NCBI RefSeq assembly: GCF_000429925.1 | Contig: NZ_AUCU01000018.1 | Coordinates: forward strand, 1 to 64,000 | Direction of reading: 5' to 3' | Length of the DNA: 64,000 nt | Source of the DNA: Desulfatirhabdium butyrativorans DSM 18734 | Lineage (GTDB): Bacteria > Desulfobacterota > Desulfobacteria > Desulfobacterales > Desulfatirhabdiaceae | Shown: in pieces, positions 1 to 64,000 of the stretch | How positions within the stretch are numbered: position 1 is the first letter of the stretch | How the letters are laid out: each line of letters starts with the position of its first letter | Position numbers and translations under genes: made by a program | The notes under the pieces: generated by a model | Databases searched by the model: none | Told to the model about the DNA's origin: nothing | Seen by the model: only the letters and a program-made list of their open reading frames with translations

Positions 1-2
1 AA

Positions 3-326
3 AAACCGCAGCGCATCGAGGCCCTCGGATTAATCCTGCTGCTCTCGCTGCTCATCTGGAACCTCATTCAACGCCAGATGCGCATGTACCTCGATAAAAC
101 CAAATCCACCATCGAAGGGCTGGATCGCCGCAAGACCAACCGCCCCACTTCTTACGTGTTGACCACCAAGTTCCGCTATGTCCAGATCATCCGCTGCGGC
201 AATATACGGATGCTCAAGAAACCGCTCAAACCGGTTCAACTGGCCTATCTCCAGGCGCTTGGCCTTACCGAGGAGATCTTTATATCCAGTTTGCCGCCAC
301 CTTTTCCGAAAAAATTATCCGGATAA
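3..326 (+). mobile_element. IS1634-like transposase, C-terminal fragment (cut by window edge)
   Basis: An open frame runs from the window edge to the stop at 324-326. It encodes about 107 residues containing KPQRIEALGLILLLSLLIW and LIQRQMR. This block (KP-RIEAL followed by a hydrophobic helix and an R-rich stretch) is typical of the C-terminal DDE region of IS1634/IS4-superfamily transposases. The 5' part lies outside the window. The element end should lie about 20-35 bases after the stop, near 340-360, because the interrupted helicase frame on the other strand resumes at about 355. No terminal inverted repeat can be checked since the other end is not visible. Activity cannot be judged. Confidence 0.7.
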
Positions 327-354
327 CGCCTCAAAAGGGTGTGGAATGTGGGTT

Positions 355-600
355 CAAAGGCAGCGGCCTGATGCAGATGGGGGCGCCAGGGAAACGTGAT
401 GGTTTCAAACGGCAGGTTTTGGGTCGGTGCGGGGCGGAAGGGCAGTCTCAATTCATAATACGGGCCTTTGAAAACCCGGCCCGGTTGGTCCAGAAACGCT
501 TCCAGGGTGTTTTCAAACGCCGGGGTGGCAGGCGGAAACGTGGTCCTTAAATAGATTTTATGCCTTCGATGACATCTCTGGCAACAAGGGAGGGGAGCAT
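355..600 (-). pseudogene. N-terminal remnant of a large DEAD/DEAH-box helicase, IS-interrupted and frameshifted
   Basis: On the minus strand an ATG at 600-598 opens a frame reading MLPSLVARDVIEGIKS. After a one-base loss near 553 the adjacent frame continues YLRTTFPPATPAFENTLEAF, then PGRVFKGPYYELRLPFR and a segment ending FPWRPHLHQAAAFE. From memory, this order (YLRTTF, PG-VFKGPY, LPFR, then H-Q-xAF just before the helicase Q/Walker region) fits the start of very large DUF1998-type helicases found in defence islands such as DISARM DrmA or Druantia DruE. Homology stops at about 355, where the IS1634-like element begins, so the ATPase core is separated or lost. The frameshift plus the insertion make a functional product very unlikely. 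The family assignment is tentative. Confidence 0.55.
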
Positions 601-618
601 TGGCGGGTGATGGACTCC

Positions 619-906
619 TTATCGTTGCTGGTCATGGCAAACGGAGCCATCATGGCGATCACTGGCGTATAATCCGACAACATCTCTGGCTGTGTCATTA
701 TCCCAAACCGACTTTTCCATAGGATTATCTCTGATATTTTGGAGATACCGAAGGCTCTCATTCAGTATTTCTTTCAACCAGACCTCAGTGTTTTTCGATT
801 CAATTGGATCGTTCAGGCTTTCAATTATTTTTTCGGCCACAAGTGCGCGAAGTTGCTGAGGCAAGGACAATGCTTCTGATACAATTTCATCTACGGATAT
901 GCTCAT
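619..906 (-). CDS. Putative addiction-module antitoxin (Unstab_antitox-like), unusual C-terminus
   Basis: A 95-residue product starting MSISVDEIVSEALSLP. The ATG at 906 is preceded by AAAGGA, which is why I prefer it over the upstream in-frame ATG at 942. The first 45 residues (helix of small and acidic residues, then AEKIIESLNDP) match the short antitoxins of the addiction-module component family that pair with ParE/RelE toxins. These usually end in a W-EEI-RR-AE--SG-V-P-PW block. Here the tail diverges, so the 3' half may be frameshifted or rebuilt. No toxin gene follows; the next frame is the helicase remnant. Likely an orphan antitoxin. Confidence 0.5.
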   Translation of the reverse strand: MSISVDEIVSEALSLPQQLRALVAEKIIESLNDPIESKNTEVWLKEILNESLRYLQNIRDNPMEKSVWDNDTARDVVGLYASDRHDGSVCHDQQR

Positions 907-1038
907 TTCCAATGTCCTTTCATGTTTCGAAAGCTTGTTCAATTCAACAAATAATTCATATGATGCTTTGAATCAAGCACAATAAGGACAGCATCATTCT
1001 AAAACCTGAAACCGCAAAGGCAGGCGCCGACAGGGGGG

Positions 1039-1221
1039 CTAAGGAATTGGTCTGACAGTCCCTGCATTCAATTCGGCAACCCGTCTTTCAGCTTCATCCG
1101 CCCATAACTGATCAATTGCCGGTTCAGAAGGGGTTATGCTTTCCAGCAGCCTTTCGATCAATTCGATTTTCATTTCCAGAGGCGAAGATTCTGCAATCGA
1201 TATCAATTCACGATGATCCAT
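1039..1221 (-). CDS. Short addiction-module antitoxin, C-terminally truncated
   Basis: Sixty residues: MDHRELISIAESSPLEMKIE, then a helical stretch, then LWADEAERRVAELNAGTVRP ending in IP. It fits the 70-75 residue addiction-module antitoxin family very well, including the W-E-RR--EL--G--RP block. The usual last 10-15 residues (about GEEVFARLR), which contact the toxin, are replaced by an early TAG. No ParE frame follows in the correct position. Probably an orphan or decayed antitoxin that may still bind DNA. Confidence 0.6.
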   Translation of the reverse strand: MDHRELISIAESSPLEMKIELIERLLESITPSEPAIDQLWADEAERRVAELNAGTVRPIP

Positions 1222-1286
1222 TTCCGGTTCCCTGATTTTCAGATTTGAATTTCTGATTTTCCAGAAGGTATGTTGATATTGTTATG

Positions 1287-1623
1287 TTATGTGTCCGGTT
1301 CAGAAATGGCGTTGAGTTCCCCGTGTTTTTTCCACAGCGATTGGAGATCCCTTGCGCCATGAACAAATGCCAGAATAAAAACACGGGCCTGTGTCACCAG
1401 ATAAATGAGTCTGTAGCTTTTGATAAATATCTCTCTAACATCCTCCCGATGGCCTTCCGGTACGACTCGTCCCCGCTCAGAAAAAAAACTGAAGGGATTT
1501 TGCGGCCTGTTTTACCTCTCTAACAAAAGCTGCGGCATAATAGGGCGAATCTCTGTTTATAAAGGATGCCGCTTCGTCAAGATCATCGGCTGCGGCTTCA
1601 GTCCACTCTACAGTTCGAGCCAT
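1287..1623 (-). pseudogene. ParE/RelE-type toxin gene with a one-base insertion in a poly-T run
   Basis: From ATG 1623-1621 the frame reads ARTVEWTEAAADDLDEAA and then FVREVKQAAKSLQFF. It reaches TGA at 1479-1477 directly after a run of eight T (1488-1481 on the minus strand). Dropping one T restores SERGRVVPEGHREDVREIFI, then YRLIYLV and FILAFVHGARDL, to a stop at 1289. The repaired protein of about 111 residues is a standard ParE: R-V-PE, RE-F---YR-IY and I--V-H--R motifs are all present. Its start overlaps the end of the upstream antitoxin gene by 16 bases, a normal toxin-antitoxin arrangement. It could be a true null allele, a phase-variable tract, or a homopolymer sequencing error. Confidence 0.75.
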
Positions 1624-1802
1624 CTTGCCATCCGTCTGTCGAAATCGTTTTCAGTCAGGATGTGGCCAGATTCGACATCATTTAATCCGCGCTCAATTTT
1701 TTGTCGAACATAAATATGATATTGAATGTCATCGAAAGATACATCTTCAGGAAGCTCTGAAAGTAGTTCCTGTATTTCCTTTTTTGCCGGCTTCATGCTC
1801 AT
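1608..1802 (-). CDS. Antitoxin of a ParDE/RelBE-type module
   Basis: The product starts MSMKPAKKEIQELLSELPED, followed by a segment ending YHIYVRQKIERGL and a tail ending FDRRMARWLEL (64 residues). A short acidic N-terminal helix and then a positively charged tail that would wrap the toxin fit the small antitoxins of ParE pairs. AAAGGAC sits upstream of ATG 1802, and a second ATG at 1796 has better spacing. The stop overlaps the ParE pseudogene start by 16 bases, so the two were translated as a coupled pair. With its toxin frameshifted it would now act alone, perhaps as a repressor of its own promoter. Confidence 0.65.
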   Translation of the reverse strand: MSMKPAKKEIQELLSELPEDVSFDDIQYHIYVRQKIERGLNDVESGHILTENDFDRRMARWLEL

Positions 1803-1927
1803 TGTCCTTTTAAATGATTTCGATGATATTGAAGTGTTGGGAGCTATTCGATTTATCAACGAATGGCCTCGGAAGAGGTTAATCCACTCTATAATCATCA
1901 CGGCGTTTGAAAGTCAAGAAACCGTTT

Positions 1928-4387
1928 TTATTCCATGTTACGCAGTCTGTCCCACACCATCGCATAGTCCCTTTCACGGTCACATCGGGTGAACGGGGCA
2001 TGATATACGATGGTCCGCTCTACCGGTCCGGTTGGCAGGGTGTTGTCGGTCACGGTTCGGGTGACGGTGCCGGATGCCATGTTTTTGATTGGTTCCCATT
2101 CCGGCCGAGAAAACCCCACGCCGGGCAGACCCTTGGAGCAGGTGAAGACAATCCGGCCTTTTTGATCATACCAGGTATCGGTCTCGTACTGCCGCAGGAC
2201 CGGAAACTGGATCCGGTAAATGGTCTGCAGCTCCGCCAGGGTCAGGCCCAGGGTTCTGGCTGCCAGCACATCCAGCTTGACCAGCGCCCACCGCCTGGAA
2301 AAATCCGTCCGCAGTGCGCAGTTGCGCTGCCACTGCGGGGTCAGATTGCGCCAGAAATCCGGTTCCAGTTGAACCGGTGTGCCGGAAACCTCTACAAACA
2401 TGTGGGTCTGTTCCGGCGGCCCGGGGTGTGAAACCAGGGTGGGCACCGCGCCCAGCAAAACCGACATTTCCATCAGGAACTGATCCCGCGTGGGCAGGAG
2501 ATGGGCCTGTTCGATGGGCCAGAACCACAATGCGCACCAGTAATCCATGGCCAACTGCAGTCTGCGATACGGGCTGCCGGGATGGCGCAGGGTCTTGACC
2601 ATCTGCTGGTCTTTGTACTGGGTGGTGGTTATGGCAGACAGGGTTTTGGGGACCGGGTCCGGCCAGACCGGAATGGCATCCGTGGTTTTCCGGTTCAGGA
2701 TGGCGAGATCAGCCAGATGCCGGTTCCATAAGGCATCCGTTGCCTGGGTCAGTTGTTTCAGTGTCTGAATATCATGGCGGTCAAAGGCTTTGCAGAATGT
2801 TTTCCGCCACGCGGCTATGGTTCTCATTTCGGATGGTTTTAGATCCTTGACTACCCGGTCGCTATAAACCGACATGCCCGGGTCCGGCACCAGCCAGTGA
2901 TAGATGGCATCTGCCGGACGATGGGGCAGAACCGGCTTGCCGGACACATCGGACTGAACCCATGGGATAGAATCCGGTACGGCTTCGGTCCAACGGGCCT
3001 TTTCCCCACCCCGGCCGGACATTTTTTCCAGCAGGGCCGCAGGCCAGGTTTGCCTTCGGCACCCGAGCAGGGAATTGCCGTTGGCCAGTTGCAGCCCGAA
3101 CCACGGCACATGAGCGCCTGCGTGAATCGTGTTCAGCCACAGGGAGATTTCGGCCAGCTCCACAGCCGTGGGATTGAGGTCCACACCAAACACGTTGTTG
3201 TCGGCCAGCCGCATTTTGACCCGCATTTTTTCAAATTTGAATGCGTCATGCGCAATGGTCTGTCCGGTTTCCTTTTGTTTGGCCATCAGATACGCATCGG
3301 CAAGCTGATCCACGGCCTGGTTCAAAAATGCCGCGGACCCCACCGCCATTTCACAGACAGTCAGGTTCAGAATGTCATCTGCGGATTTTCCCTTCAAAAG
3401 TTCTTTCAGGGAATAGGCCACCACACATTGGGTCAGGCTTTCCGGCGTGTAATAGGATGCGGATTTCTCCCGGTTGCGGCCGGTCAGCCGGTAGACATAT
3501 CTGCCCTTGGGATGCCGGAGCAGACGTCTGGGTTCATTGGGTTTGGCCTTTTCATACACCCGTTCCGTTTCCGGATAGGACGGCAATTCCGCTTCCGGTA
3601 CAAAAAAAGCATGCTGAAGGGGATCGTATTCAACATCTGCCGGTTTGACCTCGAACAGGTCTGTTTTGGCAAAAAAACCGGTATAGGACAGCAGGTTTTC
3701 ATATACCGCACCCAGTTGGTTGATGCCCAGCATGGCATAGGAGATGCGGCCGGACCGGGCATGTCGGCCACTGCCCTGCCTGCCGAGAGACAGCTTTCGG
3801 ATGATTTCCTGCAGGATATGGTTCCGGAATCGCACCTTGCTGATGTACGGGGTTCCGGCCGGATCGAACAGGTGGCTTTTGAGCGGGGCGATGATGAAAT
3901 CATCTGTTCCGGATGAACCGGAAAGCGCATACTCGATAGGCGCATACCCATCAAAAATCAGCCGGAAAAGAATGCGGATGGACCGGTCGAAAAAATACCC
4001 GTCCCGATCTGCATCGGTTTCCAGCGGCACCAGCTCCATGTCCCGAAGCGATTCCAGGGAATAGCCGGACAGGTAGGTTTCGCTCTTGACCGGAAGATAA
4101 TCCAGGTCGGGCCGCGCCTCCAGATACAGAATGAACAGCAGGCGATACAGATAGCGCAGACAGCCTTTGGTCAGGCGATCGGCAAGCTTCTGATCGGGCG
4201 TGGAAAACACCGCTTCCCTGCGTTTTTCCCTCAGGTAATACACGGCTTCGTTTCCCAGCAGTTCCACGCATTCCCGAATGGCATCCTTCAGGCTTTCAGA
4301 CACGGAAAACGCATGGCGGTGGGAGTTTGAATCCAGGGTATCCAGCAGGGAAAACCCCTGGGCCGGGCGTTCTCCAGGAGAAAGCAC
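1928..4387 (-). CDS. Adenine-specific DNA methyltransferase, DrmMI/PglX-like, probably N-terminally truncated
   Basis: The 819-residue frame has HAFSVSESLKDAIRECVELL near residue 30. Around residues 310-450 it carries SASYYTPESLTQ, ICEMAVGSAAFLNQA-like motif I (VCEMAVGSAAFLNQAVDQL), GVDLNPTAVELAEISLWLN and GNSLLGCRRQTW. These mark the Eco57I/PglX/DrmMI class of N6-adenine methyltransferases found in DISARM- and BREX-like systems. Relatives are usually well over 1000 residues. Here the frame opens at a GTG only five codons after an in-frame TGA, and the preceding 570 bases have no continuing frame, so the N-terminus looks deleted. I see no NPPY/NPPW catalytic motif in the 819 residues. The helicase remnant 1.3 kb downstream on the same strand fits a former DISARM-like operon. 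Confidence 0.6.
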   Translation of the reverse strand: MLSPGERPAQGFSLLDTLDSNSHRHAFSVSESLKDAIRECVELLGNEAVYYLREKRREAVFSTPDQKLADRLTKGCLRYLYRLLFILYLEARPDLDYLPVKSETYLSGYSLESLRDMELVPLETDADRDGYFFDRSIRILFRLIFDGYAPIEYALSGSSGTDDFIIAPLKSHLFDPAGTPYISKVRFRNHILQEIIRKLSLGRQGSGRHARSGRISYAMLGINQLGAVYENLLSYTGFFAKTDLFEVKPADVEYDPLQHAFFVPEAELPSYPETERVYEKAKPNEPRRLLRHPKGRYVYRLTGRNREKSASYYTPESLTQCVVAYSLKELLKGKSADDILNLTVCEMAVGSAAFLNQAVDQLADAYLMAKQKETGQTIAHDAFKFEKMRVKMRLADNNVFGVDLNPTAVELAEISLWLNTIHAGAHVPWFGLQLANGNSLLGCRRQTWPAALLEKMSGRGGEKARWTEAVPDSIPWVQSDVSGKPVLPHRPADAIYHWLVPDPGMSVYSDRVVKDLKPSEMRTIAAWRKTFCKAFDRHDIQTLKQLTQATDALWNRHLADLAILNRKTTDAIPVWPDPVPKTLSAITTTQYKDQQMVKTLRHPGSPYRRLQLAMDYWCALWFWPIEQAHLLPTRDQFLMEMSVLLGAVPTLVSHPGPPEQTHMFVEVSGTPVQLEPDFWRNLTPQWQRNCALRTDFSRRWALVKLDVLAARTLGLTLAELQTIYRIQFPVLRQYETDTWYDQKGRIVFTCSKGLPGVGFSRPEWEPIKNMASGTVTRTVTDNTLPTGPVERTIVYHAPFTRCDRERDYAMVWDRLRNME

Positions 4388-4957
4388 GATATAAACCCCT
4401 CATTCATTGGATTCGGCTTTTCTGGACGGATCCGGACCCGCCCGGCCCTTACGATATCGGGCGGCTGTCCTGTGTTCCGCAGGATTTCACGCTGTATCGC
4501 AAAATTGCCTGCCCGCAGGCGGCGCGCTGCTCCGAATGGGGGTTTTCCGTTCAGACACTATTTATCCTCTCGGGAAAAGGGCATCCAGTTTCTACTGGAA
4601 AAAATACCCTCATTACAACCGGCGAAGTCGCAAAACAACACCATGCTCTAAGCAGGCAAGAAGCGGGGCTTCCATCCAGGCACTATCTAAAATAATCTAC
4701 ATGTCGATTTTCTTCGATAGTCATGATTGCCAATGTTTTTGGATAGATATACAGGTATGCTCATTCATTGTAGATGATTTGCATCGTTTAGGTGCCTTTC
4801 CGTATTTTCCTCCCATCGTGTCATATCTTTGATCTATTCGATTTTATTCGGTTTTCGAATGATATCTAGATTTCCGCTTTCTGGCAAAGCTTTTGCTTGT
4901 CTCTGAACCGATTCAAATTGGCCCACAAACGAAACAGCAACAGCAGGAGGCATTGAA
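4388..4957. other. Intergenic region upstream of the beta-oxidation operon
   Basis: No convincing gene in this stretch. The left part probably holds scrambled 5' sequence of the truncated methyltransferase gene, with no single frame surviving. The right part carries the sigma-54 promoter and the ribosome-binding site of the following operon. AT-rich sequence between about 4690 and 4860 could hold activator sites, but I see no clear repeated motif. Confidence 0.5.
4882..4897 (+). promoter_or_regulatory. Sigma-54 (RpoN) -24/-12 promoter
   Basis: TGGCAA-AGCTT-TTGCT matches the RpoN consensus TGGCAC-N5-TTGCW at all but one position and has the required GG-N10-GC spacing (GG 4883-4884, GC 4895-4896). 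It lies about 60 bases upstream of the first ATG of the degradation operon. A sigma-54 promoter needs an enhancer-binding activator. None with an AAA+ domain is visible in this window. Confidence 0.75.
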
Positions 4958-5830
4958 ATGCATATTCAGCGTGTCATGGTGGTCGGATCCGGTTTGATGG
5001 GAAGCGGCATCGCCCAGGTGTGCGCGGCCGCAGGATTGTCGGTGGTGCTGACCGACGTTCAGGCGGAGGCATTGGAGAAGGCGAGGCAGGGCATTGCGTG
5101 GTCTGTCGGAAAATTCGCCGAAAAAGGGAAATACGCCGGTTCGAAAGAAGCCATTCTGGAGCGGATTGAAGTTTCGACGGCATACGAAAGCGGAGCCGAT
5201 GCCGATCTCGTGATCGAAGCCGTTTTCGAAAACATCGAGATCAAGCAGGAGGTTTTCCGGAGGCTCGATGTCGTCTGCAAGCCCCAGGCGCTCATCGCCA
5301 GCAACAGCTCATCCATTCCCATCACCGATCTTGCCGCTGTCACGAAAAGACCGGAGCAGGTCCTGGGTCTCCATTTTTTCAGTCCCGTTCCCATGATGCG
5401 GGCGGTTGAAGTCATCAAGGGGATGGGGACCACGGATGAGACCCTTCAGACCGGAAAGGAATTTGCGATCCGGATCGGCAAGGAGCCCATCATGGTGTAT
5501 CGGGATGTGGCGGGCTTCGTCATCAACCGGATCAATTTCCCTTCGGCCATCGAGGCCATGCGGCTCGTGGAGGAAGGTGTCGCCACGGTCGAGGATATCG
5601 ACAAGGGGCTTCGGCTGGCTTCTGGAAGGAAGATGGGGATTTTCGAAACCGGAGACATGGTCGGGCTGGATGTGACCTACGGGGCGTTGATGTCGATGTA
5701 TCGCGAAACGGGGGATGCCCGGTTCTACCCGCCGCTATTGTTGCGCAGAAAAGTGAAGGCGGGACAGTTGGGGAAAAAGACCGGAAAAGGCTGGTATACA
5801 TACAATCCGGATGGAAGCCGCAAGGAATAA
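4958..5830 (+). CDS. hbd: 3-hydroxyacyl-CoA (3-hydroxybutyryl-CoA) dehydrogenase
   Basis: A 290-residue cytoplasmic enzyme that oxidises (S)-3-hydroxyacyl-CoA to 3-ketoacyl-CoA with NAD. The Rossmann motif GSGLMGSG is at residues 10-17. SNSSS is at 115-119 and the catalytic HFFSP with His139 is followed by EVIKG, where Glu151 would complete the His-Glu pair. The C-terminal helical domain has KEPIMVYRDVAGFVINRI. Length is normal for single-domain Hbd/PaaH enzymes. AGGAGG sits 8 bases before the ATG. It is the first gene after the sigma-54 promoter and is followed after 10 bases by an acyl-CoA dehydrogenase. Confidence 0.9.
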   Translation: MHIQRVMVVGSGLMGSGIAQVCAAAGLSVVLTDVQAEALEKARQGIAWSVGKFAEKGKYAGSKEAILERIEVSTAYESGADADLVIEAVFENIEIKQEVFRRLDVVCKPQALIASNSSSIPITDLAAVTKRPEQVLGLHFFSPVPMMRAVEVIKGMGTTDETLQTGKEFAIRIGKEPIMVYRDVAGFVINRINFPSAIEAMRLVEEGVATVEDIDKGLRLASGRKMGIFETGDMVGLDVTYGALMSMYRETGDARFYPPLLLRRKVKAGQLGKKTGKGWYTYNPDGSRKE

Positions 5831-5840
5831 GGAGCAGATT

Positions 5841-7628
5841 ATGGGCCATTTCAAGGTCAATCCCAAAGATATTTTCTTTATCCTGAAAGAGCAGCTTCGC
5901 TACGGAACGCTTTGCAAACTCGAGCGGTATCGGGAGCTGAACGAAAAAACCCTGGACCTGATGGTGAACGAAGCCATCCGATTTGCAAGGGAAGTGATCG
6001 ATCCGCTGAACGAAATCGGGGAAGCCTGGGGTGTGAAGTTCGAAAACGGCAGGGTAAGCTGTCCTCCCGAATTTCGGAAAGTGTTCAAACAATATGGCGA
6101 AAACGGCTGGATTGCCGCTGCCCGGGACACGAAATACGGGGGGCAGGGCTTTCCGCACATGATGCGCATCGTCGTCAACGACATGATGTACGGCGCCTGC
6201 CAGTCCTTCAACATGGCGCCGAGCCTCACGCACGGGGCTGCGCACCTGATCGAGAGTTTCGGAACCGAAGCACTGAAAGAGCGCTTCGTGCCAGCCATGT
6301 ACAGCGGGAAATGGGCGGGCACCATGTGTCTGACCGAACCCGACTGCGGATCGAACCTCGCCGACATTACCACCACGGCTTACCCGGAAGGGGATCATTA
6401 CCGGATCGCCGGAAACAAGATTTTCATTTCCTGGGGTGAGCACGACCTTGCGGAAAACATCATCCATCTCGTTCTGGCAAGGATCGACGGGGCCCCAGCC
6501 GGTGTGAAAGGCATTTCCCTGTTTGTCGTCCCCAAGATTCGGGTCGAAGCGGATGGAAGCATTGGCGGGCCGAACGATGTCGTCTGTGGAGCCGTTGAAG
6601 AAAAACTGGGACTTCATGCCTCCCCGACGGCCCAACTGAATTTCGGAGGCTCGGGAAAGTGCATCGGGTACTTGTGCGGCAAGGCAGGCGAAGGCCTGGC
6701 CCACATGTTTCAGATGATGAACGCCGCACGCATCAATACGGGTGTGAGCGGCATGACCCTTGCCGGAACGGCTTACCGAAACGCCCTCGAATACACCAGA
6801 ACCCGGCTGCAGGGCAGGGATGTCGCCGGCCGGAAGAAAGGCAATGTTCCTATCATCGATCATCCGGACGTGCGGCGCATGCTCCTTTGGATGAAGGCCA
6901 TGGTGGACGGAATGCGCTCCATGATCTACACGGCGGCGTTCTGGTCGGATCTGGCCCATGAAATGGCGGAAGGCCCCGAGCGGGCACACTACCGGCATCT
7001 TGTCGATTTCTTCACTCCGATCATCAAGGCGTATTGCTCGGACATGGGCTTCCGGGTTTGTGAAACCGCCATTCAGTGTTTGGGGGGCTATGGATTCTGC
7101 AAGGATTATCCGCTCGAGCAATACCTGCGGGACGCCAAGATCATGTCGTTGTATGAAGGAACCAACGGCATCCAGTCCATGGACTTGATGGGCCGGAAAA
7201 TGACCATTCAGGATGGCGCGCCTTTCAAGGCTTTTCGCTCTGAAATCGAGCAGTTCTGCCAGATGAACAGGGACCACGATGCCATCGGGGACAAGGTTCG
7301 GGCATTGGCGGGTGTAGCCGACAGGATTTGGGAAATGGCCGAAGAATTCCGGAGGAAGATGGGCAGCGATCCCCTGCAATGGGCATCCTATACGTATCCG
7401 GCGCTGACGGCTTTCGGGGAAGTTGCCATGGCCTGGCGGCTTCTCGATATGGCGGCCGTGGCCTGGCCTGCTTCCAGGCGGAGCGGCAAGGAAGCCGATT
7501 TCTACCGGGCCAAAATCATTCAGGCCGGATGGTTCGTGGACACGACCCTGCCCCACACGCTTGCCACGATCGAGGTGTGCCAGCGACCGGGCCGGGAGAT
7601 TCTCGATATGCCGGATCACGGGTTTTAG
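5841..7628 (+). CDS. Acyl-CoA dehydrogenase, long (about 600-residue) type
   Basis: A 595-residue FAD enzyme that makes enoyl-CoA and hands electrons to ETF. The start at 5841 (MGHFKVNPKD) has GGAG nearby and avoids overlapping the preceding gene. The substrate/FAD loop CLTEPDCGSNL is followed by a middle beta-domain. A segment ending FCKDYPLEQYLRDAKI precedes SLYEGTNGIQS, whose Glu439 is the expected catalytic base. The extra C-terminal helical region of about 130 residues is typical of the FadE5/DmdC-like subgroup, which includes enzymes for short or branched acyl-CoAs and 3-methylmercaptopropionyl-CoA. The exact substrate cannot be read from the sequence. Confidence 0.88.
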   Translation: MGHFKVNPKDIFFILKEQLRYGTLCKLERYRELNEKTLDLMVNEAIRFAREVIDPLNEIGEAWGVKFENGRVSCPPEFRKVFKQYGENGWIAAARDTKYGGQGFPHMMRIVVNDMMYGACQSFNMAPSLTHGAAHLIESFGTEALKERFVPAMYSGKWAGTMCLTEPDCGSNLADITTTAYPEGDHYRIAGNKIFISWGEHDLAENIIHLVLARIDGAPAGVKGISLFVVPKIRVEADGSIGGPNDVVCGAVEEKLGLHASPTAQLNFGGSGKCIGYLCGKAGEGLAHMFQMMNAARINTGVSGMTLAGTAYRNALEYTRTRLQGRDVAGRKKGNVPIIDHPDVRRMLLWMKAMVDGMRSMIYTAAFWSDLAHEMAEGPERAHYRHLVDFFTPIIKAYCSDMGFRVCETAIQCLGGYGFCKDYPLEQYLRDAKIMSLYEGTNGIQSMDLMGRKMTIQDGAPFKAFRSEIEQFCQMNRDHDAIGDKVRALAGVADRIWEMAEEFRRKMGSDPLQWASYTYPALTAFGEVAMAWRLLDMAAVAWPASRRSGKEADFYRAKIIQAGWFVDTTLPHTLATIEVCQRPGREILDMPDHGF

Positions 7629-7812
7629 GGCAGTCGGCAGTGGGCAGTCGGCAGTGGGCAGTAGGCAGTGGGCAGTAGGTAGGATGGGGAAACTGGTATG
7701 AGCAAGCAAACAAGAACCATGCTGCCTGTGCCGGGTACTGCCATACGCAGTGTCAACATCGGTTTCTACTGCCTTTCTCCTGACTCCTGATTCCTGAGTA
7801 CTGATTTCTGAT
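7629..7812 (+). repeat. Intergenic GGCAGT/GGGCAGT and CTGATT-type simple repeats
   Basis: Between the acyl-CoA dehydrogenase stop and the thiolase start, 7629-7685 is a degenerate tandem array of the 7-mers GTGGGCA and GTCGGCA. The stretch 7766-7812 is a second array of TCCTGA/TTCTGA words. The same two word families recur, on both strands, at 10607-10641, 12984-13020, 38440-38500, 38578-38610, 41236-41285 and 45762-45907. Their position between co-directional genes suggests expandable spacer DNA and not terminators. Confidence 0.75.
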
Positions 7813-7842
7813 CAGATCACATTTTTGGAAAAGGATCCATTC

Positions 7843-9087
7843 ATGTCCGCCGCAGTCATTGTAAGCGCCGTTCGAACGGCGATTGGAAGCTATATGGGGT
7901 CTTTGAAGACCGTGGAACCTTTTCGGCTGGCTGCCGGGGTGCTGCAGGCCGCAGTCGAGCGGATCGGCATCGCTCCGGATGCAGTCGATGAAGTCGTCCT
8001 CGGTCAGTCCTATCAGAACGGCGAATCGGTCAATGTCGCCCGGATGGCACTTTTGGCAGCCGGATGGCCGGAGACTGTCGTCGGTATCACCCTGGACCGC
8101 AGATGCTGTACCGGCTTGGATGTGGTTCGATATGCAGCCATGCTCATCGAAAGTGGTCAGGCCGAAATCGTGGTTGCCGGTGGTGTGGAGAGCATGAGCC
8201 AGGCCGAGTTCTATCTGCCGGGAACGATCAAATGGGGGATCGGTGGCGAGAAAGGCATGCCCCGCGGTCATGGCGATTTGTCGATGTGGGGGATACCGCT
8301 GTATGACCGCATTCAGCGGGCGAGAGTCATGTCCCAGCCCATCGAGCGCTATGGGGTGCTGCCCTCGATGATGTCCTGGGCGGAAACGGCGGCCCGGGAG
8401 GAGCGTGTCAGCCGGGAGGACTGCGACCGGTGGGCGCTGGAAAGTCATCGTAAGGCTTGTGCGGCACGGGCAAACGGGCTTTTTGACGAGGAAATCGTTC
8501 CGATGACGATCCCACAGGCAAAAGGGGAGTCCATCGTATTTGCAAAGGACGAAACGCCAAGACCCGAAACGTCCCTGGAGCGTCTGGCAAAGCTCAAACC
8601 GGTATTGGGCGGGGTATGTACAGCAGGCAATTCCTCCAGTGAAAACGACGGGGCGGCCGCAGTCGTCGTGATGTCCGAAAAGAAATCCAAAGAACTGGGT
8701 CTTTCCCCGATGGCCCGGGTGGTGGGGATCGCGGTCGCCGGAGCCGATCCCAGACGTGCCTATCTGACGGTTCCGGCGGCTGTCGAAAAAGTCTTCCGGA
8801 TGACGGATCGGACATTGGCAAAGATGGACTTGATCGAAATTCAGGAAGCCTTTGCAGCCCAGGTTCTGGCGGACCTCAAGCAGATGGGCGCCGTCGAATC
8901 CGATCAGGACCGGGTCAATGTAAACGGCTCCGGCATTTCGCTGGGGCACCCCATCGCCTGCACCGGCACCCGGGTGCTCGTGACCCTGCTGCATGAAATG
9001 CGTCGGCGAAATGCCCGGTACGGCCTGGAGACCATCTGCGGTGGCGGTGGGCTTGGAATCGCAGGCGTTTTCGAAAGGGTATCCTAA
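7843..9087 (+). CDS. Thiolase (acetyl-CoA C-acyltransferase)
   Basis: A 414-residue thiolase that cleaves 3-ketoacyl-CoA to acetyl-CoA and a shortened acyl-CoA. The start MSAAVIVSAVRTAIGSYMGS (7843) is the usual thiolase N-terminus; the in-frame upstream ATG at 7825 adds only six residues. The nucleophile is Cys88 in DRRCCTGLD (Thr replaces the common Ser). NGSGISLGHPIACTGTR carries the catalytic His, and CGGGGLG near the C-terminus carries the second Cys. It sits between acyl-CoA dehydrogenase and CoA-transferase genes, so it is the last step of one beta-oxidation round. Confidence 0.9.
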   Translation: MSAAVIVSAVRTAIGSYMGSLKTVEPFRLAAGVLQAAVERIGIAPDAVDEVVLGQSYQNGESVNVARMALLAAGWPETVVGITLDRRCCTGLDVVRYAAMLIESGQAEIVVAGGVESMSQAEFYLPGTIKWGIGGEKGMPRGHGDLSMWGIPLYDRIQRARVMSQPIERYGVLPSMMSWAETAAREERVSREDCDRWALESHRKACAARANGLFDEEIVPMTIPQAKGESIVFAKDETPRPETSLERLAKLKPVLGGVCTAGNSSSENDGAAAVVVMSEKKSKELGLSPMARVVGIAVAGADPRRAYLTVPAAVEKVFRMTDRTLAKMDLIEIQEAFAAQVLADLKQMGAVESDQDRVNVNGSGISLGHPIACTGTRVLVTLLHEMRRRNARYGLETICGGGGLGIAGVFERVS

Positions 9088-9090
9088 GGT

Positions 9091-10482
9091 ATGAGTCCTA
9101 CTTCGATAGAGAAAGAATACCACTCCAAACGCATTTCCGTCGATGAAGCGGCGGCTCTGGTCCGCTCCGGCATGAGCATCCACCTGGGCGGGGCAGCCAA
9201 TGTCGCGGCTCTCATCGACGAGAAGCTTGCCCGCCGTGCGCCCGAGCTTCGGGATGTGACCGTCCGGACGTATATCGATACCCATCCATACCGGATGTGC
9301 GAAACGGATCCGGAAGGCGAGTCCTTTCACTGGTTCAGCGGATTTGTGCTCGGTTTCAGCCGGGCCTTCAGCCGCAGGCGGGGCATTGGCATCTACATCC
9401 CGAGCTCCTGGCACAACGTACCCGCCTTTATCCGAGACACCCTCTCCTTCGATATTTTCTACCTCGTCACCCCGCCCATGACGGATTCGGGTTTTTTCAA
9501 TTTCGGCCTGACTGCAGGCGAAACCATGGCCATTGCAGATGTGTCCAAAACGATCGTCGCCGTCGTCCGCAAGGACATGCCGACGGTTCTCGGCGGATTC
9601 GAGGAATGCCTGCCGTTATCGCGGATTGATTACGTTGTCGAAGACAACGAGACCCACACCTTTTGTCTTCCTCCCGTTGAAACGACAAAAGCCGATCATC
9701 TGATCGCCGAAAACATCCTGAATGCCGGGCTTATCCAGGATGGAACCACGCTCCAGATCGGCATTGGCGGGCTTCCCAATTCGGTTCTGGAGCTCATCCG
9801 AGCCTCGGGTCTCCGCAACCTCGGGCTGCACACCGAAATGCTGACCGAAAAGATGATGGACCTGATCGAGGCGGGGGTTGTGAACAACAGCCAAAAGTGC
9901 AGGGATCGGTTCAAGACGGTGTTCACGTTCTGTCTGGGAAGCCGGAAACTCTACGATTTTGTCGATCGTAATCCGCTCTTTGCGACCTATCCGGTCAATT
10001 ACACGAATCACCCGATGGTCATCGCCGAACAGCCGCGGATGTTCTCCCTCAACAGCGCTGCGCAGGTCGATCTGACGGGTCAGGTGGCATCCGAGCAGAT
10101 CGGCGGCCCCCGTCCCTTTCAGATCAGCGGAACCGGGGGGCAGCTCGATTTCGTCATGGGAACCATGTTCGCCAGGGACGGAAAAGGGGTGAGCGTCATC
10201 GCCCTGTATTCGGAATACAACGGCGCATCGAAAATCGTTCCGCTTCTCGAAAGGGGAACGAACGTTACGGTGCCGCGCTCGATGGTGGACCATGTGGCAA
10301 CGGAATGGGGAGTCGCCCGGCTTCGGGGTCTCACGATACAGGAGCGCGCCCTTGCCCTGATCGCCATCGCCCATCCCCGACACCGGGACGAGCTGGCGCG
10401 GCAGGCGCGAAATGCCGGACTAATCCCCTATCCCGTTGCAGAATGCATCAAGCCCAAAGGCGTCATCGTCCAGCGGGGATGA
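9091..10482 (+). CDS. Acetyl-CoA hydrolase/transferase family CoA-transferase (4-hydroxybutyrate/butyrate CoA-transferase-like)
   Basis: A 463-residue class I CoA-transferase. It moves CoA from acetyl-CoA or another donor to a carboxylic acid and so activates the imported substrate without ATP. HLGGAANVAAL is near the N-terminus, GIGGLPNSVL at about residues 227-236, and LGLHTEMLTEKM at about 244-255, where Glu249 is the predicted acyl-bearing residue. Length is close to 4-hydroxybutyrate CoA-transferases (about 430-440). It begins 3 bases after the thiolase stop, so it is translationally linked to the beta-oxidation genes. Confidence 0.85.
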   Translation: MSPTSIEKEYHSKRISVDEAAALVRSGMSIHLGGAANVAALIDEKLARRAPELRDVTVRTYIDTHPYRMCETDPEGESFHWFSGFVLGFSRAFSRRRGIGIYIPSSWHNVPAFIRDTLSFDIFYLVTPPMTDSGFFNFGLTAGETMAIADVSKTIVAVVRKDMPTVLGGFEECLPLSRIDYVVEDNETHTFCLPPVETTKADHLIAENILNAGLIQDGTTLQIGIGGLPNSVLELIRASGLRNLGLHTEMLTEKMMDLIEAGVVNNSQKCRDRFKTVFTFCLGSRKLYDFVDRNPLFATYPVNYTNHPMVIAEQPRMFSLNSAAQVDLTGQVASEQIGGPRPFQISGTGGQLDFVMGTMFARDGKGVSVIALYSEYNGASKIVPLLERGTNVTVPRSMVDHVATEWGVARLRGLTIQERALALIAIAHPRHRDELARQARNAGLIPYPVAECIKPKGVIVQRG

Positions 10483-10667
10483 AATGGACTTCTCTGGAAT
10501 GTTACGGATGTTCGAAGTCAGAAGAAAAGCGGATGACTTCCCTTCATCGGATGATGGTCTCGAAAAAAGCCAGTGAGTCTCCAGTGAGGCGCATGGAGGT
10601 GGGCCATACTGCCCACTGCCGACTGCCCACTGCCCACTATCATATTGTCACGACAAAGGAGAACGGA
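10483..10667 (+). repeat. Spacer with CTGCCCACTGCC-type repeat
   Basis: A short gap inside the operon. The stretch 10607-10641 reads as overlapping ACTGCCC/ACTGCCG words, the reverse complement of the array at 7629. It ends in CAAAGGAGAACGGAATG, the ribosome-binding site and start of the next gene. Confidence 0.6.
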
Positions 10668-11831
10668 ATGGATTTCGGATTTTCAAAAGAACACGAAATG
10701 CTTCGCAAGGCGGTTCGAGAATTCGCCGCAAAGCGCATCGCCCCTTATGCCGACGAATGGGACAGGAACCACTACCTGCCCGTTGATGAAGTCATCCGAC
10801 CGATGGGTGAGCTCGGATTTCTGGGTACGGTAATCCCGGAAGCCTACGGCGGCGAGGACATGGGATGGTTGGCAGCCGTCATTGTCACCGAAGAAATCGC
10901 CCGGGTATCGAGCAGCCTTCGGGTGCAGCTCAACCTCCTCGGACTTGGCTGCGCCTATCCCATCTACACCTATGGCTCGGAGACGATCCGCCGGAAATAC
11001 GTTCCAAGACTGTGCCGGGGAGAGCTTCTCGGCGGGTTTGCCATCACAGAGCCCGATGCGGGCTCGGATGTGATGTCCATGAAAACGGTTGCGGAAGACC
11101 GCGGGGACCACTGGCTCGTGAACGGCTCCAAGACATGGATTTCCAATGCGCACCAGGCGGATGTCGTTGTGCTCTATTGCTATAGCGATCCGTCCAAACG
11201 GGGCAAGGGGCTTTCGGCCTTCGTTGTGGAGCTGAAAAACTTCAATGGCATCACCACCACCAACCTCGACAAGATGGGCTCCCATTCCTCACCGACCGGC
11301 GAAATTTTCTTCAGCAACACCCGGGTTCCCAGGGAGAACATTCTCGGCAATCCCGGAGACGGGGCATCCATTGTGTTCGGTTCCCTGAACAACACCCGGA
11401 TATCCGCCGCAGCCGGCGCGGTCGGGTGCGCTCAGGCATGTCTTGACATTGCCGTCAAATACTGCAACGAACGCAAACAGTTCGGAAAGAAAATCGGCGA
11501 ATTTCAGATGAATCAGGATCTGATCGCCCAGATGTCCGCCGAAATCGAGGCTGCAAGACTGTTGGTGTACAAAGGCGCCTGGCAGAAGGACCAGGGATTG
11601 ATGAACAATGGATTTGAAGTTGCCCAGGCCAAATATTTCGCAGGCGAAGTCGCCATGAAATGCGCCAATCACGCCATGCGCATTCTTGGCGCCTACGGTT
11701 ATTCCACGGAATATCCCATCGCCCGATTCTATCGGGACATTCCGACCTATGTCATTGTGGAGGGATCGGCGAACATCTGCAAATCGATCATCGCCATGGA
11801 TCAACTGGGCTGGCGGAAGGCAAGCCGGTAG
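10668..11831 (+). CDS. Acyl-CoA dehydrogenase, short/medium-chain type
   Basis: A 387-residue enzyme of the classical ACAD fold. MDFGFSKEHEMLRKAVREFA opens the N-terminal helical domain. AITEPDAGSDVMSMKT is the FAD/substrate loop, and WISNAHQADV is followed by a GITTTNLDKMG strand region. RKQFGKKIGEFQ is the family signature. VIVEGSANICK places Glu365 at the catalytic-base position used by short-chain, glutaryl- and 2-methylacyl-CoA dehydrogenases. AAAGGAG is 7 bases before the ATG. Long upstream extensions of the frame lack family similarity. Two unlike dehydrogenases in one operon suggest two oxidation steps, for example on a saturated acyl and on a branched or dicarboxylic derivative. Confidence 0.88.
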   Translation: MDFGFSKEHEMLRKAVREFAAKRIAPYADEWDRNHYLPVDEVIRPMGELGFLGTVIPEAYGGEDMGWLAAVIVTEEIARVSSSLRVQLNLLGLGCAYPIYTYGSETIRRKYVPRLCRGELLGGFAITEPDAGSDVMSMKTVAEDRGDHWLVNGSKTWISNAHQADVVVLYCYSDPSKRGKGLSAFVVELKNFNGITTTNLDKMGSHSSPTGEIFFSNTRVPRENILGNPGDGASIVFGSLNNTRISAAAGAVGCAQACLDIAVKYCNERKQFGKKIGEFQMNQDLIAQMSAEIEAARLLVYKGAWQKDQGLMNNGFEVAQAKYFAGEVAMKCANHAMRILGAYGYSTEYPIARFYRDIPTYVIVEGSANICKSIIAMDQLGWRKASR

Positions 11832-11914
11832 TCAAAGAAGAGGGAAAGGGGAGAGGGGAGAGGGAAAAGGCGGTTCAAACCATCGAAGGACACGTTACAG
11901 GAAAGGAGAAGACC

Positions 11915-12925
11915 ATGAAGCGGAACGTCTGGTTGTGGGTCGTGATGGCAGGTTTGTTCATGGGAATCGGTTCGACGGCATTCGCTGAAACCAAGGTCCG
12001 GCTGCAGTGCGTTTACCCGGAAAAGGCGTATGTCGGGCAAAACACCATCTTTTTCGCCGACAGGGTCAAGGAACTTACCGGGGGCGAGGTCAATATCAAG
12101 GTTTTCTGGCCGGATCAGCTTGTCAAAACCAATGAAGCCTTCGATGCCATGGCCAAGGGCATGATCGACGCATACGCAGGCAGCATGCTCTATTTCGCCG
12201 GATTCGTTCCGGAAGTGAACTGCGAATGGCTGCCCTTCGGCTGGGCCAATCCGAAAGAAGCGCAGGAGCTCTACGAAAAACATGGATGGCTCGACCTGAT
12301 GCGGCAGGCCACCCTGAAACACGGGGTGCATTACGTGGCGCCGGTCGGCGTGGCCTCGATGGGGCTCATTACGAAGTTTCCGGTTCAGGGGGTGGATGAC
12401 CTGAAAGGCAAGAAGATCCGGGCCGTCGGCATGGAAGCCAAGATCATCGACGTTCTGGGCGCGTCACCAGTGGCCATTGCAGGGGCGGAGCAGTACATGG
12501 CCCTGAAACAGGGAACGGTGGACGGCACCAATTATCCCTTCTACACGATCAACAACTACAAGTTCTACGAAGTGGCCAACCACATCATCCGTCCCGCCCT
12601 GTTCTCCCCAGGCATCGTCGAAATCCTGATCAACCAGAAGCTCTACGCATCCCTCAGTGAAAAGAACCGCAAGGCCATCGATCAGGCCGGGTGGGAAACC
12701 TTTCTGCGTACGGTGGAACTGAATCCCAAATACGATGAAGAGGCTTACCAGGTCTGCAAGGAAAAGAACGTGGCCATCATCGACCTGAGCCATGAAGTCG
12801 TCGATCAGCTTCGCAAGAAAACACTTCCGCTCTGGGAAGAGATTGCATCCAAGAGCGACATATCCGCGAAACTGGTGGCATCGCTCAAAGCCTATCTGAA
12901 GGAAAAAGGCATCAAGATTGAATAA
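11915..12925 (+). CDS. dctP: TRAP transporter substrate-binding protein
   Basis: A 336-residue periplasmic protein. Residues 1-24 (MKRNVWLWV...TAFA, then ETK) are a typical signal peptide with AFA cleavage. The mature part has VYPEKAYVGQNTIFFADRVK, KVFWPDQLVKTNEAFDAM, DDLKGKKIRAVG and the helix AGAEQYMALKQGTVDGTNYP, all matching DctP/TakP-type binding proteins of TRAP transporters. It is followed by DctQ and DctM genes, giving a complete importer. Together with the CoA-transferase this predicts uptake of an organic acid anion feeding the same operon. Confidence 0.88.
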   Translation: MKRNVWLWVVMAGLFMGIGSTAFAETKVRLQCVYPEKAYVGQNTIFFADRVKELTGGEVNIKVFWPDQLVKTNEAFDAMAKGMIDAYAGSMLYFAGFVPEVNCEWLPFGWANPKEAQELYEKHGWLDLMRQATLKHGVHYVAPVGVASMGLITKFPVQGVDDLKGKKIRAVGMEAKIIDVLGASPVAIAGAEQYMALKQGTVDGTNYPFYTINNYKFYEVANHIIRPALFSPGIVEILINQKLYASLSEKNRKAIDQAGWETFLRTVELNPKYDEEAYQVCKEKNVAIIDLSHEVVDQLRKKTLPLWEEIASKSDISAKLVASLKAYLKEKGIKIE

Positions 12926-12983
12926 TCCTTCCTGGCGGGGGCAGTCGGCCCCGTGAATGAGACCGGGAGTCAACCGCTGTTCT

Positions 12984-13020
12984 TCCGGCTCCTGGCGCCT
13001 GTCTTCTGATTTCTGAATGA
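12984..13020 (+). repeat. Short TCTTCTGATTTCTGA repeat
   Basis: A copy of the dispersed CTGATT-type spacer word, lying between dctP and dctQ and running directly into the GAGGAGG ribosome-binding site of dctQ. Confidence 0.5.
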
Positions 13021-13027
13021 GGAGGCT

Positions 13028-13543
13028 ATGAAACGGTTCTGGCAAGCGATCGACAAGCTCAACCGGTGGATCGGCAGGGCATGTGCCTGGCTGATCCTGC
13101 CGCTTACCCTGATCATCCTGTATGAAGTGGTCAGCCGCTATATCTTCAACGCACCGACCCGCTGGTCGAACGAGATCAGCCAGTATGTTCTCGTAGCCAT
13201 CGTCATGCTGGGCGGGGCCTACTGCCTGGCGGACAACGAGCATGTGAGCGTGGATATCTTCTATCGGAATTTCACCCAGAAGACGCGGGACATCGTTGAC
13301 ATGCTCACCTGTCTCGTGGTGCTGTGTTTCGTTTGCGCCATGGTATGGAAAGGCGCGGACGCCAGCTACGATGCATTGGTCCAGATGAAGCGCTCCCAGA
13401 CCATTCTCGAGTTGCCCCTGTTTCCCTCGATGGTGATGGTGCCCATCGGTGCGACGCTCCTGGGCCTGCAAAGTCTCGTTCGCGCGATTCAGGCCTTCGA
13501 GCGGTTGCGATCGAAAAGCCGGCCGGCGGGAAAGGGGGCCTGA
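13028..13543 (+). CDS. dctQ: TRAP transporter small membrane subunit
   Basis: A 171-residue protein with four predicted membrane helices, at about residues 17-37, 54-75, 92-112 and 132-152. EVVSRYIFNAPTRWSNEISQ is the signature of DctQ-like subunits. It assists the large permease in coupling the periplasmic binding protein to transport. GAGGAGG lies 4 bases before the ATG. It is 5 bases from the large-subunit gene. Confidence 0.85.
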   Translation: MKRFWQAIDKLNRWIGRACAWLILPLTLIILYEVVSRYIFNAPTRWSNEISQYVLVAIVMLGGAYCLADNEHVSVDIFYRNFTQKTRDIVDMLTCLVVLCFVCAMVWKGADASYDALVQMKRSQTILELPLFPSMVMVPIGATLLGLQSLVRAIQAFERLRSKSRPAGKGA

Positions 13544-13547
13544 GATC

Positions 13548-14858
13548 ATGGATACATGGCTTCTGATGCTGATCGTTTTCGCAGCGCTGATCCTGCTGCT
13601 CAGCCTCGGCATACCCATCGCCTTCACCCTGTGCGGGATTGCCACAATCGGTATTTTGTGCACCTGGGGGCTCAACGGGTTGCTGCTGCTCTTCAACGAT
13701 GCGTACGGGGAATCGTCGAATTTTCTGCTCTCGGCCATTCCCCTGTTCATTTTCATGGCCAACATGCTGAAATCGAGCGGGATGGGCGATGACCTCTACG
13801 AGGTCGTCTATCGCTGGATGGGGCGTCTTCGGGGAGGACTTGCCGTCGGCACGGTGCTGATCTGCGCGCTGTTTGCGGCCATGGCGGGGGTGAGCTCCGT
13901 CGCGACGGTGAGCATGGGATTGATCGCCCTTCCCTCGATGTTGAAAAGGGGTTACCAGAAGGAACTGGCCGTCGGCAGCATTTCGGCGGCCGGTGCATTG
14001 GGCATCCTGATTCCGCCTTCCATCATCATGGTCCTGTATGGTGCGACGGCCGAGGTGTCCGTCGGCAAGCTGTTCATCGGAGGGGTTGTTCCGGGCCTTG
14101 TCATGTGCGCCCTTTTCGTGGTGTATATCCTGATCCGCTCCTGGCTCAACCCGAAGCTGGCTCCCGGGGTACCTGAAAAATTCGAGCTTTCGGAAAAGCT
14201 GGTTGTACTGAAGGGGGTTCTGCTGCCGTTGGGGTTGATCATTCTCGTGCTGGGGGTCATTTATTTCGGGATCTGTACACCGACCGAGGCGGCTGCCGTC
14301 GGGGCCTTCGGCGCCATGGGATGCGCACTGGCCTACGGTAAGCTGGACATGAAAACGCTTCGGGAGTCCCTCTGGAGTACGATGAAGACCAACGCCATGA
14401 TCTTCTGGCTGATCATCGGAGCGACGGCCTTCACCCATTTCCTGGCCTACTCCGAAATTCAGGGTCTCATTCACCAGACGGTGCTATCCCTCGATGTTTC
14501 GCCCTGGATGATCCTGATCGCGATCCAGATCATCTATTTCATCCTCGGCATGTTTCTGGATCCGGCCGGCATCCTGATGCTCACCACCCCGATCTTCGTC
14601 CCCATCATCACCAAGCTCGGGTTCGATCCCCTGTGGTTTGGCATTCTGTTCGTCGTCAACATGGAAATGGCCTACATCACCCCGCCCTTCGGGTTCAACC
14701 TGTTCATCATGAAGGCCATCGTTCCACCGCAAATTCAGATGATGGATATCTATCGCTCGGTGATGCCTTTTGTGGTGCTTCAGGCGCTGTGCCTGATCCT
14801 CGTCATGATCTTTCCGCAACTGGCCACGTGGTTGCCGGAGCTGATGGTGGCGCGATAA
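13548..14858 (+). CDS. dctM: TRAP transporter large permease subunit
   Basis: A 436-residue protein with about 12 hydrophobic helices that carries out sodium-coupled transport of the acid bound by DctP. Diagnostic segments are FLLSAIPLFIFMANMLKSSG, AMAGVSSVATVSMGLIALPS, AAGALGILIPPSIIMVLYG and VNMEMAYITPPFGFNLFIMK. The start at 13548 (MDTWLLMLIVFAALILLLSL) follows the dctQ stop after 4 bases. Complete and of normal length. Confidence 0.9.
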   Translation: MDTWLLMLIVFAALILLLSLGIPIAFTLCGIATIGILCTWGLNGLLLLFNDAYGESSNFLLSAIPLFIFMANMLKSSGMGDDLYEVVYRWMGRLRGGLAVGTVLICALFAAMAGVSSVATVSMGLIALPSMLKRGYQKELAVGSISAAGALGILIPPSIIMVLYGATAEVSVGKLFIGGVVPGLVMCALFVVYILIRSWLNPKLAPGVPEKFELSEKLVVLKGVLLPLGLIILVLGVIYFGICTPTEAAAVGAFGAMGCALAYGKLDMKTLRESLWSTMKTNAMIFWLIIGATAFTHFLAYSEIQGLIHQTVLSLDVSPWMILIAIQIIYFILGMFLDPAGILMLTTPIFVPIITKLGFDPLWFGILFVVNMEMAYITPPFGFNLFIMKAIVPPQIQMMDIYRSVMPFVVLQALCLILVMIFPQLATWLPELMVAR

Positions 14859-15079
14859 CAGGCGATAGGCGATAGGCAAGGGGCTATGGGTAATGGGTAA
14901 TGGGCTATGGGCTATAGGTGAGAGAGGATGGACTCGCAAAACGGATCAATCTCCCGCAGATACGGAGCGGTGCCAAGAGAAAACAGGTGCATTCAATCCG
15001 TCAATCTCTTTGCGTCCTTGGCGTCTTTGCGTTTCATTTTTCATTTCAGCAACCCCATCCGAGATACGGAGCAACACAG
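14859..15079 (+). repeat. Spacer with tandem GGCGATA / GGGTAAT / GGGCTAT repeats and a TTTGCGTC repeat
   Basis: The stretch 14862-14920 is a run of the related 7-mers GCGATAG, GGGTAAT and GGGCTAT. At 15010-15035 a TTTGCGTCCTTGGCGTC word family appears. I recall the latter as a dispersed intergenic repeat in several Deltaproteobacteria. No gene is apparent. The enoyl-CoA hydratase ribosome-binding site is weak. Confidence 0.6.
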
Positions 15080-15853
15080 ATGACTTCCCTGATCGAACGC
15101 AGCAACGAATATGACGGCAAGATCGCCGTGCTGACCTTCAACCACCCACCGGCAAATACATGGAATCTGTCGGCTTTGAATGCCTTTGAGGAAGCGATCG
15201 ACGCCGTCGAAAAGGATGCGGCCACCCGCGTGCTGGTGCTGACGGGTTCCGGCGCGAAATGTTTTTCGGCGGGTTTTGACGTGACGGATGCGGCCAACTC
15301 GCCGATCATCAGCCCGAAGGCCAGAAACCTGTGGCGCCGGATCGACCGGTTGTCCATTCCGACCATTGCGGCCATCAACGGCCATGCGCTGGGCGGAGGA
15401 CTGGAGCTGGCCCTGTGCTGCCATTTCCGGATAGCCGTCCGGGATCCGAACGTTCAATTGGGGCTCACAGAACTCAACCTGGGCATCATCCCTGGATGGG
15501 GCGGCACCCAGCGGCTGCCGCGGGTTGTCGGCCGGGCCCTGTCACTGGAGATGATCCTCTTCAGCAAGCGGGTGTCTCCGGAAGGCGCTCTGGAGATCGG
15601 CCTGGTGAACCAGTTGAGTGACCGGGACCGGCTCATGGAGGATGCCTTATCCTTTGCAAGGGAACTTGCCGATCGTCCTCCCATTGCGGTTCGCTGGGTT
15701 CTCGATGCCATGAAGGCGGGCCTGTATGAAGGACTCGATGCCGGCTTGGACGTCGAGGCCCAGGGTGCCGCAGCCGTTCGAGATACGCTGGACCGCGAAG
15801 AAGGCTTCCGTGCCTTTCTCGAAAAGCGAAAACCGGTTTTTCAGGGTCGATGA
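15080..15853 (+). CDS. Enoyl-CoA hydratase/isomerase
   Basis: A 257-residue crotonase-fold enzyme that adds water to trans-2-enoyl-CoA. AVLTFNHPPANTWNLSAL opens the fold. AAINGHALGGGLELALCCHF supplies the first oxyanion-hole glycine and a CoA-site helix. LGIIPGWGGTQRLPR supplies the second oxyanion glycine. In LGLTELNLGI, Glu at the position of Glu144 of rat hydratase is kept, while the second position reads G-W-G-G-T; a one-Glu enzyme may act as an isomerase. ATG 15080 is preferred because the crotonase domain begins about 15 residues later. Its stop overlaps the MFS start by four bases. Confidence 0.85.
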   Translation: MTSLIERSNEYDGKIAVLTFNHPPANTWNLSALNAFEEAIDAVEKDAATRVLVLTGSGAKCFSAGFDVTDAANSPIISPKARNLWRRIDRLSIPTIAAINGHALGGGLELALCCHFRIAVRDPNVQLGLTELNLGIIPGWGGTQRLPRVVGRALSLEMILFSKRVSPEGALEIGLVNQLSDRDRLMEDALSFARELADRPPIAVRWVLDAMKAGLYEGLDAGLDVEAQGAAAVRDTLDREEGFRAFLEKRKPVFQGR

Positions 15854-17127
15854 AAACCCGACTCTTCTACGGATGGGTCGTGGTGGCAGGCCTCTTCGGT
15901 GTCGCCCTGCTCGGGCCGATGGGCCGCTACATCCTGACCTCCCTCTTTCCCTTCATCCTGAAAGACCCCGGATGGTCCAGGGACACCGTGGGACTGGCCT
16001 TTACGATCCATTTCTGGGCCTATGCCGGGTTTGCCTTCGCTACCGGGAAGCTTCTCGATCGGATCGGCGGCAGATGGATCATTGCGGCTGGCGGTGGCCT
16101 GATGCTGGTTGGGCTGGCCGGCCTGTCCCGGGTAAACCGGATCTGGGAATTCAATCTGCTCTTCGGCGCCGTTCTGGCGGCTGCCGTATCGATGACCCAT
16201 TTCGTTCCCAATACGGCCATCGTCCGAAAATGGTTCATCCGGCAGGCCGGGCTTGCCACCGGAATCGTCACGGCTGGAACGGTCGTCGGGCTTGCCGTTC
16301 TGCCGCCCGTTGTCAGCCGCATGAGCGCCGTTTACGGCTGGCGGACGGCATGCCTTGTCTGCGGGCTTGCGATCGGCGGATCGATTCTCGCCATTGCCTT
16401 CGGGCTCATACGCAGCACACCCGAATCGATGGGCCTGCTGCCGGATGGGGAAGCGCCTTGCGATGAATCCGCCAAAACCGCAACCGCAAATGCCGACAGC
16501 CACAGGATTGAATCCGAACCACAAGCCGATCTTCCTGTTGAACTGACGCCCGCGCAGGCCTATCGCACCAGCCGCTTCTGGTATTTCTTCCTGGTCTATG
16601 CCATTACGGGCATTCCGCTTCAAGGGATACTCAGCCACATCATCGTCTGGGCCGTTGAAGAGGGCGTATCCGTCGCGCACTCCGGCTGGGTGATGGCTGC
16701 CCTGACACTGCCTTCGCTTCCGATCCGGGTTTTGGCGGGCCGTCTGGGGGATCGTTTCGGAAAGCGGCGGGTATTGCTGCTGACAAACGGCGCCACAGCC
16801 ATCATGTGGTTCATCGGATACTTTGTCATTCACGGAAATGTTTCTTTCTTTGTCTTCGTTACCCTGCTTGGCTTTGTCTACAGCGCACCTTTTTCGCTGT
16901 ATACGCCGTTTCTCGGGGATCTCTTCGGCCGGGTTGCGGTCGGCACCCTGATGGGGGCCATCACGCTGGGACATGGGGTCATCGGAGGCGTAGGACCCTA
17001 TCTCTGGGGATGGATTGCGGACCGTACCGGCTCCTACGGCCTGAACTGCATCGTTTCCGGCGTCTGCTACGCGCTGGTGACCTGTCTGCTCGGGAAGATC
17101 CGGGAGCATCGAGTGGAGGCGTCATGA
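15850..17127 (+). CDS. MFS transporter (monocarboxylate/oxalate-formate antiporter type)
   Basis: A 425-residue protein with 12 predicted membrane helices and a charged loop at about residues 200-240 between the two six-helix halves. KTRLFYGWVVVAGLFGV is the usual opening of the OFA/MCT-like MFS branch. AGRLGDRFGKRRVLLL is the A-loop (G-L-DR-GKRR) of the second half. ATGA overlap with the upstream hydratase gene and with the downstream oxidoreductase gene makes it part of the same transcript. It may export a product or import an alternative acid. Confidence 0.82.
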   Translation: MKTRLFYGWVVVAGLFGVALLGPMGRYILTSLFPFILKDPGWSRDTVGLAFTIHFWAYAGFAFATGKLLDRIGGRWIIAAGGGLMLVGLAGLSRVNRIWEFNLLFGAVLAAAVSMTHFVPNTAIVRKWFIRQAGLATGIVTAGTVVGLAVLPPVVSRMSAVYGWRTACLVCGLAIGGSILAIAFGLIRSTPESMGLLPDGEAPCDESAKTATANADSHRIESEPQADLPVELTPAQAYRTSRFWYFFLVYAITGIPLQGILSHIIVWAVEEGVSVAHSGWVMAALTLPSLPIRVLAGRLGDRFGKRRVLLLTNGATAIMWFIGYFVIHGNVSFFVFVTLLGFVYSAPFSLYTPFLGDLFGRVAVGTLMGAITLGHGVIGGVGPYLWGWIADRTGSYGLNCIVSGVCYALVTCLLGKIREHRVEAS

Positions 17128-18251
17128 AACACGCGTTCTCGCCCGTCACGATCGGGCAGCTTGATCTGAAAAACCGTTTCGTTCGCTCGGCCACCTATGA
17201 CGGCATGGCCGAGCGAAGCGGCATGGTTTCGGAGGCCCAGATCGCGCTCTACCGGAAGCTGGCCGAAGGCGAAATTGGCCTCATCGTTACGGGAATCGCA
17301 AGCGTTCATCCAACGGGAAGGATTTCGGCATTCCAGAACCGCATCGATGGCGATGACACCTTGCCGGGGTGGCGGCGCCTGGCCCAAACCGTTCATGGGC
17401 ACGGCGGCAAAATCGCCGTTCAACTCTTTCACGGCGGCCGGGAATCGTGGATCTATCAGAAGGCCAAGCGATCGATGGCCGTCGCGCCTTCGGTCGTTCT
17501 GAACGATCCCTATTGCGATGCCGAATACCGGGAGATACGGGAAGCGGAAATCCTGGAACTGGTCGGGGCCTTTGCCGGGGCTGCCGCAAGGGCCCGTGAG
17601 GCCGGATGCGATGCCGTGCAGTTGCATGCCGCCCATGCCTATCTCTTCAGCCAGTTTCTATCCCCTGCAGCCAATCTGCGGTCCGATCACTGGGGAGGGA
17701 ATTTCGATGCCCGACTGCGCTTTCTCGAAGAAGTCTACCGGGCCGTCCGGAAAAGCGTTGGTCCGGATTATCCCGTTCTGGTCAAACTCGGGGTTGCGGA
17801 TGGCTTTTCCGGAGGGCTGGATTTCACCGAAGGCAGGGAGGCTGCCATCCGGTGCGCCCGGTTGGGTTTTGACGCCATCGAGGTCAGTCAGGGACTGAGG
17901 GGGAAACGCTATGCGGAAACCGAATTTCGATGCGGCATCCGGAAGCGGGAAGACGAGGGATATTTCCGGCAATGGGCCCGGGAGATTCATGCTGCCGTAT
18001 CGGTTCCGGTCATCATGGTCGGCGGCATTCGAAGTCCCGAGTTTGCAGAAGAAGTCATCGAACGCCGGGAAACGGACCTCGTTGCGATCAGCCGGCCCCT
18101 CGTTCAAGAGCCCGATCTCATCGCCCGCTGGCAATCGGGCGACCTGCGCCCGGCAACCTGCATTTCCTGCAACCGCTGTTTCGACGCCATCCTGAAAGGC
18201 GACGCGCTGCATTGCGCCATGGAAAAAGAGACTTCCGTTCCTGCTCCTTGA
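17124..18251 (+). CDS. NADH:flavin oxidoreductase, old yellow enzyme family
   Basis: A 375-residue FMN TIM-barrel protein. SPVTIGQLDLKNRFVRSATY is the family N-terminus and IAVQLFHGGRES is the strand bearing the Q-L-H motif. AVQLHAAHAYLFSQFLSPAA holds the paired residues that bind substrate (H-AH-Y in place of H--N). VPVIMVGGIRS and DLVAISRPLVQEPDLI bind FMN phosphate. CISCNRCF near the end resembles the start of an Fe-S ligand set, but the long C-terminal domain of 2,4-dienoyl-CoA reductase is missing. Probably an enoate or dienoyl reductase that handles unsaturated intermediates. Confidence 0.82.
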   Translation: MKHAFSPVTIGQLDLKNRFVRSATYDGMAERSGMVSEAQIALYRKLAEGEIGLIVTGIASVHPTGRISAFQNRIDGDDTLPGWRRLAQTVHGHGGKIAVQLFHGGRESWIYQKAKRSMAVAPSVVLNDPYCDAEYREIREAEILELVGAFAGAAARAREAGCDAVQLHAAHAYLFSQFLSPAANLRSDHWGGNFDARLRFLEEVYRAVRKSVGPDYPVLVKLGVADGFSGGLDFTEGREAAIRCARLGFDAIEVSQGLRGKRYAETEFRCGIRKREDEGYFRQWAREIHAAVSVPVIMVGGIRSPEFAEEVIERRETDLVAISRPLVQEPDLIARWQSGDLRPATCISCNRCFDAILKGDALHCAMEKETSVPAP

Positions 18252-18278
18252 AGCACCCTGCAAGGAAATTTTCACCGT

Positions 18279-18307
18279 TGCCGTTTGACGGCAGTGTTCA
18301 TTTTTTT
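18279..18307 (+). terminator. Probable rho-independent terminator of the degradation operon
   Basis: TGCCGT-TTG-ACGGCA forms a perfect six-pair hairpin, followed seven bases later by a run of seven T. It lies 28 bases after the last stop of the operon and before a separately transcribed gene. Confidence 0.5.
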
Positions 18308-18405
18308 CGCTTGATCTTCCCGCAAAATTCTTTCAGAAAAAACCATCTCGTGAGCCTCATCCTTTTCCTCCACAGCGATGAACGATTCAGGAGACTTCGA
18401 ATCGA

Positions 18406-19350
18406 ATGATATCTCATGACCATCATTTCAAGAATCTGTTTCTGGATTTTCCGGAACATGCGTTGCAATGGCTCCAGCCGGAAGCCATGATCCTGTATGG
18501 AAAGCTGGAAATGATTACCTTCATTCGCCAGGAGCCCGGAAAACATCGCTTCTCCGATCGGGGACTCGTTCTGGATATGCCGATTCTGTTCAGTTTCCAG
18601 AAGGGCTCCTTGCTCCTGTGGATCGTTGAATTTCAGGAAGAACGGAAGAGCTTTTCCATTTATCGGCTCCTGCGTTATGCCACAGACATGATGGAACAGT
18701 TTCCGGATGCCGTTGTCATACCGACTGTCCTGTTCACATCTCGAAGGCGCTGGCACAAGGATGTGGTCCGGCATCTCGAAAGCCGGTTTGGAAACAGGCT
18801 CTATCTGCATTTCGAATACCAGCTCGTCAGAATAATTGATTATCGGGCAAGAGATCATTATGATACAACCAATCCCTTGCTGCGCATTCTGCTTCCTAAA
18901 ATGGACTATGCAAAGCAGGAACGGATCGAAGTCATCTGCCGGGCCTACAAGGGGTTGTTCGATTTGGCGGACCGGCGGCTTTTCGATAAATACGTCGATT
19001 TTATCGATGTGTATGCTGAGGTCACAAAAGAGGAACAGGTGGTAATCTATCAAGAACTCAGCAACCGGGAGGAAACGGCCATGTTGGCGCAATACATTCG
19101 GAACAAGGGGTATGAGGAAGGGATTCAGCAGGGAGTTCAACAAGGGGTTCAACAGGGGTTGGAACAAGGGCTGCGTGAAGGAGCAAGGCAGGAAAAGGTG
19201 GCGATTTTGAAACGCCTCCTGCAACGGAAATTCGGGTCGTTACCCGCCTGGGTGGATGAACGGGTCCAAGGCGCTTCGAACGACCGTCTGGATGCCTGGA
19301 CGGAAAGCGTTCTTGAAGCGACATCGATTGGCGACCTGTTGTCGGATTGA
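18406..19350 (+). CDS. Rpn family recombination-promoting nuclease / putative transposase
   Basis: A 314-residue protein of the PD-(D/E)XK Rpn/YhgA family. HHFKNLFLDFPEHALQWL is the typical N-terminus. LVLDMPILF, then LLLWIVEFQEERKSFSIYRL gives the D---(E/V)-x-Q/K nuclease core. A glutamine-rich heptad stretch EEGIQQGVQQGVQQGLEQGL at about residues 235-254 is the flexible helix that in this family is often encoded by expanding repeats. The C-terminus resembles the DUF4351 tail (LKRLLQRKFGSLPAW). It is preceded by a terminator and stands alone. Such genes multiply as mobile-like families. Confidence 0.75.
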   Translation: MISHDHHFKNLFLDFPEHALQWLQPEAMILYGKLEMITFIRQEPGKHRFSDRGLVLDMPILFSFQKGSLLLWIVEFQEERKSFSIYRLLRYATDMMEQFPDAVVIPTVLFTSRRRWHKDVVRHLESRFGNRLYLHFEYQLVRIIDYRARDHYDTTNPLLRILLPKMDYAKQERIEVICRAYKGLFDLADRRLFDKYVDFIDVYAEVTKEEQVVIYQELSNREETAMLAQYIRNKGYEEGIQQGVQQGVQQGLEQGLREGARQEKVAILKRLLQRKFGSLPAWVDERVQGASNDRLDAWTESVLEATSIGDLLSD

Positions 19351-19409
19351 GGCGCAACGCGTACGGTGCGTTATCGATTCGAATGAAGAGGCGATCCTGC
19401 CTTAAAAAA

Positions 19410-19432
19410 ACGGGAGAAAACGCTTTTCCCGT
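19410..19432 (+). terminator. Possible terminator after the Rpn gene
   Basis: ACGGG-AG-AAAA-CGC-TTTT-CCCGT forms a nine-pair stem with a two-base bulge. It is preceded by seven A, so it could work for either strand. It lies between the Rpn stop and the SDR gene. Confidence 0.35.
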
Positions 19433-19485
19433 GGTTTTCCCCGTTTTCACGACGATCTGATTTCCTTCCCATTTTTGGAGGATTC

Positions 19486-20247
19486 ATGAATTCATTGCAT
19501 TTCGGTTTGGAGGACAAGGTCGCTCTCGTTACCGGCGGGAGCCGGGGTATCGGTTTTGCGGCGGCGCGGGCGTTTCTCGATCAGGGGGCGAAGGTGGCCA
19601 TCTGTGGTAGAAAGGCCGATGGCCTCGTTCGGGCTGCTGCGGAGTTGAATGCAGGAGATCGACTGCTCACCGTTTCGGCCCATGTCGCCAAACCTGATGA
19701 CGTTCAGTTTCTGTTCGATCGTGTCATTGCCACCTTTGGCACACTCGACATCCTTGTCAACAATGTCGGCATGAATCTGATTACCAGCGTTGTCGATAGC
19801 GAACCGTCCCTCTGGAACAAGATCATCGATTCCAATCTCAATGCGACCTATCTGGTGTCGCGGGCGGCAGCCCGCATCATGCGGGAGAAGCGAAGCGGAA
19901 AAATCGTGAGCATTTCATCAACGGCCGCCCGCCGGGCCGCGCCTGCCATGGGGGTCTATGGCATCGCCAAGGCCGGCATCGAGATGATGACGAAGGTGCT
20001 TGCCCAGGAGCTTGCGGCTTACGACATTCAAGTCAATGCTGTAGCGCCCGGCATGGTGAAAACGGATTTCAGCCGGCCTTTCTGGTCGGATGCCAATCTT
20101 CACCAGAGGCTTGTCGAGGCGATCCCCCTGGGGAGGCTGGCCGAACCTGTCGATGTGGTTTGGCCCATTCTGTTTCTATGTTCGGATGCTGCCCGATACA
20201 TGACGGGGCAGACGCTGATGGTCGACGGTGGGGCGAGTGCTGTCTGA
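19486..20247 (+). CDS. SDR family oxidoreductase (FabG-like)
   Basis: A 253-residue short-chain dehydrogenase. TGGSRGIGFAAA is the NAD(P) glycine motif and NNVG is the structural Asn motif. SISSTAARRAAPAMGVYGIAK places the catalytic Ser-Tyr-Lys with the usual Y-x-x-x-K spacing. PGMVKTDF follows. GGAGG lies 6 bases before the ATG. It reduces or oxidises a 3-oxo/3-hydroxy group, but the substrate is unknown. It is followed by a glycosyltransferase after about 80 bases, so a link to envelope synthesis is possible but weak. Confidence 0.85.
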   Translation: MNSLHFGLEDKVALVTGGSRGIGFAAARAFLDQGAKVAICGRKADGLVRAAAELNAGDRLLTVSAHVAKPDDVQFLFDRVIATFGTLDILVNNVGMNLITSVVDSEPSLWNKIIDSNLNATYLVSRAAARIMREKRSGKIVSISSTAARRAAPAMGVYGIAKAGIEMMTKVLAQELAAYDIQVNAVAPGMVKTDFSRPFWSDANLHQRLVEAIPLGRLAEPVDVVWPILFLCSDAARYMTGQTLMVDGGASAV

Positions 20248-20328
20248 TCGAAGTCCGACCGGCCGGGAAACATTGTCCGGAGACGTGGCGGCGGCGTTCA
20301 GCGGGTGTCGTTTCGGAGGAATCGAATC

Positions 20329-21078
20329 ATGATGAACCAGCAGACGATCGTCGTGGTCATGCCGGCGTATAATGCCGCATCGACACTGGAGCGAACCTGG
20401 GCGGAGGTCATGGCGCAGGGTGTTGTCGATGGGGTGATTGTCGTGGACGATGCGAGTAAAGATGACACGGTGGCTATCGCCAGAGCGCTTCCGAAAACCG
20501 CCGTGGTGGTTCATCCCTGCAACAAGGGCTATGGAGCCAACCAGAAGACGTGTTACGGGGCTGCGCTCAATGCCGGTGCGGATATTGTGATCATGGTCCA
20601 TCCGGATTATCAGTACACCCCGAAACTGATTCCGGCCATGGCATCCCTCATCGCAAACGGCCTGTATGAATGTGTGCTGGGTTCACGGATTCTGGGCGGC
20701 TATGCCTTGAAGGGCGGGATGCCGGTCTGGAAATACATTTCCAACCGGTTTCTGACCTTTGTGGAAAATGTCCTGATCGGCGCCAAACTCTCCGAGTACC
20801 ATACGGGCTATCGGGCCTTTTCAAGGAGTTTGCTGGAACGAATCCCGTTCGAGCGCAATTCCGATGATTTCGTTTTTGACAACCAGATGCTTGCCCAGAT
20901 CGTGCATCTGGGCGTCACCATTGCGGAAGTCAGTTGCCCCACCAAATATTTCCCGGAAGCCTCATCCATCAACTTTCGCCGGAGCCTTGTTTACGGTTTC
21001 GGGTGCCTGTACACGGCGGCTCGTTTTCGGCTGCAGAAAATCGGTTGGCTCCAATCCCCTCTTTTCCCATCACCCTGA
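20329..21078 (+). CDS. Glycosyltransferase family 2 (polyprenyl-phosphate sugar transferase-like)
   Basis: A 249-residue GT-A fold enzyme without membrane helices. VVVMPAYNAASTLERTW is the N-terminal nucleotide-sugar motif and VIVVDDASKDDT is the first aspartate motif. VHPDYQYTP carries the D-x-D-like metal site of dolichol-phosphate-mannose-synthase-like enzymes, followed by CVLGSRILGG. SEYHTGYRAFSR is characteristic of the DPM/GtrB group. GGAGG precedes the paired ATGs at 20329 and 20332. It ends 111 bases from the CRISPR array and is convergent with it. Confidence 0.82.
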   Translation: MMNQQTIVVVMPAYNAASTLERTWAEVMAQGVVDGVIVVDDASKDDTVAIARALPKTAVVVHPCNKGYGANQKTCYGAALNAGADIVIMVHPDYQYTPKLIPAMASLIANGLYECVLGSRILGGYALKGGMPVWKYISNRFLTFVENVLIGAKLSEYHTGYRAFSRSLLERIPFERNSDDFVFDNQMLAQIVHLGVTIAEVSCPTKYFPEASSINFRRSLVYGFGCLYTAARFRLQKIGWLQSPLFPSP

Positions 21079-21188
21079 TCCGCTTTTCGGAACATTCTGG
21101 ACGCTTTCTTCCTGCTTGACAGGAGTGAACGAGCTGACGGGGTGCTCCGATCTTTCGCTGCAGAGCAAACAATTGCCCATTCGCGACA

Positions 21189-21220
21189 GGTGGCTCCCCC
21201 GCGTGCGCGGGGGAGCCACC
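21189..21220. other. Perfect hairpin made from the leader-distal CRISPR repeat
   Basis: The first repeat-like unit differs from the other twelve at several bases in its left half. As a result, GGTGGCTCCCCCGCG and CGCGGGGGAGCCACC form a perfect 15-bp inverted repeat separated by only two bases. It marks the end of the array farthest from cas2. It may act as a terminator-like structure for the pre-crRNA or simply be a degenerate last repeat. Confidence 0.75.
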
Positions 21221-21949
21221 CAGGCATACCCGGCCTTGATCAGTTCTTCGGGTCGATCCCCGCGTGTGCGGGGGAGCCAAACACGACGAACGCCGGCGTC
21301 GGCAATGTCAAGGTCGATCCCCGCGTGTGCGGGGGAGCCTGCTCCAGCTCGATCAGCCGCTGCAGCTCGGGGGGTCGATCCCCGCGTGTGCGGGGGAGCC
21401 GTATGAGGCCAGCAAAAATCTGGTCGGCGCAAAGGTCGATCCCCGCGTGTGCGGGGGAGCCTGGAGGGAACAATGGACAGGCTTAAAAGCTTGAGGTCGA
21501 TCCCCGCGTGTGCGGGGGAGCCCCATCAGTCGTCGTCTTTCCGTTTGTTCATCCGGGTCGATCCCCGCGTGTGCGGGGGAGCCGGGCGGGGGATGTTGCA
21601 GAGCGGATTTCAAGGCGGTCGATCCCCGCGTGTGCGGGGGAGCCAGTCTGGACAAGCCCTATGGCGGATATTGCAGGGGTCGATCCCCGCGTGTGCGGGG
21701 GAGCCATTCCGTTCAGGCGTTCTTTGTCTGTTTGAGAAGGTCGATCCCCGCGTGTGCGGGGGAGCCACACGGAATCGAATGCAAGGTATTCCCCGCTGAG
21801 GTCGATCCCCGCGTGTGCGGGGGAGCCCCAGATTGATTTATGCCCCGGCCTTCCGTGACGGGTCGATCCCCGCGTGTGCGGGGGAGCCCGTGATGATGAC
21901 CATCCGGGACATTCAGTATGAGGTCGATCCCCGCGTGTGCGGGGGAGCC
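21190..21949 (-). CRISPR. Type I-E CRISPR array, 13 repeats and 12 spacers
   Basis: Thirteen 28-bp repeats recur with an exact 61-base period, starting at 21190 (degenerate), 21251, 21312, 21373, 21434, 21495, 21556, 21617, 21678, 21739, 21800, 21861 and 21922. Spacers are all 33 bases. Read on the minus strand the repeat begins GGCTCCCCCGC and ends GGGGATCGACC, the usual I-E form whose inner palindrome gives the Cas6e hairpin. Twelve repeats are identical. The degenerate copy is at the end away from cas2, so transcription and new-spacer addition run from the 21950 side on the minus strand. Confidence 0.97.
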
Positions 21950-22030
21950 TCTTCGGGGTAACCCAATGTCATTAAACCTAATTTGGTTATCCCGGCTTGG
22001 TATTGGTATGTTTTTCTTCACTTGAATTTA
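21950..22030 (-). promoter_or_regulatory. CRISPR leader
   Basis: AT-richer DNA between the newest repeat and the body of cas2. On the minus strand it holds TAACCAAATTAGGTTTA and then TTGGGTTA close to the first repeat, a possible IHF- or promoter-related inverted element. It overlaps the last codons of cas2, so the leader is very short or shared with coding sequence. Confidence 0.5.
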
Positions 22031-22316
22031 GAGGTCTTCGGGCAAGGATCAACCCATCTACTTCAACAAATTCGATGGGTGGGCTGCCCAACACCCTCAC
22101 CGCTTGCCCTCCCGGAATTTCCCGCTCCTGCCAAATCATGACGATGGAAGCTTCCTTTTCGTTTGAAAACCAATCCTCCAAAACAGCCCATATCCGTTGC
22201 CGAACACCTGGCGAAATTCTGGGTGCGCTGTAGGTTCCAGGCGCTACCTCCAGCATGGTCGATGCAAGAAAACCACGCATCCGATCGGATACGTTACGGG
22301 TTACCACCACGGTCAT
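21987..22316 (-). CDS. cas2: CRISPR-associated endoribonuclease/integrase subunit Cas2e
   Basis: A 109-residue I-E Cas2. From ATG 22316, MTVVVTRNVSDRMRGFLAS opens it, followed by MLEVAPGTYSAPRI, then SIVMIWQE and IEFVEVDGLILARRPL, all standard for Cas2e. With Cas1 it forms the spacer integration complex. It overlaps cas1 by 23 bases. The family normally ends near RRPLNS. The last roughly ten residues here are encoded inside the leader and may be dispensable. A GTG two codons upstream is an alternative start. Confidence 0.92.
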   Translation of the reverse strand: MTVVVTRNVSDRMRGFLASTMLEVAPGTYSAPRISPGVRQRIWAVLEDWFSNEKEASIVMIWQEREIPGGQAVRVLGSPPIEFVEVDGLILARRPLNSSEEKHTNTKPG

Positions 22317-23190
22317 CGACACCGAGAAGCTCCTTTATCCGGTCGATCATTTTGGGGATGAGATTTTCATGCCGAAAAAGCTTCGCCGCCCGTTTTCGCA
22401 CCTCACGTTCCAAGGAATTCACCGTGCCCTTCTGGAATTCCTGAACCGATCCAAATGCCAGCGGTAATGTGACATCCACCCGATATAAATCGGCAATATC
22501 CAGGACGAACGCGTTGCTGGACTCCTCGTGGATGAAGCCCAAAGGCGGAAGTGCCCCGACGGCTGCAGCAGCAATGTCCGCAGCCGCCTCGACAAACGTT
22601 GCCGCATGATTGATCGCCTGATTGGGAAGGTCTGCCGCATTTGGGTTGTCTCGATCATAATGCCTTCCTTCCCAGGCGATCCCGTATTTTTGAGCTGCCA
22701 ATTTGTAGGACTCCTTGATGCGAGCGCCTTCGATGCCGCGCAAGGTTTCAATGTCCTTGTAGGGAAGGATTCGGCCGAAACGCCAGGCATACATCCGCCG
22801 GGCGACATCGAGGCGCTTGCCCGGACTGGCCCATAGCAGGGCATGGGCTCTTGCTACATCGGATCGTCCCCTTCCCATGGGTGGCGCCGTGTAGTATTTT
22901 GTACCTCCTTCTCCAACAGCAGCAATCAGCAGGCCATGGCGAGCCGCCAGCCGCAATACGTCATGGGTGAGGCTGGTTCCCGGGCCCAGTAACAGCATCG
23001 ACACCCCTTGATAGGGAATTGCATAATCTCCGGCATCCAGGGTTTCACTTTTTGCGGCAACGAAACGCAGGGTGCCTTCTTCCACGGAAAGCCTTCCATA
23101 TTCCAGCCAGAGCAAACCGTGTCGATCGGCATATGGGATGCGTGAGGCCGCCAGTCCAAGACGACCCGGCAACAAGCTTGTGGGACTCAT
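22294..23190 (-). CDS. cas1: CRISPR-associated integrase Cas1e
   Basis: A 298-residue Cas1 of type I-E. The N-terminal beta-domain has RIPYADRHGLLWLEYGRL. The helical catalytic domain holds the three metal ligands: Glu in GARIKESYK, His in LGFIHEESSNAFVLD, and the Asp of VLDIADLYR. AAVGEGGTKYY is a family motif. It inserts new spacers at the leader end together with Cas2. Its start overlaps the cas6e stop by four bases. Confidence 0.95.
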   Translation of the reverse strand: MSPTSLLPGRLGLAASRIPYADRHGLLWLEYGRLSVEEGTLRFVAAKSETLDAGDYAIPYQGVSMLLLGPGTSLTHDVLRLAARHGLLIAAVGEGGTKYYTAPPMGRGRSDVARAHALLWASPGKRLDVARRMYAWRFGRILPYKDIETLRGIEGARIKESYKLAAQKYGIAWEGRHYDRDNPNAADLPNQAINHAATFVEAAADIAAAAVGALPPLGFIHEESSNAFVLDIADLYRVDVTLPLAFGSVQEFQKGTVNSLEREVRKRAAKLFRHENLIPKMIDRIKELLGVDDRGGNP

Positions 23191-23909
23191 GTTGCCGGCA
23201 TCAGGCGGATCATGCCAAAACCAAACGAGCGATGCCGTCCGATCCCCCGTATGAGCATTCTGGTGAACTCTTCTGAATTTCGGATCGTGACAACCGCCCG
23301 AAAATGGGCTTCCGGCCTTTCGATGGTGCGTAGTCCGGAGGGGTTCGAGGCCCTGGATCGTCTGAGCCTGGCACCCCTTGCCCTCATGCCTTCCACCGAA
23401 ACATGTTCGAGAATAAGAATTCCAGGATCGATCTGTTTTTCAAACCACTCACGATAGATCTGGGCCCGAACCGGTTTTTCAGCCGGGTCTTCCCCTTTCT
23501 CCACCCATTGATCCAGCGCGCGCAGAAAGGCGTCTTTTTCCGTGTCGCCCTTGCGTGTGATGGGGCAGGCGCGTACGTGAAGTTCAAGTCGTTTCCCGAT
23601 CGGCCATTTTGGAGGCATGGGTTTCCCGGCAAGGCTGTCCTGTGCCAGCACGCGATGCGCAAGGGGGTCCGCAAATGCGCGGGCGTTTTCGGCAAGTGTT
23701 TCGGCATCTGTTGTGCAATAGCCATAGCAAACGGCATGTCGAGTGTCGAAGTAGAAAGGCTTGGGAGAGGCTTCTGCAAACATGCTTTTCAGCCAGGCAT
23801 GAAGGACATAGCCGAAATCATCGTCTCGTGACCTCAAGAGGTTATGGTATTGGGCGAAGCGAATGAGCTCCTCCCGATTCAGGTTCATTCGGACAAGATG
23901 CAGGTTCAT
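23187..23909 (-). CDS. cas6e: Pre-crRNA endonuclease Cas6e
   Basis: A 240-residue Cas6e/CasE. MNLHLVRMNLNREELIRFA is the family N-terminus and a His or Tyr of the RFAQYHNLL region is the likely catalytic residue. The C-terminal RAMP glycine loop GIGRHRSFGFGMIRLMP is intact. It cuts each repeat transcript 3' of the hairpin and stays in Cascade. It overlaps cas5e and cas1 by four bases each. Upstream in-frame extension to 23972 is ignored because it covers the cas5e end. Confidence 0.93.
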   Translation of the reverse strand: MNLHLVRMNLNREELIRFAQYHNLLRSRDDDFGYVLHAWLKSMFAEASPKPFYFDTRHAVCYGYCTTDAETLAENARAFADPLAHRVLAQDSLAGKPMPPKWPIGKRLELHVRACPITRKGDTEKDAFLRALDQWVEKGEDPAEKPVRAQIYREWFEKQIDPGILILEHVSVEGMRARGARLRRSRASNPSGLRTIERPEAHFRAVVTIRNSEEFTRMLIRGIGRHRSFGFGMIRLMPAT

Positions 23910-24619
23910 GGCATCATCTCCATAGGACCGGTAAAATAGTGGTGTACGCCTCGGGGCATATTGGCGCCCCAATCCCTTCGATCATAGACCGCTTCCGGCT
24001 GGTACCCGCCCCCGTCATCTGCAGGCCATCGCGCGGTGACAACCTGCGGCCTGCGGCGGGGGCCAATGTCCGCCAGCGGTTCGGCACGCAAGACATCGAT
24101 CAAATGTGCAGCATGTCGGCGGCCAACCAGAATCGGCTCAGACGGGATACACGTCTTTCGGCCCAGGAACAGGGGCCTTGCCGGATATTTGAGGGCCTGC
24201 TCGATATTTTCCAATGTGGGGATGTCGTCACCGAGAACCGTAATGGCTGCCGTAAGAACCCCATTGGCGAGGTAATGGCGGTAGCGGATATGTGTGCCGC
24301 TGGTTGCCTGGCCGGAACCTCTGCCTTCGGTTCGGCCGCGTGTGGTCCAACCCGTTCCTACCAGATGATCCTGTCCCAGAAACACGGTGTGGTAATCGAT
24401 CAACCGCTGGGGTTCCGCATCCCAACGGGCTGCAATCCGCAGGCGATCCTGAAGCCCATCGAGACGGTCGGTATCCCGGTGATCCCAGCCCAGGGCATTG
24501 CCGATCAGACCCGTGATCATGGCTTTCCCCGGGAAGGTATCGCTCGGGTTGATCTGATCGACACACACCCCTCCAAAACTCATGATCGGCGCATCGAAGC
24601 GCAACAATAGACAGGCCAT
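23906..24619 (-). CDS. cas5e: Cascade subunit Cas5e
   Basis: A 237-residue Cas5e/CasD that caps the 5' handle of the crRNA. From ATG 24619 it reads ACLLLRFDAPIMSFGGVCVD, then KAMITGLIGNALGW, RQ-type loop and LFLGRKTCIPSEPIL, all typical of Cas5e. Codons upstream of 24619 would run into cas7e and lack similarity. It lies 4 bases after the cas7e stop. Confidence 0.93.
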   Translation of the reverse strand: MACLLLRFDAPIMSFGGVCVDQINPSDTFPGKAMITGLIGNALGWDHRDTDRLDGLQDRLRIAARWDAEPQRLIDYHTVFLGQDHLVGTGWTTRGRTEGRGSGQATSGTHIRYRHYLANGVLTAAITVLGDDIPTLENIEQALKYPARPLFLGRKTCIPSEPILVGRRHAAHLIDVLRAEPLADIGPRRRPQVVTARWPADDGGGYQPEAVYDRRDWGANMPRGVHHYFTGPMEMMP

Positions 24620-24623
24620 GATG

Positions 24624-25748
24624 TCAGCTCCAGATGGCTTCGAGGGCGCTTTGAATCGCCTCATCGAGGGAGGATGGAGAAATACCGAAATCGACGGTTT
24701 CATGAATGGTAGCCAGTGTGCGTACATCTGAAGTCCGACCATACATCCCATCCATCCGATTGAGGTAATCCCTCATACAGGCGGTCGCTTGCCGAACGAG
24801 ATGGTTTTTCATGGGTATGGCTTCCAGGAAGGCGTTGGCCAGCGTCCTGGGCTGTTCTCGGCCGACTTCCAGCAGTACGGTTTCGGCGCGGCTGTAAGGG
24901 GCTGTCGAGCCCAGCTTGGCTCCCGGGCTTTTGCTTGCGATAATATGAATCAGAGATTCCAGCACCCGTTTGGGCAACTGGGTTTCCTGGTTTTTCCATT
25001 CCGTTCGGTTGCATCCGGTCAGGTTGGAGATGAACAGCGGCAGGTCGACGACGACGTATCCATAGAATACACCGGCCCCCAACTCCGCTTGATTGGCATG
25101 AGCGGCGCCGGTTTCCTCGTCGCTGGAAAGGTCATCCACCACCGTAAAATAATCCATTTCCGTGTTGGCGGCATGTACGGTCATGGCATGCGCCACATGC
25201 ACCGGTGCATCGACACGGGCCAACAAATCCGAAGTGACGAATCGACCGAACAAGGCGCCGGTCAATCCCGTGGCCGATTTGCTCATGGCTTTCAGGTTTT
25301 CCTTTTCCGATTTATCGGAGAGCCGTTTTTTCAGGGCTTCGAGGGGGTTGTCCGGCTGGGCGGCAACAGCGTCTTGGATCAATCTAACCAAATAATCCGC
25401 TTCGCGAGCGCCGAAAAGAACCGGCTGGCTCATGTCGAGTTCTTTCATTCCGCCGGTAATCACTGTATTGGCCAAGGTTTCGATCAGCCTCCGCGCCGAA
25501 TCTTCCGGAATACCGGCTGCGACGACACGCGGCAGCACGACACGCGTAAAGAAATGACGGGTGCGAAGCCCATCCGGAATGTCGGGCAGGTTTTCCTGGA
25601 GGGAATCTCGCCAATGTCGCTTCAAACATTGCGAAGAGATGCGAAGCCGCGTGGCGTTTCCGAAAGGAATCCGTTTGGCAAGTCCGGCATCGTCCCGGTT
25701 CAGCAGGCTGGCAGGGTAGGACACGAGGGTATGGATTTGCAAAAACAT
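24624..25748 (-). CDS. cas7e: Cascade backbone subunit Cas7e
   Basis: A 374-residue Cas7e/CasC, six copies of which coat the crRNA in Cascade. FLQIHTLVSYPASLLNRDD and ATRLRISSQCLKRHWRD are the family's RNA-binding start. ALFGRFVTSDLLARVDAPVH and GAGVFYGYVVVDLP lie in the RRM core and thumb. Of normal length. Three bases separate it from the cse2 stop. Confidence 0.94.
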   Translation of the reverse strand: MFLQIHTLVSYPASLLNRDDAGLAKRIPFGNATRLRISSQCLKRHWRDSLQENLPDIPDGLRTRHFFTRVVLPRVVAAGIPEDSARRLIETLANTVITGGMKELDMSQPVLFGAREADYLVRLIQDAVAAQPDNPLEALKKRLSDKSEKENLKAMSKSATGLTGALFGRFVTSDLLARVDAPVHVAHAMTVHAANTEMDYFTVVDDLSSDEETGAAHANQAELGAGVFYGYVVVDLPLFISNLTGCNRTEWKNQETQLPKRVLESLIHIIASKSPGAKLGSTAPYSRAETVLLEVGREQPRTLANAFLEAIPMKNHLVRQATACMRDYLNRMDGMYGRTSDVRTLATIHETVDFGISPSSLDEAIQSALEAIWS

Positions 25749-25751
25749 GGC

Positions 25752-26267
25752 TCATTTCTCCTTTGACTTGGAAAGGGTTCGGTAAAAATCGGAGGCGATC
25801 CGCCGATGAATGGCTTCACGCTTGTCCTCATCGTTGGCCAGCAAGAAACGGGCGGCTTCCGTCCAGTTGAATCCTTCACCCTTTGCGGAAAGGAAGCGTA
25901 CCATGCTGGTAAAGAGTTTGATGCGCACATCGTCATCGGATGCCAGAATCTGCTCGAGGCGTGCTTCGGAATATCCCGCCTCGGCAAGGACCTGACCCAA
26001 GGGCCTGCCTGGCTGATGGGCTTCCTTTCCCATCGTGGCGAGCCCGAAAGCGATGGTTGCCCAAACGGTGATGTTGTTCGGAAGTTCTTCTTCCATGTGC
26101 TTCAGCCACAACCGATAAAAGGCGAGCGGGATTACGCCGCCTGGGCTGTATCGCTTGAGCGCTGCACGATCTCCTGTCGGATAATGTTCTGCGCCGATCA
26201 TCCGGGAAAGCCGTGCAATTTGAGCGTGCAGGCTTTCCTGTTCCTGTGGCTGGGTTTGTTCGTTCAT
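25752..26267 (-). CDS. cse2: Cascade small subunit Cse2 (Cas11e)
   Basis: A 171-residue helical protein that stabilises the crRNA-target duplex and the displaced strand in Cascade. GDRAALKRYSPGGVIPLAFY is the recognisable Cse2 motif (D-RA-LRR), followed by helix-rich sequence with SARFL-like FTSMVRFLSAKG. It overlaps cse1 by four bases. Confidence 0.9.
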   Translation of the reverse strand: MNEQTQPQEQESLHAQIARLSRMIGAEHYPTGDRAALKRYSPGGVIPLAFYRLWLKHMEEELPNNITVWATIAFGLATMGKEAHQPGRPLGQVLAEAGYSEARLEQILASDDDVRIKLFTSMVRFLSAKGEGFNWTEAARFLLANDEDKREAIHRRIASDFYRTLSKSKEK

Positions 26268-27817
26268 GCGACCTCCTTCATGATCAATCCGCGTTTATGC
26301 AGCAATCCCCAAAATGCTCCATCGGAACGGACTTTCGCCCGGTATCGGCGTGTCTGAGGCAATGGGAGCAACTGGGCGGCTTCCTGCAACCGTTGTTTGG
26401 AATGATGGATCAAATCGGCAATCCACTCTTTCCGCGCTTCTTCCTCGCCGATCTCGATGCTGTGCCAGAGCGTGGGAAAGAAGCGGTCCTGCCACGATGT
26501 TCGAAATCCCTGCAATTTTCCGTTGACCCATGCCTTGACGGCATCACGGTTGAAATCGGGATTGTCCGGCCCGCCTTCGGTCAGTACAGTCATCGCCATA
26601 CGCAGGGCACTTTCGACGTCACGCACATCGTTGAGAAGTTGTTGCGCCAATTCCGACAGCCGGTCTTTTTGGACCTTGTTCAGAAGCCGCAGTTGAACCT
26701 TGGGCGGCACGGGCAGGAGGAAGCGATGGAAACCTTCTGTCGTACCCTGGCCGCGCACCAGTGTGCTTGCCACGAACCACAGGGCGGAAGGCGCCTTGCG
26801 TGGTTTCTGTAGAGACGTCAGCTCATAGCCCTTCTCGAAAAGCAAATTGCACACAAGTTCCGGGGTCCAGCCGGTGCCGGAAACCGAAAGCGCCGCACGT
26901 CCTTTCTTGTTGGCGGTTTGGATCGGAATCCAGGCATCGCCCACATCGCCGTTTTCCAGGCTTTTGGGACCGATTTGCCGCGCTTTGCTGGTGGCACCCA
27001 AAGCGACCAACCCTTTTCCGCTTTTCACCAGCCGAATGGCACGGGGTGTCTCGATGAACAAAGGATCGAGTTCATCGAGGCGGTATTGATGTTCCGCGCG
27101 GTTCCAGGATGTCAGCCATGTCAACACCTTCCCGTTCGGCTTGAAACCAAAGTTGGAACGAAGAAGCTCGTTCCGGATGTTCAAAACGATGGCGGTCTCT
27201 TCCCGAAATCGCTGTGCAGGATGGAGGGATTGTACCAGGCTCAGGATGGGGCGGTTGGCAAAGCCCCCGTTCATGCGTACAATTCCATAGTTTCCGGCTC
27301 CAAGGAAGCCGCTGGTCGTTTGATAGGAAACCAGCGCATACATCCAGGCTTCCAGCTCATCATTCGGAAAGCGGGCGAGCTTCAGGTCGTGGTCTTTGGC
27401 CGTCACCAGAACGTCGAGCTCATCCGGAGTGGCCGCCTTCGGTTCTTTGGGTTTGAAGGATGTCGTAAGCTCGGATTTGCTGGTGAGCGGGTGCTGGAAA
27501 AATGCCGGTTGGGTTACATCTTCTCCTACCAGAAGCCAGGCGTTGCTGTTGCCTCCGGCCAATTCCAGCAGCCCTTCCTGCCAGAACAGGGGATCGGCGG
27601 GCAAGGCATCCGGTTGGGCATTCGGGTGGCGGGCCAAGATGCTCGCCGCCAGTTGCACCGTGAACACATGCCATACATCGGCCTGATGAGGCCGCTGACC
27701 GGTGTAAGCATCCACTTTTCCGTCAGAGAGCATCGCCAGCAGCATGGGCAAATTGACCTTTTTCCTGCCGTCCTTTGTTTCGATGCCGATGATGGGATCA
27801 GTCAACAGATTCGTCAT
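26264..27817 (-). CDS. cse1: Cascade large subunit Cse1 (Cas8e)
   Basis: A 517-residue Cas8e that recognises the PAM and recruits Cas3. The start at 27817, MTNLLTDPIIGIETKDGR, is the family N-terminus. WHVFTVQLAASILAR and WQEGLLELAGGNSNAWL-like text follow (LFWQEGLLELAGGNSNAW), then GAGNYGIVRMNGGFANRP, which is the L1/PAM-sensing region. The C-terminal four-helix bundle is present. It begins 20 bases inside the end of cas3, so expression is coupled to that broken gene. Confidence 0.92.
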   Translation of the reverse strand: MTNLLTDPIIGIETKDGRKKVNLPMLLAMLSDGKVDAYTGQRPHQADVWHVFTVQLAASILARHPNAQPDALPADPLFWQEGLLELAGGNSNAWLLVGEDVTQPAFFQHPLTSKSELTTSFKPKEPKAATPDELDVLVTAKDHDLKLARFPNDELEAWMYALVSYQTTSGFLGAGNYGIVRMNGGFANRPILSLVQSLHPAQRFREETAIVLNIRNELLRSNFGFKPNGKVLTWLTSWNRAEHQYRLDELDPLFIETPRAIRLVKSGKGLVALGATSKARQIGPKSLENGDVGDAWIPIQTANKKGRAALSVSGTGWTPELVCNLLFEKGYELTSLQKPRKAPSALWFVASTLVRGQGTTEGFHRFLLPVPPKVQLRLLNKVQKDRLSELAQQLLNDVRDVESALRMAMTVLTEGGPDNPDFNRDAVKAWVNGKLQGFRTSWQDRFFPTLWHSIEIGEEEARKEWIADLIHHSKQRLQEAAQLLPLPQTRRYRAKVRSDGAFWGLLHKRGLIMKEVA

Positions 27818-30391
27818 GCATTCTCTCCAATCCAAAGCGGGTGTACTGGAACCGTCGGCCGGCCACTTCAAAGGTGAAACCGGCCCCATCCGAAAGGGCT
27901 GCCGGGGTTACCGGGTCTGTCTTCGCAAAACGTGCGGGAAGCCACCAGTATGGCAGCAGAATTTCTTCGATCGTTTGCCCGAATGGGCTTTTCATGGGTG
28001 TGGAAAACCGAACCGATATGTCGCTTTCTCCAAGTCGGGTAAACACGTTGCTTCCGTCATCGGGATAATGGAATTCGCCGAAGGGCTCGTTCGGCATGAC
28101 GGCAGTCTGCGCCTGTCGCAAATCCGCCAGGCGCCCCCCCCAAAGCCAGTCCCGATGCTGCCGCCATAGCGCTTCCGGCAACTTTTCCAGCGCTTCATCA
28201 TGGGTGCATTCTTCGACAAGATAACGGTTTTGTTCGGGGATACGCAGCTCCTTCATTTCGGAAAGTACATCGATTGTCCGTTGCAGCATGCGCCCGTCAT
28301 CGTAAACCGACCCAATTCCTGCAGGGCCTTTCAGTCTTCCTTCATGATTCAAATAGACATGCAGGGGCTGATCCGGTATGCGGATCGACACCAACGCCTG
28401 CTCATACCCTGGAGGACGGATGCGCTTGTGGCGATGGAGTCGTCCGATGCGCTGAAGCAGGACATCGATCGGTGCCGGATCGGTGATCAGATAATCGGCA
28501 TCGATGTCGAGACTTTGCTCCAGGGTTTGGGTGCCGATCAAGAGAACCGGCCCTTGCGGGGTGCCTTTCCCGAAGCGTTGGCTCACCGCCCGATCGAGGA
28601 TTTCCCGGTCGCAGCGGGCAAACCGCCCATGGTGGGGGCACGCCATGTGCTGCCCCAAATGAAACAGCCATGCGGGGTCGAAACCAGCGGATTCAACCGT
28701 TTTCAACAAAGCCTGTGCACGATCGACGGTGTTGCAGGTCACCAGTACCCGTCCTCCCGCCAGCAGGGCTTCGCGGAGATGGGGGAGCAGCGTTTCGTCT
28801 TGGAGAGATTCGATCCAATGGAGCCGGACGCTCTTGCTGGGGCTTGTGGAAGCGACAGGAACCTCTTTTCCGTGAATGGTGATCGAAGGGTAGGGGCGCT
28901 CGATGGCTTCGGGCAGGGATAACGTCGGCAAATCAAGGTATGTTGCGCGGGCAGACTCGCCCAGAGTCGCCGAAAGCAACATGGCGAAACCGCCCCTCGC
29001 CACATGACCTTTCAGCAAGACATCCAGAATGCCGGACATGTATGTGTCCGATGCATGGACTTCATCCACCACCAGCAGGAGCCGATCCAGACAAACGGAG
29101 CGCAGCAGGGAATGTTTGACTTTCAGGGCGGAAAGCAGGGCCTGATCGATGGTGCCGACGGCAATGGGTGCAGCCAGAAACCGCTTGGGCCTTTCGGCCG
29201 CCCACAACTTTTCCGAAAGGGCCGAGTATCGATCGTCTTCCCACAGAAGATCTTCGGGATGTTGCAAGGCGGCGGGCACGCCGTCTGCCTGCACATATCC
29301 CGGAACGGCAAGCAAAACCGGAGAGGGCCGGTCGAGGCGATCCGGAAACACGGTCTCGACGGTTTTCAACACCCGGCCGTAGAGCTCCCGGGCGGCCACC
29401 CTCGTGGGAAGGGCAAAATACAAACCGTCTACGTGGTTGCCCGCATAGAGCCTCCAGAACCACCGCAAGGCAGCCTCGGTCTTTCCGGAACCCGTGTCGG
29501 ATTCCACCAGCACGAGTTGGGTGTTTGGATCGAGCGGCAGCTCCTCGATGGCTTGTTGCAGGGGACTCGGCGTGAATCCACCTTCGAAGCATTTTTCGAA
29601 CGGTGGAAGGGACAAGAGCCTTTTCGGCAACAGCCCAATCGTCTTCAGGGCATGGGCCGCGCCGGACTCCGCCAGGGTACGTCGATCCGATTCGATACCC
29701 AACGGGAAAAAACGGGTATCTGAACCGATCCAGTCCGAAAGCATCAGCATGCCTGCAAATCGCTGCTGGAGGGCTGGCGTAGCACGAATCGGCCGTTCCG
29801 TGGGGAGGAAGGCCATTGGAAATTCGCGGCGCACCGCCTCGACAAGCTGCGTAATCCCTTCCATGGGGTCGATTCCGTTGCCGGGTTGCCACCACCGCTT
29901 CAGATTTCCGGCTTTGCGGATATCGTCTACCCGAACCGGTTTGCCGTGGTGAGAAATGGCGGCAAGCAACATCTGGCAGAGGGCTTCTTCCGGTGGATCG
30001 AACCAGTTTACCATCTCCTGAATCAGGGCTATCCAGGAGGCAGACCACTTCTCCTGGATGGATTCATCGAAAAGGAATGCTGCGGCTTCCAGGACGTGCC
30101 CTGCCGTATTACGAGCTTTGGGATCTTGTTTGGCCTGAAACCCTCAATTGGGTTTTCCAGGTCGTGGAGCATCGAGACAACGGAGAGACGATCCAATTCC
30201 CTATCGGAGAAAACCTGGGAGGCCGATGTTTCAAGCCGCTGCCGAAAGGTTGGTAGGGCGGCCAACCGGCGAAAGACAACAGCGACATCCAGGCTGTGGG
30301 CGGAAAGGGAAAGGCAGGATGCCTCAGAATCGGAGGAATCCGAAGGGTTGCGTAGCTTGGCCCAGAATCGAGGTGTTTGAGCATTGCCCAC
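27798..30391 (-). pseudogene. cas3: Cas3 helicase-nuclease, split by a frameshift in the HD domain
   Basis: Two frames together make a normal Cas3 of about 865 residues. The 5' part begins at GTG 30391 (GNAQTPRFWAKLRN) after a GAGG and reads LSAHSLDVAVVFRRL and LSVVSMLHDLENPIEGF. Near 30141-30160 homology moves to the next frame, reading FQAKQDPKARNTAGHVLEAA, then the long frame from 30014 with AAISHHGKPV and MLSDWIGSD. All HD metal ligands are thus present, but in two frames. The helicase has ESDTGSGKTEAAL, LVVDEVHAS, LLSATLGE and LLQRIGRLHRHKR. HDL-EN stands where HDLGK is expected, which places the indel. Without readthrough there is no nuclease, so interference would fail. Confidence 0.85.
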
Positions 30392-30877
30392 GATACAACC
30401 TCATTGCTTGGGTTGGATGCAGGATGCAACGGATGGATCAATCGCGCGGAAAACCGGCTGCAGGCATATGTTTCGTCATGGAGACCCCGATGTCAGAGGT
30501 CTGCTGACAACGTTGTCATTCACTACATTCAATCATCGGCCATGTCAAGATTCGGATTCAGGGATTTGGACCCTGTAAAATTCAATGGGCCTCCTCTTTC
30601 GAGAAGGCCCATTGAATCGGATAATCCCGCACCGCTTTTCAATCTATTCCAAAAAAAATTTGACGGTTGCTGGCTCCGAGCATTATCCAAACGGGTTTTT
30701 CGTTCAGGTACTACCTATCCCGGTTTTCCGGATAGTTCCGCATCGAGGTGAACCAGAAAAAACGGCCATCATCATCGATCCGGCCATCATCAGACCGCAG
30801 GGTCAGATCCGATACTGCAGGGGCGACCGGCCGCTCGCCAATGCAGATGGCCGGGATCGGGATCAAAGCCGAAACAT
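30392..30877. other. Intergenic region between the cas operon and the phosphorelay operon
   Basis: No gene is supported. It contains the cas promoter region on the minus strand and the strong inverted repeat at 30581-30616. Small open frames here have no recognisable motifs. Confidence 0.5.
30581..30616 (-). terminator. Perfect 12-bp hairpin, probable terminator of the phosphorelay operon
   Basis: TTCAATGGGCCT and AGGCCCATTGAA are exact inverted copies around a 12-base loop. On the minus strand the stem runs into ATTTTAC, a weak U-tract. It lies about 260 bases beyond the last receiver gene and before the cas operon, so it may separate the two transcripts. Confidence 0.45.
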
Positions 30878-31306
30878 CTACCACCCTTTCTGGGTGATGA
30901 TGTTCCGGATTTTTTCTTCGGTTTTTTTCTCCACCAGGACCATTTTCTTGGCGTGCGCCTTCTTGATCTTTTCGGTCAGCACCTTCAAATCCGCCGGTTT
31001 TTCCACCAGGTCCATGGCCCCGAGCCGCATGGCCTCCACCCCTTTCTGAACGGTGGCATGCCCGGTCAGCAGGATGACCTGGATGTCGGGATTCTTGCTC
31101 TTGAGGGCCTTGAGCGCCTCCAGTCCGTTCATCTCGGGCATCTGCAAATCGAGGATGACGGCGTCATAGCCTTCCTTCTCGACCAGCGCGAGCGCATCCT
31201 TGGCCGAGGCGGCCGTCGTGACATCGATTTCCCGGGCCTTCATCCGCTCGGCCATGATCTCCAGAAAATCGGTCTCATCATCCACCAGCAACACTTTGTC
31301 TGACAT
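30878..31306 (-). CDS. Single-domain response regulator (output of a phosphorelay)
   Basis: A 142-residue receiver with no DNA-binding domain. KVLLVDDETDFLEIMAERM carries the acidic pair. AVILDLQMPEMNGLEAL carries the phospho-acceptor Asp, LLTGHAT the switch Thr/Ser, and VEKPADLKVL the conserved Lys. A lysine-rich helical tail of about 20 residues follows (KKAHAKKMVLVEKKTEEKI). ATG 31306 has GAGGAGG and opens at the receiver, while the longer frame has no domain. Last gene of the minus-strand signalling operon. It presumably acts by protein contact. Confidence 0.88.
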   Translation of the reverse strand: MSDKVLLVDDETDFLEIMAERMKAREIDVTTAASAKDALALVEKEGYDAVILDLQMPEMNGLEALKALKSKNPDIQVILLTGHATVQKGVEAMRLGAMDLVEKPADLKVLTEKIKKAHAKKMVLVEKKTEEKIRNIITQKGW

Positions 31307-31343
31307 GGTATCCTCCTCGTTGTCGTCGCAAACCGTCTCCGGC

Positions 31344-32027
31344 TCACGCACCACAAATGGTTTTGGGTATCCGTATTTCGATATTTCCGGTTTCATCATT
31401 GACACGAACTTCCGCGCCCAGCATCGGTATCAGCATCGCGGCTTGCTGAATGGCGTTTTTGTGGATGTCAGGCAAAGCTTGCGCCTGTCCGCCGTGCAAC
31501 CATACCGTTGCATGGTGGCCTTCCGCCGTGACCCCCATCTGAATGGCAGAGCCGGACGGGATCGCTTCGATCAGCGCTTTCAGACAGATCCACAGCAGAT
31601 TCAACAGGAAAAAAGGTCTTGTCTGCGCCGAAAATGGCGCCGTTTCCGGAACGACATTCAGGACGACGCCGGCCATGGTCGCCTTGCGCTCCGTCAGCCC
31701 CGCGACGAAGCGCAGGATGTCCGGGACATCGACCGTGTTGACCGGGGCATCGATGCTGTGGGCGAAGCGGTTCATGTTGCGGATGATGCCATCGGCGCGT
31801 TGCACCTGGCGTGCGATGTTGGCGGAGACCTTCTGGAGCCGCTGCGGATCGACGGGTCTTCCCCGCTCTGCAAGGGCGGACAAATCCTCCAGCAGCCCCG
31901 CGTGCTCGTTGATGATGGCAAGGGCGTTTTTCAGTTCGTGGGAAATCGACGCCGATACAGCCCCGAAAAAATGAAGACCGCATTCGCCCGGATCATGGAA
32001 CAGGGGTGATGATGCATCAGATGTCAT
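31344..32027 (-). CDS. Histidine-kinase-like protein with a degenerate ATP domain (phosphotransfer candidate)
   Basis: A 227-residue soluble protein. VSASISHELKNALAIINEHA is a clear H-box with the phospho-accepting His at about residue 30, followed by the second dimerisation helix. The C-terminal half keeps the general HATPase layout (LLNLLWICLKALIEAIPSG) but lacks the N-box Asn and any D-x-G-x-G. It is therefore unlikely to bind ATP. It resembles the ChpT design, a dimeric His phosphotransferase derived from a kinase. It sits between two receiver genes, as expected for a phosphorelay. Confidence 0.7.
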   Translation of the reverse strand: MTSDASSPLFHDPGECGLHFFGAVSASISHELKNALAIINEHAGLLEDLSALAERGRPVDPQRLQKVSANIARQVQRADGIIRNMNRFAHSIDAPVNTVDVPDILRFVAGLTERKATMAGVVLNVVPETAPFSAQTRPFFLLNLLWICLKALIEAIPSGSAIQMGVTAEGHHATVWLHGGQAQALPDIHKNAIQQAAMLIPMLGAEVRVNDETGNIEIRIPKTICGA

Positions 32028-32033
32028 CGGGAA

Positions 32034-32405
32034 TCACGCTTTCGTTTCGGGCCCGACCAGCGCAAACAGATGATCGAGCAATTCTTCGATCTTGACCGGT
32101 TTGACCAGGTAATTGCCTTCACCCGCTTCCCGGCTTCCGGCATCGTAATCTTCCCGGGAGCCGTGACCCGTCATGAACAGGAATTTCATGCCCGGCCGGA
32201 TGGCCTGCAGTTTTCGCTTGAGCTCAATACCGCCGATTTTGGGAAGCTTGACATCGAGAACCGCCACATCGAATTCCCGCGCCTTGACCAGCAGGATGGC
32301 ATCTTCCGCGCGGGTCACCCAGGATGCCTCAATCCCCCTGAGCTGCAGACGCTCCGCAAGGGTCGAAACCAGTTGATCTTCGTCATCCACCAACAGGACG
32401 TTCAT
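32034..32405 (-). CDS. Single-domain response regulator
   Basis: A 123-residue receiver. MNVLLVDDEDQLVSTLAERL carries the acidic pocket, FDVAVLDVKLPKIGGIEL the phospho-Asp, FLFMTGHGS the switch residue and YLVKPVKIEELL the Lys. ATG 32405 lies inside the end of the kinase gene (23-base overlap), so it is translationally coupled to that kinase, its likely partner. Confidence 0.88.
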   Translation of the reverse strand: MNVLLVDDEDQLVSTLAERLQLRGIEASWVTRAEDAILLVKAREFDVAVLDVKLPKIGGIELKRKLQAIRPGMKFLFMTGHGSREDYDAGSREAGEGNYLVKPVKIEELLDHLFALVGPETKA

Positions 32406-34146
32406 GATGTCCTCCGGATTGTTGTCGATATTCGAGGGGCAATACAACGGTAAACGTCGTTCCTTTGCCGACTTCGCTTTCCACCGAAATTCTCCCCCCG
32501 ATTTCCTGCACCAGGCCGTAGGTCAGGGAAAGGCCGAGTCCTGTGCCGCCTTCCCGGCTTTTGGTCGTAAAAAATGGCTCGAAAATATGCTGCATGTCGA
32601 CTGCGGAAATGCCGCAGCCGTTGTCCTGAACCGTTACGGCGATGGATGGCTCGTCGGGCAACTGCCTGGCGCGAATGACCAGGCGCCCGCCTTCCTTCAT
32701 GGCGGCGAACGCGTTGTTGATGAGATTGAGGAAAATCTGCTGCAATTTGCCGCGATCGCTCACGAAATCGGGAATGTCCTCCGGTATGGCCACTTCGATG
32801 TCGATGGAACGGTATTCGGCTTCCTTGGTTTGAAATCCGAGCACATCGTCGATGATGCTGGCCAGATGCACTTTCTGGACGTTCACTTCGACATGCCGGG
32901 CGAAATTCAGCAGCCGTTTCGTGATGGCGCCGCAGCGTTCCACCGACTGGATGATGACATCGACCAGCCCCTTGAGCTTTTCATCCTTACCATACTCGGG
33001 CCGAAAGGTGAACAGGTCTTTCATCAACCCGGCCTTTTCGTTGATGATGGCCAGCGGATTGTTGATTTCGTGCGCCACCCCTGCAGCCAGCCGCCCGATG
33101 GAAGCCAGCTTGTTGGCGTATTCCACCTGGTGCAGGGTCATGACCCGTTTCTGATCGGCGATATAAAGGTAGTTGACCAGATAGGTCGAAACGCCGATGA
33201 CGACCAGGATAATCACCAGGATGCTTCCGACCAGAAAGGTCAGCAACCGGGAACGGATCAGCTGCCAGGGGCTCAGCAGTTCATTGCGCTGCTTGATGAC
33301 CATCAGCACGAAGGGGGTATCGGAAATGTAGGCATAGCCCAGAACGATTTCCCTTCCCTGATGGTCCCGGATTTCGGTAACCTGTGTCGAAGCCGATACC
33401 GGCGGGACCGCTATCGGAAGCTGATCGAGGACCTTGCCGTAAAAGCGGCTGGGGGTTTGCAGCACGCCTTCATGGTTGACGATGAAGGCGTCTCCCTGGC
33501 CGCTCACCTCGAGCTGGGCCAGAATATCGCTGAATCGCTCGATGTCGAGCGAGGCGCGCAGGATGAAAAACCCCCCCGATTCCCGATTGTGCCGGACGGC
33601 AATGACCATGTGGGGCGCATTTCGAAACCCCAAAAACACGTCGCTGACGTGGCTGCCTTTCTCCATCGTTTCCCTGAACCAGGGCTGGGCCGCATAGTTG
33701 ACGTTGGCGATGGCGAAAGGCCCGGCATGGTTGCGCTGATCGCCTGCGGCATCGAATACGCCGATATCCGACCAGAACCCCAGGCCTGTCTTGAGGTTTT
33801 CCAGGATGCGCTGCAGGCGATCCGGGTCGATCAGGTTTTCGTAGGTGTTGTCCAATCCAATGAAATTCAGCGCAAATTTCCGTTCATCCAGGAAAAACGT
33901 AATGCTCCGCCTCGTGTTGGACACGAGCCTTGCCGTGCGCAGCAGGATTTCCGATTCAACGGCTTTTCGGGAAACCTGATAATCGACGAGCGCCAGAAAG
34001 AGCAGCGGCACCAGAGCCACCGCAAGGGTGAGCATCACGGATTGCAGCCAAATGCTCCGGAAATTGAACATGGCCTTGAATGGCCCGGCTGCCACATCCT
34101 GGTAATCCCAAAATTTGGGCTTCAAGCTTTTGGAAAAGTCCTTCAT
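32383..34146 (-). CDS. Membrane sensor histidine kinase with periplasmic Cache-type domain
   Basis: A 587-residue kinase. A membrane helix at about residues 32-56 and another at about 305-335 flank a periplasmic sensor of about 240 residues. That sensor looks like a double Cache domain (GFWSDIGVFDAAG, then QPWFRETMEKGSHVSDVFLG). The kinase core has GRLAAGVAHEINNPLAIINE (H-box), LQQIFLNLINNAFAAMKEGG (N-box), VQDNGCGISAVD (G1), FFTTKSREGGTGLGLSLTYG (F/G2) and GKGTTFTVVLP (G3). All are intact, so it should autophosphorylate. Its ATG overlaps the stop of the upstream fusion gene. The ligand is unknown. Confidence 0.9.
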   Translation of the reverse strand: MKDFSKSLKPKFWDYQDVAAGPFKAMFNFRSIWLQSVMLTLAVALVPLLFLALVDYQVSRKAVESEILLRTARLVSNTRRSITFFLDERKFALNFIGLDNTYENLIDPDRLQRILENLKTGLGFWSDIGVFDAAGDQRNHAGPFAIANVNYAAQPWFRETMEKGSHVSDVFLGFRNAPHMVIAVRHNRESGGFFILRASLDIERFSDILAQLEVSGQGDAFIVNHEGVLQTPSRFYGKVLDQLPIAVPPVSASTQVTEIRDHQGREIVLGYAYISDTPFVLMVIKQRNELLSPWQLIRSRLLTFLVGSILVIILVVIGVSTYLVNYLYIADQKRVMTLHQVEYANKLASIGRLAAGVAHEINNPLAIINEKAGLMKDLFTFRPEYGKDEKLKGLVDVIIQSVERCGAITKRLLNFARHVEVNVQKVHLASIIDDVLGFQTKEAEYRSIDIEVAIPEDIPDFVSDRGKLQQIFLNLINNAFAAMKEGGRLVIRARQLPDEPSIAVTVQDNGCGISAVDMQHIFEPFFTTKSREGGTGLGLSLTYGLVQEIGGRISVESEVGKGTTFTVVLPLEYRQQSGGHHERPVGG

Positions 34147-35372
34147 CAGGGGCTCTTTCTGGATGAAGCGCGATGAATTTTTTCGTTGGCCCGTTTCAGG
34201 GTGTCACTGAGCACATCGATATCCACGGGTTTCTGCAGATAGGCAAAGGCGCCCAGATTCATGCAGGTTTCCTTGTCTGTCTCCGAACCATGCCCGGTCA
34301 GGATGATGACCTCGATGTTGGGCCTCGAGCTCTTGACCCGTTTGAGCACTTCGATGCCATCGATCCCCGGCATCTTCAGATCGAGGATCATGACCTCCGG
34401 TTCTTCTTCGCTGACCAGCTTGAGGGCGGACTCGCCATCGTATGCCACGGCGGATCCCATATCCCGCAGCAGCAGGCGCTCCGAGAGGGTCTGCACAAAT
34501 TCCCGCTCGTCATCCACCAGAAGTACTTTGGCAGGCGTCTGAAAATCGTATTTGCGGTAAATGTCGGCCTGATGGAAATTCGGGCCGATCCGGGTTTCCA
34601 CCGAGCGGACCCCTTCCATGGGAGACACGAGCGCCTTGAGCTCTTCCTCCAGCCGGGAGAGCATCAGCACATGCTTGTTGATGATCAGGGTTACCCCACC
34701 GTCGCGAACGTCCACATCCACATCATGCCCTTCGGATGCCAGCGCTACTTCGACACGGGCCTGCAGCAGGAAATCCGCCACAGCGGAGCGGGAGGTTTCG
34801 GTGGGCGTCAGGACGTCCTTGTGGATATTGCTGACGATCAACTCCACCGCCTGATCCACGGAAACCTTGCCCATCGGGATCAGAATATCGTAGAGCGCCG
34901 GCTCCCATGGATCGACTTCCTTTTTCAGCATCAGCGTCCAGGCCGAGCGATCTTCATCGGATTTTCGGATGTTTTTCTGGGCGTCCTTTTCGGAAACGTT
35001 TTCCCTGGCAGCCATCTGGATTCGAAAGGCCATGTCCGCGATCAGGCAGGCCCGAAGGACATGGGTGATGCGGGCGGAAATCAGTTGCCCGCAGCATCCG
35101 GCCAACACAATCTTCTCCTGATGAAGGGTCTCGGCCATGGCCAGTCGCAGATAGGCCATGGCTTTTTCCTTTTCGTGGGTGAATGCGTTGAAAATCGATG
35201 CCTTCGCCGAAAATGCCCGGAAAATGCGGTCTTCGGGCATGCCGGAGAGTTTTGCCGCATGGGCCGCCAGAACTTCGTCGCCGATGATCCTGAAGCCGGT
35301 GCGCTCCGCCACCTTCTGGATGACAGGGGCTTCGTTACAATACAGGCCATAGAAAATGGAAATTGCTGACAT
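34146..35372 (-). CDS. Cytidylate-kinase-like domain fused to a receiver domain
   Basis: A 408-residue three-part protein. Residues 1-195 match the cytidylate-kinase-2 layout (ISIFYGLYCNEAPVIQKVAE, FRIIGDEVL, KIVLAGCCGQLI, DRSAWTLMLKKEVDPWEPAL, YDILIPMGKVSVDQAVELI). But the P-loop G-S-G-G is replaced by Y-C-N-E, so kinase activity is doubtful. Residues 200-270 resemble a BON-like fold (VEVALASEGHDVDVDV, LEEELKALVSPMEGVRSVET). Residues 285-400 are a receiver (KVLLVDDEREF, VMILDLKMPGIDGIEVL, ILTGHGS, YLQKPVDIDVL). It lies between the SulP permease and the sensor kinase. The N-terminal part may be a ligand sensor whose signal modulates the receiver. Confidence 0.75.
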   Translation of the reverse strand: MSAISIFYGLYCNEAPVIQKVAERTGFRIIGDEVLAAHAAKLSGMPEDRIFRAFSAKASIFNAFTHEKEKAMAYLRLAMAETLHQEKIVLAGCCGQLISARITHVLRACLIADMAFRIQMAARENVSEKDAQKNIRKSDEDRSAWTLMLKKEVDPWEPALYDILIPMGKVSVDQAVELIVSNIHKDVLTPTETSRSAVADFLLQARVEVALASEGHDVDVDVRDGGVTLIINKHVLMLSRLEEELKALVSPMEGVRSVETRIGPNFHQADIYRKYDFQTPAKVLLVDDEREFVQTLSERLLLRDMGSAVAYDGESALKLVSEEEPEVMILDLKMPGIDGIEVLKRVKSSRPNIEVIILTGHGSETDKETCMNLGAFAYLQKPVDIDVLSDTLKRANEKIHRASSRKSP

Positions 35373-35399
35373 GTTGGGTATCCCCTTTTCGTTTGCTGT

Positions 35400-37538
35400 T
35401 CAGGAAACCAGTCGGCAAACCGTCTGGAGTGGGCAGTCGGTTTCGTCTCCTCCCCGATGCGCCGCTTCGTGAATGCTGCGAATGGCAATTTCCATGGTCG
35501 GGAAGAGATGTTGTTCGCCGATTTTGGCAATCAAATGGGTCCTTTTCAAGACTTTCATGACGGATTCGTTCACACCGCTGAAGGAGATTTCGATACCGCC
35601 GCTGCGCACCCGATCCAGGATCAGGGAAAGGGTTTCCTCTCCGGATGCATCGATGTCGTTGATGCCGTTGGAGACGATCAGAATGTGCCGCAGGGTTTCC
35701 TTCTGCTGCATCAGATCGGTGATCTGGTCTTCGAAATAGCTGGAGTTCGCGAAAAACAGGGGGCCGTCAAACCGCATGACCGAAATGTATTTGCACTGGC
35801 GAAGCCCGTGTGTCGAGGCGCAGCGCAGTGCCTCATCCTCGTGTCGGGCAAGGGTGGCGATGGTCGGTCGCATGCTCTTGTAGAGAAATACACCGAGGCT
35901 CAAGCCCACGCCGACCATGATCCCCTTGTCCAGATGCGGGGCAAACCACAGGGTGAAAATGAAGGAAAGAATCGAAATTGCGCCATCGTACCATTGGGCT
36001 TCCCACGCGTGGATGAAGCCCGAAACGTTGATGAGCCCGATGACGGCCATCATGATGACGGCTGCCAGAACAGACTGGGGCAGATGGTAGAGCAGGGGGG
36101 TGAAAAACATCAGGGCGATGACGACGGTGAGACTCGTGAACACGCTGGAGAGGCCCGTGATGGCGCCGGCCTGCAGGTTGACTGCCGATCGGGAAAAGGA
36201 GCCGGATACCGGATAGCTTTTGCTCAGCGCGCCCAGAACATTGGCGATGCCCTGGCCGATCAGCTCCTGATTGGGATCGAGCCGCTGGCCGGTTTTGCTG
36301 GCCATGGCCTTGGCGATGGATATGGCTTCCATGAAACCGAGCAGGGAAATGATGGCTGCATAGGAAAGCAGATGCACGATGGCCGAAAATTCGAAGCGCG
36401 GCATGGAAAAGGAGGGAAGTCCTTTGGGTACGACGCCGACAACCTCCCCGCCGCCGATCATCGTGAGCTTTTCGGTCTGCAGGACCCGGTTGCCCACCTT
36501 GATCCGCCAGATGCGGGAATCACTTTTGACCCCCTGGGGCAGGCTTCCCTTGGGATAGAACGTCATCGATCCCTCCGGCGTGATGGCCGCCTCGAAAAGC
36601 GTTTCCCGAATCTTTTCCCGGTAGCGCTGGGCTTCCAGTTTCAGGGCATCGCTTTCCAGTTGAATCAGCTTGTCTTCGTGCTCGGCCTTTACGGTGGCGA
36701 TGACATGGTGGCCCGCCTTGGCCTCCTCGATCGCCTTGCTGACGCCGACGCGCCTGTCGGCCAGGGGTTTGAGGCCATTGAGCGCTTCATTGAATTTCTG
36801 AACCAGCTCCTGGGTGGCCGGATGCTGGATGGCCGACAGGGGGACTTTGGCATTGTGCTCGAAACCGATGGCCCAGGAAATGACGGTGGTGATGGCTACG
36901 GCGACCAGGACGTTGGGAATCCGCGGGGCGATCTTTTTGAGCCCGTACATGATGGCGAAGGCGAGGGCGCCCAGAAAGAACGTTGGCCAGTGGGTATAGT
37001 GGATGGCCTGCTGGATCACCTTGTAGACCGTTTCGTAATGGTGGGTGGCGTTGTCTACGCTGACGCCGAACATTTTGGAGAGCTGGGATGTGGCGATGAT
37101 GATGGCGGCCGCATTGGTAAAGCCGTTGACAACCGGATGCGAGAGAAAATTCACCACGAGCCCGAGGCGCAGTACGCCGAGGCTGAACTGGAATACACCG
37201 ACCAGAACGGCAAGCAAGATGGCGTAAGCGATGTACCCTTCGCTGCCTGCGGTGGCCAGCGGTTCCAGCGATGCCGAGGTCATCAGCGAGACGACAGCCA
37301 CGGGGCCCGTGGCAAGCTGCCGGGACGAGCCGAAGAGCGATGCGAGCATGGGGGGCAGGAAAGAGGCGTAGAGCCCGTAGTAGGGCGGAAGCCCGGCAAG
37401 CTGGGCGTAGGCCATCGATTGAGGGATCAGGACCAGGGCTACCGTCAGTCCCGCAATACCGTCGGCTTGCAGCGTGGCCAGATTGTACCCCTTGAACCAG
37501 TCGAGAAAAGGAAAGATTCTTTTGAGCATTCCGTTCAC
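35400..37538 (-). CDS. SulP family anion permease with STAS domain and an unusual coiled-coil insert
   Basis: A 712-residue inner-membrane transporter for sulfate, bicarbonate or another anion. ADGIAGLTVALVLIPQSMAY, GLPPYYGLYASFLPP and HPVVNGFTNAAAIIIATSQL are the SulP signatures. PVSGSFSRSAVNLQAGA lies in the second half. A cytosolic STAS domain occupies the last 130 residues. Between helices, about residues 245-375, there is a charged insert (KAIEEAKAGHHVIATVKAEH, DALKLEAQRYREKIRETL, then a beta-rich part) not found in standard SulPs. The rest of its operon is signalling genes, so it may be a sensed transporter or a signal input. Confidence 0.85.
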   Translation of the reverse strand: MNGMLKRIFPFLDWFKGYNLATLQADGIAGLTVALVLIPQSMAYAQLAGLPPYYGLYASFLPPMLASLFGSSRQLATGPVAVVSLMTSASLEPLATAGSEGYIAYAILLAVLVGVFQFSLGVLRLGLVVNFLSHPVVNGFTNAAAIIIATSQLSKMFGVSVDNATHHYETVYKVIQQAIHYTHWPTFFLGALAFAIMYGLKKIAPRIPNVLVAVAITTVISWAIGFEHNAKVPLSAIQHPATQELVQKFNEALNGLKPLADRRVGVSKAIEEAKAGHHVIATVKAEHEDKLIQLESDALKLEAQRYREKIRETLFEAAITPEGSMTFYPKGSLPQGVKSDSRIWRIKVGNRVLQTEKLTMIGGGEVVGVVPKGLPSFSMPRFEFSAIVHLLSYAAIISLLGFMEAISIAKAMASKTGQRLDPNQELIGQGIANVLGALSKSYPVSGSFSRSAVNLQAGAITGLSSVFTSLTVVIALMFFTPLLYHLPQSVLAAVIMMAVIGLINVSGFIHAWEAQWYDGAISILSFIFTLWFAPHLDKGIMVGVGLSLGVFLYKSMRPTIATLARHEDEALRCASTHGLRQCKYISVMRFDGPLFFANSSYFEDQITDLMQQKETLRHILIVSNGINDIDASGEETLSLILDRVRSGGIEISFSGVNESVMKVLKRTHLIAKIGEQHLFPTMEIAIRSIHEAAHRGGDETDCPLQTVCRLVS

Positions 37539-37585
37539 CCGTTCGAAAAATGGTTGGCGTTGATGATGGAGGACTGTTTACGAGA

Positions 37586-38218
37586 TCATCCGGATTCTTC
37601 GGTTTTGATTTGGGTTTTTGCTTGCAGCACCGGCATTTCACGGTTTTCGAGCATCCGTCTTCCGGTTGCGATCATTTCGTTGTAGAGCGAGGCAATGTCA
37701 TAGAGGTTGTACATCCGGAATCGGACCATGCTGTCGACCATGGCAAAGAGGATCATGGCGCTTTTCCGGGTATGCCATGGGCCGATGGAGCCGTCCTGCT
37801 GACCCATGCGGATGGCGTTTTCGAAAATATCGACAAAGGCTTCATAGATGGATTCGAGCAGCTCCCGGCACTCCGGGTTTTTTTCGGCAAGTTCGTAGGG
37901 GTAGCGCTGGTGCAGGATGGAAAACAGGTCTTCCTTGATGGATGCCATATAGAGGTAAAACGAAATGGATTCCTCCACCATGTCGAGTCCGGTCTTGACG
38001 ACTTTTGCCCCCTCGTATTTTTCGAATTCCGGCAGGATTTCGTCTCGGAGGTTTCTGAGGATGGTCAGGAAAATATCCTGTTTGTTCTTGAAATGGTAGA
38101 AGATCGTTCCTTCGGCAGCCCCTGTCGCCTTGGACAGTTCGGCCATCGAAGTGTCCTTGAATCCCTTGCGGGAAAACAGGTAGGTAGCTGCCTGAAGGAT
38201 GGCGTCGCGTTTTTTCAT
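37586..38218 (-). CDS. TetR family transcriptional regulator
   Basis: A 210-residue repressor. The N-terminal helix-turn-helix reads RDAILQAATYLFSRKGFKDT, then SMAELSKATGAAEGTIFYHF, then KNKQDIF, matching the TetR signature exactly. The C-terminal ligand domain has no family-specific motif; the layout resembles FadR/AcrR-like fatty-acyl regulators. ATG 38218 places the HTH right at the start. A 16-bp palindrome lies 22 bases upstream. It heads the SulP/phosphorelay cluster after a 47-base gap. Confidence 0.85.
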   Translation of the reverse strand: MKKRDAILQAATYLFSRKGFKDTSMAELSKATGAAEGTIFYHFKNKQDIFLTILRNLRDEILPEFEKYEGAKVVKTGLDMVEESISFYLYMASIKEDLFSILHQRYPYELAEKNPECRELLESIYEAFVDIFENAIRMGQQDGSIGPWHTRKSAMILFAMVDSMVRFRMYNLYDIASLYNEMIATGRRMLENREMPVLQAKTQIKTEESG

Positions 38219-38730
38219 GGGGCATCCCGGTTGAAAATTAGACTGAGTACTCAGTCGGTTTTTTCTACAACGAGCAGATTCAGAGGTCAAGAATTATTTT
38301 TAGGGAAAAGAGAAAAGGGAAAAGGGGTGGATGGGAGCGGTTGGATAAGGGACTATGTGATTTTCGCAGGAATCCCCCATGCAGCCGTGGTTTCACCCCG
38401 GTTGATGAAAGTCGCAGGAACAAGCTACAAAAAATGGGAGCCATCCGCTTTCTTCTGACCCCTGTCTTCTGACCCCTGACTTCTGATTTCCGCAGGAATC
38501 GCCCATGCAGCCGGGGCTGCACCCCATTGGATGAAAGCCTCCAGCGCGACTTTCGAAGGAATATGGCGGTATGACAGCAGCCATACTGCCCACTGCCCAC
38601 TGCCGACTTTCGTAGGAGTGACAACCGTGGCCAACCGCTGTTCTCCTGCCCCCTGCTTTCACGATGGACTTGATATTTGAGGAAAAATCCTTCACAAACG
38701 ATCTGCCCGGAGGGAAGTGTCGGCGATTTG
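38219..38730. other. Repeat-rich intergenic region between divergent tetR and ABC genes
   Basis: No gene is supported. The tetR operator/promoter lies at the left. The stretch 38362-38420 and the stretch 38486-38540 are two diverged copies of a segment beginning GATTT-CGCAGGAATC and containing CCATGCAGCC and GATGAAAG. The words TTCTGACCCCTG (38450-38485) and ACTGCCCACTGCC (38585-38605) belong to the dispersed repeat families seen elsewhere in the window. Confidence 0.6.
38241..38256. promoter_or_regulatory. Palindromic operator, probably for the TetR regulator
   Basis: GACTGAGTACTCAGTC is a perfect 16-bp palindrome 22 bases upstream of the tetR start. Its size, symmetry and position are those of TetR-family autoregulatory operators. 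Confidence 0.65.
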
Positions 38731-39849
38731 ATGAACAATCGGGATTATCGGAAACAAGCGGCAACGTTCGGAAGTGCAACGCTTTCCGAAACGAGGGCCT
38801 GCAGGGAGTTGTTGTTGCGAGATCAAGCCAGACAAGCTGTCGCGGCTTTGGAAGAAACGCCGCTGCTTCGCGTGGATCACCTGGTGAAATCCTATCCGAT
38901 CCGCAAGGGGCTATTGAAAATCCGCAGCAAGACGTTCACTGCCGTGGATGATGTTTCCTTTGTGATTCGAACCGGTGAAACGCTTGGCATCGTTGGGGAA
39001 TCCGGCAGCGGAAAAACCACGACCGGCAGGACGACACTGCTGCTCGAAAAGCCGAGCTCCGGGGCCATCGAATTCGATGGCCACCGGCTGCTCACCCTGA
39101 AATCGGGGGATTTGCGGCGCCTCCGGCGAAACATGCAGATGATTTTCCAGGATCCCTTCGATTCCCTGGATAGCCGCCAGACCATCGGCGAAATTCTGGA
39201 GGAGCCGTTTCTCATCCACGGAATCGGAAGCCTGTCGGAACGAAAACGGGCTGTGGCGAACTTGCTCGATCGGGTCGGCATGGCCCGTGCGTCCATCGAT
39301 CAATACCCGCATGAATTCAGCGGCGGCCAACGCCAGCGCATCGGCATCGCCAGGGCTATCGCTTTGAAACCCAAACTGATCGTCTGTGACGAGCCGGTTT
39401 CCTCGCTCGATGTCTCCATCCAGGGCCAGATCCTCAATCTGCTGATCGATCTGCAGCGGGAAATGGGGCTTGCCTATCTGTTCATCTCCCACAACCTATC
39501 GGTCGTTAAACATGTGTCCGACCGAATCGCCGTCATGTACCGGGGAAGGTTTGTCGAAACGGCGGATGCCGAAACGATTTACCGAAAGCCGCTTCATCCC
39601 TATACCCGGCTCCTGATCGCCTCCATTCCGACCATCGATGCCATCAAGGCACCTGTTCCCGGAAGAGACATTGCCGATGCCCCTCCGGTTCTTGTGGCAA
39701 CCGGATGCGCTTTCGCGCCACGATGCTCCAGGAGAGAGGATATCTGTGATCGGATGCGGCCCGAACTGGTTTCGGTTCAGTCACCCGGCGAACCCGAACA
39801 TCGGGTTGCCTGCCATCTTTTTCCAGGCAAAGCGCCATCATCCCCATGA
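38731..39849 (+). CDS. Oligopeptide/dipeptide ABC transporter ATP-binding protein (OppF/DppF type), orphan
   Basis: A 372-residue ATPase. ETLGIVGESGSGKTTTGRTT is Walker A, QMIFQDPFDSLDSRQTI the Q-loop, EFSGGQRQRIGIARAIALKP the signature, and LIVCDEPVSSLDVSIQGQ Walker B with the H-loop in FISHNLSVVKHV. The C-terminal oligopeptide-type extension GCAFAPRCSRREDICDRM, which carries the Cys set, is present. About 60 extra residues precede the domain. The start is uncertain (ATG 38731, TTG 38677). No permease or binding-protein genes adjoin it, so it is an orphan or a remnant of a larger operon. Four-base overlap with azlC. Confidence 0.82.
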   Translation: MNNRDYRKQAATFGSATLSETRACRELLLRDQARQAVAALEETPLLRVDHLVKSYPIRKGLLKIRSKTFTAVDDVSFVIRTGETLGIVGESGSGKTTTGRTTLLLEKPSSGAIEFDGHRLLTLKSGDLRRLRRNMQMIFQDPFDSLDSRQTIGEILEEPFLIHGIGSLSERKRAVANLLDRVGMARASIDQYPHEFSGGQRQRIGIARAIALKPKLIVCDEPVSSLDVSIQGQILNLLIDLQREMGLAYLFISHNLSVVKHVSDRIAVMYRGRFVETADAETIYRKPLHPYTRLLIASIPTIDAIKAPVPGRDIADAPPVLVATGCAFAPRCSRREDICDRMRPELVSVQSPGEPEHRVACHLFPGKAPSSP

Positions 39850-40610
39850 ACACAACGATCCAAAAAGCCTCTTCCCGCAACACGGTATCGGCCATCCGTA
39901 TCGGTATGACCGCTGCACTGCCCATTTGCCTCGGATATTTGCCCATCGGTGTTGCATTCGGCGTGCTGGCGCAAAAAGCCGGTCTTTCCGTATTGCAGAT
40001 CGGGCTGATGTCCTTGATGGTCTTTGCCGGAAGCGCCCAGTTTATCGCGGTGTCCATGATGCAGGATGCAGCAGCCGCATTTTCCATCATCGCCACGACC
40101 TTCATCATCAATCTCCGGCATCTGCTGATGAGCTCATCCCTTGCGGCAGTCATGAAGCCTGTCGGGTTGGGGAGGCTCAGCCTCTTCTGCTACGGCATTA
40201 CGGACGAAAGCTTTGCGCTCAACCATCCGAGATTCGTTTCGGGAGACTGGGATATCCGATCGGCATTGGCTTTGAACCACACGGCCAATGCCGCATGGGT
40301 GCTCTCTACCGTGGCCGGGGGATTCGGGGGACGGTTCATCCCGGACAAGGCTTTCGGGATGGATTATGCGATGACGGCCATGTTCATCTGTCTGCTGGTC
40401 TATCAGATGCGGGGCAAGTGGTATGTGCTGACAGCCTTGGTGGCCGGCATTGCGGCGACCGGGATGAGCCTCTGGTTTGAAGGCAACATGCATGTGATTG
40501 CGGCATCCGTGCTTGCCGCAACCGTCGGTTACATTCTGCAGGGGCGAAGCATGCGGAAAAAGGCGCTGCAACGCGCCGACACCGGTGCTGATGGTGCGGG
40601 TGAATCGTGA
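39846..40610 (+). CDS. azlC: AzlC family branched-chain amino acid export permease
   Basis: A 254-residue membrane protein with about seven hydrophobic helices. CLGYLPIGVAFGVLAQKAGL and FAGSAQFIAVSMMQ, then NLRHLLMSSSLA, YGITDESFAL and NHTANAAWVLSTVAGG are the AzlC motifs. It pairs with the small AzlD subunit that follows by a four-base overlap. The pair exports branched-chain amino acids or analogues. Confidence 0.9.
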   Translation: MNTTIQKASSRNTVSAIRIGMTAALPICLGYLPIGVAFGVLAQKAGLSVLQIGLMSLMVFAGSAQFIAVSMMQDAAAAFSIIATTFIINLRHLLMSSSLAAVMKPVGLGRLSLFCYGITDESFALNHPRFVSGDWDIRSALALNHTANAAWVLSTVAGGFGGRFIPDKAFGMDYAMTAMFICLLVYQMRGKWYVLTALVAGIAATGMSLWFEGNMHVIAASVLAATVGYILQGRSMRKKALQRADTGADGAGES

Positions 40611-40951
40611 AGGCCGAAGAATACCTGCTGATCGTGGTTGCCATGGGGCTTGTCACCTACGTTCCCCGATGGCTCCCCCTGGTGGTGCTCAACCGCAACC
40701 CCATGCCCGAATGGCTGAGCCGGTGGCTCGATCTCATTCCAGCCGCCATTCTGGGAGCGCTGCTGTTTCCGGCCATTTTTACCGCCGGGACCCCACGCCA
40801 GCTTGTACTGCTGCACCCGGCAAGCATTGCCGCCATACCGGCGCTGCTGATCGCCATCAGGACCCGCTCGCTTGGTCTGACGGCGGTTGTCGGAATGGCG
40901 GTCTACTGGTTGCTGCAGAACTGGCCGCCCAACTGGCTTTTCGGCCGGTAA
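40607..40951 (+). CDS. azlD: AzlD family branched-chain amino acid transport subunit
   Basis: A 114-residue membrane protein with about four helices and a GTG start inside the azlC stop (GTGA overlap). VAMGLVTYVPRWLPLVVL is the AzlD N-terminus, and the LDLIPAAILGALLFPAIF helix follows. It is the obligate small partner of AzlC. Confidence 0.88.
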   Translation: MKAEEYLLIVVAMGLVTYVPRWLPLVVLNRNPMPEWLSRWLDLIPAAILGALLFPAIFTAGTPRQLVLLHPASIAAIPALLIAIRTRSLGLTAVVGMAVYWLLQNWPPNWLFGR

Positions 40952-41290
40952 GAGCAATCATGATGTTTCATGGCCTCGCAACCTGTTGAAGAAAATCCGA
41001 TTTTGCCGGGGGACGCCGAGGGACGGATCAAAGGAATTTCGATTCGATTCGATTACGATTACGACAACGACAACGATAGCGATTACGACAACGACAACGA
41101 CAACGATAGCGACAACGACAACGATAACGATAAGGCAAGGATAGGGACTGCGACAACGATTCTCAACCCCGTTGAGGGGATGCGCGCCTCCCGTGGAAAT
41201 GCGCTCCAGCATTCCCGGTCGTCGCAGCGGTGACGGACCACACTGCCGACTGCCCACTGCTGACTGCCCACTGCCCATCGCCCATCGTTT
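40952..41290. other. Intergenic region with hexanucleotide array and GGGCAGT repeats
   Basis: No gene is supported. 41039-41135 is a low-complexity array and 41236-41285 a copy of the dispersed ACTGCCC repeat. It lies between the convergent azlD and znuB genes, so it could also terminate both. Confidence 0.6.
41039..41135 (+). repeat. GACAAC/GATTAC hexanucleotide microsatellite
   Basis: About 16 units of a degenerate hexamer (GATTAC, GACAAC, GATAGC). The units are organised in a higher-order pattern: a block beginning GATTACGACAACGACAAC and ending GATAGC recurs. In one forward frame it would encode a D-N-D-N string and on the reverse strand S-L repeats, but neither lies in a credible gene. 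Confidence 0.85.
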
Positions 41291-42154
41291 TCATCGATTA
41301 TGGCCAAACCGGGCCACTGCCATGCTCGCCAGAAACCATCCGAACGCGACGAGAATAATGGTTGCGCCCGTTGCGGTTTGCGCCCAGTCCTGTGCGGACA
41401 GGATCAGGCCGGAGATGGATGAGCTCAGCCCGATGCCGATAGCCCACCAGAACATGGAGCCTGCGGATCTGGCCATATTCCGCGCTGCTGCCGCCGGAAC
41501 GATCAGCATGGCCGTGACCAGGAGCACGCCGACGGCCCATACCGAGAGGATGACCACAAGGGAGAGCAATGCCGCAAAAACATACTGATAGATGGCGACC
41601 CTGACCCGGTGCACTTCGGCAAGCATCGGATCGAAGCCGATATAGAGCATCCGGTTGTAGCCGATCACCTGGAAACAGGCGAGGATGCAGAACAAAAGCC
41701 CCATGTAGAAAATATCCTCGTCAGCAATGGTCAGGATGTCTCCGTATAAAAATTGTTGCAGGTCCCGGGATAGATTCGGATCCCGGCTCACGACGGCAAG
41801 GCCGAAGGCCACCACAGCCGAAAAAAAGACGCCGATCACCGTATCGGAGGAAAGTTTCCGGCTTCGGCGCTGGGTGGCCATGATCCAGATGCCGACCAGA
41901 ACGCCGAAAATCGGCATGGCGATATGCGGATGCCAGGCGAGGATCAGCCCCATCGCTACGCCCGCGAAGGCCGAATGGCTGATGGCGTCGGCGAAAAAGG
42001 CCATCCGGAAATTGACTACCTGAACCCCCATGGCCGCTGTCATGGGAGAGAGCAGGAGCAGCCCGACCATGGCCTGCTGCATGAAGCGGGATTCAAGGCA
42101 GGCGAATGGAAAGATGTGGTGAACGAGCTGGTAAACGGATGAGAGCTCAAACAT
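41291..42154 (-). CDS. znuB: Zinc/manganese-type ABC transporter permease
   Basis: A 287-residue ABC-3 permease with about eight or nine helices. FMQQAMVGLLLLSPMTAAMG, VNFRMAFFADAISHSAFAGV and PNLSRDLQQFLYGDILTI are the ZnuB/MntB motifs, and VGVLLVTAMLIVPAAAARNM is the C-terminal signature. ATG 42154 overlaps the znuC stop by 8 bases. No periplasmic ZnuA gene is present in the window. Confidence 0.87.
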   Translation of the reverse strand: MFELSSVYQLVHHIFPFACLESRFMQQAMVGLLLLSPMTAAMGVQVVNFRMAFFADAISHSAFAGVAMGLILAWHPHIAMPIFGVLVGIWIMATQRRSRKLSSDTVIGVFFSAVVAFGLAVVSRDPNLSRDLQQFLYGDILTIADEDIFYMGLLFCILACFQVIGYNRMLYIGFDPMLAEVHRVRVAIYQYVFAALLSLVVILSVWAVGVLLVTAMLIVPAAAARNMARSAGSMFWWAIGIGLSSSISGLILSAQDWAQTATGATIILVAFGWFLASMAVARFGHNR

Positions 42155-42935
42155 GGTGGTTTTCTTCGCAGGAACTGCATGGGCCCCGGCCGCACGGCTT
42201 CCACAGATCGAGGTCCAATACGCCCTTGTGCGGACCGAACAGCAACCCGAGTGTTTCGGGCACCAGTACGTTTCTCGGATTTCCTTCTGCAACGAGCTTC
42301 CGGTTGATGGCAATGACATGGGTCGCATGGTGCAATACCGTGCCCAGATCGTGACTGACCATGATCTGAGTGAAGCCGTGCCGCTCCTGCAGCGAGTGAA
42401 GCAGGGCGCACAGGAGATGTTCGGCTTGAATATCGACACCTGCCGCCGGCTCATCCAACACGAGAAGTTCCGGTTCGTTCTGCAGGGCAAGCGCCAGCAG
42501 AACCCGCTGCATCTCACCTCCGGAGAGCGTGCCGAGCCGTCTTGCGGCAAGGGTGTCCGCCTGAACGGCTGCCAGCATCGCAAGTGTCTTTTCCTGAATG
42601 GCGCGGCGTTTTCCAAGCCACAGCGGCATCCGTTGCATGCCCATCATCATGAATTCGGTTACGGTGATGGGCATGCCGCGATCCACGGCAATGCGTTGCG
42701 GAACATACCCGATGCGGGGGCGTTTCCCGCTCGTCGGAAAGCGGATGGCGCCCGAGTATGGAATCTGCCCCAGCAGGGCCATCAGCAAGGTGGTTTTTCC
42801 GGCGCCATTCGGCCCGATGACGGCCGTCCATCCGCCCCTGGGCACCCGGGCGCTGACACGATCCAGGACGGCTACTGGGCCAAACGCGACGGATATGTCT
42901 TCGAAGACAACGGCATGCTCGTTGTGGGAACCCAT
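42147..42935 (-). CDS. znuC: Zinc/manganese-type ABC transporter ATP-binding protein with Cys/His tail
   Basis: A 262-residue ATPase. WTAVIGPNGAGKTTLLMALL is Walker A, IGYVPQRIAVDRGMPITV the Q-loop, LGTLSGGEMQRVLLALALQ the signature, LLVLDEPAAGVDIQAEH Walker B and IMVSHDLGTVLHHATHVI the H-loop. The last residues, WKPCGRGPCSSCEENHHV, add three Cys and two His, an apparent metal-binding tail. It is divergent from the Fur-family gene. ATG 42935 is preferred as the domain starts about 10 residues later. Confidence 0.88.
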   Translation of the reverse strand: MGSHNEHAVVFEDISVAFGPVAVLDRVSARVPRGGWTAVIGPNGAGKTTLLMALLGQIPYSGAIRFPTSGKRPRIGYVPQRIAVDRGMPITVTEFMMMGMQRMPLWLGKRRAIQEKTLAMLAAVQADTLAARRLGTLSGGEMQRVLLALALQNEPELLVLDEPAAGVDIQAEHLLCALLHSLQERHGFTQIMVSHDLGTVLHHATHVIAINRKLVAEGNPRNVLVPETLGLLFGPHKGVLDLDLWKPCGRGPCSSCEENHHV

Positions 42936-43323
42936 AAGCGATAACGTGTCATTTATCCATTTATCGTGAAAATACAGCAGCGGGCAGGCGGCAGCCTGCA
43001 GGGGCGACCGGCCGGTCACCCCTGCAAGTCCCTGCGAATGTCTTGGTCTGTATTACCACATCTGCCGGAATGACGACCGAATTTTCATCTCCGGGGTCGG
43101 CGTTCCTCGCCATGAACATTGATAAATTCATCCATCTGCCGCAAAGAAGGCTTGAACTCTTGCAAAAGATTTTGCAAGATACAACCGGAATTCGCCTTTC
43201 GTCAACCCACAAAAATGAATCCTGTTGCCAGGAACGATCGTGAGTTATATAGAGAGCATTGCATTGGGAACCATGAGCCCTGGACGTGAGCGGCCGATAA
43301 CAAACGATATTCGGATCAACACC
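42936..43323. other. Divergent regulatory region between znuCB and the Fur-family gene
   Basis: No gene is supported. CGATAA (42939-42944) and TTATCG (42961-42966) form an inverted pair close to the znuC start, a candidate metal-regulator site. The remainder holds the promoter of the Fur-family gene, with no clear Fur box that I can recognise. Confidence 0.45.
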
Positions 43324-43704
43324 ATGAAACGGAACACATCCCAAAGAGAAGCCATCAAGGCGGTTTTTGAAAAAGAGCGGCGGGCATTGTGTATCGAAGA
43401 GGTCCTTTCCGGCGGGCAGCACCTGGTCAAGTCGCTGAATCAAGCCACCGTTTACCGCAATCTCAAGCTCCTGGTGGATGAAGGATGGCTCAAGAAATGG
43501 CATCATCCGATTCGAGGGAGCATGTATGAACCGACCGATCTGGCGCATCACCACCATTTTCACTGCCGTATCTGCGAGCATATTTATGAAATTGAAGGCT
43601 GCCTGCTCGATCCGTCGGCCAAAACCCCCGCGGGTTTCCTGACCGAAGCGCACGATGTGTTTCTGTATGGGGTATGCCCCACATGCCGGAAAACCGTTCC
43701 CTGA
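43324..43704 (+). CDS. Fur family metal-dependent regulator (Zur-like)
   Basis: A 126-residue Fur protein. TSQREAIKAVFEKERRALCI begins the winged helix. NQATVYRNLKLLVDEGWLKK is the DNA-recognition motif. AHHHHFHCRICEHIYEIEGC supplies the His cluster and a CxxC site, and CPTCRKTVP a second CxxC structural zinc site. It faces znuCB, so zinc or manganese control of that transporter is likely. ATG 43324 is favoured; longer frames add unrelated residues. 17 bases separate it from alr. Confidence 0.87.
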   Translation: MKRNTSQREAIKAVFEKERRALCIEEVLSGGQHLVKSLNQATVYRNLKLLVDEGWLKKWHHPIRGSMYEPTDLAHHHHFHCRICEHIYEIEGCLLDPSAKTPAGFLTEAHDVFLYGVCPTCRKTVP

Positions 43705-43721
43705 AACAGAAAGAGACTGTT

Positions 43722-44894
43722 ATGCATCCTGAATTGATCCAGGCCGAAATCGATCTGGAGGCAATCGGCCACAATATCCAGCAACTCAGAAGCGTTCTCG
43801 CATCCCCATCTCCCCGGTTCATGGCGGTCGTGAAAGCCAATGCCTACGGGCATGGCGCCGTTTCTGTCGCGAACAAAGCCATCGAAACCGGTGCAGACAT
43901 GCTCGGGGTAGCCCGGGTCGAGGAGGCCATCGCCCTGCGGAAAGCGGGCATTTCCCATCCAATTCTCATTTTCGGTGCGACACCGATCCACCGGATCCCC
44001 GATCTCATCGATTTCGATCTGACCCAGTCGGTCGGAACGTTTCTCTTGGCCGACATGCTCTCCAGCCAGGCTGCAGCCGCTTGCAAATCCATTGCCATCC
44101 ATGTCAAGGTCGATACGGGCATGGGCAGACTCGGTGTGCTGCCGGCTCCTTCCCGAATTTCGGGCCTTGGAAAACTTCTGGGGGGAACCGCGCTTCGGGA
44201 AGTCGAATCCATCTGCCACCTGCCCGGTCTCGAGGTGGAAGGAATCTATACGCATTTCGCCAATGCGGATGATCCGGATCTCGATTTTGCAAAGGACCAA
44301 TTGGACCGGTTTCTGGATTTTGTCCAGGCGCTGAAGCGCAGGGGAATGGAATTTGCCATCCGCCATGCGGCCAACAGCGCCGCCATTCTCCGGTTTCCGG
44401 AAAGTCATCTCGATATGGTCCGGGCGGGCATTTCGATGTATGGCTACTATCCGTCGGAGGCAACCCGTCGGCCAGACGTCGATCTCCGGCCCGCCCTGAG
44501 TTTCAAGAGCCGGATTGTTCATATCAAAACCGTTCCGGCGGAGTTTTCTATCAGCTATGGCAGGACATACAAGACACCAGCGCCGACCCGGATCGCCACC
44601 ATCGCAGCCGGTTATGCGGACGGCTTCAGCCGGTCTCTGTCTTCCCGGGGGCATGTACTCATCCAGGGACAAATCGCACCCATTGTCGGGCGGGTATGCA
44701 TGGACCTGACCATGGTCGATATCGGCCGCATTCCCGAAGCCGGCATCAACGATGAAGTGGTCCTGATCGGCAGGCAGGGCGACAGGCAGATAACGGCCGA
44801 CGATCTGGCAAGGCTTCAGAATACCATTTCCTATGAAATTCTGACTTCCATCGGGCAGCGGGTGCCCCGGATCGTTCGCTCGGCGTCCTGCTGA
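43722..44894 (+). CDS. alr: Alanine racemase
   Basis: A 390-residue PLP enzyme that makes D-alanine for peptidoglycan. AVVKANAYGHGAVSVA carries the PLP Lys. VKVDTGMGRLGV, THFANADD and RHAANSAAIL shape the cofactor barrel. VRAGISMYGYYPS follows, and ISYGRTYKTP carries the second catalytic Tyr. GRVCMDLTMVDI is the C-terminal domain signature. Complete. It directly follows the Fur-family gene and may share its transcript, though there is no functional link. Confidence 0.93.
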   Translation: MHPELIQAEIDLEAIGHNIQQLRSVLASPSPRFMAVVKANAYGHGAVSVANKAIETGADMLGVARVEEAIALRKAGISHPILIFGATPIHRIPDLIDFDLTQSVGTFLLADMLSSQAAAACKSIAIHVKVDTGMGRLGVLPAPSRISGLGKLLGGTALREVESICHLPGLEVEGIYTHFANADDPDLDFAKDQLDRFLDFVQALKRRGMEFAIRHAANSAAILRFPESHLDMVRAGISMYGYYPSEATRRPDVDLRPALSFKSRIVHIKTVPAEFSISYGRTYKTPAPTRIATIAAGYADGFSRSLSSRGHVLIQGQIAPIVGRVCMDLTMVDIGRIPEAGINDEVVLIGRQGDRQITADDLARLQNTISYEILTSIGQRVPRIVRSASC

Positions 44895-44984
44895 GCCCGC
44901 AGGGTCTGCAATCCATTGCACTTCTATCTGGAATTGTGATAAGAAACCGCCAGTTATCAACCGAGCGACAGAAAGGTGTTGAGC

Positions 44985-45758
44985 ATGAATATTGTCGTAT
45001 TGCTGAAACAGGTTCCATCGACCGATTCCCATATCGAACCGGGCCCCAACGGGGCCTCGATCAAGACCGCCGATTTGAAATGGGTCATCAACCCCTATGA
45101 CGAGTTTGCCGTTGAAGAAGCCATCCGGGTCCGGGAAGCCAAGGGCGGAACGGTGACCATCGTGACCATCGGGGAAGCCAAGGCGGTGGAGGCCGTTCGC
45201 ACGGCCCTGGCAATGGGTGCGGACAAGGCCGTGCTGGTGCAGGATCCGGCATGCGCCGGCATGGATGGTTTGGGGATTGCCCAGGTGCTGGCTGCCGTCG
45301 TTTCCGGGCTTGCACCCGATCTGATCATCGCAGGCCAGCGTGCCGTTGATGATGAAAACTGGCTCGTTCCGGCCGCAGTGGCCCATCGGCTGGGAATGCC
45401 CTGCATTTCGCTGGTCATCGGCCAGCAGATTGACGGTGATCAGATCGAGTGCAGAAGAACCATCGAAGGCGGCATCGCAACGATCCGGGCGAAGCTGCCG
45501 GTACTGATCACCACCCAGCGGGGGCTGAACGAACCGCGGTATGCATCGCTTCAGGGCGTCATGAAGGCCAAGAAAAAACCCCTCAACACCCTCAAGCTAT
45601 CCGATCTCGGCCTGACACCGAAAACGGCCGCTGTCCGGGTGCTGGCCATGAAGCATCCGCCGATGCGAACGGCGGGAAAGAAAATTGCCGGATCGACGCC
45701 GGCGGAAAAGGCTGCCGAACTGGTTCGCCTGCTGCACGAAGAGGCCAAGGCCATCTGA
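44985..45758 (+). CDS. etfB: Electron transfer flavoprotein beta subunit
   Basis: A 257-residue EtfB. NIVVLLKQVPSTDSHIEP is the N-terminus and LKWVINPYDEFAVEEAIRVR the family motif. LIIAGQRAVDDENWLVPAAV is the AMP/FAD-side loop, and CRRTIEGGIATIRAKLPVL and MKAKKKPL form the recognition-loop end. It accepts electrons from the acyl-CoA dehydrogenases. GAAAGG precedes the ATG at 44985. A 211-base repeat-filled gap separates it from etfA. Confidence 0.92.
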   Translation: MNIVVLLKQVPSTDSHIEPGPNGASIKTADLKWVINPYDEFAVEEAIRVREAKGGTVTIVTIGEAKAVEAVRTALAMGADKAVLVQDPACAGMDGLGIAQVLAAVVSGLAPDLIIAGQRAVDDENWLVPAAVAHRLGMPCISLVIGQQIDGDQIECRRTIEGGIATIRAKLPVLITTQRGLNEPRYASLQGVMKAKKKPLNTLKLSDLGLTPKTAAVRVLAMKHPPMRTAGKKIAGSTPAEKAAELVRLLHEEAKAI

Positions 45759-45761
45759 TTC

Positions 45762-45907
45762 GAAGTGGGCAGTCGGCAGTGGGCCCGTCACCCCGGCGAA
45801 AGCCGGGGGCCAGAACAGGGATGAATGAAAGTCGCAGGAGCACTTTTCGGAAGAGGATGAGTTATCCGCCCTTCTTCTGACTCCTGACTTCTGACTCCTG
45901 ACTCCTT
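45762..45907 (+). repeat. Dispersed repeats between etfB and etfA
   Basis: GTGGGCAGTCGGCAGTGGGC at 45764 is the 7-mer family. CACCCCGGCGAAAGCCGGGG around 45790 is a palindromic REP-like word seen in many proteobacteria. GATGAATGAAAGTCGCAGGA at 45820 matches the repeat near 38400. TCTGACTCCTGACTTCTGAC at 45880 is the second word family. Four different repeat types are stacked in one gap. Confidence 0.7.
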
Positions 45908-45969
45908 CAGCAATGACATGGTTTTCGATATGACGTTCCTTTCCGGTTCGTCTTTCAATAGGAGGCAAT

Positions 45970-46944
45970 ATGCCCAACACGATTTTGGCCATTGGAGAAG
46001 TGTCCCAGGGAAGTCTTCGAAAAGTCAGCATCGAAGCGATCAGCGAGGCAAGACGTATCGCCGATCATATCGGCGGGAGCCTGCAGGTGCTCATCCTGGG
46101 GGAAAATCTCGATGCTGCTGCAGCCAAGGCAGCGGAATATGGCGCCGATACGCTGATTCTGGCGGACGATCCAAGGCTGGCGCTGTATCTGCCCGACATC
46201 TGGAGCGGCGTTGCCGCAGACGTGATCCAGACGAACACGCCCCAATACGTTCTTATCGGATCGACGACAACCGGTCGTGACCTGGCGGCATGTCTTTCCG
46301 CCATGCTCGATGCCCCGCTGGCCATGGACTGTGTGGGAAGCCGATGGGAAGGGGATACGCTCGTCATCACCCGGCCCATGTACGGCGGCAAGGTGCTCGC
46401 CGATGTCACTCTGGAGGGTAGCCCCCGTATCATCGTCAACCGGGCCAACTTCTTCCCGGCCGTCCCGAAGAAAACCGATGCCAGCCTGATCCGTTACGAA
46501 GGCGTCATTCCGGAATCGCAGCTTACCATCGCCGATGTGCAGCGGGAAGCTTCCGCAAGACCTGAGCTGACCGAGGCGGACATCGTGGTTTCGGGCGGGA
46601 GGGGGATGGGCGGAGCCGATTTCAGCGTGATCGAAAAACTGGCGGACCTGCTGGGAGCGGCGGTCGGCGCCTCCCGATCGGCTGTCGATGAAGGCTGGCG
46701 TCCCGTATCCGATCAGGTGGGGCAGACCGGCAAAGTCGTTTCTCCCAATCTCTACATCGCCTGCGGCATTTCAGGGGCCATCCAGCATTTTGCCGGGATG
46801 CAGACATCGAAGGTCATCGTCGCCATCAACAAGGATCCGGAAGCGCCCATTTTCACAAAGGCCGATTACGGCGTTGTCGGTGACCTGTTTGAAGTCGTTC
46901 CGGCAATGATCGAGCAGATCACCCGGTTGAAATCGGCCCAATGA
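45970..46944 (+). CDS. etfA: Electron transfer flavoprotein alpha subunit
   Basis: A 324-residue Etf[21 protein letters not shown] opens it. The FAD-binding C-terminal domain has [55 protein letters not shown] and [20 protein letters not shown], all canonical. It pairs with EtfB to shuttle electrons to ETF-QO, encoded 43 bases downstream. Confidence 0.94.
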
Positions 46945-46987
46945 CGCCGGAACAGGACATGTACAGCGTGATGGAGGAACTCCGGAG

Positions 46988-48655
46988 ATGACCCTCGAGC
47001 GAGAAACGATCCCTTTCGATGTCCTTTTTGTCGGCGCGGGGCCTGCCTGCCTGGCCGGTGCCATCCGCCTGAAGCAACTGGCCGATGAAAAGTCAATGGA
47101 ACTCGAAATTGCCGTCATCGAAAAAGGTTCCGAAGTCGGCGCCCATGCCGTGAGCGGCGCCATTTTCGATCCATGCGCCCTCCAAGCGCTGATGCCGGAT
47201 TTCCTTGAAAAAGGCTTTCCCTTCGAAGCCGTTGTCCGGGGAGACGCCCTGTACTACCTGACGGCGGACAAAGCCATTGCTGCGCCCATCCTGCCGCGGT
47301 ATCTGCATAATCAAGGCTTCTATGTGGTCAGCCTCTCCAGGCTCAGCCGCTGGATGGGGGCGCTGGCCGAAGAGGCCGGGATTAACGTTTTTTGCGGTTT
47401 TGCCGGGAAGGAGGTTCTGTACAGCGAAGACGGAACCCGGGTCATCGGGGTTCGGACAGGGGACAAGGGGCTGGACAAGGATGGGTTGCCCAAAGCCAAT
47501 TTCGAGCCGGGCGCGGATCTGACGGCGAATGTCACGGTATTCGGAGAAGGGGCCAGGGGCAGTTTGTACCCGGATGTGGCCCGCCGCATGCGTCTGGAAG
47601 ACCACCGGATGCCCCAGGTCTATGAAACCGGCATCAAGGAGGTCATCGAACTCCCCGAAACAGGGGCTTTCCCCTCCGATGGGCCGAACGTGATGCATTT
47701 TCTGGGCTATCCCCTCGGGCCGTTCCGTGCAGGCGGAGGCTTTCTGTATGACATGGGCGAAAACCGCATCGGCATCGGCTATCTGACGGCGCTTGGCTAT
47801 GAAGACGCCCGGATCGACCCCTATGGGATGTTCTTGCGGTTCAAGAGTCATCCGTTCATCCGCAGCCGAATTTCCAGCGGCAAGGTGATCGAGCAGGGGG
47901 CGCGTACGGTTTCGGTCGGCGGTTTCCATACCATCCCCAAGCTCGTGATGAATGGCGGGCTTATCGTCGGCGCAAGCGCAGGCATCCACGACGTGCTGGG
48001 CTTGAAGGGCATCCATGCGGCCATGTATTCCGGGATATGGGCTGCAGAGGCCATTTTCCAGGCCCTGCAATCCGGGGACACGAGCGAAGCCGGGCTTTCC
48101 GCCTACCCCAAAGTCTTCGAAACCAGCAAGCTGCATGCAGCCATCTTCGAGGGCAGAAACACCACGGCAGCCCTGGCCAAAACCAATCCCGTCCGCTACC
48201 TGTTTCTGGGCGCCCAATATGTTACCGGCGGGAAAGGCCTTCGGGATCCGATGTGGCTGCATGCGGATGCCGAAACGCTGAAGCCGATTTCAGAAGCGGA
48301 ACAGGCCCCGGGCGATCCGTCGGCGCAACCGGATGGGGTATGGATGGTTGACAAACTGACGGGTGTCTATCTTTCCAGAACCCATCACCGGGAGGATCAG
48401 CCATCCCATTTGATCATCCATGACAGCAAGCTGTGCATCACCACCTGTCTCGAACGGTACGGCAACCCCTGTACCCGGTTCTGCCCCGGCCAGGTTTACG
48501 AATACCACGAACATCCGGAAACGGGCGCCCGGGAAATCAAGCTCAATCCATCCAATTGCCTGCACTGCAAGACCTGCGACATCAAGGATCCTTTCGGAAA
48601 CATCACCTGGACATGCCCCGAAGGCGGGGAAGGCCCGGAATATCGGATGGTGTAG
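46988..48655 (+). CDS. Electron transfer flavoprotein:quinone oxidoreductase
   Basis: A 555-residue membrane-associated flavo-iron-sulfur protein that passes ETF electrons to menaquinone. DVLFVGAGPACLAGAIRLKQ is the FAD motif (Gly16, Gly18). GAHAVSGAIFDPCAL and MPQVYETGIKEVIELPETG follow. The C-terminal cluster CLHCKTCDIKDPFGNITWTC with Cys spacing for one 4Fe-4S completes the family pattern. No true transmembrane helix is needed. It completes the electron route from beta-oxidation. Confidence 0.93.
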   Translation: MTLERETIPFDVLFVGAGPACLAGAIRLKQLADEKSMELEIAVIEKGSEVGAHAVSGAIFDPCALQALMPDFLEKGFPFEAVVRGDALYYLTADKAIAAPILPRYLHNQGFYVVSLSRLSRWMGALAEEAGINVFCGFAGKEVLYSEDGTRVIGVRTGDKGLDKDGLPKANFEPGADLTANVTVFGEGARGSLYPDVARRMRLEDHRMPQVYETGIKEVIELPETGAFPSDGPNVMHFLGYPLGPFRAGGGFLYDMGENRIGIGYLTALGYEDARIDPYGMFLRFKSHPFIRSRISSGKVIEQGARTVSVGGFHTIPKLVMNGGLIVGASAGIHDVLGLKGIHAAMYSGIWAAEAIFQALQSGDTSEAGLSAYPKVFETSKLHAAIFEGRNTTAALAKTNPVRYLFLGAQYVTGGKGLRDPMWLHADAETLKPISEAEQAPGDPSAQPDGVWMVDKLTGVYLSRTHHREDQPSHLIIHDSKLCITTCLERYGNPCTRFCPGQVYEYHEHPETGAREIKLNPSNCLHCKTCDIKDPFGNITWTCPEGGEGPEYRMV

Positions 48656-48674
48656 CAAAACGGAGCCCGTTGAC

Positions 48675-49598
48675 TTGCCATCTGCCTTCCGCCAAACGAC
48701 AATCCGTCCCTGGCTCGATATCCGGTGCCGGATGATCCGGGCCATCCGGCATTTTTTCGAGGAAGCCGGATATCTCGAAATGGAAACCCCGATCCGGATT
48801 CCAGCTCCTGCACCTGAAACCCACATCGATTGCTTTGCCTCCGAATCCTGGTTTTTGCACGCCTCACCGGAGCTGTGCATGAAGCGCATGCTGGCTGCAG
48901 GGTATGAGCGTATTTTCCAGATTTGCCGGGTGCTGCGGAAAGGCGAGCGGGGCGCAAGGCATTTGCCGGAGTTCACCCTGCTTGAATGGTACACGGCAGG
49001 CCAGGACTACCGCCACATGATGGCGCAGTGTGAAGCCCTGATCCTTTCGGTGGCCGAAACCCTGTTTGCCGGGGCATCTCTGAACTACCAGGGCCGGGTG
49101 ATCGATTTGAGCCCGCCGTGGGATCGCTTGACGGTTGGCGAGGCGTTTGTGCGCCATACCCCGGTGACGATGGAGGCGGCCCTGGCGGAAGGACGTTTCG
49201 ACGAATGGATGGGATTTTCGATCGAGCCGAATCTGGGATGGGAGCGGCCGGTTTTCCTTTGCGACTATCCGGCCGCATGCGGCTCCCTTGCCCGAAAGAG
49301 CCCATCGAATCCGGATGTGGTCGAGCGTTTCGAGCTCTACATCGCAGGCGTGGAGTTGTGCAACGCCTTTTCGGAGCTGTGCGACCCTGCCGAGCAGCGG
49401 AGGCGCTTTTTGGAAGAGCAGGCGGCCAGGCTGCGCCTCGGAAAAACGGTCTACCCGATGCCCGAGTCCTTTCTGAATGCCCTTTCGGCCATGCCGCCCG
49501 CAACCGGCAATGCCCTCGGCATCGACCGGCTGGCCATGCTGTTGGCGGATCGGACCACCATCGACGATGTCAGCGCATTTGTGCCGGAGGAAGCCTGA
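48675..49598 (+). CDS. epmA: Elongation factor P (R)-beta-lysine ligase
   Basis: A 307-residue class II lysyl-tRNA-synthetase paralogue that attaches beta-lysine to EF-P. TTG 48675 (LPSAFRQTTIRPWLDIRCRM) gives the usual family start and follows a GGAG. The only later ATG, at 48732, would lose the first helix. FFEEAGYLEMETPIRIPAP is followed by SPELCMKRMLAAGYERIFQI. RHLPEFTLLEWYTAG is motif 2 and GNALGIDRLAMLLADR is motif 3. It begins 19 bases after ETF-QO. EpmB and EF-P genes are not in the window. Confidence 0.88.
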   Translation: MPSAFRQTTIRPWLDIRCRMIRAIRHFFEEAGYLEMETPIRIPAPAPETHIDCFASESWFLHASPELCMKRMLAAGYERIFQICRVLRKGERGARHLPEFTLLEWYTAGQDYRHMMAQCEALILSVAETLFAGASLNYQGRVIDLSPPWDRLTVGEAFVRHTPVTMEAALAEGRFDEWMGFSIEPNLGWERPVFLCDYPAACGSLARKSPSNPDVVERFELYIAGVELCNAFSELCDPAEQRRRFLEEQAARLRLGKTVYPMPESFLNALSAMPPATGNALGIDRLAMLLADRTTIDDVSAFVPEEA

Positions 49599-49719
49599 GC
49601 CGCGTTTCACTTTTTCAAAGTCGTCCAATGACGGATTTTTCGCGGAATTTCTGTCGATTACCAGGCCCGCCCCCATGCGGCTCTCTCGTGGAAATCGACG
49701 TTTTGCGGTGCACCAGACT

Positions 49720-51192
49720 TCATGAACGCTGTTTTTCCCACTGATCTGCAAGTGACAGGCCGATCAGGGCCGAACGGGTCATTTTCAACACCCGCAGGGT
49801 TCGGCCTGTCAAAGCCGATTTCCCGATAACATAAGTCCCTGCTATATCTCGCTTGCCATCATTTCCAAAATCCGTTTCGTCCTCCCGGGCTGCATCTGTT
49901 TGGACCAGTACGCATTGATGCTCCAGATGGTTTCGAAGGATATCGATGCATCGGGCATCCGTCGACAGCCCCTTTCGGATATCCGGACGGCGTCCGTACA
50001 GGTCCTTGCTCATCCAGTACATGCCTCGAAGCGGCCAATTATCGGTTTCCAGCAAGGTGGGCTCCACCCCATAGCTTTTTTTCCCTTCGCGGTACCAGAC
50101 CGTTCGAAAATTCACCCGGTATGAGGCGATCTGCAGCCGAAACCGGATTTTCACCAGGAAGGCGATCTTGTCAAACAGGGAATAAGCGGTGCGAAACGCG
50201 ATTTTCAGCTTTTCGATTCCGGCATCGTCAAACGCCGCGCTTTCTTCGATGTCGGGTTCCCGTCCCGATGTCGTATGCGACATCGGATCAAGCGCCTCGA
50301 AACATAGGCGTTTGGCGCAGGCATATTCCCGCTGCAATAGATGGAAGTAATTCTGAAGCAATGATCCCGCTCCTGATTCCGTGCAATCCGGTGTGGAAGA
50401 AAGCCGGATTGCCTCGTCCGAGGCCGCTTCCAGATAATTGCCGAGATCGTTCAGCGGATTTAGAAAAAGCCGATTGTTCATCTGCCAGGATTCGAATGCG
50501 GCTTCCATGTCGTGGGTTTTGCCAGGTGCGACCGCAGACGTCAGAAAGCTTTTACGGAAACGAGGGCGCAGGATGCTGTTCAGCATGTTGAAATGACTCT
50601 TGAACAGTGGGCGGGCGGAAAGCGGAATCTTTTGGTTCAAGGCCTTTCGAAGCATCCGTCGGGCCTCGATCAGCAGGATCATGGACAGGTTTTTATCGCT
50701 CTGCAGGTGGGCGTATTGCATCAAACCGAGGCCTTTATTCGCCAAGGCCATGCCGAAATCCGGCTGAAGTTCAAGCGACTTGTCCCAGTACTCGATCGCT
50801 TCCACGAAACGGCCGATCTCAAACAGGGTGTTGGCCAGATTGGTATAGATGGCGCTGGCTGCACTTACCGGAAGCGCGCCTGTGGCTGTCTCCAGTGCCC
50901 GTACGGCGAGCCGGTTGTGAATCAACTGCTTTTCGATCTCCGGCAATTCCCAGGAATGCTTCTGCCGCTGATCTTCCGGCATCAGTTTGAAGCAATTGCC
51001 CCAGACATTGGAGAGATGATAATGGTAAACTGCCAGTTGATGCTGGCTGAGGTTTCGAATATCCACCACTTCCGCCAGTTTCATGGCATCGTTTAGCATA
51101 TCGGCCCTTCGCTTGAACAACGCCTGATCTGCAAGAACGCCGATTCGCTCGATGAGCTGCTCGGTTGCGTTTCCACGTGTCTGTTCCATCAT
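49720..51192 (-). CDS. TPR and LA2681-type HEPN domain protein (putative ribonuclease)
   Basis: A 490-residue helical protein. The N-terminal half has TPR-like repeats: AIYTNLANTLFEIGRFVEAI, then YWDKSLELQPDFGMALANKG. The C-terminal half matches my recollection of the LA2681-like HEPN family, with WYREGKKSYGVEPTLLETDN, then LYGRRPDIRKGLSTDARCID and the motif LRNHLEHQCV. RNHLEH fits R-x4-H, the catalytic signature of HEPN ribonucleases in toxins and phage-defence proteins. ATG 51192 overlaps the TGA of mobA-HD (ATGATG), so the two are translationally coupled. It is odd in a molybdenum-cofactor operon. Confidence 0.7.
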   Translation of the reverse strand: MMEQTRGNATEQLIERIGVLADQALFKRRADMLNDAMKLAEVVDIRNLSQHQLAVYHYHLSNVWGNCFKLMPEDQRQKHSWELPEIEKQLIHNRLAVRALETATGALPVSAASAIYTNLANTLFEIGRFVEAIEYWDKSLELQPDFGMALANKGLGLMQYAHLQSDKNLSMILLIEARRMLRKALNQKIPLSARPLFKSHFNMLNSILRPRFRKSFLTSAVAPGKTHDMEAAFESWQMNNRLFLNPLNDLGNYLEAASDEAIRLSSTPDCTESGAGSLLQNYFHLLQREYACAKRLCFEALDPMSHTTSGREPDIEESAAFDDAGIEKLKIAFRTAYSLFDKIAFLVKIRFRLQIASYRVNFRTVWYREGKKSYGVEPTLLETDNWPLRGMYWMSKDLYGRRPDIRKGLSTDARCIDILRNHLEHQCVLVQTDAAREDETDFGNDGKRDIAGTYVIGKSALTGRTLRVLKMTRSALIGLSLADQWEKQRS

Positions 51193-52307
51193 GCCTCCAA
51201 TCGATCGAGGGAATATCCGAGCAATGCTTCGACGCGCCGTTGACTCCGACAAGCCTGCGACTTCCGCTGCAAAATCGCCTGCCGAGCCGCCGGATCGACG
51301 CCGCGAAGGCGCAACGTTTCATCGAAGCGCCGCTCGATTCCAACGAAACAGTCGCCGACAATGCATTTGTCCGCAAGATAGACCACTTCGGCATCTGTCA
51401 CCAAAGCCTCGCCGGAAATCGGTTCAAAATCCATGTGAACCTCGACAATATCGGCGATGCGCGAAAACCCCATATCCCGCAGCATACAAGCGCCCTGCCG
51501 GGCATGCGCGGATTTGCCCCGAGCCAGATCGTGAAGACGGGCTGCTGCGATCACCGCTTCGCGACAGACATCATAACCGGCCGACTGCAGTGCCTCGGCA
51601 ATTTTCCCAGCCAATCGTGCGACGGCATCACAGTGCCTGTCTACCTGCGGTAAGACGTGAGCCCGTTTCAGAATTGCCCGGCATTCACTCTCCGAAGGGA
51701 TTTCATAGGACTTCAACGAACTGAGCGCCCGCTCAAGATCCTGTGGCGTATCGATATCTTCGGTGGTAAATCGATCCACGACTTCCACGTCGCAGGACTG
51801 GTTTTCCACTTCCCCGAAGAAACCGCGAAGCCCATCATCCCCTTTCCAGTTCTTGATCGCAGGTAGCAGGTGTGCGGACACAAGCGGTGGATGTCCCCGA
51901 CGTTCTTCGAATTTTGGGTAACAGACCGCGCACGAATTCATCCGGAAAAATTCAACAAGCCTCAGCACCGTTTGCCGCCGCACGAGAGGCATGTCGACGG
52001 GATGCACGAAAAATGCGCTGCATCTGGAAGACAGCCCGGAAAGACCTTTTACGATCGAGGAGAACATGCCGTTTGCATAGTTCGGATTGATTTCAACGGA
52101 AACATCCATCCGGTTGCATAGGGATGCCACTTCATCAGCCCGGTGACCGACCACAACGCAAATATTTTCCACTCCGACCGATCGATACAGGGAAATGATA
52201 TGTTCCAGCATGGTTTTCGCGCCGATGCATCGCAGCGGTTTGAATTCACCCAGCCGGGAAGAACGTCCGGCGGCGGGAACGATGACTGAAATTGCTTCGA
52301 TCTCCAT
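51189..52307 (-). CDS. MobA-like nucleotidyltransferase fused to an HD phosphohydrolase domain
   Basis: A 372-residue fusion. Residues 1-200 form a MobA/MocA-type NTP transferase (VIVPAAGRSSRLGEFKPL is the nucleotide loop; FFVHPVDMPLVRRQTV the second). Such enzymes add CMP or GMP to molybdopterin. Residues 215-365 are an HD domain (AARLHDLARGKSAHARQG, EVHMD). The combination occurs next to molybdenum hydroxylases in Desulfobacterota, consistent with maturation of the enzyme encoded at 54118-57934. It is preceded by iclR after 5 bases and overlaps the HEPN gene downstream. Confidence 0.83.
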   Translation of the reverse strand: MEIEAISVIVPAAGRSSRLGEFKPLRCIGAKTMLEHIISLYRSVGVENICVVVGHRADEVASLCNRMDVSVEINPNYANGMFSSIVKGLSGLSSRCSAFFVHPVDMPLVRRQTVLRLVEFFRMNSCAVCYPKFEERRGHPPLVSAHLLPAIKNWKGDDGLRGFFGEVENQSCDVEVVDRFTTEDIDTPQDLERALSSLKSYEIPSESECRAILKRAHVLPQVDRHCDAVARLAGKIAEALQSAGYDVCREAVIAAARLHDLARGKSAHARQGACMLRDMGFSRIADIVEVHMDFEPISGEALVTDAEVVYLADKCIVGDCFVGIERRFDETLRLRGVDPAARQAILQRKSQACRSQRRVEALLGYSLDRLEA

Positions 52308-52312
52308 CGATT

Positions 52313-53176
52313 TTACCGGTACGAAAGGGCGAAAGCGCCGCCTTTGAACAACGGTTCTTCACCCGATTGAACGGTAAGCATCTTCCTTTCCCGGTCGACA
52401 ACCTGCCGAATATCCCGTGCAGCTTTCTGAATGTCATCGATCATCTTCACGAGATGCGCCATTTCGAGTGCAGCAGCGAATCCCACCACCCAGAGTGCCA
52501 TCGGCAATCCACCCCGATTGCCGATGGAAACGGCGACGGCCCGGACTCCCGCCAGATACTCTTCATTATCCAACGCATAGCCATCCCGACAAACCCGCTC
52601 GATTTCCGATAGATAGCGATCTCTTTCCGTGATGGACCGCTCCGTGTAGCGGGGAAGATCGTTTTCCTTCAGAAATCGTTCAATTGCCTCCGGTGCAAGA
52701 GATGAAAGATACAATTTCCCCAGGGCGCCGGCCAGCAATGGGATGCCGGTTCCGGGTGGTGCACTCAATTTCAGGTGCTTCGTCGATTCGGCCACCGCCA
52801 CGATCAGCGTCCGGCGCCGCCCCATCGCACCCAGAAACACGGTTTCGTGTATCTGGTCCCGCAACGACTCCAAAATGCCTTTGACTGCACCGCCGACCCG
52901 ATACGACTGCCAGTCCTGAAAGGCGAGATCGGCAACGGCCGGGCCCAGAACGAACGTATTTTCCTGCGGACATTGTTCCAGCGCGCCTATGGTCATCAAA
53001 GACTGGATCAATCCATGCGTGGTGCTCTTACTCCAGCCGAGACTTCGCGCAAGATCGCTCAAATTATAGACCGCAGGAGATTCCGCTACGATTTTCAGCA
53101 TCTGAAAGGCCCTTTGGACAGCCGGTGCGCGATATTTGACAGATTGTGTGCGGGTTTCCATATCCCAATGCCCCAT
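52313..53176 (-). CDS. IclR family transcriptional regulator
   Basis: A 287-residue regulator. An N-terminal winged helix (PAVQRAFQMLKIVAESPAVY, LSDLARSLGWSKSTTHGLIQ) is followed by the IclR effector domain (QIHETVFLGAMGRRRTLIVA, LPLLAGALGKLYLSSLAP-like, GYALDNEEYLAGVRAVAVSI). ATG 53176 has CGGAGG at good spacing; upstream in-frame codons lack similarity. It starts the minus-strand operon iclR, mobA-HD, HEPN. It faces the hydroxylase operon across a palindrome that should be its operator. Confidence 0.9.
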   Translation of the reverse strand: MGHWDMETRTQSVKYRAPAVQRAFQMLKIVAESPAVYNLSDLARSLGWSKSTTHGLIQSLMTIGALEQCPQENTFVLGPAVADLAFQDWQSYRVGGAVKGILESLRDQIHETVFLGAMGRRRTLIVAVAESTKHLKLSAPPGTGIPLLAGALGKLYLSSLAPEAIERFLKENDLPRYTERSITERDRYLSEIERVCRDGYALDNEEYLAGVRAVAVSIGNRGGLPMALWVVGFAAALEMAHLVKMIDDIQKAARDIRQVVDRERKMLTVQSGEEPLFKGGAFALSYR

Positions 53177-53280
53177 CGAATGCCTCCGATCATGCTCGCG
53201 AAAGGTACCATCCATGCCGGGAGAGAAATGCAAGGGCTTTTGCGAAGACCGGGAACGTCTCTCCGGATCGGCAGGCCTCA

Positions 53281-53320
53281 TTTGCGATGTCATGATAAAC
53301 GAGAGGAAGCGCTATGTCAA
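53281..53320 (-). promoter_or_regulatory. Sigma-70 promoter of iclR
   Basis: On the minus strand TTGACA (complement of 53315-53320), then exactly 17 bases, then TATCAT (5 of 6 to consensus) makes a strong promoter. Its -35 box is one arm of the operator palindrome. The iclR start is about 115 bases downstream. Binding of a repressor to the palindrome would block it. Confidence 0.7.
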
Positions 53321-53330
53321 TGTTGACATA
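53313..53330. promoter_or_regulatory. Operator palindrome, copy 1 (iclR / hydroxylase promoters)
   Basis: TATGTCAA-TG-TTGACATA is an exact inverted repeat containing TTGACA on both strands. On the plus strand TTGACA 53323-53328 is followed 17 bases later by TATGTA, a moderate -10, for the hydroxylase operon. The flanks CGC on the left and TATATTTTT (53329-53337) on the right are also shared with copy 2. Confidence 0.75.
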
Positions 53331-53473
53331 TATTTTTAGAGCTGTTATGTAGCTACATCATCCGGAAACCGGAATTGTATGGGGCATCCGTGGATTTCCG
53401 GATGAACGACAGGCTCCGTTCCTGGAACGACTTGCTAATGCCATTTTGCTATCAAAATGAGAAGGTTTTCGCT

Positions 53474-54100
53474 GTGTCTGACCTATTCGGAACCCTCTTT
53501 CTGGCTCGGCACGGGGCTGTTGAGGCTGCGAAAGAAAAGCGTTTTCTCGGTCAGATGGATGCGCCGCTCTCACCGGAAGGATTCGATCAAGCCAGACGGT
53601 TGGCGCACTGTCTCGAAAGCATCGCTCTGACGCAAATCTGGAGCAGCGATCTGCGGCGCGCGGCCCAGACCGCAGACATCATCTGCCAGGAGCGCCGTAT
53701 CGATTTGAAAACGGCTTCTTCCCTTCGGGAAATCAATCTGGGGAAATGGGAAGGCGCGGGCATGGAAGATACCCGGCTCAAATATCCCGAGCTCTGGGAA
53801 GCCCGCGGAAGGGAAATCGATACATTTCGTCCTCCCGAAGGCGAAAGTTTCACCGATCTGCAACTGCGGGTTGTTCCCGGTATTCTCCGGATCGTCGGAT
53901 CGGTTTCTGGAAACATCCTGATTGTCACCCACGCAGGTGTCATACGGGTGCTGCTTTGCCACATCCTGCAAATACCGCTTCGGTTCCTCTTCCGGTTCCA
54001 TCTGGACTATTGTGGTGTGACACTGATTCAGGACGTCGAAACCATACCCCGGATTCTGGCGATCAATCGAATTCCCAACGGGTCATTTGTTCCCCATTGA
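53474..54100 (+). CDS. Histidine phosphatase family protein (CobC/phosphoglycerate-mutase fold)
   Basis: A 208-residue enzyme. GTLFLARHGAVEAAKEKRFL carries the catalytic RHG, IWSSDLRRAAQTADII the second Arg, REINLGKWEG the Glu motif, and ILIVTHAGVIRVLL the second catalytic His. GTG 53474 is preceded by GAGAAGG and gives the normal N-terminus; ATG 53438 is an alternative. Such phosphatases accompany MobA-HD proteins in molybdenum-hydroxylase clusters, possibly acting on a cofactor precursor. First gene of the plus-strand operon. Confidence 0.78.
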   Translation: MSDLFGTLFLARHGAVEAAKEKRFLGQMDAPLSPEGFDQARRLAHCLESIALTQIWSSDLRRAAQTADIICQERRIDLKTASSLREINLGKWEGAGMEDTRLKYPELWEARGREIDTFRPPEGESFTDLQLRVVPGILRIVGSVSGNILIVTHAGVIRVLLCHILQIPLRFLFRFHLDYCGVTLIQDVETIPRILAINRIPNGSFVPH

Positions 54101-54117
54101 ATCAAGGAGATCCATCC

Positions 54118-55014
54118 ATGCGCTTGCCCAAATTCGAATTTCACGCACCCGAAACCCTGAAGGAGGCTTTCGGCATCCTGGCGCAGTACACCACCCGAAC
54201 CAGGGTTCTGGCCGGCGGAACCGATCTGCTGGTCAACATGAAGAAACGGGTTCTGACCCCCGATCACCTCGTCTCCATCTCCCGGATACCGGAGCTGACG
54301 ACAATTGAGGTTTCGGATGACGGCATGCGGATCGGCGCCTGTTCCACCGTAGCCGACCTGTGTCGATCCGAAGCCATTCGGAATACATTCCCCGCTCTGG
54401 CCGAAGGCGCGCGAAACCTGGGAACGCCCCTGATTCGAAACCTCGCGACGATCGGCGGCAATCTGGGATCGGCCAGACCGGCTGCGGATCTACCCCCATC
54501 ACTGATGGTTTACGGAGCGCAAGTCGTTTTGAAGAACCTTGCCGGTGAACGCAAATTGCCTTTGGACCGGTTTTTTATCGGACCAGGACTCACCGAAATC
54601 CAACCCGACGAAATATTGACCGGAATTTTGGTTCCTGCTCCGCCGAAACGATCGGGTGCCTGGTATATCAATCTCGGGGTCCGGAAAGGGCAGGACTGCA
54701 ATCTGGTGAACGCCGCATCCTGGATCTGTCTGGAAGCCGATGGACGCATTCGCGACGTTCGCATCGTCCTGGGGTGCGTTGGCCCGGTTCCTCTTCGGGC
54801 AAAAAGCGCAGAACAACGATTGATCGGTTCCCGACCGGACGGCAGTGTATTTTCCGTCGCCGCCGAGCATGCCCAGCGGGACTGCTCTCCCATCGACGAT
54901 TTCAGGGCCTCTGCCGATTATAAACGGGCCATGGCCGGCGTGCTGGTTCGAAGAACGCTCGAAGCGGCATATCGGCAAGCCGCCCAGGACGGAAACAAAG
55001 GAGAAAACGCATGA
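54118..55014 (+). CDS. Molybdenum hydroxylase FAD subunit
   Basis: A 298-residue CoxM/HcrB-type subunit of the xanthine dehydrogenase family. FEFHAPETLKEAFGILAQ opens it. RVLAGGTDLLVNMKKRVLTP is the FAD pyrophosphate loop, and GTPLIRNLATIGGNLGSARP the second flavin motif. It lacks the extra 4Fe-4S insert of 4-hydroxybenzoyl-CoA reductase beta subunits (about 320 residues). It takes electrons from the 2Fe-2S subunit. ATCAAGGAG precedes the ATG. Four-base overlap with the next gene. Confidence 0.9.
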   Translation: MRLPKFEFHAPETLKEAFGILAQYTTRTRVLAGGTDLLVNMKKRVLTPDHLVSISRIPELTTIEVSDDGMRIGACSTVADLCRSEAIRNTFPALAEGARNLGTPLIRNLATIGGNLGSARPAADLPPSLMVYGAQVVLKNLAGERKLPLDRFFIGPGLTEIQPDEILTGILVPAPPKRSGAWYINLGVRKGQDCNLVNAASWICLEADGRIRDVRIVLGCVGPVPLRAKSAEQRLIGSRPDGSVFSVAAEHAQRDCSPIDDFRASADYKRAMAGVLVRRTLEAAYRQAAQDGNKGENA

Positions 55015-55523
55015 AACGACTCATTCGATTGACCATCAACGATCGATTTTTTGAAGTTGCCGTCGAACCCAATCAGACGCTGGTCGATCTTCTCCGGTAC
55101 CAATTGGGAATGACCGGAACCAAGAAAGGTTGTGAATTGGGCGACTGCGGTTCCTGCACCGTCATTCTGGATGGTAAGGCTGTCAATTCCTGTCTGGTGC
55201 TCGCCATGCAGGCCGATGGTCGAACCATTCAGACCATCGAAGGACTGGAAACCGAAAACGGGCTTCATCCCGTTCAGAAGGCCTTTGTGGAAAAAGGCGC
55301 CATCCAGTGTGGCTTTTGTTCTTCCGGGATGATCCTTTCCGCCAAAGCCCTTCTGGATGAAAACCCCAATCCGGACGATCTGCAAATCCGCAGCGCCCTG
55401 TCCGGAAATCTGTGCCGATGCACCGGGTATCAGAAAATCATCGAGGCGGTCAAATCCGCCGCCCAATCCGAAAACACGCGCTGCACGTGCCAGCGTTCCA
55501 CCGGATCAGGAGAAAACCCATGA
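55011..55523 (+). CDS. Molybdenum hydroxylase 2Fe-2S subunit
   Basis: A 170-residue subunit with two 2Fe-2S clusters. The plant-ferredoxin-type site has Cys41, Cys46, Cys49 (CELGDCGSCT) and Cys61. The helical domain has QCGFCSSGMILSAKALL and LCRCTGYQKI. It passes electrons from the molybdenum site to FAD. ATGA overlaps at both ends show tight coupling with its partners. Confidence 0.94.
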   Translation: MKRLIRLTINDRFFEVAVEPNQTLVDLLRYQLGMTGTKKGCELGDCGSCTVILDGKAVNSCLVLAMQADGRTIQTIEGLETENGLHPVQKAFVEKGAIQCGFCSSGMILSAKALLDENPNPDDLQIRSALSGNLCRCTGYQKIIEAVKSAAQSENTRCTCQRSTGSGENP

Positions 55524-57934
55524 ACGACTACGCTGTCATTCACCAAAGAACTCCCAGACTGGATACACCGGACAAGGCGACAGGTAAAGCCGTTTTCATC
55601 GATGACATGCGCTTGCCGGGCATGCTCTACGGCGCCCTTCTGCAAAGTCCTCTGGCGCATGCCCGGATCGTCCGGATCGACACCGAAAAAGCCAGAAGGC
55701 TTCCAGGGGTGAAAGCCGTCGTGACGGCGGCGGATGCCGGTTTGGTGAAATACGGTGTCAGTCCCGCCCGCTACGACGAGACCCTTTTTTGCCACGATAA
55801 AGTCCGTTATGTGGGAGACGATATCGCAGCCGTTGCGGCCGAAAATTTGGAAACAGCCCTCGAGGCCGTCTCCCTGATCGAAGTCGAATACGAAGCGCTT
55901 CCTGCCGTTTTCAGCGTTGAAGAAGCGCTTGCGGAAGGCGCTCCACTGCTTCACGACGCATATCCCCGGAATCTGTGTGCGGAAGTCCATTCGGAATTCG
56001 GGGATGTGGAAGCCGCGCTTCTGGAAAGCGATCTCGTCAAGACGACGACTTTCCGGAACAAACGCCAGGATGCGGCATTCATCGAACCCCAGGGGTGCAT
56101 CGCTCAATACGACCACGCCGGGAACCTCACCTTGTACAGCTCCACCCAGGTTCCCCACTATGTGCAGCGTACGCTGGCCATGGTGCTGAAACTGCCGATC
56201 GGGAAAGTGCGTGTGGTCAAGCCTTATGTGGGCGGGGGATTCGGCATCAAGGCGTCGGCCAATCCGCTGGAGCTTGCGGCCTCCCTGCTGTCCATGAAAA
56301 CGGGAAAACCCGTGCAGATGGGATATACCCGTGAACAGGTCTTTCAATACGGTCGGGCTCGGCATCAGTTTACCCATACGATGACGACGGGCGTCAAGCG
56401 GGACGGCACCATCCTGGCACTGAAGCATGTCTGCCATCTCGACGGAGGCGCCTATGCAAGTTTCGGCATTGCAACGGTCTATTACGCCGGGTCACTTCTG
56501 GGCGGGCCATACAAACTTCCCAACATGAAATATGACGGCTACCGGGTCTATACGAACAAACCGGCCTGTGGCGCCATGCGGGGGCATGGCGGTGTGGCTG
56601 CCAGAGCCTGCTGGGAGCAACAACTCGACATGATCACCGAAGAACTCGGTATCGATCCGATCGAATTTCGATTGAAAAACATGATGGTCGCCGGAGATAT
56701 CACCTGCAACGAACTCAACATGAGCAGCCTTGGCATGCGGGAATGCATCGAAGCCGTAGCGGACGGCTCCGATTGGCGAGCGAAAAAAGGAAAGCTTCCC
56801 CGGGGAAAAGGCATCGGCATGGCATGCGGATTTTTTGTCTCCGGGGCCGGTTATCCCATCTACCGTTCCGACACCTATCATTGCACCGTGGTCATTAAGC
56901 TGACCGAAGATGGGGGGACTGCCATCGTGTATACGGCATCGGCTGAAATCGGTCAGGGCTCCGATACCACCTTTGCCATGATCGCCGCCGAAGCCTTGGG
57001 AATCCATCTGGAGGATGTCCGGATCGAATCCGGAGATACCGATTTTGGCGTGGATCTGGGAGCCTACTCCAGCCGGCAAACGCTCATGACCGGCCACGCA
57101 GTCAAGGAAGCGGCCGAAGACGTCCGAAGACAGGTGCTGGAGGTGCTGGCCAAAGCGCTCAACACGCCCGTCGAAAATCTGGACATCCGCAACAGCCTCA
57201 TCATCTTTAAGAACGGCGATGTCGATTTCTCTGCGCTACGGACCCGCTATATCAAGGAGCACCGTGGATGGACCGACAACCCGGATAGCGGACCGTTCAC
57301 CTTTCGGGAGGCTGCCCGCATGGCTTACCTGGCCAAGGGCACCATTGTCGGTACCGGCAAATACAAGCCGCCGGTGCTGGGCGGTACATACAAGGGCGCT
57401 GCGGTCGGCACCTCACCGGCCTACGGATGTTCGGCTCAGGTGGCCGAAGTGACGGTGGATGAGGAAACCGGCAAGATCACGGTGGATCGCATTACGGACG
57501 CACATGACTGCGGCCGGGCCATCAACGTCATGTCCGTCGAAGGGCAAATGGAAGGCTCTGTCGCGATGGGATTGGGTGAGGCCCTCTACGAGGAGGTCAA
57601 GTTCGACGGTAAAGGCCGTGTCATCAACGCAGATTTCGCCGAATACAAAATTCCAACCATGCTCGACATGCCTCCGGTGAATGCCATCATCGTCGAAAGC
57701 GATGAACCCAACGGCCCCTTCGGTGCCAAGGAAGTCGGCGAGGGCGCCATCATGCCCACCATTCCTGCCATTCTCAATGCGGTCTACGACGCCATCGGCG
57801 TCCGAATTCATGAGCTTCCCCTGACGCCGGAGCGCGTCTTTTGCGCCATTCGCAAAGCCCGGAACAATCATGAGGAGCGGAAAAAATCGGAGGCCTTCGC
57901 TCAGGAAGACGCCTTTGGCAAAGACCGTGGTTGA
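55520..57934 (+). CDS. Molybdenum hydroxylase large subunit, molybdopterin-binding
   Basis: An 804-residue subunit of the xanthine dehydrogenase/aldehyde oxidase family. DKATGKAVFIDDMRLPGMLY is the opening motif. VVKPYVGGGFGIKASANPLE, KPACGAMRGHGGVAARACWE, AEIGQGSDTTFAMIAAEALG and DLGAYSSRQTLMTGHAVKEA line the cofactor. The catalytic Glu is in FGAKEVGEGAI. The closest remembered group is the aromatic/CoA-ester hydroxylases and dehydroxylases such as 4-hydroxybenzoyl-CoA reductase, but purine or nicotinate hydroxylases are also possible. The substrate is unresolved. Confidence 0.9.
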   Translation: MNDYAVIHQRTPRLDTPDKATGKAVFIDDMRLPGMLYGALLQSPLAHARIVRIDTEKARRLPGVKAVVTAADAGLVKYGVSPARYDETLFCHDKVRYVGDDIAAVAAENLETALEAVSLIEVEYEALPAVFSVEEALAEGAPLLHDAYPRNLCAEVHSEFGDVEAALLESDLVKTTTFRNKRQDAAFIEPQGCIAQYDHAGNLTLYSSTQVPHYVQRTLAMVLKLPIGKVRVVKPYVGGGFGIKASANPLELAASLLSMKTGKPVQMGYTREQVFQYGRARHQFTHTMTTGVKRDGTILALKHVCHLDGGAYASFGIATVYYAGSLLGGPYKLPNMKYDGYRVYTNKPACGAMRGHGGVAARACWEQQLDMITEELGIDPIEFRLKNMMVAGDITCNELNMSSLGMRECIEAVADGSDWRAKKGKLPRGKGIGMACGFFVSGAGYPIYRSDTYHCTVVIKLTEDGGTAIVYTASAEIGQGSDTTFAMIAAEALGIHLEDVRIESGDTDFGVDLGAYSSRQTLMTGHAVKEAAEDVRRQVLEVLAKALNTPVENLDIRNSLIIFKNGDVDFSALRTRYIKEHRGWTDNPDSGPFTFREAARMAYLAKGTIVGTGKYKPPVLGGTYKGAAVGTSPAYGCSAQVAEVTVDEETGKITVDRITDAHDCGRAINVMSVEGQMEGSVAMGLGEALYEEVKFDGKGRVINADFAEYKIPTMLDMPPVNAIIVESDEPNGPFGAKEVGEGAIMPTIPAILNAVYDAIGVRIHELPLTPERVFCAIRKARNNHEERKKSEAFAQEDAFGKDRG

Positions 57935-57948
57935 AGGAAAGGATATTC

Positions 57949-58542
57949 ATGATCCGAAGACCGCACGATATTCCGGATGAAAACCGGACGGCCGCCAGCG
58001 TCATGTTTGCCGATCATCCGGATGTGATTCGACTGAGGGCTTCGCGGGTGCTTGTCGTTGGCTCGGGCCGATCTGCGGCGGTTGTCGCACATGCCCTTGC
58101 CGAATCCGGAATCGGAGCCGTCCGGATGGTTTCGGAAGCGGTAAACGTCCAAAATGTGCTCGACGGTTGCTCGGTTATTTTGATGGGCAAAACCGATCCG
58201 ATCACCCGGGTTTTAATCAACCGGATGTCCATCCAAAAACGCCTGCCGGTCGTCTATGGTGCTGCCACCGATTTTACCGGAATGGTGACGACGATGATGC
58301 CCGATCAAACCCCCTGTCTGGAATGTCTGTTCGGCCGAAAAGAAATGGAAGAACAGGCCATCGGCATGGTGGAGCCCATGTACAGTGTTGTGGCTTCCAT
58401 ACAAAGTCTGGAAGCCGTCAAGATCCTGCTTGGCGTGGGACCGCTTTTGCTCAACCGCCTTCTGATCATCAACGGGATGAGCCAATCCTACCGGAAAATC
58501 GAACTCGCAAAGAACCCGGATTGTCCTGCATGTTTTCCGTGA
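57949..58542 (+). CDS. ThiF/MoeB-like protein, shortened
   Basis: A 197-residue E1-like Rossmann protein. LRASRVLVVGSGRSAAVVAH is the nucleotide-binding start and GCSVILMGKTDPITRVLINR a middle strand. PCLECLF and CPACFP keep two Cys pairs for structural zinc. SVVASIQSLEAVKILLGVGP is the typical late helix. The D-x-V--SNL-RQ segment and much of the ATP site of MoeB (about 250 residues) are missing, so adenylation is doubtful. It follows the Mo subunit after 14 bases and may serve cofactor sulfur chemistry as a scaffold. Confidence 0.68.
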   Translation: MIRRPHDIPDENRTAASVMFADHPDVIRLRASRVLVVGSGRSAAVVAHALAESGIGAVRMVSEAVNVQNVLDGCSVILMGKTDPITRVLINRMSIQKRLPVVYGAATDFTGMVTTMMPDQTPCLECLFGRKEMEEQAIGMVEPMYSVVASIQSLEAVKILLGVGPLLLNRLLIINGMSQSYRKIELAKNPDCPACFP

Positions 58543-58570
58543 CAGGCGAACAAGGGATGATGGGTCAGTC

Positions 58571-58618
58571 ATGAAACGGCATATCCGAGTCCCGCTTCTA
58601 TCGGGAATGCCGTTTCAT
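58571..58618. terminator. Bidirectional hairpin between convergent genes
   Basis: ATGAAACGGCAT (58571-58582) and ATGCCGTTTCAT (58607-58618) are exact inverted copies, and inside them TCCCG (58590-58594) pairs with CGGGA (58602-58606). It lies between the plus-strand ThiF-like gene and the minus-strand oxidoreductase remnant, where a terminator for both is expected. No long U-tract follows on either side. Confidence 0.45.
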
Positions 58619-59461
58619 GGACTGCCTTCTTTCCGGCTGGATGTTCAGCCATGGGTCACAGGCGACACGTTGACAAAAAACTCCTGCAGTGCAACGGCGC
58701 CGCCAACCGGGTCCCAGATCCATATCCTGTATCCAGTGGTTTGCGAAGGTTCGATCGTAAAGATTTCGAAACAGGAGTTCATGAATCACCGCCAGATTGA
58801 AGGCATAATCGGTTCCAGGGCGAATCTGAATGAACCGGCTTGCCTTGGTTGCGGAAACATTGGCCCGAATATCGATCACTGTCAGGCGGCAACCCTTTTC
58901 CATAGCGTCCATCAGGTTGTTGACTTCCTGAACGTTGACCGCTTCAAAAATGTTCCGTAACTGCAAAACGACATGCTTGGCGTTCTTGAGATCGTACACC
59001 ACATCCTTCCTTCCCAACCCGGCAAGGGATAGATGAGCATGATGCACGTTTCTGGCGCAGGATGCGTCATGGTTGCAGTAATTCGGTGATCCAAGCCCCC
59101 GGACAAAGGCTTTGTGAAGATCCTGGAAAGGGCCGCCGCGGTTGGAGAAGGCGACACTTCGTGAGCCGTATCGATCCATCACCTCCTTCATACGCCGGGA
59201 GACGAAATCGAAAGCTTCATCCCAGGAAACCGGCCGCCATTTGCCTTCCCCCCGCTCTCCTTCCCGGATTAGCGGTGTATGGGGGCGTTCCCTGTCCATG
59301 ATCAATGCCTTGCCTGCAGCACCTCTGGGACACACGGCCCCCTTCATTGCCGGGACGTTCTCGTTTCCCTGGATGAACCGAATATCGCCATCTTCGACAT
59401 CTACCTGAATGGGACATCGGACCGTACACATACCGCATACTGAGTATACTCGTTTGATCAT
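58598..59461 (-). pseudogene. Molybdopterin oxidoreductase, N-terminal third only
   Basis: A 287-residue frame. VYSVCGMCTVRCPIQVDVED is the 4Fe-4S (C-x2-C-x3-C) motif. AVCPRGAAGKALIMDRERPH, WRPVSWDEAFDFVSRRMKEV and NYCNHDASCARNVHHAHL are normal for the DMSO-reductase superfamily, whose members have 650-900 residues. After YDRTFANHWIQDMDL the frame turns to low-similarity sequence. The continuation ALQEFFVNVSP appears in another frame and soon stops, so a frameshift and a large 3' deletion are both present. It follows the FmdE/MoeA gene by 24 bases and was probably its partner enzyme. Confidence 0.75.
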
Positions 59462-59485
59462 GTATCCATTTCCTTGAAGATGGGG

Positions 59486-61135
59486 TTATTTTCCAAAAGG
59501 ACATTTGGGATAAGAGCAGCTTTTACACTCCAAACAAAACGCGCCGTGCCCCATTCGGGCCAGATCGGATCGGGAAATGGGAACGCTCGCCAGAAGGCGG
59601 GGGAATAGCAGATCGAAACTGGTCGTCGGAAAGTACAGGGCGCAAGCCGGAACTCCGATTACCTGAACCGTTCCGATCCGGGCGAGAAGCGTCATCGCTC
59701 CGGGCAATATGGGTGCGCCATACACCATATCCTGCGCGCCTGCTTCAATGAGACCTTTGCGGGTGAGATCGTCGGGGTCTACCGAAAGACCCGCGGTCGT
59801 GACGAGAATATCGGCGCCGGCATCCAGGATGTCCTGGATGCCCGATGCAATCGCATCCGTTTCATCCGGCACGATGCGGGTGGCGACAATGGCGCATTCA
59901 AATTTTTCGGCTTTGGATCGAATGATGGGAATGAATCGATCCTCAATCAAACCCCGAAACACTTCCGTTCCCGTTACCAGGACACCCAAAGCGGCTTTTC
60001 GGAGGGGAACCACCCGAAACAGGGGGCCCGCGTCCAGAATGCTCATGGCTTTCAGGAAATCCGCCCGGGGCAAAAACAGCGGTATGGCACGGGTTCCCGC
60101 AAACGCCCTGGCATCGCTCAGAACCGTATAGTTGTTGCGGGTTGCCGCCATGACCCCCGGAATGTTGTTGAAAGCTTCGAGACGCGCTTCTTCCACGAGC
60201 AGCATGCCTGGCTGTTCGGCTGAAAAGGTGACTTTTCCCTCACGAGGCCCATCTGAAAAACAGACGCCGGAGCCAGCCATTCCCCTCGCGAAAGCGAGCG
60301 CCGCAACGTTTTCGTGCACCCACTGCCCGTCGATCTCGATGCCCTCATCCACAAATACATGGTTCTTTCCGAGGGCATGCAAGCGGCAGAGATCGCCCGG
60401 GCCGATGGTGTCACCCTTGCGGAATGCCGGGCCTTTCTTCTTGCCTGGTATGATCTCGGTCATGTCATGAAGGACCGATATTCCCACAGAACGTTCCACC
60501 GGTATCGTTCGAAGCGCCGGAAACGGTTGGGATGCTTGGGTAAGCCGATAAGGCGATTGCCCCTGACATCCCCTGCAAATCCGACCGTGATCCGCCGGAT
60601 AGCCTTCTCCGCAGATGGGGCAGTTGACGATCCGATTCTCGATGCGCTTTTCATGAAAACGCTCAAGAACATGGATATTCTCCACACGGCAGGCGTTGAA
60701 TCCAGCACATCGAATCTGATCCAGAATTTTCTCTCTCTGCTGCTCCGATTTTGGTTTGGTTTTATAAAACCAGCTATGGAGCTCCGGATACATCGCCAAT
60801 TTCTGCGGATCCAGCACAACCCGAACCCCCTCCCCCCGATATTTGTCGTAAAGCGCAAGCGCATACCGCCCCAGATGAATCACTTTCAACCATCCGTTTC
60901 CGGTTGTGCAGGGGGTCAGCATTTGGATGGCGTCCGGAAGACACTTGGCGGTCTCCGAAATGGCGTCGAACAGAATTCCCCGGGGCAAATGCCGCATCGC
61001 CAGATCAACCATAACCCCACCGATCACGACGCCGGGGGCGGGATATCCATGAAAAGACTTTGCTTCCTCTATAAACGCTTCAAACGAATAGGGACCGATC
61101 GTATGCACCGGATCGGACGGAATTGGATCAGGCAT
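59486..61135 (-). CDS. FmdE domain fused to a MoeA/MogA-type molybdopterin-binding domain
   Basis: A 549-residue protein. Residues 15-170 match the FmdE family (EEAKSFHGYPAPGVVIGGVM, LTPCTTGNGWLKVIHLGRYA). CPICGEGYPADHGRICRGCQ is a zinc ribbon at about 185-205. The second half holds a MoCF-biosynthesis domain (LGVLVTGTEVFRGLIEDRFI, VTTAGLSVDPDDLTRKGLIE). The C-terminus ends FCLECKSCSYPKCPF, a four-Cys cluster. Such proteins sit beside formate dehydrogenase-like oxidoreductases and likely handle metal insertion or sensing. ATG 61135 follows AAAAGGA. Operator copy 2 is about 180 bases upstream. Confidence 0.8.
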   Translation of the reverse strand: MPDPIPSDPVHTIGPYSFEAFIEEAKSFHGYPAPGVVIGGVMVDLAMRHLPRGILFDAISETAKCLPDAIQMLTPCTTGNGWLKVIHLGRYALALYDKYRGEGVRVVLDPQKLAMYPELHSWFYKTKPKSEQQREKILDQIRCAGFNACRVENIHVLERFHEKRIENRIVNCPICGEGYPADHGRICRGCQGQSPYRLTQASQPFPALRTIPVERSVGISVLHDMTEIIPGKKKGPAFRKGDTIGPGDLCRLHALGKNHVFVDEGIEIDGQWVHENVAALAFARGMAGSGVCFSDGPREGKVTFSAEQPGMLLVEEARLEAFNNIPGVMAATRNNYTVLSDARAFAGTRAIPLFLPRADFLKAMSILDAGPLFRVVPLRKAALGVLVTGTEVFRGLIEDRFIPIIRSKAEKFECAIVATRIVPDETDAIASGIQDILDAGADILVTTAGLSVDPDDLTRKGLIEAGAQDMVYGAPILPGAMTLLARIGTVQVIGVPACALYFPTTSFDLLFPRLLASVPISRSDLARMGHGAFCLECKSCSYPKCPFGK

Positions 61136-61318
61136 GTGGATTTCCTTTTCTGAATTTTCTGAGAGCCTGCTCCACCCCGCTGTCGCATGTGCAACGCCGA
61201 ATTGGTGGCCACCTGTTTCTATGGGCGGCTGTTTCCCGCTGCAAGGAAAAATTGCCCGACTGCAGGGGATGTGCAGCATCAAAGAATGGGTTTCCGTTCA
61301 GGCACCGTTTGAAAAATA

Positions 61319-61336
61319 TATGTCAATATTGACATA
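61319..61336. promoter_or_regulatory. Operator palindrome, copy 2 (FmdE/MoeA unit)
   Basis: TATGTCAA-TA-TTGACATA is an exact inverted repeat. Read on the minus strand, the 28 bases 61339-61312 differ from 53310-53337 at one position only, including the CGC left flank and the TATATTTTT right flank. The conserved orientation points to the FmdE gene. On the plus strand TTGACA is followed by GATAAT after 15 bases or TAATAG after 17. Confidence 0.75.
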
Positions 61337-61552
61337 GCGATCTTGATACGATAATAGCAGACGAAAATCAAGAAAATTGACCCGGCATATTCAGGCGTAG
61401 AATACTTTTTCATGCATGGATCGAATCCGGCATGCCATTTTGCATGCAACAAAGGCCATCACGGCATTTCATTCTGAAAGGAGGCGATGGAGCGGCCCCT
61501 GATATTCCGGCGTAATCAATTTTGATGGACTCGCAAAAAGGCCAACATATGG

Positions 61553-61689
61553 ACGGCTTCGAAAAAAGGCCGCAGGCAAGGAGTGCAAATCCCGAGGAGT
61601 GAGGCGTACTTAGACGTACGCCGCAACGACGAGGGATGCAGCACGATCCCGCGGAACGCGGGACATCCGGCCTTTTTGCGAAGCCGTCA
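61553..61689. mobile_element. 137-bp MITE-like element with 21-bp terminal inverted repeats
   Basis: The ends 61553-61573 and 61669-61689 are inverted copies matching at 20 of 21 bases (GACGGCTTCG-AAAAAGGCCG type). The interior has no gene. Parts of the same end (GACGGCTTCGCAAAAA) recur at 62825-62840 in front of modB, and TGGACTCGCAAAA recurs at 61527 and inverted near 63714. This suggests several copies or fragments in the region. Confidence 0.7.
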
Positions 61690-61724
61690 ATTTTCATCAA
61701 CCGCATACCTGTTAGGAGGATATG

Positions 61725-61922
61725 ATGGAATGCAACCGGCGCGACTTCATGAAGGTCACTGGAGCGGGAGCTGTCGGCCTGTCGTTGATGCAACTGGGCC
61801 TCGATATCCGGCCCGTTCAGGCTTACAGCGCCCGTCTCAAAACCGAGAACACAAAGGAAGTCGTCACGATCTGCCCTGGAATCATTTCGAAGACTGATCG
61901 CGATCTCGCAGGAACCGGATGA
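61725..61922 (+). pseudogene. Formate dehydrogenase alpha subunit, Tat-signal fragment
   Basis: A 65-residue frame starting MECNRRDFMKVTGAGAVGLS. The Tat motif RRDFMK and the following LMQLGLDIRPVQAYSARLKT are very close to the N-terminus of periplasmic formate dehydrogenase large subunits. After VVTICP the expected Fe-S cysteines (Y/FC-x2-C) are absent. The frame goes GIISKTDRDLAGTG and stops, so the catalytic 900 residues are deleted. GGAGG precedes the ATG. It may still make a useless exported peptide. Confidence 0.75.
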
Positions 61923-62023
61923 AGCGAAATATACCTGGCGAACCCTACCCCAGCGTGTCCATTTCCCTCTGAAAAATTGACCGGAATAACCGGCTTCTGA
62001 TAGATCCAAAAAAGGAAAAAACA

Positions 62024-62800
62024 ATGTCTAAACGGTTTCTAAACCAGCCAGTGCTATGGCTTCTCGTTCTTCTGGCAACCGGAGCCATCGATGTTTACGC
62101 CGGAGAGCAAATCACGGTCAGTGCGGCCATCAGCCTGAAAAATGCCTTCGAGGACATCGCCGTTCTGTATGAAAAACGGCACCCGGACATCAAGCTCTTG
62201 TTCAATTTTGGCGCCTCCGGTGACCTGGCCAGGCAGATCGAAGGCGGCGCACCGGTGGATGTATTTGCCTCTGCAGCTCAGAAGGACATGGACCAACTGG
62301 ACCAGAAGGGGTTCATTGAGCGCTCCACCCGGAAAAATTTTGTCGGTAACACGGTGGTGTTGATCAAACCGGCATCATCCGGTATGGATATCCGGGGATT
62401 CGAGGATTTGCTCAAACCCGGGGTCAAAATGGTCGCCATCGGCAATCCCAAAACCGTTCCTGCAGGGCGCTATGCCCAGGAAGTGTTGATCAGCCTGAAA
62501 TTGTGGGATAGCATCCCGGGAAAAATCGTTTTTACCGAAAACGTCCGTCAGGTTCTCGATTACATCGCCAAAAACGAAGCCGATGCCGGGATCGTCTATG
62601 CGACGGACGCAATGGTCAGGGCCAGGGAAGTGGTGGTCATCGCCAGGGCGCCGTCCGGCTCTCACACGCCGATCGTTTATCCCCTTGCTCTGGTGGCTGC
62701 ATCGACCCATGCAGATGCCGCTCGGGATTTCATCAAGGTCATCCTGTCGGATGAGGGCATGAAAACCCTTCAGAAATACGGATTTGAACCGGTCCGATAG
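62024..62800 (+). CDS. modA: Molybdate/tungstate ABC transporter substrate-binding protein
   Basis: A 258-residue periplasmic protein. LNQPVLWLLVLLATGAIDVY with cleavage after VYA is a signal peptide. ITVSAAISLKNAFEDIAVLY supplies the oxyanion Ser residues. NFGASGDLARQIEGGAPVDV follows, AAQKDMDQLD is a ModA motif, and GIVYATDAMV closes the second lobe. It binds molybdate or tungstate for the enzymes of this island. modB follows after a 113-base gap. Confidence 0.92.
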   Translation: MSKRFLNQPVLWLLVLLATGAIDVYAGEQITVSAAISLKNAFEDIAVLYEKRHPDIKLLFNFGASGDLARQIEGGAPVDVFASAAQKDMDQLDQKGFIERSTRKNFVGNTVVLIKPASSGMDIRGFEDLLKPGVKMVAIGNPKTVPAGRYAQEVLISLKLWDSIPGKIVFTENVRQVLDYIAKNEADAGIVYATDAMVRAREVVVIARAPSGSHTPIVYPLALVAASTHADAARDFIKVILSDEGMKTLQKYGFEPVR

Positions 62801-62913
62801 AAAACGCCCGAACAGGAAGAATCCTGTTGACGGCTTCGCAAAAAAACCGGATGTATCGCGTTCCGCCTGATCGCGCGGCATCCGGATCTTTTTTCGACAT
62901 TCCTTCATATCGT

Positions 62914-63570
62914 ATGGACGAGACCATGTTGTTCTCATTGCGCCTGACCGTTCAGGTAGCCGTTACGGCCACGGTGCTGATGATCGTCTTCGGCGTGAGT
63001 ACCGCTTACCTTCTGGCAAGAAGGCCCTTCAGGGGAAGAAACCTGGTGGATATGCTCATCACCCTCCCCCTGATTCTGCCACCGACAGTCACGGGATATT
63101 ATCTGATCATCCTGTTCGGCCGCAGTGGGGTCATCGGAAAATGGATCTATGAATATACCGGATGGAGCATCATGTTCACCTGGTATGCCGCTGTGCTGGC
63201 AGCATTTGTCGTTTCCGTGCCGCTGCTGATCAAAACCGCCCGGGCGGCCATCGAGTCTGTTGATCAGGACATCATCAGCGCCGCCATGGCACTGGGGCTA
63301 ACGGAACGGCAGATCGTGATCCACATCACCCTGCCTCTGGCGAAAAAGGGTATTTTCGCAGGCATCGTGCTGGCTTTCGCCCGCTCGCTCGGAGAGTTTG
63401 GCGCCACGCTGATGCTGGCGGGCAACATTCCGGGTAAAACCAGCACCATGCCGCTTGCCATCTACGCTTTTGCCAACAGCGGGGAATGGGATAAGGCCAA
63501 TTTCCTGGTTATCCTGCTGACCTTCGTTTCTGGTTTGGCCCTGTTTCTGGCCAATCGCTTCAGTCGGTGA
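62914..63570 (+). CDS. modB: Molybdate ABC transporter permease
   Basis: A 218-residue permease with five helices. MLFSLRLTVQVAVTATVLMI starts the core. TLPLILPPTVTGYYLIILFG and MALGLTERQIVIHITLPLAK (EAA-like loop) precede FARSLGEFGATLMLAGNIPG, the ModB signature. ATG 62914 is chosen since the upstream frame (62827-62913) overlaps a fragment of the dispersed element. No modC ATPase gene follows, so the transporter needs an ATPase encoded elsewhere. Confidence 0.9.
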   Translation: MDETMLFSLRLTVQVAVTATVLMIVFGVSTAYLLARRPFRGRNLVDMLITLPLILPPTVTGYYLIILFGRSGVIGKWIYEYTGWSIMFTWYAAVLAAFVVSVPLLIKTARAAIESVDQDIISAAMALGLTERQIVIHITLPLAKKGIFAGIVLAFARSLGEFGATLMLAGNIPGKTSTMPLAIYAFANSGEWDKANFLVILLTFVSGLALFLANRFSR

Positions 63571-63615
63571 AACGAAGGGGATGCAACCCCTTTTCGTTGC
63601 CATTCCCAGGTTGAT

Positions 63616-63651
63616 TTTTTCGAGACGATCCGTTTCGATGGTCTCGAAAAA
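63616..63651. terminator. Perfect 11-bp hairpin downstream of modB
   Basis: TTTTTCGAGAC pairs with GTCTCGAAAAA around a 14-base loop. With A and T tracts in the stem it could act on either strand. Confidence 0.4.
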
Positions 63652-63731
63652 GTCGATTGGTCTCAAAGAACCCGTATTCACCCTTACTCCCCGATACAAG
63701 TCAAAGAAGCGACTTTTGCGAGTCCACTAAA

Positions 63732-63749
63732 TATGCCAATATTGACATA
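63732..63749. promoter_or_regulatory. Operator palindrome, copy 3 (one mismatch)
   Basis: TATGCCAA-TA-TTGACATA matches copies 1 and 2 except one base in the left arm. With one extra base on each side it stays symmetric. It lies about 145 bases upstream of the start of the last gene. TTGACA at 63742 could be a -35 box for that gene. Confidence 0.6.
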
Positions 63750-63892
63750 TCGAATCCGATGATGTAATGAGGCAACCATTCGCTCTGGAAACGTTCTATC
63801 GGGCCTGAGAAGTCCACGCGTGATGCATATGGATTTGTTCACATCCATCCAGAACATCACGCATTTCCTTCCACCTGAAATGGAGCAGTCGT

Positions 63893-64000
63893 ATGACGGA
63901 CACAGTAACGATAAACGGTCATGTTGTAGCATATTCAGCCGGTCAAACCATACTGGAAGTCGCAGAATCTCATGGAATAGGCATTCCCACTCTGTGCTAC
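63893..64000 (+). CDS. N-terminal 2Fe-2S domain of a NuoG/HndD/FdhA-like protein (partial)
   Basis: The first 36 residues, MTDTVTINGHVVAYSAGQTI and then LEVAESHGIGIPTLCY, run off the right edge. T-TING--V-A--GQTILE-A---GI-IPTLCY is the standard opening of the ferredoxin-like 2Fe-2S domain of complex-I NuoG, iron hydrogenase HndD and NAD-linked formate dehydrogenase alpha subunits. The first cluster Cys is the one in TLCY. GGAG is 9 bases upstream. In a molybdenum island with operator copy 3 upstream, a formate dehydrogenase-type partner is most likely. Confidence 0.75.
   Translation, partial: MTDTVTINGHVVAYSAGQTILEVAESHGIGIPTLCY

Follow-up and report, generated by a model that had tools for sequence, protein, structure and literature searches.

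A putative operator of a stand-alone ModE DNA-binding-domain protein at molybdenum and tungsten genes of Desulfatirhabdium butyrativorans and relatives

Which regulator would recognize a palindrome that recurs in front of molybdenum-related genes of Desulfatirhabdium butyrativorans DSM 18734? A sequence-only reading had placed three copies in the window (the whole stretch of 64,000 nucleotides analyzed here) and assigned them to an IclR-family protein encoded beside copy 1. Scanning all 64 kb for TATGTCAA-N2-TTGACATA with up to 3 mismatches, we recovered these three positions, given here without strand: copy 1 (53313..53330, 0 mismatches) between the divergent iclR gene and the histidine phosphatase/hydroxylase operon; copy 2 (61319..61336, 0 mismatches) upstream of fmdE-moeA, which is read on the minus strand; and copy 3 (63732..63749, 1 mismatch, left half TATGCCA) upstream of fdhA. 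As had been claimed, the window holds no fourth match at ≤3 mismatches, and copy 1 (plus strand) and copy 2 (minus strand) agree at 27/28 positions including flanks, with CGCTATGTCAATRTTGACATATATTTTT in common. Shuffled windows (n=100) gave a mean of 0.03 palindrome matches, and none of the 100 reached 3. Written as TATGYCA-N4-TGRCATA, the motif has 3 exact matches in the window, compared with 2 summed over 300 permutations of the palindrome that keep its composition (mean 0.007 each).

To the left of copy 1 lies the IclR-family ORF (52313..53293, minus; Pfam HTH_IclR and IclR_C), whose true start is probably downstream, near 53176, since alignments with its closest relatives begin no earlier than residue 41; beside it is a MobA-like NTP transferase with an HD domain, of the DVU_1551 family (51189..52307, minus). 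On the other side, a histidine phosphatase gene (53375..54100, plus) opens the hydroxylase cluster, with the molybdenum hydroxylase subunits recognized by Pfam (54130..57934, plus) in the order FAD (ORF ending at 55014, exact start inferred), 2Fe-2S (55011-55523) and Mo-binding (to 57934), and with a ThiF/MoeB-like protein (57931..58542, plus). The gene at copy 2 encodes a fusion of FmdE with a MoeA-like MoCF_biosynth domain (59486..61282, minus; likely start 61135). The molybdate-binding protein gene modA (62024..62800, plus; TIGR01256 above cut-off) and the ABC permease gene modB (62827..63570, plus) lie between copies 2 and 3. The unit at copy 3 is molybdenum-related as proposed, but the label "2Fe-2S protein" does not hold: this is the N-terminus of fdhA (63893..64000, plus, continuing to contig position 66676), coding for the alpha subunit of a formate dehydrogenase of the NAD type, with a TGA codon in frame (Sec376, HCARTUHAP). 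Control of these genes by a Moco riboswitch was considered and rejected, as the Rfam Moco RNA is absent from the window and from loci L011 and L012, where only a tRNA reached the gathering score.

Across the genome, exact TATGYCA-N4-TGRCATA occurs at 5 sites, all beside Mo/W genes or modE. The idea that one operator heads several Mo-related units is thus borne out, and the whole-genome scan proposed as its check turned up no crowd of unrelated copies. The term "local" regulon proved too narrow, since the sites are spread over two contigs: the two copies outside the window (C5:145128 and C5:152607) are on another contig, each 363 bp before a gene for a stand-alone ModE DNA-binding-domain protein, and one of the two is oriented divergently to a tungstate-type transporter operon. 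Each of the five copies carries a CG flank on one side only, which is the left for copy 1 and the right for copies 2 (GCGATC) and 3.

The short ModE protein is encoded twice in this genome (C5:145557-145937 and C5:153036-153392), one copy having a divergent C-terminus, and no further ModE domain was found elsewhere in it. According to TIGR00637, PDB sequence comparison and fold search, the protein possesses the N-terminal LysR-type winged-helix ModE domain. The TIGR00637 scores of 73.8-76.5 bits (about 74-77) fall below the curated subfamily cut-off of 98.5; the closest solved relatives by sequence are the ModE structures 2ijl, 1b9m and 1o7l, and a fold search with the predicted model (pLDDT 89) returned ModE as its top five matches. 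Among the best 80 of 154 loci chosen by the ModE profile, the distance from match start to stop was ≤151 aa in 80/80, leaving no C-terminal TOBE, and the median length was 125 aa for the 71 ORFs passing a 100-170 aa filter. TOBE domains were found in this genome only in another protein, Phage_integrase plus 2x TOBE.

These best 80 of 154 ModE loci contain 38 palindrome sites (14 exact) in 32 loci, against a mean of 0.25 and a maximum of 2 for permuted palindromes in the same loci (n=40). All 38 have 4 bp between the 7-bp arms, other spacings from 0 to 22 yielding ≤4 sites each. Of these sites, 32/38 lie ≤700 bp upstream of modE, fdhA, fmdE-moeA, tupA, modA, a Mo oxidoreductase gene or X304, and 30/38 still do so without counting modE, which had served to select the loci. 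An illustrative example is Desulfonema magnum 4be13 (L235), with an exact site between fdhA and modE. A CG at -3/-2 and at its mirror position accompanies 18 and 24 of the 38 sites (either side, 27/38; neither side, 11/38), and other tested flank offsets give 0-2. The flank-extended site, CGNTATGYCA-N4-TGRCATANCG, keeps the register of the classical ModE box and contains the outer ModE operator pattern CGNTAT-N12-ATANCG; we read the candidate operator as a variant of the ModE box. The remaining 48/80 loci lack a site even when 1 mismatch is allowed. In these, 59 target upstream regions hold 6 two-mismatch variants (control mean 0.16, maximum 2). The generic CGNTAT-N12-ATANCG pattern occurs there 4 times exactly and 18 times with one mismatch, and E. 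coli-like sites are not established in these 48 loci because the counts do not exceed all five scrambles (0-3 exact, 6-20 one-mismatch). When palindrome locations were annotated across genomes, 21/49 true places adjoined a Mo/W gene, modE or X304, as opposed to 0/29 loci for scrambled palindromes in the same genomes, the relatives being phylogenetically non-independent and several genomes duplicating named loci. The 49 are from 55 distinct places outside G000 (omitted: G048:C61, two extra G054 places, G023:C62 and two G046 places), and the 29 from 34 distinct places, one of the 29 being from G000.

In a class-wide survey of 289 genomes, 23 had the palindrome beside a Mo/W-type gene, with 30 genomes examined at one locus per genome and three of the 23 (G209, G286, G086) counted by a 2Fe-2S subunit match only. 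Short ModE was present in 21/23 of these genomes versus 135/266 others (Fisher p=1e-4; ModE profile cut-off 1e-15); the two with a Mo-linked palindrome and no detected ModE, G006 and G054, are fragmented assemblies (92 and 86% complete). The computed sites, their register with the ModE box, their neighbor genes, their co-occurrence with modE and their fixed distance to an extended -10 all point the same way: the palindrome is very probably the operator of the stand-alone ModE DNA-binding-domain protein, typically ~125 aa and without TOBE, with site 1, next to iclR, as the least certain copy. Putative targets would comprise import of Mo and W (mod, tup and probably a TonB receptor), insertion of the cofactor by fmdE-moeA, the selenocysteine formate dehydrogenase, the Mo hydroxylase cluster and an uncharacterized protein family, joined in several genomes by modE itself.

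Promoter geometry suggests how such an operator might act. At 44 sites hand-picked as having a target gene, a TGNTA extended -10 stands at offset 13-14 in 19/44 target directions versus 0/44 opposite ones, a count that is post hoc in that TGNTA was chosen after viewing the sequences and the sites were picked by hand. The target-side half contains TTGACA in 31/44. Sites 2 (fmdE direction) and 3 have no TGNTA at offset 13-14, and plain TATAAT showed no clear peak after the site. Since TGNTA follows at a fixed distance on the target side only, the site appears to cover the -35 box, a repressor position, and the inner half TTGACA(TA) would at the same time be the target promoter's -35 box. Copy 1 overlaps two divergent predicted -35 boxes. 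One belongs to a predicted hisPhos/hydroxylase promoter (53323..53351, plus), with TTGACA (53323-53328), 17 bp and TATGTA (53346-53351) with TGN, based on sequence and the TGNTA pattern; the other to a predicted iclR promoter (53292..53320, minus), with TTGACA, 17 bp and TATCAT (53297-53292). With operators lying over -35 boxes in this way, a bound ModE dimer would block RNA polymerase, so that ModE binding would mean repression. As the short ModE has no sensor domain, some other component would relay the metal status.

Ownership by the IclR protein, as originally proposed, would fit the position of iclR next to copy 1, and in the four relatives with the closest IclR (58-61% identical; G005, G002, G006 and G254 = contig L217) the iclR-hisPhos promoter indeed keeps both half-sites, one of them mismatched in G002. 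In these four orthologous promoters, however, the N2 palindrome is absent in 4/4; the half-sites stand 14-15 bp apart, a gap for which a simple ModE dimer would not account, and other conserved inverted repeats, TGTTCA-N6-TGAACA and TTCATTGRAATGRAC, may suit IclR better. The window contains neither repeat. Nor does the palindrome travel with IclR, which occurs in 3 of the best 80 ModE loci (L212 and L213 alone among the 32 palindrome-bearing ones); relatives are found in 8/23 genomes with a Mo-linked palindrome versus 70/266 others (p=0.46 over 289 genomes), although IclR was called with a single sequence at 1e-40, a cut-off unequal to that for ModE. Among 30 IclR loci, the only N4-spaced palindrome is the window's own, and longer IclR loci gave 0/8 (7 other genomes plus a second locus of this genome). 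An IclR operator should accompany iclR orthologues and be missing where IclR is, a distribution that was not seen; on co-occurrence and synteny we reject IclR as the owner and regard this reading as very unlikely.

Other Mo/W regulators deserve consideration. TunR, which regulates Mo/W genes in Deltaproteobacteria, combines an integrase fold with TOBE, and TaoR an HTH with a PBP-like domain; the DNA-binding folds of both differ from that of ModE. The TunR site we take to be the repeat CGGTCACG-[N14]-CGTGACCG. This genome does encode the Phage_integrase plus 2x TOBE protein (C71, L296:5580-6716), and the TaoR family regulates Mo/W genes in Deltaproteobacteria (PMC11980592). Yet a search of the window, L011, L012 and L296 for the CGGTCACG-type repeat (PMC545781) gave no match below 4 mismatches over its 16 positions, and the repeat was set aside as an explanation there. 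PBP-type ORFs from a TupA search of Mo loci start, by eye, like secreted proteins and none like TaoR, in a search that would miss a TaoR too unlike TupA and that includes two fragments; a PF12727 search is uninformative on TaoR because 278/289 genomes match, most listed matches being long, MoeA-fusion-sized ORFs. The palindrome, moreover, adjoins modE and fits the register of the ModE box. Ownership by TunR or TaoR is very unlikely and, if anything, slightly less probable still than that by IclR. Least likely of all is that the palindrome is a mere pair of divergent -35 boxes: TTGACA does sit within each arm, and copy 1 can supply -35 boxes for promoters in both directions, but conservation extends past TTGACA to CGNTATG, GGCATA variants break TTGACA yet preserve symmetry, the TGNTA signal (19/44 against 0) is one-sided, and promoters do not need such fixed arm spacing.

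The preferred ModE operator shares with the E. coli-type box ATCGNTATATA-[N6]-TATATANCGAT (PMC545781) its 28-bp span and identical outer CGNTAT...ATANCG, and the proteins share a homologous DNA-binding domain and, on the present prediction, mod and Mo-enzyme genes as targets. Unlike in the E. coli-type system, the protein lacks TOBE domains, the inner TATATA is replaced by TATGYCA, the site appears to cover the -35 box, and the putative targets include tup and formate dehydrogenase. The ModE site upstream of Geobacter sulfurreducens modDABC has a left half, CGTTATGTCA, equal to the half-site here, whereas its right half differs and its regulator is a full-length ModE (PMC545781, Table 6). That 2004 delta-proteobacteria survey already noted, in two Desulfovibrio species and in D. 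psychrophila, ModE proteins with the DNA-binding domain only, as here. It found them to lack sites of the E. coli type and described the way they sense Mo as unclear; it proposed CGGTCACG-N14-CGTGACCG as ModE sites for the two Desulfovibrio, and the tables consulted list no site for D. psychrophila. TunR and TaoR (the latter cited in PMC11980592) are likewise Mo/W regulators of sulfate reducers, the CGGTCACG-type repeat not being found here. The consulted parts of PMC5343134 and PMC10102598 describe no ModE sites. We did not find the operator described in the literature searched, outside which the TunR and TaoR papers fall, and it may be partly in print.

The DNA-binding-domain-only ModE, including that of Desulfonema magnum 4be13, thereby gains a candidate operator, a promoter geometry and a target list. 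These may help in understanding how formate dehydrogenase is adjusted to Mo/W supply in sulfate reducers, and they draw attention to a new protein family under common control. More tentatively, and with somewhat more doubt than belief, we envisage that a ModE devoid of a metal-binding domain and widespread in Desulfobacterales/Syntrophobacterales and relatives might repress, through a rewritten -35-overlapping box and with sensing in trans, a joint Mo/W regulon of Mod, Tup, TonB receptor, FmdE-MoeA, selenocysteine formate dehydrogenase and a new ~260-aa protein family. As a separate observation, the structure model of X304 is weak (pLDDT 68, 3 sequences) and gave no PDB match at E 0.001.

The 18-bp palindrome noticed in the sequence-only reading was recovered at all three places, 53313-53330, 61319-61336 and 63732-63749 (copies 1, 2 and 3), which are the sole window matches at up to three mismatches (0.03 expected), and the reported agreement at 27 of 28 bases holds for copy 1 on the plus strand against copy 2 on the minus strand. 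Exact TATGYCA-N4-TGRCATA occurs five times in the source genome (4.48 Mb in 73 contigs, 97% complete), namely three times in the window and twice on another contig, C5. The remaining 24 genomic matches all have two mismatches; with 29 places in total versus 27 for the backward-read control, these look like background. Copy 2 heads fmdE-moeA, with modAB about 700 bp off on its opposite side, and copy 3 heads fdhA, encoding a formate dehydrogenase with Sec376.

Each C5 copy begins 363 bp ahead of the match to a short ModE-type protein, and the two proteins are paralogues with 86% identity. One diverges from an X304-tupA2-tupA-tupB-tupC operon (TupA assigned by NCBIfam at 249 bits, under the cut-off of 400), the other from a gene row of CcsA/ResB-like, TonB receptor and Oxidored_molyb genes, the CcsA and ResB names being given by reading, with no Pfam match. 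The operator-modE segment is present twice within 7.5 kb (C5:145128-145937 and 152607-153392), each time with a different operon diverging from it, and one of the two ModE copies has a divergent C-terminus. The C5 protein gives a match to TIGR00637, the ModE domain, and the solved structures nearest to it, by sequence and by fold, are of ModE proteins, the fold comparison having used a model of the relative in locus L213, not of the C5 protein itself. No TOBE domain was found in the C5 protein, and no further ModE domain elsewhere in the genome.

Named genomes were searched with a ModE profile, and the best 80 of 154 loci were then scanned for the palindrome. In all 80, the ModE frame stops no more than 151 aa past the beginning of the match, which leaves no room for the two TOBE domains that PMC11980592 gives for full-length ModE. 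Allowing at most one mismatch, the scan gave 38 sites, 14 of them exact, spread over 32 of these loci; 40 permuted palindromes averaged 0.25 and never exceeded 2. Of the 38 sites, 32 (30 if modE is left uncounted) precede a molybdenum/tungsten (Mo/W) gene, modE or a gene of the uncharacterised family X304 by at most 700 bp; the other six do not. Across the class, 31 of 289 genomes have exact TATGYCANNNTTGACATA. The source genome aside, one locus per palindrome genome (30 in all) was inspected for a Mo/W-type gene, modE or X304 at most 1.5 kb from the palindrome; 20 of the 23 ModE-bearing genomes had one, against 2 of the 7 lacking ModE (p=0.007, kinship being ignored here and in the p values below). 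The ModE-locus set and the relatives' genome set overlap (for example, L212 = G005, L213 = G002 and L217 = G254). In the 57 nearer genomes, 49 palindrome places beyond the source genome were annotated; 22 have a reference gene within 1.5 kb, in one case a TonB receptor alone. The scrambled palindrome had one nearby in 2 of 29 cases, both weak matches and neither at a Mo/W gene: a TonB receptor and a large oxidoreductase ORF of locus L011, the latter named by reading.

The sites also extend beyond the core. CG occupies positions -3/-2 in 18 of the 38 sites and their mirror in 24 (0-2 at other offsets tested), on at least one side in 27, and on one side only in each of the five source-genome copies. 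The extended form, CGNTATGYCA-N4-TGRCATANCG, shares its span and outer letters with the ModE consensus ATCGNTATATA-[N6]-TATATANCGAT in PMC545781; a like consensus appears in PMC2700814. The left half of the G. sulfurreducens modDABC site, as printed in PMC545781, is identical to half of the extended site, and the same paper reports delta-proteobacterial ModE genes with the DNA-binding domain alone, without E. coli-type sites. ModE boxes are known, and this operator form for a DNA-binding-domain-only ModE is new as far as our literature searches reach.

Toward the target, 19 of 44 sites have a TGNTA element starting 13 or 14 bases past them, versus 0 of 44 in the opposite direction, and TTGACA lies in the target-side half in 31 of 44. 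Combined, the two give a 17- or 18-bp spacer and place the -35 box under the operator, where a repressor would sit; we infer both repression and its metal signal. Copy 1 fits TTGACA-N17-TATGTA toward the hydroxylase cluster and TTGACA-N17-TATCAT toward iclR; TGNTA at 13-14 bases is absent at copy 2 (fmdE direction) and copy 3.

The sequence-only reading had given the palindrome to the IclR protein encoded beside copy 1. IclR, however, occurs in just 3 of the 80 ModE loci (L212, L213 and L217). Class-wide, with the source genome counted and with different cut-offs for ModE and IclR, an IclR relative is present in 8 of the 23 genomes whose palindrome is Mo-linked versus 70 of the 266 others (p=0.46), and ModE in 21 of 23 versus 135 of 266 (p=1e-4). 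In the iclR-hisPhos promoters of the four closest-IclR relatives (loci L110, L120, L171 and L217) the half-sites are kept, with one half-site mismatch in G002, but they lie 14-15 bp apart and do not form the canonical palindrome. In the alignment, about 13 bases between the half-sites are missing from the window, which leaves one canonical palindrome there. The four promoters also have TGTTCA-N6-TGAACA (final base T in G002) and TTCATTGRAATGRAC, both absent from the window; IclR's true operator may be the TGTTCA-N6-TGAACA inverted repeats. It could therefore be that copy 1 became a ModE box recently or that IclR continues to act at it; we are more confident of copies 2 and 3 than of copy 1 as operators of the short ModE.

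X304 proteins (about 250-300 aa; Pfam match absent in two members checked, NCBIfam match absent in one) are encoded first past the operator in several genomes, as at L012:6294-7208 on C5 and L213:10563-11342. In 7 of 8 distinct cases, of which two are partial, a site with up to two mismatches precedes the X304 gene by no more than 500 bp, a count biased by the gathering of these loci via palindrome or ModE. The structure model was weak, with no fold match in the PDB. The TonB-dependent receptor belongs to the gene row past the operator in the source genome (L012:10893-12893) and follows a one-mismatch operator directly in the relative G001 (L144:6042-8015), a position that suggests outer-membrane Mo/W uptake.

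The genome's two TOBE domains found sit in one Phage_integrase protein on contig C71 (L296:5580-6716), beside a chromate transporter gene, an architecture that we take to be TunR-like. This protein is possibly a metal sensor; a Phage_integrase-TOBE fusion is described in PMC545781. Adjoining fmdE-moeA in the window are two molybdopterin oxidoreductase pieces, a 287-aa piece and a 65-aa Tat-signal-like fragment (58598-59461 and 61725-61922), of which relatives seem to have longer versions and which look like gene remnants.
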